NCBI GenBank assembly: GCA_016199485.1
Contig: JACQGO010000248.1
Coordinates: 1 to 35,206, forward strand
DNA length: 35,206 bases
Source: Betaproteobacteria bacterium
GTDB taxonomy: Bacteria > Pseudomonadota > Gammaproteobacteria > Burkholderiales > SG8-41
Direction of reading: 5' to 3'
How positions within the stretch are numbered: the stretch's first letter is position 1; each line of letters opens with the position of its first letter. Positions 1 to 35,206 of this stretch are shown here, one piece after another. The position numbers were made by a program, and so were the translations under genes. The notes below the pieces were generated by a model. That model ran no database searches. It saw nothing but the letters and a program-made list of their open reading frames with translations, and was not told the origin of the DNA.

Positions 1-297
1 GGCCCCGCGATCTCGGTGCCGCTGATGGTGCTTTTCGGTTTTCCCGCTCTCGCCTCGATCGGGGCGAGCCAGGTCATCCAGATCATCGCCGCGGGTTCCG
101 GCACGTTGGGCAATCTCAAGTACGGCGCGATCGCATTCCACGTCGCGGCACCCGTTACGCTCCTGGAAATCGCGGGCGTCGCCCTGGGCGCGCGCATTGT
201 TCACGCAATCGACATCCGGCTCGTGCGCCGTTTTGCCGCATTGCTGTGTGTCGCGGTGGGTCTGTTCCTGCTGGCGCGCGCCCTGGGGACGTTCTGA
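1..297 (+). CDS. TSUP (TauE/SafE) family sulfite/anion permease, C-terminal fragment (5' end outside window)
   Basis: Frame is open from base 1 (GPAISVPLMVLFGFPALASIGASQVIQI...); hydrophobic, with TSUP-like 'GASQ..Q' and a C-terminal TM segment; stop at 297. Confidence 0.75.
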   Translation, partial: GPAISVPLMVLFGFPALASIGASQVIQIIAAGSGTLGNLKYGAIAFHVAAPVTLLEIAGVALGARIVHAIDIRLVRRFAALLCVAVGLFLLARALGTF

Positions 298-320
298 TCC
301 CCGCACGGGCTCATCGGGCG

Positions 321-338
321 GAGCGCGTCGGCGCGCTC
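321..338. other. Perfect 7-bp-arm hairpin (GAGCGCG-TCGG-CGCGCTC) between convergent TSUP and folD genes
   Basis: Read directly; no flanking T-tract, so a terminator role is only possible. Confidence 0.35.
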
Positions 339-1203
339 AGCGAGGCACGGCGGCGGAAGCGAATCGTTCAGCGGCCTTTACCGTGTTGGCAAGCAGCATC
401 GCCACCGTCATCGGCCCCACTCCGCCGGGGACCGGCGTGAGATACGCCGCCTTGCCCCTGACCCCGTCGAAATCGATGTCGCCGGCGAACCGCCCCTCCG
501 CGGTGCGGGTGATGCCCACGTCGATCACCGCCGCGCCCGCCTTGACCATGGGTGCGGTGATCAGTCCCGGCCTGCCGGTCGCCACCACCAGGATGTCGGC
601 GAGCCTGGTGTATTCGTCGAGATTGCGCGTCTTCGAAGTGCAGATGCTCACGGTGGCGTCGCGCGCGAGCAGCATCATCGCCATGGGTCTGCCGACGATG
701 ACGCTGCGTCCCACGACCACCGCGTTCGTGCCGGCGATCGCGATGCTGTTTTCATCGAGCAACCGCATCACTCCGCTCGGGGTGCACGGCGCGAACCGGC
801 ATGTTCCGCCGAGCAGCGCGCCGAGGTTGCACCAGTTGAAGCCATCGACGTCCTTGTCGACGGCTACGGCCTGCACCACCGTCTGGGTGTCGAAATGGCG
901 GGGCAGCGGGAGCTGCACCAGTATGCCGTGGATGCGCGGGTTCGCGTTGAGCTCGCGGATGCACTCGAGCACCGCCCGCTCGCCCACGTCCGCGGGAAAA
1001 CGGTGCACCTCGGCGTGCAGGCCCACCTCGTCGCACGCTCTGGACTTGTTCCTGACGTAGAGCTGCGAGGCGGGACTGTCGCCGACCAGCACCGCGGCGA
1101 GCCCCGGCTGCACACCTCGTCTCTTCAGGGTTTCGACGCGCGTCTTGAGCTCGGCGCGCACTTTCCTCGCGGCAGCAACGCCGTCGATGATCTGGCCAGC
1201 CAT
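337..1203 (-). CDS. folD: Bifunctional methylenetetrahydrofolate dehydrogenase/methenyl-THF cyclohydrolase
   Basis: MAGQIIDGVAAARKVRAELK...VGDSPASQLYVRNKSRACDEVG...PCTPSGVMRLL...VVGRSVIVGRPMAMML...TPVPGGVGPMTVAMLLANT; internal ATG at 1203 of a longer ORF. Confidence 0.97.
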   Translation of the reverse strand: MAGQIIDGVAAARKVRAELKTRVETLKRRGVQPGLAAVLVGDSPASQLYVRNKSRACDEVGLHAEVHRFPADVGERAVLECIRELNANPRIHGILVQLPLPRHFDTQTVVQAVAVDKDVDGFNWCNLGALLGGTCRFAPCTPSGVMRLLDENSIAIAGTNAVVVGRSVIVGRPMAMMLLARDATVSICTSKTRNLDEYTRLADILVVATGRPGLITAPMVKAGAAVIDVGITRTAEGRFAGDIDFDGVRGKAAYLTPVPGGVGPMTVAMLLANTVKAAERFASAAVPR

Positions 1204-1206
1204 GTC

Positions 1207-1244
1207 GAAAAAATAAAAATTATCAGCGGCACGCCGCGTGCCGC
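1207..1244 (-). terminator. Intrinsic-terminator-like hairpin plus T-rich tract between ftsB and folD
   Basis: Minus strand: GCGGCAC-GCGGC-GTGCCGC followed by TGATAATTTTTATTTTTT. Confidence 0.55.
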
Positions 1245-1259
1245 AGCACCACCAGGCAT

Positions 1260-1577
1260 TCAGCGCGATCCGCCCGGGTCCGGCGCGGACGCGCTCCCGG
1301 CAGCGGAGTCTTGCAGCACCTGGAAGAAAATCTCGTCCTGCTTGATCATGCCGAGTTCGCTGCGCGCCCGCTCCTCGATCGCCTCGTAGCCCTGCTTGAG
1401 GTCGCGCACTTCGGCGTCGAGCGCGCTGTTGCGCACCTGCAGTTTCTGGTTGATCTCGCGCTGCGCGCGGATCTGCTGGTCGACCTCCCATACCCGCAGC
1501 CAGCTTCCCTTGCCCAGCCACAGCGGGTACTGGATGAGCGCGATCAGCGCGGCGAGGACCAGGGTGAGGAGCCTCAT
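1260..1577 (-). CDS. ftsB: Cell division protein FtsB
   Basis: Short protein with N-terminal TM and coiled coil ([63 protein letters not shown]), directly downstream of eno as usual. Confidence 0.92.
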
Positions 1578-1585
1578 TTCACCCT

Positions 1586-2947
<1,362 letters not shown>

Positions 2948-2961
2948 TCAACCCTGTTGCA

Positions 2962-3810
2962 TCATTTTGCCCCGCCGACCAGATTTTCCGCGAAGCCGCG
3001 GCGCTTCACCAGCCCATCGAGCTCCTTCAGCGTCTCCAGCAGCGCTTTCATGTGCTTGAGGGGCCACGCGTTGGGGCCGTCCGAGAGCGCCTTTCCCGGC
3101 TCGGGATGCGTCTCCATGAAGAGCCCGGCGATCCCGCTTGCCACCGCGGCGCGCGCCAGCACCGGCACGAATTCGCGCTGCCCGCCGCTCGTCGTGCCTT
3201 GCGCGCCGGGAAGCTGTACCGAGTGCGTTGCGTCGAACACCACCGGGCACCCGGTCTCGCGCATGATCGCGAGCGAACGCATGTCGGAGACGAGATTGTG
3301 ATAGCCGAACGACACCCCGCGTTCGCACACCATGATGTTGTCCTTGCGGCTCGCCGATCTCGCCTTTTCCACCACGTTCTTCATCTCCGAGGGGGCGAGG
3401 AACTGCCCCTTCTTGATGTTGACCGGCAAGCCGGTCGCCGCGACGGCGCAAATGAAATCGGTTTGCCGGCACAGGAATGCCGGGGTCTGCAGCACATCCA
3501 CCGCGGCAGCCGCGGGCCCGATCTCGTCGATCTCGTGGACGTCGGTCAACACCGGGACCCCGACCGCTTTTCTTACTTCATCCAGTACCTGAAGACCTTT
3601 TTCTAACCCAATGCCGCGAAAGGAGTTTATTGAACTACGATTGGCTTTGTCATACGACGACTTGTAGACGAACGGCACGCCGAGCTCCGTGCACAGCTCC
3701 TTCAGCGCGCCGGCGGTATCGAACGCAAGCTCGCGCGATTCCACGACGCATGGGCCGGCGATGAGGAACAGCGGCTTGTCAAGCCCCACCTCGAACCCGC
3801 ACAGATTCAT
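2962..3810 (-). CDS. kdsA: 3-deoxy-8-phosphooctulonate (KDO-8-P) synthase
   Basis: [21 protein letters not shown]...[28 protein letters not shown]...[12 protein letters not shown]. Confidence 0.98.
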
Positions 3811-3895
3811 CGTTCCATCCTCGACAGGAGCGTGCAGGGTGTCACCCGGCGCGCGCCCGACCGGGAGGCTTCAGCGGTGACTGTCGGCCGGACTA

Positions 3896-3947
3896 AGAGC
3901 CCGTAACATAATGAAACGCACGCGTGTTTCATTATGTTACGGGCTCT
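3896..3947. repeat. Perfect inverted repeat, 22-bp arms with 8-nt loop, between pyrG 3' end and kdsA 5' end (element A)
   Basis: AGAGCCCGTAACATAATGAAAC-GCACGCGT-GTTTCATTATGTTACGGGCTCT; arms are exact reverse complements; no T-tract. Confidence 0.95.
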
Positions 3948-3970
3948 AACCACGGCGTGCCATCGTGCGG

Positions 3971-5644
<1,674 letters not shown>

Positions 5645-5660
5645 CTATGCATTCCGCACC

Positions 5661-5690
5661 ATTTTAGCCTATTTCCCGTGCATTTCGCAA
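5661..5690 (-). promoter_or_regulatory. Putative sigma70-like promoter for pyrG
   Basis: Minus strand TTGCGA-N18-TAAAAT, about 26 nt upstream of the pyrG ATG. Confidence 0.45.
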
Positions 5691-5734
5691 AAAGCGGTAT
5701 ATTTCACTCTTTGCCGCCACGTTGTGCACCGAGC

Positions 5735-6559
5735 ATGCCGCAGAAACGCACCGCTTTTTTCGTCTCCGACCGCACCGGCATCACCGCCGAGATGCTCGGG
5801 CACAGCTTGCTCACCCAGTTCGACGCGGCGCGCTTCCAGGAGGTGACTCTTCCGTTCGTCGATTCGGTCGAGAAGGCGCAGGCGGTAGTAAAACAGATCA
5901 ACGAGCGCGCGGCCGAGGACGGCGCTCGCCCGATCGTGATCAGCACGCTCGTCAACACCGAGATCGCCTCCGTGGTGGGCTCCGCGAACTGCCTCTTTCT
6001 CGATTGCTTCGACATTTTCATCTCGCCCCTGGAGCAGGAGCTCGCTGTCAAGGCATCGCACGCGATCGGCCGTTCGCACAGCATGGCCGACTTCGTGAAC
6101 TATCATCATCGCATCGAGTCGGTCAATTACGCGCTCTCGCACGACGACGGCATCGCGACGCGCGACCTCGGACAGGCGGACATCATCCTGATCGGGGTAT
6201 CGCGCTGCGGGAAGACGCCGACCTGCCTCTATCTCGCGATGCAGTACGGGGTGCAGGCCGCGAACTATCCGCTGATCCCCGAGGATTTCAGCGCGATGCA
6301 GCTGCCGGCGCAGTTGAAGCCGCTGAAGCGCCGGCTCTACGGGCTTACCATCCGGCCGGAGCGGCTGCAGCAGATCCGTAACGAGCGCCGCCCCGGGAGC
6401 CGTTACGCGACGCTCGCAAACTGCGTGTTCGAGGTGCGCGAAGCCGAAGCGCTGATGCAACAGGAGGGCATCCCTTACCTCGACGCCACCAGCAAGTCGG
6501 TCGAGGAGCTGGCGACCACGATCCTGCACGAGGCGAAGCTGGTAAGACGGATTTATTAG
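5735..6559 (+). CDS. ppsR: Phosphoenolpyruvate synthase regulatory protein (PSRP, DUF299 kinase/pyrophosphorylase)
   Basis: [29 protein letters not shown]...DYALSHDDG-type segment, P-loop-like [19 protein letters not shown]. Confidence 0.93.
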
Positions 6560-6601
6560 CCGAGGATGAATGGCAGGCGGGGGATCGGCCGTCGCCCCGC
6601 G

Positions 6602-6625
6602 TTCATCATTCATCGTTCATCGTTC
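6602..6625. repeat. Short 7-bp tandem repeat (TTCATCR x ~3.4) spanning the 3' end of the RNA methyltransferase gene
   Basis: ttcatca ttcatcg ttcatcg ttc; upstream GATGAATG (6565-6572) is the reverse complement of CATTCATC (6607-6614). Confidence 0.8.
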
Positions 6626-7420
6626 CGCATTGACCTGCAGCTGTCTCACCCTCTCGAACAGGCACACCGCCGCGGCCGCCCCGACGTTGAGCGACTCGGT
6701 CCCGCCCGGCATCGGGATCGCGACGACCTCATCGGCCGCGACGAGCAGCGTGCGCGACAGTCCCGCGCCTTCGTTGCCGAACAGAAGCGCGATATCCCCC
6801 GTGAGATCGGCGGCGAACACCGAACGCGCGCCGCGCCCGCCGGTAGCGACGACGCGGCCGCGAAAGCGCCTGAGAAAGCCGGTAAGATCGACGCGCTCGT
6901 GAATCGCGAGCAGGAAATGTGCGCCCATCGCCGCGCGCGTCACCTTGGGCGACCATGCTTGCGCGCAGCCCTTCGAGAGCAGCACGTGTCGCGCGCCGGC
7001 TGCGGCGGCGGAGCGCAGGATCGATCCCAGGTTCCCGGGATCCTGGACGTCCTCGAGCGCGACGCAAAACTCGCGGTCTCCCACGGGCGGCGGCGCTAGC
7101 TTGCGGGCTACGGCTAGGATACCTTGAGGTGTCGCCACTTGCGAAATCCGCTTGAACAGCGCGTCGCTCAACACCGCCGGCTCCTTCGCACCGGAATCCG
7201 CCAGCAGTCTCGCGATCTCGGGCCGCCCCAGCGCCGAGGCGCTCACCACCATGCGTTGCGGCACACCGACGTGTTCCAGGTACGCCGCCACGAGATGCGC
7301 GCCGTCGAGCAAGACCTGCTCGACGTGTACGCCCTCCCGCGCCGAGCGCGCGAGCGCCGCGAGCGACTTGAACAGCGGGTTGTCGCGAGAAGTGATGGGG
7401 CTGGCGGTCAGAGCGCGCAA
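6617..7420 (-). CDS. TrmH/SpoU-family RNA methyltransferase (start uncertain; no ATG, TTG at 7420 proposed)
   Basis: ...ITSRDNPLFKSLAALARSARE...VALEDVQDPGNLGSILRSAAAAGARHVLLS...LLFGNEGAGLSRTLL...IPMPGGTESLNVGAAAAVCLFE (SPOUT motifs). Confidence 0.88.
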   Translation of the reverse strand: MRALTASPITSRDNPLFKSLAALARSAREGVHVEQVLLDGAHLVAAYLEHVGVPQRMVVSASALGRPEIARLLADSGAKEPAVLSDALFKRISQVATPQGILAVARKLAPPPVGDREFCVALEDVQDPGNLGSILRSAAAAGARHVLLSKGCAQAWSPKVTRAAMGAHFLLAIHERVDLTGFLRRFRGRVVATGGRGARSVFAADLTGDIALLFGNEGAGLSRTLLVAADEVVAIPMPGGTESLNVGAAAAVCLFERVRQLQVNAER

Positions 7421-8715
7421 GTGCGGAAGCCGGCAAACACGTCGCGCCGTTCGGGGGTGTAAAAATTGCGCCAGGTGTTGCGCAGCAGGTTCGCCCGCGT
7501 GGCGAAGCAGCCGCCGCGCAGCACCTTGTGGTTGCCGAACCACGGCTCGGAGTATTCCTGGTAAGGATCGCGCGCGTACCCGGGGTACGGCTGGAACCAA
7601 TCCGCGGTCCACTCCCAGACGTTGCCGAGCATCTGCCGGCACCCGCACGCGCTGTCGCCCCCGGTGAACGCCGATACATCGGCGAGCACGTTGACGACGC
7701 CGAACAGATTCGCGTGCCCCGGCTGCGGCACAGCCTCTCCCCACGGGTAGCGGCGCTTGGTGATTCCGTCCGCGTGGGGCGCCGGACCGGCCGCAGCGCA
7801 TTCCCATTCCGCCTCGGTCGGCAGTCTTCTGCCCGCCCATCTGCAGTAGGCGTCGGCCTCGTACCAGTTGACGTGAATCACCGGTGCATGCGGCACGAGC
7901 GGCGCGGTCACGTCGTACGTGCGGTGCAGCCATTCGCCATGCTGTTTTATCCAGTAGACGGGAGCCACGGCCTGCACGCTCTCGCGCCATTTCCAGCCAG
8001 CGGCGCGCCAAAGGTCGCGGCGCGTGTAACCGGCATCCTCCACAAACGCCGCGAACTCGGCGTTGGTGACCGGTGCGCGGGCAATCGCAAACGGCTCGAG
8101 CCTGACTGCATGCGCCCACTTCTCGTTGTCGAAGACGAAGCCCGCGGCGGGAACGGCGCCGAGGGGAAACTCGCCTCCGGCAACGTTCGCATCGCCCGGC
8201 CACGGCCCGGTGCACGGGGATGCGGCGAGCGCCGCCGGGAGCCGCGGGGCGGCATAGCCCAGCGTCTGGCGAGTGTAGGTGAAAGCCTCGCAGTGCATCT
8301 CCTCGTGATACGCCGCGAGCTGCACGAAATAGCCGAGATGCACCGTGCGCCCCTCGCGTTCGATCCGCTGCAATACGCGCTCGAGCACCTGCTGCAGGTA
8401 ATCGAGCGTCGCATCGAACCCGGGCAGAGGCAGCTCCCAGCGCGTATCGTGCGGCACCCGGGCCGAATCATAGAGTCGGTCGGCGTCCGGCAGCAGCGAA
8501 GGCGACAATTCGCTTCCCGGCTGGTAGCGCAGGCACCAGTGCTCCTGGAACCAGCCGACGTGGCCGATCTCCCACAGCGGCGGGTTGACGATCGCAAGCC
8601 GCGGTCCGAGGAGCCGCTCGCCGTTCAAATCAATGGAAAGCGCGAGCGTCCGATCGCGCGCCGCGCGCAGCAGGCCGGCGAGCTCTTCGCCCGGAAAACG
8701 CAAGAACGGCGTCAT
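7408..8715 (-). CDS. senA: EgtB-family iron-dependent sulfoxide/selenoxide-type synthase; selenoneine synthase SenA candidate
   Basis: DinB-like N-terminus (WEIGHVGWFQEHWCLR, YHEEMHCEAF = HxxxHxE) plus FGE-sulfatase domain; C-terminus DPYQEYSEPWFGNHKVLRGGCFATRANLLRNTWRNFYTPERRDVFAGFRTCAL of EgtB-X type; divergent from a senB-like gene. Start taken at internal ATG 8715 (MTPFLRFPGEEL). Confidence 0.82.
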   Translation of the reverse strand: MTPFLRFPGEELAGLLRAARDRTLALSIDLNGERLLGPRLAIVNPPLWEIGHVGWFQEHWCLRYQPGSELSPSLLPDADRLYDSARVPHDTRWELPLPGFDATLDYLQQVLERVLQRIEREGRTVHLGYFVQLAAYHEEMHCEAFTYTRQTLGYAAPRLPAALAASPCTGPWPGDANVAGGEFPLGAVPAAGFVFDNEKWAHAVRLEPFAIARAPVTNAEFAAFVEDAGYTRRDLWRAAGWKWRESVQAVAPVYWIKQHGEWLHRTYDVTAPLVPHAPVIHVNWYEADAYCRWAGRRLPTEAEWECAAAGPAPHADGITKRRYPWGEAVPQPGHANLFGVVNVLADVSAFTGGDSACGCRQMLGNVWEWTADWFQPYPGYARDPYQEYSEPWFGNHKVLRGGCFATRANLLRNTWRNFYTPERRDVFAGFRTCAL

Positions 8716-8731
8716 GAAGCGGCGTGTCTGG

Positions 8732-8737
8732 TATAGT
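8732..8737 (+). promoter_or_regulatory. Possible extended -10 (TGGTATAGT) for senB
   Basis: TG at 8729-8730 then TATAGT at 8732-8737, 45 nt before the senB ATG; no clear -35. Confidence 0.3.
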
Positions 8738-8755
8738 GCACGAGATCTTCGCCAG

Positions 8756-8766
8756 TACACAGTGTA
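8756..8766. promoter_or_regulatory. Palindrome TACAC-A-GTGTA in the senA/senB divergent intergenic region (operator candidate)
   Basis: Exact 5-bp arms; a second TACAC-N-GTGTA lies at 9174-9184. Confidence 0.35.
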
Positions 8767-8782
8767 GCGTGATCGACAGGAC

Positions 8783-9730
8783 ATGAAAATCGCGCTCGTT
8801 ACTCCTGCCGGCGCGCGTTCACGCTACGGCAACCGCACAACCGCGGCGCGCTGGGCGGGGTTGCTGCGGGGGCTGGGTCATGAAGTGAGGGTCGAGGTCA
8901 CGTGGAGCGGAATCCGGGCGGACGCGATGATCGCGCTGCACGCGCGCCGCAGCCATGACTCGATCAGGCGTTTTGCGCTCGCATTCCCGGACCAGCCGCT
9001 GATCGTCGCGTTGACCGGCACCGATCTCTACCGCGACATCCGCTTCGACTCCTCCGCGCAGGAATCGCTCAGGCTCGCGACGCGGCTTGTCGTGCTGCAG
9101 GACATGGGTCCCTGCGAGCTCGCCGCCCGGCTGCGGGCGAAGACGCGGATCATCTACCAGTCGGCGCGGCCGCTACACCGTGTAGCCCCGCTCAAGCGCT
9201 GTTTCGAGGTCTGCGTGAGCGGCCATCTGCGCGATGAGAAAGATCCGTTCCGCACCGCCGCAGCGTTGCGCTTCCTGCCGGCTACGAGCCGCCTCCGTGT
9301 CACCCACATCGGCGGCGCGATGAGCCCGCAGATGGCGGACGAGGCGCGCGAGTGGATGGCGCGCGAGCCCCGCTACCGCTGGCTGGGGGAATTGCCACAC
9401 TGGAAAGCGCTCAAGCTCCTTGCGCGCGGCCGGCTAATGGTGATCAGTTCGCGCATGGAGGGCGGGGCCAACGTCGTCACCGAAGCGCTTGCCGCGGGCG
9501 TGCCCGCCATCGCCTCGAGGATACCCGGGAACATCGGAATGCTGGGCGCGGATTACGCAGGCTACTACACGCTCGAAGACGAGGGCGCGCTGGCGGAGCT
9601 CTTGTGGCGCGCCGAAAGCGACCCCGGCTACTACCGGCTGCTCAAGCGGCAGTGCGCGGCGCGACGCCGGCTCGTGACGCCGCGACACGAGACCGCAGCG
9701 CTCAAGGCGCTGCTCGCAGAGCTTGCCTGA
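8783..9730 (+). CDS. senB: TIGR04348-type glycosyltransferase; selenosugar synthase SenB candidate
   Basis: MKIALVTPAGARSRYGNRTTAARWAGLLRGLGHEVRVEVTWSGIRADAMIALHARRS...LIVALTGTDLYRDI...GHLRDEKDPFRTAAALR...SRMEGGANVVTEALAAGVPAIASRIPGNIGMLGADYAGYY. Confidence 0.85.
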   Translation: MKIALVTPAGARSRYGNRTTAARWAGLLRGLGHEVRVEVTWSGIRADAMIALHARRSHDSIRRFALAFPDQPLIVALTGTDLYRDIRFDSSAQESLRLATRLVVLQDMGPCELAARLRAKTRIIYQSARPLHRVAPLKRCFEVCVSGHLRDEKDPFRTAAALRFLPATSRLRVTHIGGAMSPQMADEAREWMAREPRYRWLGELPHWKALKLLARGRLMVISSRMEGGANVVTEALAAGVPAIASRIPGNIGMLGADYAGYYTLEDEGALAELLWRAESDPGYYRLLKRQCAARRRLVTPRHETAALKALLAELA

Positions 9731-9752
9731 GCTTGCCGTTACATCGCGCCGG

Positions 9753-9787
9753 CAGTGGTAAACGGTCGACGGCAAGCGGCAGACGGC
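9753..9787. repeat. Degenerate heptameric tandem repeat between convergent senB and rnhB
   Basis: cagtggt aaacggt cgacggc aagcggc agacggc. Confidence 0.6.
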
Positions 9788-9820
9788 GGATGCCGCGCCG
9801 GGAGCCGTCCGTGGCACCGG

Positions 9821-10396
9821 TTACCGCTTTCCGCTCGCCAGCAGCGCCCGCACCGGTGCGAAGCTCCTGCGATGCACCGCCGAGACACCGTGGATGCGCA
9901 GCGCGGCAAGATGCGCCGCCGTCGGATATCCTTTGTGCCGATCGAAGCCGTATTGCGGGAAACACTGGTGCAGCGCCAACATCACGGCGTCCCGCGCGGT
10001 CTTGGCGAGAATCGATGCTGCCGCGATCTCGGCAACGAGGGCATCGCCTCCAACGACGGCCCGTGCCGGGAACCTCAGTTGCGGGCAGTGCGGCCCATCG
10101 ACCACGACTTCGGCCGGCTCGCGCTCGAGGCTCTCCACCGCGCGCCGCATCGCGAGCAGTGTCGCCTGCAGGACGTTGAATGCGTCGATCTCCTCGACCG
10201 AGGCGCTTGCCACGGTCCAGCAAAGCGCGCGCGCCTTGATCTCTGCCTCCAGCCGCTCGCGCCGGCGTGCGCTGAGCTTCTTGGAGTCGTCGAGCCCCGC
10301 AATCACGCAATCCGGACCGAGGATGACCGCTGCGGCGTACACCGGGCCGGCCAGCGGTCCCCTGCCCGCTTCATCGACACCGCAGATCAGCCGCAT
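9821..10396 (-). CDS. rnhB: Ribonuclease HII
   Basis: [26 protein letters not shown]...[11 protein letters not shown]...[18 protein letters not shown]. Confidence 0.97.
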
Positions 10397-10403
10397 GATC
10401 GCT

Positions 10404-11555
10404 CTATGGTTGCAGGAGCGGAAGGATCGCCTCGACCGCCTTGCGCGCCGCATCCTGGCGCAGCGCAGCGCCAAGTTCCGCGAGACGGCTCTCCAGGCGC
10501 GCGCGCACCCGGGTGTCGTTGAGGAGATTGAGAAGCGCCTGCGCCAGATTCTCCGGCGTCGCGTCGTCTTGAAGGATTTCCGGCACGATGAACCGGCCGG
10601 CGAGAATATTGGGCAGCCCTACGTACGGGAGGTACTTCTTGCGGCAAGTGATCCACCACGACAGTCGCGGCATCCGGTAGGTGATCACCATCGGCCGCCG
10701 GAGCAGCGCCGCTTCGAGGGTCGCGGTGCCGGAGGCGGCAAGCACGACGTCGGCGGCTGCGATCGCTTCGTGCGCGTGGCCGAACATGAGCGTGAACGCC
10801 TGGTACTGCGCTTCGTTCCGGTAGAGCGCCGATTCGAACATCTCCTTGGTCTCTCGGGTCGCGAGCGGAACGAGAAACAGCGCGTCCGGAGCGGTGTCGC
10901 CGATGCGTCTCGCGGTCGCAATGAACAAGTCCGCCATCTGCACGAGCTCGCTCACGCGGCTGCCGGGCAGCAGTGCGATGACGCGCGCCGCAGCGGGCAG
11001 CCGCAGCTGCTCGCGCATCGCGCGGCGGTCGGGAAATCCCGCCAGCACGTCCGCGAGCGGATGGCCGACATAGGCCGAGGCGATCCCCGCTTCATCATAG
11101 AGCGCCTGCTCGAACGGGAACAACGTGAGCACCTTGGAGACCGCGCGCCTGATCTTGCGCATGCGCTCGCGCCGCCACGCCCAGATCGCGGGGCTGACGT
11201 ACTGCACGGTGGGGATGCCATGCGCGCGCAGGCGCGCTTCCAGATCGAGGTTGAAGTCAGGCGCATCGATGCCGATGAACACATCCGGCGGCTCGGCCAG
11301 AAAACGCGCGGCGAGCCTGCGGCGGATGCCGGTGATCTCGAGATAGTGCCTGAGCACCTCGACATAGCCGCGCACCGCGAGCTTCTCCATCGGATAGAGC
11401 ACGCGCATTCCGGCCGCTTCCATTCTCGGCCCACCGACGCCGACGAACCGCGCCGGCGCGATGCGCTCCCTGAGCGCGGCGATCAGGTGCGCGCCGAGCA
11501 AATCGCCGGACGCCTCGCCCGCGACCATGCCGATATACGGCGTCGAGCGGCTCAT
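10404..11555 (-). CDS. lpxB: Lipid-A-disaccharide synthase
   Basis: [25 protein letters not shown]...[14 protein letters not shown]...[12 protein letters not shown]...[10 protein letters not shown]. Confidence 0.98.
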
Positions 11556-11574
11556 CTCCGCCCTCCCGGCCAGG

Positions 11575-12363
11575 TCAGCGGATGATGCCGCGGCCCGAAC
11601 GGTCGATAAACTCGAGCAGCGGCCGGATCGCAGGGCATTCTGCGGTCTGCTTCGTGAGCTCCGCCTTCGCGCGCTCGAGCGTAAGCCCCGTTTTGTACAG
11701 CGTCTTGTAGGCGCGCTTGATCCTGGCGATCGCAGCGGAGTCGAAACCGCGCCGTTTCAGCCCCTCCTGATTCACGCCGTAGGGCCGGGCGAAGTTGCCG
11801 GAAGCCATCACGTAAGGCGGAATGTCCTGCAGCACTATGGTCCCCATCGCGGTGATGCTGTGGGCGCCGATATGGCAGAACTGGTGCACCACGGTGAAGC
11901 CGCCAAGAACCGCGTAATCGCCGACATGGACATGCCCGGCGAGCTGTGCGTTGTTGGCGAAGACGGTGTGGTTCCCCACCTGGCAGTCGTGCGCGAGGTG
12001 CACGTAGGCCATGATCCAGTTGTCGTCGCCGACCCGCGTGACGCCCGCATCTTGCTCGGTGCCGCAGTTGAACGTGCAGAATTCGCGTATGGTATTGCCG
12101 TCGCCGATTTCAAGTCGCGTCGGTTGCCCGCCGTATTTCTTGTCCTGAGGCACCTCGCCGAGCGACACGAACTGGTAAATCCGGTTGTTCTTGCCGATGC
12201 GGGTGCGGCCGGTGATGACCGCGTGCGGGCCCACGCGGCACCCGCTGCCGATCTCGACGTGCTCGCCGATGATCGCGTACGGGCCGATCTCAACATCGGC
12301 GGCGATCCTCGCCCGCGGATCGACGATGGCCGCGGGATGAATCACTGCGCTGCGACGTGCCAT
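11575..12363 (-). CDS. lpxA: UDP-N-acetylglucosamine acyltransferase
   Basis: IHPAAIVDPRARIAADVEIGPYAIIGEHVEIG...hexapeptide repeats...GVNQEGLKRRGF. Confidence 0.98.
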   Translation of the reverse strand: MARRSAVIHPAAIVDPRARIAADVEIGPYAIIGEHVEIGSGCRVGPHAVITGRTRIGKNNRIYQFVSLGEVPQDKKYGGQPTRLEIGDGNTIREFCTFNCGTEQDAGVTRVGDDNWIMAYVHLAHDCQVGNHTVFANNAQLAGHVHVGDYAVLGGFTVVHQFCHIGAHSITAMGTIVLQDIPPYVMASGNFARPYGVNQEGLKRRGFDSAAIARIKRAYKTLYKTGLTLERAKAELTKQTAECPAIRPLLEFIDRSGRGIIR

Positions 12364-12397
12364 GGCCGTTTTCCGGGCAGCAACGCGTGGAGCCGCC

Positions 12398-12850
12398 TTA
12401 CTCCTCGCCGCCGTCCCTGAGCGCGCGCACCGTGCACATCAGCTCCGCCTCGGCCACCACCTGGTCGCCGACCCGCGCCTCCGCGGAAAACTTCCAGATG
12501 CCGCGCGTGTGGCGCGTGAGGGTGACCGTGAGCAGCATGGTGTCTCCGGCCGACACCGGTTTCTTGAAGCGCGCGTGATCGATGCCGACGAAATAGTAGA
12601 CCGACTCGTCGTTCGCCTTCGCGTTCATGGTCTTGAACGACAGAATCGCCGCGGCCTGCGCCAGCGCTTCCACGATGAGCACTCCCGGCATCACCGGATG
12701 GTGAGGAAAGTGCCCGCTGAAGAACGGCTCGTTGATGGTGACGTTCTTGAGAGCGACAATGCTCTTGCCGGGCTCGCACGACAACACGCGGTCGACCAGC
12801 AGGAACGGATAGCGGTGCGGCAGGTACTCGAGGATCTCGTGAATGTCCAT
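12398..12850 (-). CDS. fabZ: (3R)-hydroxymyristoyl-ACP dehydratase
   Basis: [23 protein letters not shown]...[26 protein letters not shown]. Confidence 0.98.
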
Positions 12851-12855
12851 GCTGT

Positions 12856-13905
12856 TCAAGATTTTTTCCCCTCTCGTTGCCGCGCTCCGCGGCCGAGCTT
12901 GCGGACGGCGCGCACCAGCTCGTCGAGCTTTCTCAGGTGTGCGGCGTTCTTGAGCCAGTTGCGGTGCGCCTCGAAAGGATACGCCGAGGTGTATGTGCCC
13001 GGTTTTCCTATCGATTTGGTGATCAGCGTCGCCGCCGAAATGTCCACGTGGTCCGCAATCGTGAGGTGGCCCAGGATGATGGCGCCGCCGCCGATCCTGC
13101 AGTAACGGCCGATGCGTGCGCTGCCCGCGATGCCCGCGCATCCGGCAATCGCGGTGTGCGCGCCGATGCGTACGTTGTGCCCCACCTGGATCTGGTTGTC
13201 GAGCTTCACCCCGTCCTCGATCACCGTGTCGTCGAGCGCGCCGCGGTCGACGGTGGTGTTGGCCCCGATCTCGACATCGTCGCCGATCACCACGCGCCCG
13301 ATCTGCGGGATCTTGAGCCAGCGGCCCTCGTGCATCGCGATGCCGAAGCCGTCCGCGCCGATCACCGCGCCGGCGTGCAGGACGGCCCGTTCTCCGATCA
13401 CGCAATCATGATAGACCACGACGTTGGGATACAGCTCGCTGCCGGCTCCCACGCTGACGTTGGCACCGAGGTAGCAGCCGGCGCCGATGCTGCAATTGGG
13501 ACCGAGCCGCACGTTGTCCTCGATTACCGCGAAAGCTCCGACCGATGCACCCCCGCCGACGCGCGCCGAGCGCGCCACCCGCGCCGCGGGATGCACCCCC
13601 GACCTCGCCCGGGGCCGAGGGTTGAGGAACGCGGATACGCGCGCGAAATAGGCGTAGGGATCGTCGCACACGATGCGCGGCAGGCCGGTCGCGCCGCGCC
13701 CCGCGCGGCCCACGATGACCGCCCCCGCGGCGGTGTTCGCGAGTTGCCTGAGATACTTGCCGTGGGCGGCGAACGCGAGGTGTTCGGGGCGCGCGCTCTC
13801 GAGCGTCGCCACCTGGCTCACGCGCACGCGCGGGTCGCCCACCAACTCGCCGCCGAGGCGCTTGACGATTTCTCGCAGAGTGTAGGTTCGGGTCTTGCGG
13901 CTCAT
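12856..13905 (-). CDS. lpxD: UDP-3-O-(3-hydroxymyristoyl)glucosamine N-acyltransferase
   Basis: [17 protein letters not shown]...hexapeptide repeats...[34 protein letters not shown]. Confidence 0.97.
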
Positions 13906-13989
13906 TGCCAGCGGATGACCGGGTCAGCCGTGCGCGGCTATGTATGGCCTGACCGCAGCGCGCCGCCGCCCCCGTTTAACCTCGAGAGG

Positions 13990-14520
13990 TCACTTCTCGA
14001 GCGCCTTCAGCACCTTGTCGGTGATGTCGATGCGCGGGCTGCGGTAGACCGCCTCCTGCACGATCAGGTCGAATTTCTCCGCCTCTGCGATCTGGCGGAT
14101 CGCACGGTTTGCGCGCTCGAACAGCGCGGAGAGCTCTTCGTTGCGCCGCAGGTTGAGATCTTCGCGGAACTCACGCTGCATGCGCTGAAAGTCGCGGCTC
14201 ACGCGCGCGAGCTCCTGCTCCTTGGCGCGACGATCAGACTCGCTCGTCGTCATCGCCTCCTTCTCGAGCTGCGACTGCAGCCCCTTGATCTGATTTTCCA
14301 TCCGCTGCAATTCGGCGGCGCGCGGCGCGAACTCCTTTTCGAGCTTCTTGTTGGCGCGCTCCGCCGGTGCGGACTCGCGGTTCAATCGTTCAACGTCGAT
14401 GAAGCCGATCTTGACCTCGGCGGCTCTCAGCGGCGTCCCTGCGAGCAGCAGCCCGCAGCCGATCAGTACCAAGCCCAAGTACCTCACAAAGTAGCCTCCA
14501 TGCAATAAAAGACCCCGCAT
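13990..14520 (-). CDS. skp: Periplasmic chaperone Skp/OmpH
   Basis: Signal-like N-terminus then AAEVKIGFIDVERLNRESAPAERANKKLEKEFAPRAAELQRMENQIKGLQ; between bamA and lpxD. Confidence 0.9.
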   Translation of the reverse strand: MRGLLLHGGYFVRYLGLVLIGCGLLLAGTPLRAAEVKIGFIDVERLNRESAPAERANKKLEKEFAPRAAELQRMENQIKGLQSQLEKEAMTTSESDRRAKEQELARVSRDFQRMQREFREDLNLRRNEELSALFERANRAIRQIAEAEKFDLIVQEAVYRSPRIDITDKVLKALEK

Positions 14521-14549
14521 CGCACCGCCCGACGCCCGTGACGCCGGGA

Positions 14550-16820
14550 TCAGAAGTTTCCGCCAAAGACGAACTGCAATCTCTGGCTGTTGTCTCCGGG
14601 CTGATCGCGCACCGGCTTCGCATAGAACAGCTTGAGCGGTCCCATCGGCGAGATCCAGTTGACCCCCACGCCGATCGAGTAGCGCAGATCCGCCGTCGCG
14701 TACTTTTCCCCCACCATGCCGGCGTCCACGAACGCGCTCACCCGCACAGACTTGTCGTTTTCCAGGCCGGGGAACGGGAATAATACCTCGGCGTTGGCGA
14801 CCAGCCTGCGGTTGCCGCCGCGCGGATCGCCATTGGAGTCCTTGGGGCCGATGGTGCCGGTGCGGTAGCCGCGCACCGAGGTGATGCCGCCCACGATGAA
14901 GTTCTTGAAGAAGGGCAGCGGCTTCTCGCCGTAGCCTCCGCCATAGCCGATTTCGCCGTTCAGCATCAACGTGTAGAACCGGGTCAGCGGAAAGTAACGC
15001 TGGTACTGGTACGAGGCCTTGTAATACCGCAACGTGCCGCCCGGAAGCCCGATTTCACCGACGACCCGCTGCAAGGTACCCGAGGTCGGGTAGATCAGGC
15101 TGTCGCGGTTATCACGCGCCCACCCGACTGATCCGAGTATGGTCGAGTTGGTGTCGCCGAAGGTGGCAACGTAGTCACGGTAGATCAGCGGGCTGTCTTC
15201 GAAGACGTCGATCTTCGTTCGCTCGTAGCCCAGGCCGTACTGTACGGTGTCGACTTCGCTGATCGGCACGCCGAAGCGCACCGTCCCGCCGCGGGTATCG
15301 GTCCGGTAGTTACCGAGAAAGTTTGTCGAAGGATCGACCTTGCGCAGGTAGACGTCGAAACCGCGGCTCACGCCGTCCACGGTGTAATACGGATCGGTGT
15401 ACGACAACGCGTAGGTCGTGTTGATCTTGCTGCTGTTCACCTGCGCCGACACGTGCCTGCCGGACCCGAAAATGTTGTTTTGCGCCACCGCCCCCGACAG
15501 GATGATGCCCTCGCCGCTGCCGAAGCCGGCACCGAGCAGGATATTGCCGGTCGGCCGCTCGGTCACGCTGATGTTGACATCCACCTGGTCCGTGGTACCG
15601 GGCGCCGCCGGCGTCTCCACGTTGACCTCGGTGAAATATCCGAGTTTGTCGATACGGCGCTTCGAGAGATTGATCTTCTCGGCGGAGTACCAGCCGCCCT
15701 CGAGCTGGCGCATCTCGCGCCGGATCACCTCGTCACGCGTGCGGGTGTTGCCCGTGACATTGATGCGGCGCACGTAGACGCGCCGGCCGGGATCGATGAA
15801 AAACGTGAACGCCACCTGCTGCTTGTCCCGGTTCACCTCGGGTATCGCGTTGACGTTGGCGAACGCGTAGCCGTCGTTGCCCAGGCGGTCGCTGATCAGC
15901 TTGCTGGACTCGGTGAGCTTCTCGCGCGAGAATACGTCACCCGGCGCGATCTTGATGAGCTTGCGGATCTCCTCTTCGGGAATCAGCATCTCCCCGGCGA
16001 CCTTGACGCCGGATACCGTGTACTTCCTTCCCTCGGTGATGCTGATCGTGATGTAAATGTCTTTCTTGTCCGGGGTAATCGAGACCTGCGTCGAGTCGAT
16101 GCTCAACTCGAGGTAGCCCTGGTTGAGATAGAACGAGCGCAATGTCTCCAGGTCCGCGCCGAGCTTCTGGCGCGAATACTGGTCGTGCTTGCTGAACCAC
16201 GTCATCAGCCCGGGCGTGCGCAGCACGAAAAGCTTCAACAGGTCCCTTTCCTGGAACACCTGCGCGCCGATGATGCTGATCTGGCGGATCTTGGCGACGT
16301 CGCCTTCGTCGACGTTGAAGCTGATCGCGACGCGGTTGCGTTCGAGCGGTGTCGCCGTGGTGGTGATGTTCACCGCGTACCTGCCGCGGCTCAGGTACTG
16401 GCGCTTGAGCTCCTGCTCCGCCTTGTCGAGCAGTGCCCGGTCGAAGATCCGGCCGTCGGCCAGTCCGATCTGGCGCAGCCCCTTGCGCAGATCATCGGCG
16501 CTGAATTCCCTGATCCCGACGAAATCGACCTGAGCGATCGATGGCCGCTCCTGCACCACCACGATGAGCACGCCGTTGTCGACCTCGAGCGTGACGTCGC
16601 GAAAGAAACCGGTCGCGTAGAGCGAGCGAATCGCCTGCGCCGCCTTCTCGTCGTTCATGAGGTCGCCGACTTTGACCGGCAGGTAGCTGAACACCGTGCC
16701 GGCCTCGGTGCGCTGCAGTCCTTCGACGCGGATGTCCCTGATGACGAACGGCTCGATCGCCGCCGCGTGCAAAGCGAAAAAAAACCCGCACAGCAAGACC
16801 GCAACGCGAACCGGAATCAT
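14550..16820 (-). CDS. bamA: Outer membrane protein assembly factor BamA
   Basis: FVIRDIRVEGLQRTEAGTVFSYLPVKVGD...POTRA repeats...GGITSVRGYRTGTIGPKDSNGDPRGGNRRLVANAEVLFPFPG...RLQFVFGGNF. Confidence 0.98.
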   Translation of the reverse strand: MIPVRVAVLLCGFFFALHAAAIEPFVIRDIRVEGLQRTEAGTVFSYLPVKVGDLMNDEKAAQAIRSLYATGFFRDVTLEVDNGVLIVVVQERPSIAQVDFVGIREFSADDLRKGLRQIGLADGRIFDRALLDKAEQELKRQYLSRGRYAVNITTTATPLERNRVAISFNVDEGDVAKIRQISIIGAQVFQERDLLKLFVLRTPGLMTWFSKHDQYSRQKLGADLETLRSFYLNQGYLELSIDSTQVSITPDKKDIYITISITEGRKYTVSGVKVAGEMLIPEEEIRKLIKIAPGDVFSREKLTESSKLISDRLGNDGYAFANVNAIPEVNRDKQQVAFTFFIDPGRRVYVRRINVTGNTRTRDEVIRREMRQLEGGWYSAEKINLSKRRIDKLGYFTEVNVETPAAPGTTDQVDVNISVTERPTGNILLGAGFGSGEGIILSGAVAQNNIFGSGRHVSAQVNSSKINTTYALSYTDPYYTVDGVSRGFDVYLRKVDPSTNFLGNYRTDTRGGTVRFGVPISEVDTVQYGLGYERTKIDVFEDSPLIYRDYVATFGDTNSTILGSVGWARDNRDSLIYPTSGTLQRVVGEIGLPGGTLRYYKASYQYQRYFPLTRFYTLMLNGEIGYGGGYGEKPLPFFKNFIVGGITSVRGYRTGTIGPKDSNGDPRGGNRRLVANAEVLFPFPGLENDKSVRVSAFVDAGMVGEKYATADLRYSIGVGVNWISPMGPLKLFYAKPVRDQPGDNSQRLQFVFGGNF

Positions 16821-16827
16821 CGAATGA

Positions 16828-18195
16828 TCAGCCGCTTATGAGACGGTTTATATCGTTATACAGCGCGAAAGCCATCAACGTGAACAGCAGCGCCATGCCA
16901 ACGTGCTGCCCGATCTCGATGGCCCTGTCCGACACCGGACTGCCCTTGAACACCTCGAGAATATAATACATCAAGTGCCCCCCATCTAATAAGGGGATGG
17001 GCAGCAGATTGAGCACCCCGAGGCTGATGCTGATCAGCGCGAGGAAGAACAGGTAGGCGATCCAGCCGCTCTGCGCGGACTGGCCCGCATAGTCGGCGAT
17101 CGTTATCGGACCGCTGAGGTTCTTGAGCGACACTTCGCCGACGATCATCTTGCCGAGCATCTTGAGGCTGAATACCGAAGTATCCCACGTCTTGTCGAGC
17201 GACTTGAGCACCGCTTCCCACGGCGAATAGCGCACTTCGGTGAACAGTCCCGCGATCGCCGCGCGGTCGATCCGCGGGGCGGCGCCGATCCTTCCCAGCT
17301 TCTGGCCGTTTTCGACGACCGCATCAGGGATCACGGTAACCCTCTGCGGCGGCGTGGCGCCCCGCTCTATTTCCAGCACCAGCGGCGATAGAGGGTTGCC
17401 GCGCACCGCCTCCACCACCTGTTCCCAGCGGTCGACTCCCTGCTTGCCGATCGCGACGATGCGGTCGCCTGCCCTGAGGCCGCCGCGCTCGGCGGCGCCG
17501 CCCGCCACGATGTGGCCGATCACCGGCGCCACCGCGGGCTGATAGCGGGTAAGCCCCAGCGCGCGTAGAAAATCGCCATCGAGCTCCTGCGCGCTGAGGC
17601 GGGACAGATCGAGCCGGCGCCAGTTGATCTCTCCGCGCGCGTTGCGGACCTCGACGGTCACCGTCGCCTTCTGCACTGCGCGTTTGAGCAGCAGCCAGCG
17701 CGCGTCCTGCCATGTTGCGACCGGTTCATCGTCGATCTTCACGATCGTCTCTCCCGGCGTGAACCGCGCGACCGCAGCCGGCGTCGCGGGCATCACCGCT
17801 CCGATCAGCGGCTTCATGCCGGGCACGCCGTGCACGAACAGAATCCAGTAGGCCGCGATTGCGAACAGGAAGTTGGCCGCGGGGCCGGCGACGACGATCG
17901 CGAGGCGGCGGTAGACCGATTGCCGGTTGAAGGTGCGCGCGAGCTCGTGCGCTGCAACCTCGCCCTCACGTTCGTCGAGCATCTTGACGTAGCCGCCGAG
18001 CGGAAAGGCTGCGAGCACCCATTCGGTCTGATCGCGCCCGAAGCGCCGCACCGCGACTGCCCTGCCAAAGCCGATGGAGAAACGCAGCACCTTGACGTTG
18101 CACAGGCGGGCGATTACATAGTGGCCCAGTTCGTGAACCACGATGAGCAGTCCGAGCGCCAGCGCGAATGCGGCGATGGTCGTGATCAGGTTCAT
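16828..18195 (-). CDS. rseP: Site-2 intramembrane zinc metalloprotease RseP
   Basis: LGLLIVVHELGHYVIARLCNVKVLRFSIGFG (HExxH), PDZ domains, LNLLPIPLLDGGHLMYY. Confidence 0.97.
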   Translation of the reverse strand: MNLITTIAAFALALGLLIVVHELGHYVIARLCNVKVLRFSIGFGRAVAVRRFGRDQTEWVLAAFPLGGYVKMLDEREGEVAAHELARTFNRQSVYRRLAIVVAGPAANFLFAIAAYWILFVHGVPGMKPLIGAVMPATPAAVARFTPGETIVKIDDEPVATWQDARWLLLKRAVQKATVTVEVRNARGEINWRRLDLSRLSAQELDGDFLRALGLTRYQPAVAPVIGHIVAGGAAERGGLRAGDRIVAIGKQGVDRWEQVVEAVRGNPLSPLVLEIERGATPPQRVTVIPDAVVENGQKLGRIGAAPRIDRAAIAGLFTEVRYSPWEAVLKSLDKTWDTSVFSLKMLGKMIVGEVSLKNLSGPITIADYAGQSAQSGWIAYLFFLALISISLGVLNLLPIPLLDGGHLMYYILEVFKGSPVSDRAIEIGQHVGMALLFTLMAFALYNDINRLISG

Positions 18196-18210
18196 GCAGC
18201 AGGACGTCCG

Positions 18211-19440
18211 TCAGCGGCCGGCGTAGCTCATCTTCGCCTCCACCGTTGCATCGCTCCCGGCCTTCCGCAGCCATTCCTCCGCGCACAGGCGCGACTTGCG
18301 GTCCGCGGCGAGGACGTCTTCAATGGTGGTGATCGTGGTGCAGGCGACCCTCCCCAGCACCGACTCGATCAGGCGCGCAATGTCGCTGAAGCGCAGCCGC
18401 CCCTCGAGGAAGCTCGCCACCGCGACTTCGTTGGCGGCGTTGAGCGACGTGGGCGCGCTGCCGCCGGCACGCAACGCCTGATAGGCCAGATCGAGGCAGG
18501 GAAAGCGTCGATGGTCGGGTTCCTCGAAATGCAGCGCACGCACGCGAGCCAGATCGAGAAAGTCCGTTCCCGCATCGATGCGTTCCGGATAGCCGAGCGC
18601 GTAAGCGATCGGCGTGCGCATGTCGGGATTACCCAGTTGCGCGATCATCGAGCCGTCGATGTATTCGACAAGCGAGTGGATCACGCTCTCCGGGTGGATC
18701 ACGACCTTGATGCAGGGCTCGCCTGCGTTGAACAGCCAGCGCGCCTCGATCACTTCGAGGCCCTTGTTCATCATGGTAGCCGAGTCCACTGAGATCTTGC
18801 GGCCCATGATCCAGTTCGGATGCGCGCACGCCTGCTGCGGCGTGACCTGTTCGAGGTCCTCGAGCGGCGTGGTGCGGAACGGTCCGCCGGAAGCGGTGAG
18901 CAGGATGCGGCGCACGCCCACCGCGCCGAGGTCTCCGGTAAACCGCCGCGGCAGCGCCTGGAAGATTGCGTTGTGCTCGCTGTCGATCGGCAGCAGCACT
19001 CCGCCGCTTCGCTTCACGGCGTCGATGAAGATCGCTCCGGCGGTAACGAGGGACTCCTTGTTCGCGAGGAGGATCTTCTTGCCGGCGCGCGCCGCCGCGA
19101 GCGCCGGCCGCAGTCCGGCGATGCCCACGATGGCGGCCATCACGGTGTCGACCTGCGGCAGCGTCGCGACCTCTTCCAGCGCCCCCGCGCCGCACAACAC
19201 TTCGGTTGCGAGCGCCGCCTCCGTTACGCGCCGCCGCAACCGCTCGGCGCCTCCGGCATCGAGCATCACCGCATACGTGGGCCGGAACTTCACGCACAGC
19301 CCGAACAGGGAATCGACATTGCGGTTCGCGGTGAGCGCCACGACTTCGAATTTGTCGGGGTGCCGGGAGATCACGTCCAGCGTGTTGAGGCCCACGCTGC
19401 CGGTGGCTCCGAGAACCGTGACGTGCTGCACTTTACGCAT
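18211..19440 (-). CDS. dxr: 1-deoxy-D-xylulose 5-phosphate reductoisomerase
   Basis: [35 protein letters not shown]...[13 protein letters not shown]...LTASGGPFR...[26 protein letters not shown]. Confidence 0.98.
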
Positions 19441-19446
19441 TATCGC

Positions 19447-20247
19447 CTATCGCAGAATTCTGACCGTGTCAGCGCACAGCGCCGCGAGCGGCATGCTGGC
19501 GGTGAGGCCGTCGATGCGGTCGAGTATGCCGCCGTGCCCCGGCATCACGTTGCCGCTGTCTTTCACGCCGGCCACCCGCTTCATCCAGGATTCGAACAGA
19601 TCCCCCTCGATGCCGAGCGCGGTCATCCCGCTCGCCAGCAGCCACCCCGCCAACGCCTGCGCTGCGGTCTGTGTCGGCATGAATATAAACCAAAGCAGCC
19701 CATAATACACGGAGACTGCGGCGAGCGCCCCAACCACCCCCTCCCACGTCTTGCCGGGACTGATGGCCGGGGCGAGCCTGTGTCTGCCGAAGGCGCGACC
19801 CGTAACGTAGGCCGCGCTGTCGGACACCCAGATGACGGCGACCAGCGCGGTGAGGAAAGCTGGCTGCATCTGCAGCCGCGCCAGCGCCAGCCAGGTCGGG
19901 ACCAGCAAGACCCACCCGGCGGCCGCCAGCAGCCATTTGCCAGGCGGGCGCCATTTCCAGGCGAGCCAGCACGGTGCAAGCGCGAGCCAGAATGCGGCGC
20001 TGGCGAAATAAATCTCGCGCTCGAAGAAGGGGGGGGCGGCGAGCAAGACGAGGCAGGAGGCGAGCACCGCTGCGCAAAAGGTCCATCGTGCCCGGAGTGG
20101 AAACCCGCCGAGTCCGGCCCATTCCCAGCCGCCGACCGCAACCGGCACCAGCAGCAAGGCGGCCCACAGGAGATTGCCGAGGGAAAACGCCGCGGACACG
20201 AACAGCAGGACCGCGACGGCCGCCGTGATGACGCGCTGCCAGGGCAT
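19447..20247 (-). CDS. cdsA: Phosphatidate cytidylyltransferase
   Basis: Multi-TM; AAVIWVSDSAAYVTGRAFGRHRLAPAISPGKTWEGVVGALA...KDSGNVMPGHGGILDRIDGL; start at internal ATG (MPWQRVITAAVAV). Confidence 0.95.
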   Translation of the reverse strand: MPWQRVITAAVAVLLFVSAAFSLGNLLWAALLLVPVAVGGWEWAGLGGFPLRARWTFCAAVLASCLVLLAAPPFFEREIYFASAAFWLALAPCWLAWKWRPPGKWLLAAAGWVLLVPTWLALARLQMQPAFLTALVAVIWVSDSAAYVTGRAFGRHRLAPAISPGKTWEGVVGALAAVSVYYGLLWFIFMPTQTAAQALAGWLLASGMTALGIEGDLFESWMKRVAGVKDSGNVMPGHGGILDRIDGLTASMPLAALCADTVRILR

Positions 20248-20281
20248 GCGATGTGGCAAGGATCCGATGCGCGGCGCCGGC

Positions 20282-21076
20282 CTAGCGGGTGTCGCCCGCC
20301 TCGTGCTGCGCGTACACCGGCGCTTCCACGCGCTGCTGCAGTTGCTCGCTGGTGCGCCCGAAACGTCGCTCGCGCCTCTGGTACGAGGCAATCGCCCGAT
20401 CGAGCGCTTCGGCATCGAAATCGGGCCACAGCATGCCGGTGAAGTAAAGCTCGGTGTACGCGAGCTGCCACAGCAGGAAGTTGCTCACGCGCTGTTCGCC
20501 GCCGGTGCGGATGAAAAGATCGGGCTCCGGCGCGTAATGCATCGCGAGATACGGCGCCATGTCGGTCTCGGTGAAACCCTCCGCCAGTTCCGGCCGCTTG
20601 CTCAACATGTGTTTTACCGCCTGCAGGATGTCCCAGCGGCCGCCGTAGTTCGCCGCCACCGTGAGGGTAAGCCGCCCGTTGTTCGCGGTGAGCTGCTCCG
20701 CGTCGCGAATGAGCCGCACCAGGCGGGGCTCGAAGCGCGTGAGGTCCCCGATCGCCTTGAAGCGCATGTTGTTTTCGTGAAGTTTCGCGACTTCCTGCTC
20801 GAGCGCCATCACGAACAGCTGCATCAGGAACGACACCTCCTCGACCGGCCGCCGCCAGTTCTCGCTGGAGAATGCAAACAGCGTCAGATACTGCACGCCA
20901 CGCTCGGCGCACGCGCGCACCGTCTTGCGCACCGCCTCCATCCCGCGGCGGTGACCGGCAATGCGCGGCAGGAAACGCTGCTTCGCCCAGCGGCCGTTGC
21001 CATCCATGATGATCGCGACGTGGCGCGGGATGGCGCGGGGTTCGGGGACGGCGAGGGTGGAGCTCGTGGGCGTCAT
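20282..21076 (-). CDS. uppS: Undecaprenyl diphosphate synthase
   Basis: [34 protein letters not shown]...[19 protein letters not shown]...[27 protein letters not shown]. Confidence 0.98.
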
Positions 21077-21630
21077 ACGGCCATCAGATCGGCTTCCTTG
21101 CCCGCCAGCAGCTTGTCGATTTCGGCGACGTGGCGGTCGGTGAGCTTCTGGATGTCATCCTGCGCGCGGCGTTCCTCGTCTTCCGCGACCTTCTTCTGCT
21201 TGAGCAGGTCCTTCAGATGGCCGATGGCATCGCGCCGGACGTTGCGGACCGCCACACGCGCATTCTCCGCCTCGTGCCGCACGACGCGGATCAACTCCTT
21301 GCGGCGCTCCTCGGTGAGCGGCGGCATCGGCACCCGCACGATTTCGCCGACGGTCGCAGGATTGAGGCCGAGATCGGAATCGCGGATCGCCTTCTCGATG
21401 GCCCCCGCCATTTTCTTTTCCCAGGGCGTGACGCCGATGGTACGCGCATCGAGCAGGCTTACGTTGGCAACCTGGGGGACGGGCGTCGGCGTACCGTAGT
21501 AATCGACCACGATATGATCGAGCAGGCCGGTATGTGCGCGTCCGGTACGCACCTTGCTCAGATCGGCCTTGAGCGCCTCCAGCGTTTTTTTCATTTTCTG
21601 TTCCGCGGTCTTCCTGATATCGGCAATCAT
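21073..21630 (-). CDS. frr: Ribosome recycling factor
   Basis: [64 protein letters not shown]; 4-nt overlap with uppS. Confidence 0.98.
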
Positions 21631-21671
21631 AGTGCGTCCTCCGTGAGCCGTCGCGATTCAAGCCCTGAGGG

Positions 21672-22391
21672 CTAGCTGTGCACCATCGTTCCTTCGTCCT
21701 CGCCCAACACCACGCGTTTGAGCGCGCCGGGCTTGAAGATGCTGAACACGTTGACCGGCAGCTTCTGGTCGCGGCACAGCGTCAACGCGGTCGCGTCCAT
21801 CACCTTGAGGTTCTTGATGATCGCCTCGTCGAACGTCAGTCGCTTGTAGCGCATCGCGTCAGCATGGATCTTCGGGTCGTCGGTATACACTCCGTCCACT
21901 TTCGTCGCCTTGAGCACCAGGTTGACGTTCATCTCCATGCCGCGCAGGGCGGCTGCCGTATCCGTCGTAAAAAAAGGATTGCCCGTGCCCGCGGCGAAGA
22001 TCACCACTTTGCCCTCCTCGAGGTAGCGCATCGCCTTGCCGCGGATATAGGGTTCCGCCACCTGATCGATGTTGAGCGCCGACTGCACGCGCGCCGCCAG
22101 ATTAACACGGCGCATCGCGTCCTGCAGCGCCAGCGCGTTCATCACCGTGGCGAGCATTCCCATGTAGTCGGCGGTGGCGCGATCCATGCCGGCGGCTGCC
22201 GGCGCGATGCCGCGAAAGATATTGCCGCCGCCGATCACCACGCCGACCTCGACCCCGAGCTTCACCACCTCCGCGACCTCGCCGACGATGCGGTCCAGGG
22301 TGGTGCGGTTGACGCCGTAGGTGTCCTCGCCCATCAGCGCTTCCCCGCTCAGCTTGAGCAGGATGCGCTTGTATGCAGGAGCGGCGGTCAT
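21672..22391 (-). CDS. pyrH: Uridylate kinase
   Basis: [33 protein letters not shown]...[11 protein letters not shown]...[22 protein letters not shown]. Confidence 0.98.
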
Positions 22392-22394
22392 CGG

Positions 22395-23309
22395 TCAGGA
22401 CGGTTGCACAGCCCCGGCCTGCTCATTCCGCCGCGCCCCACCCGCCTGCGCCATGACTTCGGCGACAAAGTCGCCCTTCTTCTTCTCCAGCCCTTCCCCC
22501 ATCACGAACAGCCGGAATCCATGGACCGTCGCGCTCCTCGCCCCGAGCAGCTTCTCGACGGTTTGCTTGTCGTTCTTGACAAACGGCTGTCCGAGCAGCG
22601 TCACTTCGGCGACGTACTTCGCGACGGCTCCCTCCACCATCTTGGCGACGATGTGCTCCGGCTTGCCGCTCTCCTTCGCGCGCGCGAGCTGGATCTCGCG
22701 CTCCTTGGCGAGCGCTTCCGCCGGAAGCTGATTGCGCGACACGCACAGCGGTTTGCTCGCCGCGATGTGCATTGCGAGGTCCTTGCCGAGCGCGGCGTCG
22801 CCGTCGTAGTCGACGAGCACCCCGATCTTGTTGCCGTGCAGGTAGAACGCGAGCTCGCCCCGCGGCGCGATGCGCGCAAAACGCCGCACGCCGATGTTCT
22901 CGCCGAGCTTCATGATGAGCGCCTGGCGCGCCTGCTCTACGGTCTCCCCCGAGGGCAGGCGGGCGGCGGTGAGCGCAGCGAGATCGGCGGGATCGGCCTC
23001 CGCCACCACCCGCGCGACCCCGCGCGCGAACGCCGCGAAGTCCGCGTCCTTCGCGACAAAATCGGTTTCGCAGTTCACCTCGACCAGCGCGCCGCTCTTG
23101 CCGTCTGCGGCGACAAACGCGGCCACGGCGCCCTCGGCGGCGACCCGTCCCGCAACCTTGGTTGCCTTGGCGCCGCTCTTGATGCGCAGCAGATCCATCG
23201 CGGCATTCATGTCGCCGTTTGCCTCGGCGAGCGCCTTCTTGCACTCCATCATGCCGAGGCCGGTCGCCCCGCGCAGTTCTTTCACCATGCCTGCGGTGAT
23301 TTCCGCCAT
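22395..23309 (-). CDS. tsf: Elongation factor Ts
   Basis: [60 protein letters not shown]. Confidence 0.98.
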
Positions 23310-23324
23310 CGATTCTCGCTCCTT

Positions 23325-23364
23325 GGAGCCCCTGACATGATGAAACACGCGATTCAGGGGCTCT
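23325..23364. repeat. Intergenic palindromic element B between rpsB and tsf, related to element A at 3896-3947
   Basis: GGAGCCCCTGACATGATGAAACACGCGATTCAGGGGCTCT; 10-bp arms GAGCCCCTGA/TCAGGGGCTC; interior shares ACATRATGAAAC and ACGCG with element A. Confidence 0.85.
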
Positions 23365-23370
23365 CGGTTC

Positions 23371-23395
23371 AAAAAAAGGGGGCGGTCGCCCCCTT
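23371..23395 (-). terminator. Intrinsic terminator downstream of rpsB (before tsf)
   Basis: Minus strand AAGGGGGCG-AC-CGCCCCCTTTTTTT: strong GC stem followed by 7 T. Confidence 0.75.
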
Positions 23396-23413
23396 GCGCG
23401 ATCAGCAGCCGGG

Positions 23414-24163
23414 TTATTCCTTCTCGGCCGATTCGCTCTCCTCGACCTCGACAAACTCGTCGCCCGCAACGATTTCCTTCACGCTGTCCGTTCGCCCTTC
23501 GAGCACCGCGTCAGCGACGCCACGCACATAGAGGCGGATCGCGCGGCTCGAATCGTCGTTACCCGGAATCACGTAATCCACGCGGTCCGGGGAATGGTTG
23601 GTGTCGACCACCGCGATTACCGGAATGCGAAGCTTGTTCGCCTCGGCCACCGCCCCCTTGTGGTAACCCACGTCCACCACGAACATTGCGTCGGGCAGCC
23701 CGCTCATTTCCTTGATGCCGCCGAGGCTGCGCTCGAGCTTCGCCAGCTCGCGCTGATAATGCAGCGCCTCCTTCTTCGGCATCTTGTCGAGCGAGCCGTC
23801 CTGCGCCATGGTTTCCATGTCGCGCAGCCGCTTGATCGACTGCTTGACCGTCTTGTAATTGGTGAGCATGCCGCCCAGCCAGCGGTAGTCGACGTAAGGC
23901 GAGCCGCAGCGCACCGCTTCCTCCCTCATGATGTCGCGCGCCTGGCGCTTGGTGCCCACGAAGAGGATCACGCCCTTGTTGCTGGCGAGCTGGCGCGCGA
24001 ACTTGAGCGCGTCCTGGTAGAGCGCGAGGGTCTTCTCGAGGTTGACGATGTGTATCCTGTTGCGGTGCCCGAAGATGTAGGGGGCCATTTTGGGATTCCA
24101 GTAGCGGGTCTGGTGCCCGAAATGGACCCCGGCCTCCAGCATTTCGCGCATGGTGACAGACAT
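23414..24163 (-). CDS. rpsB: 30S ribosomal protein S2
   Basis: [45 protein letters not shown]...[16 protein letters not shown]...[29 protein letters not shown]. Confidence 0.99.
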
Positions 24164-24205
24164 TTAAGATCTCCTGTAAGGGTTGAGCCTCCATCCGCGT
24201 TTGCA

Positions 24206-24228
24206 GCACCCGCCGCGACGGCGGGCAC
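24206..24228 (-). promoter_or_regulatory. Hairpin in the rpsB 5' leader
   Basis: Minus strand GTGCCCGCCG-TCG-CGGCGGGTGC, 10 pairs including two G.U, 43-65 nt upstream of rpsB ATG. Confidence 0.4.
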
Positions 24229-24305
24229 CCTTACCTGCCGCAGATGTGTGTCGTCGTCGCACGCACGGCCGGCAACAAGCAACCGGCAGAACGAGCTAAC
24301 TTGTT

Positions 24306-24335
24306 ATTTTATCACGTTAACTGTTCCGCGCTCAA
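24306..24335 (-). promoter_or_regulatory. Putative sigma70-like promoter of rpsB operon
   Basis: Minus strand TTGAGC-N18-TAAAAT in an AT-rich patch. Confidence 0.45.
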
Positions 24336-24444
24336 GTGAACCCGTCGCGCGGGCCGGAGATTTCACCCATGGGCGATCTGGACTACAATGCGCGTTTCCC
24401 GAAAACCGTTAGAGCGTTACTAAACCGTGTACTCGCGCCACAGC

Positions 24445-25245
24445 ATGTCGGTCGCGATCAAGACCCCGGAGGAAATCGAGAAGATGCGCGTCGCCGGCAA
24501 GCTCGCCGCCGAGGTGCTCGACTTTGTGGCGCCTTGCGTGAGGCCGGGGGTCACTACCGCCGAGCTCGATTACCTGTGCCATGACTACATGGTCAACGTC
24601 CAGAAGACGACGCCCGCGCCGCTCAATTACGCGCCGCCGGGCTACCAGCCCTTCCCGAAATCGACCTGCACGTCGGTCAACCACGTGGTATGCCACGGGG
24701 TGCCCGGCGACAAGAAACTCAAGCCTGGCGATATCGTCAACATCGATATCACGGTGATCAAGGACGGCTACCACGGCGACACCAGCCGCATGTTCTACGC
24801 CGGCCAGCCTTCGATCCAGGCGCGCCGCCTGTGCGAGGTGACCTTCGAGTGCATGTGGCGCGGCGTTCTCGCGGTGAAGCCCGGCGCGCACCTCGGCGAC
24901 ATCGGTCACGCGATTCAGTGCTGGGCGGAGGAGCACGGCTGTAGCGTCGTGCGCGAGTTCTGCGGCCACGGGATAGGACAGAGGTTCCACGAGGAGCCGC
25001 AAGTGCTCCACTACGGCAAACCGGGCACCGGGCTGGTGCTGCGGCCGGGCATGACCTTTACCATCGAGCCGATGATCAACGCCGGCAAGCCCGATGTCCG
25101 CCAGCTCGCCGACGGCTGGACGGTCGTCACCAAGGACCACAGCCTGTCCGCGCAATGGGAGCACACGGTGCTCGTCACCGGCACCGGCTGCGAGGTGCTG
25201 ACCGTGTCTTCCGGCGCGCCGCCGATGCCGCAGTTTCGCGACTAG
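24445..25245 (+). CDS. map: Methionine aminopeptidase type I
   Basis: MSVAIKTPEEIEKMRVAGKLAAEVLDFVAPCVRPGVTTAELD...DIVNIDITVIKDGYHGDTSRMF...GHGIGQRFHEEPQVLHYG...TFTIEPMI. Confidence 0.97.
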   Translation: MSVAIKTPEEIEKMRVAGKLAAEVLDFVAPCVRPGVTTAELDYLCHDYMVNVQKTTPAPLNYAPPGYQPFPKSTCTSVNHVVCHGVPGDKKLKPGDIVNIDITVIKDGYHGDTSRMFYAGQPSIQARRLCEVTFECMWRGVLAVKPGAHLGDIGHAIQCWAEEHGCSVVREFCGHGIGQRFHEEPQVLHYGKPGTGLVLRPGMTFTIEPMINAGKPDVRQLADGWTVVTKDHSLSAQWEHTVLVTGTGCEVLTVSSGAPPMPQFRD

Positions 25246-25248
25246 CTC

Positions 25249-27840
25249 ATGTCGAGCGTCCCCGCGGTCGTCCTCGCCCCTCCGCCCCTGCAAGCGCGGC
25301 TCGCGGACTGGAAAGGCATGCTTGCGGGGGAACGCGCACGGCTTAAAGCGCGCTACCTTGCCCGCAAGTCATGCGCGGAGCTGCTGCGCCGCAACACGAT
25401 GCTCGTGGACCGCCAGCTCCGGTCGTTGTGGAAGGCGCTCGATATGCCGGCCTCGATCGCGCTGCTCGCGGTCGGCGGGTACGGGCGCGGCCAGTTGTTT
25501 CCGCATTCCGACGTCGATCTGCTGGTGCTGCTCCCCGCGCCCGCCGATGCGTCGCTCGCGCACAAGCTGGAGGAGTTGCTGGGGCTGGTATGGGACGTCG
25601 GGCTCGAGGTCGGCCACAGCGTGCGCACGATCGCGGAGTGCGCGGAGATCGCCGCGCAGGACGTGACGGTGCAGACGAGCCTGTTGGAAGCACGGCTGGT
25701 GCGCGGCCACCGCGCGCTGTTCGAGAAGTTCGTGAACCGCATGCGGCGCGAGCTCGACGTGCGCTCGTTCTTTCAGGCGAAACAGCTCGAACAGCAGCAG
25801 CGGCATGCGCGTTTTCAGGAATCCAGCCTCGAGCCCAACATCAAGGAAAGCCCGGGAGGCCTGCGCGACCTGCAGAACGTGCTGTGGATCGCCGGCGCCG
25901 CGGGTCTCGGGGCCTCGTGGCGCGAGCTGTCGAGACGCGGCATGATCACGCGCGAGGAAATGCAGCAGATCCAGCGTCATGAGAGCTTCCTGCAGAACGT
26001 GCGCATCCGGCTGCATTACCTTGCGGGACGGCGCGAAGACCGTCTGCTGTTCGACCACCAGGGCGCGCTCGCGCGCGAGCTGGGCATCGCCGATCGTCCG
26101 CACCGGCTCGCCAGCGAGCAGCTGATGCAGCGCTACTATCGCACCGCCAATGCGGTGACGCAGCTCGATACCATCGTGCTGCAAAACCTCAACACCCGCA
26201 TCTATCCGGCGCGCCGCGCTCCGGTGCAGGAAATCAACGAACGCTTCCACGTGCACGACGAGCTGCTGGAAGCGTGCGACGAGCGCCTGCTGGAGCGCGA
26301 GCCGCACGCGATCTTCGAGAGCTTCCGGCTCCTGCAGCAGCACCATGAGCTGAAAGGTATGGCTGCGGCCACGCTGCGCGCGCTGTGGCGCGCAAAGGAT
26401 CTGATCGGCCCGGCCTTTCGCCGCGATCCCGTCAACCGCGAGCGCTTCATGCAGATCCTGAGAGACCCTTCACGAGTGGTGCACGAGCTCCGGCGCATGA
26501 ACCAGTACGGTATCCTCGGCCGCTACCTGCCGGCGTTCGGCCGCATCGTGGGGCAGCTGCAGTACGATCTCTACCACGCCTATACCGTGGACGAGCACAT
26601 TCTGAAGGTGATCCGCAACCTGCGCCGCTTCTCGGTGCCCGAGCTCGCGCACGAGTTTCCCCTGTGCACGCGCCTGATGAGCGGGTTCGAGCGTCCCGAA
26701 GTGCTGTATCTCGCCGCAATGTTCCACGACATCGCCAAGGGGCGCGGCGGCGATCATTCGCACCTCGGCGCGGCCGATGCGCGGCGCTTCTGCAGGGCGC
26801 ACGGATTGAGCGCGGAGGATGCCGACCTGGTCGCGTGGCTGGTCGAGCATCACCTTGACATGTCGATCACCGCGCAGAAGCAGGACCTCTCCGACCCCGA
26901 GGTAATCCGTGCGTTCACCGAGCGCGTCGACAACGAGCGCCGCCTCGTTGCGCTCTACCTGCTGACGGTGGCCGACATCCGCGGCACCAGCCCCAAGGTG
27001 TGGAATGCGTGGAAGGGCAAGCTGCTCGAAGACATGTTCTGGCTGACGCGGCTGTCGCTGCGCGGGGACGCGCTCACCGCGGAGAGCGACCTGCAGCGAC
27101 GACAGGACGAGACGAAGGCCAAGCTGCGGCTCTACGCGCTGCCCGAAGGCGCGCACGAGAAGCTGTGGACGCAGCTCGACACGACTTACTTCCTGCGCCA
27201 CGAGCCGCAGGAGATCGCGTGGCACACGCGGTTGCTCTATTACCGCGTGGAGAGCCCGGTTCCCGTGGTCAAGGCGCGGCTCTCCCCGGTGGGCGAAGGA
27301 TTGCAGGTCATGATCTACGTGCGCGATCAGCCGCAGCTCTTCGCGCGCATCTGCAGTTTCTTCGAGGCGATGAGTTACGACATCTTCGAGGCCAAGATCT
27401 ACACCACCCGCCACGGCTACGCGCTCGACAGCTTTCAGGTGCACGATCCCAAGAGCCGGCACGTGCAATACCGCGACCTGATCAGCTACATCGAGTACGA
27501 GCTTGCGGCGCGTCTGGTCAAGCAGACACCGCTGCCGCCGCTTGCCAGGGGGCGCGTGAGCCGCCAGCTCAGGCATTTTCCGATCTCGCCCGAGGTCAAC
27601 ATCCAGCCCGATGACCGCGGCACCTACCACGTGTTGTCGGTCATCGCCGGCGACCGGCTGGGGCTGCTGTCGTGCATCGCGCGCACCCTGGCCGCTTACG
27701 AGATCAGCCTGCACACCGCGAAGATCAACACACTGGGAGAACGCGCCGAAGACATCTTCCTCGTCACCGGGGAAGCGCTCAAGGACCCGAAGACCGTGGT
27801 GCGGCTGGAAACCGAGCTCGTCGAGCAGCTCCAGGGCTGA
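25249..27840 (+). CDS. glnD: [Protein-PII] uridylyltransferase/uridylyl-removing enzyme
   Basis: VGGYGRGQLFPHSDVDLLVLLP nucleotidyltransferase motif, HD domain (FHDIAKGRGGDHSHLG), C-terminal ACT domains. Confidence 0.98.
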   Translation: MSSVPAVVLAPPPLQARLADWKGMLAGERARLKARYLARKSCAELLRRNTMLVDRQLRSLWKALDMPASIALLAVGGYGRGQLFPHSDVDLLVLLPAPADASLAHKLEELLGLVWDVGLEVGHSVRTIAECAEIAAQDVTVQTSLLEARLVRGHRALFEKFVNRMRRELDVRSFFQAKQLEQQQRHARFQESSLEPNIKESPGGLRDLQNVLWIAGAAGLGASWRELSRRGMITREEMQQIQRHESFLQNVRIRLHYLAGRREDRLLFDHQGALARELGIADRPHRLASEQLMQRYYRTANAVTQLDTIVLQNLNTRIYPARRAPVQEINERFHVHDELLEACDERLLEREPHAIFESFRLLQQHHELKGMAAATLRALWRAKDLIGPAFRRDPVNRERFMQILRDPSRVVHELRRMNQYGILGRYLPAFGRIVGQLQYDLYHAYTVDEHILKVIRNLRRFSVPELAHEFPLCTRLMSGFERPEVLYLAAMFHDIAKGRGGDHSHLGAADARRFCRAHGLSAEDADLVAWLVEHHLDMSITAQKQDLSDPEVIRAFTERVDNERRLVALYLLTVADIRGTSPKVWNAWKGKLLEDMFWLTRLSLRGDALTAESDLQRRQDETKAKLRLYALPEGAHEKLWTQLDTTYFLRHEPQEIAWHTRLLYYRVESPVPVVKARLSPVGEGLQVMIYVRDQPQLFARICSFFEAMSYDIFEAKIYTTRHGYALDSFQVHDPKSRHVQYRDLISYIEYELAARLVKQTPLPPLARGRVSRQLRHFPISPEVNIQPDDRGTYHVLSVIAGDRLGLLSCIARTLAAYEISLHTAKINTLGERAEDIFLVTGEALKDPKTVVRLETELVEQLQG

Positions 27841-27849
27841 GGCAATCGC

Positions 27850-28383
27850 TCAATCGTCGATCAGATCCTGGCCGGGGAACAGCACCTCGTTGAATCCGAA
27901 ATTGCGCAGGTCGCGGATGCGCATCGGGTAGAGGACGCCGTCCAGGTGATCGCACTCGTGCTGGACCACGCGGGCATGGAAGCCGCCCACGGTGCGGTCG
28001 ATCGCCTTTCCGAACTGGTTGTATCCCTGATAGCGCAGACGCCGGTAGCGCGGTACCAGGCCGCGCATCCCGGGCACGCTGAGGCATCCTTCCCATCCCT
28101 CTTCCAGCTCGTTGTCGAGCGGGGCGAGCGCCGGGTTGACGAGCACCGTGAAGGGCACGGGCTCGGCGTCGGGATAACGCGGGTTGCGTTCGACCCCGAA
28201 GATCGCCACGCGCAGCCCGACACCGACCTGCGGCGCCGCGATTCCCGCCCCATCGAGCGCCTTCATCGTGTCCTGAAGGTCGGCGATGAGCGCGTGCAGC
28301 CCGGGCGTGTCGAAGCGCTCCACCGGCCGCGCTTTCTCAAGCAGCCGCGGGTCGCCCATCTTCAGCACTTCTCTAATCGCCAT
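27850..28383 (-). CDS. def: Peptide deformylase
   Basis: [19 protein letters not shown]...[15 protein letters not shown]...[14 protein letters not shown] (EGCLS and HECDH motifs). Confidence 0.96.
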
Positions 28384-29119
28384 CGAGCGCGACCAGCCTC
28401 TCCAGGATGTTCTTCACCTTCGACATCGCCGCCTGCAGCACGGCATGAACCTCTTCCAGATGTACGCCGCCGGCGCTCGTGCCGCGGCCTGCGGCGTGGT
28501 TGGCGACCACCGCGATTGCGGCATAACACAGGCCGACTTCCCTGGCGAGCGCCGCTTCCGGCATGCCGGTCATGCCGACCATCTCCGCTCCGTCGCGCTC
28601 GAGGCGGTTGATCTCCGCCGCCGTCTCGAGCCGCGGGCCCTGCGTCGCGGCGTAGACCCCGCCCGCGATCACCGCCTCGCCGGCGAGTTGCGCCGCGCGC
28701 AGGCAACGCTGGCGCAGTTGCTCGCAGTACGGATGGGTGAAGTCGATGTGCGTGACCCCGCGTTCCGAGGCGTTGTAGAAGGTGAATGCGCGTCCATGGG
28801 TATAGTCGATGATCTGGTCCGGTACCACGATCGTGCCCGGTGCAAGATCTGCGCGGATGCCCCCGACCGAAGCCACCGACACCACGTTTCTCACTTGCTG
28901 GGAGTGCAACGCCCAGATGTTGGCCCGGTAGTTGACGTCGTGCGGCGGTATCGTGTGACCGTAGCCGTGCCGCGCGAGGAACACCACTTCGCGGTCGTGG
29001 ATCCTGCCGAAAGTCAGCGCCCCCGAAGGTTCACCGTAAGGGGTGCGCACCACCAGACGGCGCGTGACTTCCATCGTGGAGAGCTGCGTGAGCCCGCTGC
29101 CGCCGATGATCGCGAGCAT
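28373..29119 (-). CDS. S-methyl-5'-thioinosine phosphorylase / MTAP-PNP family
   Basis: [16 protein letters not shown]...[22 protein letters not shown]...[34 protein letters not shown]. Confidence 0.88.
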
Positions 29120-29122
29120 GAT

Positions 29123-29674
29123 TCACTCCTCGCTCGTCACCGCGTATATCGCCGGCAGATTGCGCCATGCGCCGGATACGTCCATTCCGAAGCCGAACAC
29201 GTAACGGTCGGGGAGCTTCAGCCCCACGAAATCCGCCGCGATGGGCTTGGAGCGGCCGATGTCCTTGTCGGCGAGCACCGCGCTGTAGAATTTCTTCGCC
29301 CCGGCCTCGAGCAGCCGGTCGCGAATCGCGGCAAGCGTATGGCCTTCATCGAGGATATCATCGAGCACCAGCACCACCCGCCCCGCGACCTCGGTGCTGG
29401 GCATCGCTTTCCAGATCATGGTCCCGCCGCGCGTCGCATCGCCGTAGCGCGACACGTGCAGGTAGTCGAGTTCGAGCGGGAAGCGGAGCAGCGGCAGTAT
29501 CCGGCCGGTGAAAACCACGCTGCCGCCCATCACCGATAGCACCAGCGGCTGCACGTCGCGCAGCGCGGCGGTGATTTCGCGCGCGAGGCGCTCGACCGCC
29601 TCAGAAACGACGACGGCGGAACAGATCTGTTCCGCCGTGTCGAGTATCTTCCACGCCCGTTCCGGCGGCATCAT
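29123..29674 (-). CDS. hpt: Hypoxanthine-guanine phosphoribosyltransferase
   Basis: PRPP-binding motif VVLVLDDILDEGHTLAAI; LVLSVMGGSVVFTGRIL; ATG overlaps upstream dsrE-like stop by 1 nt. Confidence 0.88.
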   Translation of the reverse strand: MMPPERAWKILDTAEQICSAVVVSEAVERLAREITAALRDVQPLVLSVMGGSVVFTGRILPLLRFPLELDYLHVSRYGDATRGGTMIWKAMPSTEVAGRVVLVLDDILDEGHTLAAIRDRLLEAGAKKFYSAVLADKDIGRSKPIAADFVGLKLPDRYVFGFGMDVSGAWRNLPAIYAVTSEE

Positions 29675-30042
29675 CAGTAGGTAAAGGTGACGACGTTTTC
29701 GTCCATTGCCTGCTGGATCACGTACGCGCCCCCGACCGTTTCCTCGATTTCGGGAATCAGGTCGTTGCCCCACAAGTCGAGCGTCGGCGTGCATACCTTG
29801 AAGTGCACCCCCGCCTCGTGTGCGTCCTTGATGAAATCGTAGACGCTCTTCGTCGACCCTTCCTTCACGTAGAGCTTCTCCGCGACGCCCTTCTTGGCGA
29901 GTTCGCCGGCGCGTGCGGTCAGGATCACCTCCACCTCGTAGTCCATCGCCGCGGCGACGGTGGCCTGGAAGAACGGCGCGCCAAGCTCCGCGCCGTTGCG
30001 CGGATCGGTGTTCACCATCACGATCATCAGCTTGTCCGCCAT
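29674..30042 (-). CDS. DsrE-family protein (predicted peroxiredoxin/sulfur-relay type fold)
   Basis: MADKLMIVMVNTDPRNGAELGAPFFQATVAAAMDYEVEVILTARAGELAKKGVAEKLYVK...GVHFKVCTPTLDLWG; second ATG (30042) has AGGAG at 6-nt spacing. Confidence 0.8.
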   Translation of the reverse strand: MADKLMIVMVNTDPRNGAELGAPFFQATVAAAMDYEVEVILTARAGELAKKGVAEKLYVKEGSTKSVYDFIKDAHEAGVHFKVCTPTLDLWGNDLIPEIEETVGGAYVIQQAMDENVVTFTY

Positions 30043-30071
30043 GGTCATCTCCTGTTATGCCAGATGACGGT

Positions 30072-30080
30072 ATATTAGCA
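30072..30080 (-). promoter_or_regulatory. Putative extended -10 (TGCTAATAT) upstream of dsrE-like gene
   Basis: Minus strand TTAATATGCTAATATACC in an AT-rich patch, about 30 nt before the start codon; direct repeat TAATAT-GC-TAATAT. Confidence 0.4.
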
Positions 30081-30123
30081 TATTAAGATTAACCGAAATT
30101 CTTCTCGCCCCCCCTCGATCATT

Positions 30124-33035
<2,912 letters not shown>

Positions 33036-34139
33036 TCACGAAAACAGCCTGAGCGCCCGTTCACTGCCCGCGCCGACCTGGCGCTCGTCCATCGCGGCGT
33101 GGATCTCGCGCAGCTGCTGCTTGATCTTCCCGATCCCGGCTTCGTTGAGTGCAACCCGGTTGTCGTCAACCAGAATTCCGTCCAGCGCGCCGGCAAAGTT
33201 CCTGCCGACCTCCAGCATGCGGTCGAGCACGCGCAATCCGTCGGCGACGCGGGGTACGTCCATGAGCAGCGTGATGCCGGTCGTCGACAGGCTCTTGATC
33301 TGCTCCGGAATGAACGGTGCCGGCTCGTGGTTGTCGAGCGTGAACAGCGTCTGTTTTGCCTCGCTGCGGTAATGGAACACGCCGTCCGGCTCGAGCTTGA
33401 ATCCCGCCGCTTCGGCGAGCGCGCGGATCTTGGTCCCGGAAAAGGGTCCGCCGCGCGCGACGATGTTCACCCCGATCGCGACGTCGACCTCGGCGCAGAA
33501 ACGCTCGAGGAGCTTGGCCGCGGCGAGCGCCGCGTGGATGTCCGGGCAGTTCGCCACGGCCGGCACCTTGTCGGCGCAGCTGCGCACCGCGTCGCAGAAA
33601 GCGGAAAGCTGCACCTGGTTCGCCGGGCCGGCGCGGTTGACGAGCTGCAGCGCGAGTCTGAGGCTGGTGTGGCGGCTGCCCGCGGTGCGTACCAGGTCTT
33701 CCCACTCGCCGGTCTCGGAATTATAGCCCGCACCGCGCGTCGGTTTGCCCATCGCCGCCAGCTTCCCGAGCAACTCGCCGAGCACCGAATCGGAAATCGG
33801 CGTGTCGGAGTCGATTTCGGCGATGTAGTCGATCGCAGCGTCGAGGCCCGCGACCGCCGTGCCCTCCGCGACGCGCACGCCCCCTTCACCGGCCGACCCC
33901 GGCGCGCGCTGCGGCGCGCTTTCCTCGCGTGACGCGCCCGCCGGCGGGAGCTGCGGCTCGATCCGGCCCGCGCCCCGCTCCTCGCGCCCGCCGCCCTCGA
34001 GCAGCACGTCCTTGTGCTCGTGCTCGAACGCGGCGCCCAGCCGCCGGCGCAGCCTCCTCTCCTGCAGCCAGTTGAACAGATAAACTCCGGCAACCACGAT
34101 TGCCCCGAGCGCGAGCAGGCTTATCTGCAGATCGCTCAT
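33036..34139 (-). CDS. zipA: Cell division protein ZipA-like
   Basis: N-terminal TM (LQISLLALGAIVVAGVYLFNWLQERRLRRRLG), variable linker, C-terminal FtsZ-binding-type domain; between smc and ligA. Confidence 0.85.
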   Translation of the reverse strand: MSDLQISLLALGAIVVAGVYLFNWLQERRLRRRLGAAFEHEHKDVLLEGGGREERGAGRIEPQLPPAGASREESAPQRAPGSAGEGGVRVAEGTAVAGLDAAIDYIAEIDSDTPISDSVLGELLGKLAAMGKPTRGAGYNSETGEWEDLVRTAGSRHTSLRLALQLVNRAGPANQVQLSAFCDAVRSCADKVPAVANCPDIHAALAAAKLLERFCAEVDVAIGVNIVARGGPFSGTKIRALAEAAGFKLEPDGVFHYRSEAKQTLFTLDNHEPAPFIPEQIKSLSTTGITLLMDVPRVADGLRVLDRMLEVGRNFAGALDGILVDDNRVALNEAGIGKIKQQLREIHAAMDERQVGAGSERALRLFS

Positions 34140-34155
34140 ACGGGATCCCCGTGCT

Positions 34156-35206
34156 CTACGCCGCTTCCTCGGTAAGCTTCATCGCCTCTTCGATATCCAC
34201 CGCCACCACCCGCGACACGCCCGGCTCCTGCATCGTGATGCCGAGCAGCTGCCCGGCGATCTCCATGGTGATCTTGTTGTGACTGATGAACAGGAACTGC
34301 GACTGGCGGGACATCTTTCTCACCAGCGCGCAGAAACGCTCGGTGTTGTGGTCATCGAGCGGTGCGTCCACTTCATCGAGCAGGCAGAACGGCGCGGGGT
34401 TGAGCTGAAACAGCGAAAACACCAGCGCCAGCGCGGTGAGCGCCTTCTCCCCGCCGGAGAGCAGGTGGATCGTCGTGTTCTTCTTCCCGGGCGGCTGCGC
34501 AATCGCCTGCACGCCGCTGTCCAGGATTTCCTCCCCGGTCAGCACGAGCCTAGCGTGCCCGCCCCCGAACAGCGCCGGGAACAGCGTGCCGAAGTGCCGG
34601 TTCACCTCGTCGAACGTATGCTGCAACCGCTCCCGCGTCTCGCGGTCAATGCGGCGGATGGCGTCTTCCAGCGTGGCCATCGCCTCGGTGAGGTCGCGCG
34701 ACTGCGCGTCGAGGTAATTCCTGCGCTCCTCGGCGTTCTGCAGCTCTTCCAGCGCCGCAAGATTGACCGCGCCGAGCGCCGTGATCGCGTCGTTCAGCCG
34801 GTTGATCTCCGCCTGCAGCGCTCCGGGACGCGCGCCCTTTTCGAGCAACGACGCGATCTCGTGCTCGTCGGCCCCGGCGAGCTGCTGCGCAAACTGCTCC
34901 TCGGTGAGCCGCGCTTCCTGCTCCTTGAGCCGGAGCTCGGCAATGCGCTCGCGCAGCGGATCGAGCTTCTGCTCGCACGCGAGCCGCTCTTGCTCGGCCT
35001 GCTTGAGCGTCGACTCCATCTCTTCGAGCGCGTCGCGCGCCGTTTTCAACGCCTGTTCCCGCTCGGCACGCTGCACCAGCGCCTGCTGCAATTTTTCCTG
35101 CGGCGGCGCCTCGTCATAGCCGGCGAGCTCGCGTTCAAGCTCCGCCATGCTCCGGCTCAGGCTGCCGATGGTTTCAGAAAATACATTAATTGAGTTTTCT
35201 ATCTCA
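34156..35206 (-). CDS. smc: Chromosome partition protein Smc, C-terminal part (5' end beyond window)
   Basis: Frame is open to the window edge ([29 protein letters not shown]...); [44 protein letters not shown] (ABC signature/Walker B). Confidence 0.96.

Follow-up and report, generated by a model that had tools for sequence, protein, structure and literature searches.

Do the two divergent genes on contig JACQGO010000248.1 of a betaproteobacterium encode a route to selenoneine, or does an EgtB-like gene lie here beside a glycosyltransferase gene to which it is unrelated? In the window, i.e., the whole stretch of 35,206 nucleotides that was analysed, the pair and the region between the genes are located as follows.

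Positions 7408 to 8715, minus strand: senA, putative selenoneine synthase, an EgtB-like non-heme iron enzyme of the long form (435 aa; DinB_2 plus FGE-sulfatase).
Positions 8783 to 9730, plus strand: senB, putative selenosugar synthase (Se-glycosyltransferase, GT-B; 315 aa), the activity being predicted from the family.
Positions 8716 to 8782, no strand: divergent senA/senB intergenic region, 67 bp, read directly.

The pair is very probably a selenoneine biosynthesis locus with senA and senB back-to-back. The initial annotation, which proposed this function, gave the coordinates and strands of both reading frames and the 67-bp gap correctly. A longer in-frame start of senA is available (ATG at 8784); position 8715 is the likelier start, because ATG 8784 overlaps the start codon of senB and the entire intergenic region. 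The senA product had been described as a DinB-like half joined to an FGE-sulfatase half, with a C-terminus of the EgtB-X type. This agrees with its Pfam domains (PF12867, DinB_2, 42 bits; PF03781, FGE-sulfatase, 190 bits) and with the EgtB-X signature TIGR04373 (100 bits, cut-off 71). The profile searches suggested in the same annotation further assign it to NCBIfam NF041186, 'selenoneine synthase SenA' (516.8 bits, cut-off 420). The senB product, in which Pfam recognizes a glycosyltransferase of group 1, scores 427 bits against TIGR04348, currently named 'selenosugar synthase SenB' (cut-off 300), and was thus rightly called a TIGR04348-type glycosyltransferase. The E values of the profile matches of the two proteins (4e-155 and 3e-128) are far beyond chance. 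SenA stays below the cut-off of the OvoA N-terminal model TIGR04344 (133 bits, cut-off 400). It also matches the EgtB model TIGR03440, as would be expected if it were an ordinary ergothioneine EgtB that uses cysteine or gamma-glutamylcysteine, with the glycosyltransferase unrelated, but the 343.6 bits obtained are under the cut-off of 360.

The active site allows a closer distinction. The relevant positions of SenA are these.

Positions 8560 to 8562, minus strand: His52 (His51 of EgtB), an Fe ligand, from the alignment; invariant in 32 homologues.
Positions 8293 to 8307, minus strand: His137-x-x-Met140-His141, two Fe ligands, with Met in place of EgtB Gln137, from the alignment.
Positions 8440 to 8451, minus strand: His89 and Arg92, replacing EgtB Arg87 and Arg90 (gamma-glutamylcysteine binding), from the alignment.
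Positions 7552 to 7563, minus strand: Tyr385 (catalytic Tyr377 of EgtB) and Tyr388 (Met401 of OvsA), from the alignment.
Positions 7459 to 7467, minus strand: Asn417-Phe418-Tyr419 of the hercynine pocket (Gln430-Ala431 of OvsA; Asn414-Trp415-Asp416 of EgtB), from the alignment and the title of PDB entry 8ux5.

The three-His Fe site and the catalytic Tyr are intact in SenA of the window (His52, His137, His141, Tyr385), and the metal-binding motif YHEEMHCEA reported earlier is indeed present, with His137 and His141 in it. At the positions equivalent to EgtB 51/87/90/134/137/138/377/380/414/415/416/420, the pocket letters are HHRHMHYYNFYR in the window SenA and HHRHMHYYNFFR in VpSenA, against HHRHMHYMQAYR in OvsA and HRRHQHYYNWDR in M. 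thermoresistibile EgtB. Window SenA and VpSenA have the same letters, with Tyr419 versus Phe as the sole exception. In EgtB, Gln137, Asn414, and Trp415 bind hercynine, and an Arg pair, i.e., Arg87 and its neighbor, binds gamma-glutamylcysteine (PMC9103826). That Arg87 and Gln137 are changed to His and Met in the window SenA, as in VpSenA, argues against an ergothioneine enzyme. Moreover, several relatives hold separate EgtB paralogues that bear the EgtB pocket letters, and the adjacency of SenB to senA is near-universal, which is difficult to reconcile with an unrelated glycosyltransferase.

A second alternative is an OvsA-like enzyme, which would transfer the selenosugar onto free histidine and yield ovoselenol. 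OvsA of Halomonas utahensis is the solved structure nearest to the window SenA in sequence score as well as in predicted fold (pLDDT 83.5), followed by Variovorax SenA and EgtB. This top PDB score is misleading, because a segment of some 50 residues in the FGE domain was lost from VpSenA and is kept in the window SenA (residues 310-363; window 7627-7788), OvsA, and EgtB. The segment is also absent from the short-form relatives, and the short form of SenA looks derived within Burkholderiales. More informative are the three positions that distinguish hercynine from histidine pockets, all of which are of the hercynine type in the window SenA. Wild-type OvsA has Met401, Gln430, and Ala431, whereas the window SenA carries the hercynine-binding triplet Tyr388, Asn417, and Phe418 at those positions. 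The title of PDB entry 8ux5 presents OvsA M401Y/Q430N/A431F as 'a hercynine-binding variant with selenoneine-biosynthetic activity'; because its Tyr/Asn/Phe match this triple variant, the window SenA is predicted to be of the hercynine/selenoneine type. The comparison shows a residue test, Tyr/Asn/Phe versus Met/Gln/Ala, that would separate selenoneine from ovoselenol enzymes.

Phylogeny, another check that the initial annotation had put forward, points in the same direction. A broad tree of 126 rows has a single clade of 45 rows, most of them betaproteobacterial (SH-aLRT 95), that contains both the window SenA and VpSenA; EgtB and OvsA lie outside it. The corresponding 19-row clade of a careful tree of 43 rows again includes both proteins (support 99/99), and EgtB forms a separate clade (100/99). 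Neither outcome that the initial annotation had named as refuting it was seen: SenA of the window groups with VpSenA and apart from EgtB, in trees with OvsA but no OvoA, and the glycosyltransferase lies within TIGR04348. In AU tests, pairing of the window SenA with OvsA (p = 0.003) or with the EgtB of M. thermoresistibile (p = 0.004) was rejected, and pairing with the EgtB set narrowly so (p = 0.046); OvsA and the M. thermoresistibile EgtB are long branches, the exact placement of which is unsure. An OvsA identity was rejected on the pocket residues and the tree, and the occurrence of EgtD in the host genome also speaks against it. An EgtB identity, with which EgtD would be compatible, was rejected on the cut-off, the residues, and the tree. 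Both readings are considered highly improbable, to the same degree.

Across 311 positions, SenB of the window shares 44% identity with VpSenB, and its best PDB matches are 8k5u and 8jjn. It keeps 13 of the 16 examined residues taken from a structural study (PMC10891094), including Lys158 (K153 in the window), which is critical in VpSenB (PMC10891094), as well as Asn20, Thr23, Glu231, His58, Arg61, Thr83, Thr85, and Arg155. The changes V157E, T214A, and H235N are among the residues that contact the sugar or uracil. None of them predicts an inactive enzyme, because in the structural study V157 variants lost part of their activity and T214A gained activity (PMC10891094). These three changes, together with the identity of only about 45% between the window SenA and VpSenA and the extra segment kept in the former, would also suit a pair that makes a related metabolite, through another acceptor betaine, as a sulfur analogue, or with a retained sugar conjugate. 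The key hercynine-pocket positions are nevertheless identical, and EgtD co-occurs with SenA in 89 of 95 genomes; this reading is only marginally less improbable than the two above.

For the preferred reading, a selenoneine locus, the remaining enzymes have to be supplied from elsewhere in the genome, and they are found there. EgtD, the source of hercynine, is encoded on contig C80 of the host MAG (393 bits) and SelD, the selenophosphate synthetase, on contig C264 (421 bits). The selD gene contains an in-frame TGA, read as a selenocysteine codon, and it lies beside and divergent from mnmH, the gene for the tRNA 2-selenouridine synthase (L004 1379-3633). SelA is encoded on contig C253 (586 bits). 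In this host, senC/selD is not clustered with senA-senB, as SelD is on a different contig beside mnmH; the pathway requires the SelD enzyme and not its clustering with the pair. Selenophosphate of the host is thus shared among selenoproteins, selenouridine, and, probably, selenoneine. EgtB was not found in the host MAG (82% complete), and the only other protein with an FGE domain, on contig C218, was rejected as a second EgtB, since by eye it resembles a caspase-like/FGE fusion. Given that the MAG (3.95 Mb, 383 contigs) has a completeness of 82% and a contamination of 3.4%, a foreign origin of the partner genes, which lie on other contigs, is conceivable, and the absence of EgtB is no proof.

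The locus looks complete, and its parts would cooperate as follows. SelD would make selenophosphate, which SenB, as the predicted Se-glycosyltransferase, would couple with a UDP-sugar, probably UDP-GlcNAc; after removal of the phosphate, a 1-seleno-sugar would result. EgtD would trimethylate histidine to hercynine. In an O2- and Fe(II)-dependent reaction, SenA would then link the imidazole of hercynine with the selenosugar, giving a selenoxide that would break down to selenoneine.

Co-occurrence was determined in 199 related genomes, the host's own included. SenA scores over the cut-off in 95 of the 199; SenB is present in 91 of these 95 versus 15 of the 104 others (Fisher 5e-35), EgtD in 89 (p 1e-25), and SelD in 91 (p 6e-7), all with the relatedness of the genomes ignored. 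Outside the host's family, where relatedness is likewise ignored, SenB occurs in 24 of 27 genomes with SenA versus 15 of 98 without (p 1e-12). Of the 74 genomes sampled within the family, 68 have SenA over the cut-off, and the senA-senB pair is shared by almost every member of the sample. The assignment of the two genes as senA and senB is supported by observations of five kinds, i.e., family cut-offs, active-site residues, phylogeny, EgtD and SelD in the genome, and co-occurrence in relatives.

Either gene can also occur alone. Fifteen relatives have SenB and no SenA over the cut-off (e.g., G116, G141, G136, and G179). In several of them, such as G116 and G141, SelD lies directly beside SenB, and this adjacency hints at other selenometabolites. 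In some of the fifteen (G148, G184, and G196), SenB has in its vicinity a SenA-like gene with a score under the SenA cut-off. Conversely, Methylomirabilota (NC10) have SenA homologues (L056, L053, L054, L068, L069, and L109) that are 55-60% identical to the window SenA; SenB over the cut-off is found nowhere in their genomes, and SelD is present. One egtD-senA locus of these bacteria contains EgtUV-like transporter genes: in L056 (2879-7585), egtD is followed by the senA-like gene, a ProV-like ATPase, and a substrate-binding/permease fusion, the best PDB match of which is the ergothioneine transporter EgtUC. Furthermore, a SenA-like clade (SH-aLRT 99) with SenA-type pocket letters lacks an adjacent SenB (L157, L158, L159, L160, L164, L098, and L109). 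Two of the genomes with a member of this clade, G051 and G171, have a regular senA-senB pair in addition; G106 has neither SenB nor SelD.

The arrangement of the pair involves the following additional features.

Positions 8729 to 8737, plus strand: candidate extended -10 box of senB (TGGTATAGT), from motif conservation.
Positions 8761 to 8766, minus strand: candidate -10 box of senA (TACACT on the minus strand), from motif conservation.
Positions 9821 to 10474, minus strand: rnhB (ribonuclease HII), flank of the conserved site, from synteny.
Positions 10404 to 11555: lpxB, after rnhB.
Positions 6617 to 7405, minus strand, provisional start: SpoU-family RNA methyltransferase gene, directly downstream of senA (PF00588, 125.6 bits; adjacency in the family).

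The genes are indeed divergent, but the initial annotation was misleading in setting this layout against a senABC operon. Among 109 homologous loci (some genomes counted twice, once per collection), 72 are divergent, 26 have senA-senB in tandem, and 11 are without a nearby senB, so a special status of the divergent layout was rejected. Tandem pairs occur in Acidobacteria, Myxococcota, Planctomycetota, and others, and in short-form, VpSenA-like loci of G128, G121, G111, and G095, senA is divergent from senB-selD. The cultured Methylobacterium brachiatum (L111) likewise carries the divergent pair. Most relatives with the divergent layout of the window have gaps of about 30-70 bp. Two divergent promoters within the gap would transcribe senA and senB. 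The motif TGNTATA[AGT]T toward senB is found in 24 of 43 intergenic regions versus 0.1 expected, and the -10-like AGT[GTA]TA toward senA in 28 of 43 versus 2.3 expected, both by mononucleotide shuffles. The candidate promoters overlap, with a box spacing of 32 in the window versus the usual 15-19.

The site of the pair is fixed in the host's family as lpxB-rnhB-[senB<>senA]-spoU, with lpxB and ppsR beyond the rnhB and SpoU flanks. In the SenA-less members G017, G033, and G052, rnhB is directly beside spoU (~26 to 72 bases apart), an arrangement that may be ancestral or may have arisen through a loss. G032, without EgtD and without SenA over the cut-off, has at the same rnhB-spoU site and in the orientation of senB a diverged SenB-like gene (L183 2923-3921; 79 bits, cut-off 300), apparently a decaying or repurposed SenB.

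These data extend the likely selenoneine producers to a betaproteobacterial family known here mostly from MAGs (SenA over the cut-off in 68 of 74 sampled genomes) and to loci from many other phyla. Tentatively, and with some doubt, selenoneine could be a fixed core trait of this largely uncultivated family, given the conserved lpxB-rnhB-spoU site and the conserved overlapping promoter pair; some members, such as the host MAG, in which EgtB was not found, would possibly use hercynine for selenium only, selenoneine replacing ergothioneine. Of most use beyond the locus itself are the residue test and the SenA homologues that occur without SenB.

Among known systems, the sen cluster of Variovorax paradoxus, with SenA, SenB, and SenC, was reportedly described by Kayrouz and co-workers in 2022. 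This selenoneine cluster is treated in three articles (PMC9814287; PMC10891094; PMC10702425). The window resembles it in having SenA and SenB over the curated cut-offs, in the pocket and catalytic residues, and in the SenA clade. It differs in that SenC/SelD is on another contig and not beside the pair, that SenA is of the long form, and that both proteins are only about 45% identical. With OvsA of H. utahensis (ovoselenol; PDB 8u41/8u42), the window SenA shares the fold, the length class, the Fe ligands, the Met in HxxMH, and a His at the EgtB Arg87 position, but it has Tyr/Asn/Phe instead of Met/Gln/Ala and is on a separate branch (AU p = 0.003). With EgtB (type I of M. thermoresistibile, PDB 4x8b, and the paralogues of relatives), it has in common the fold, the His triad, the equivalent of the hercynine-binding Asn414, and, for type I, the catalytic Tyr; unlike EgtB, it has Arg87 changed to His, Gln137 to Met, and Asp416 to Tyr, scores under the TIGR03440 cut-off, and lies outside the EgtB clade (100/99). 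Altogether, the locus is a well-supported, ordinary example of a published and widespread system.
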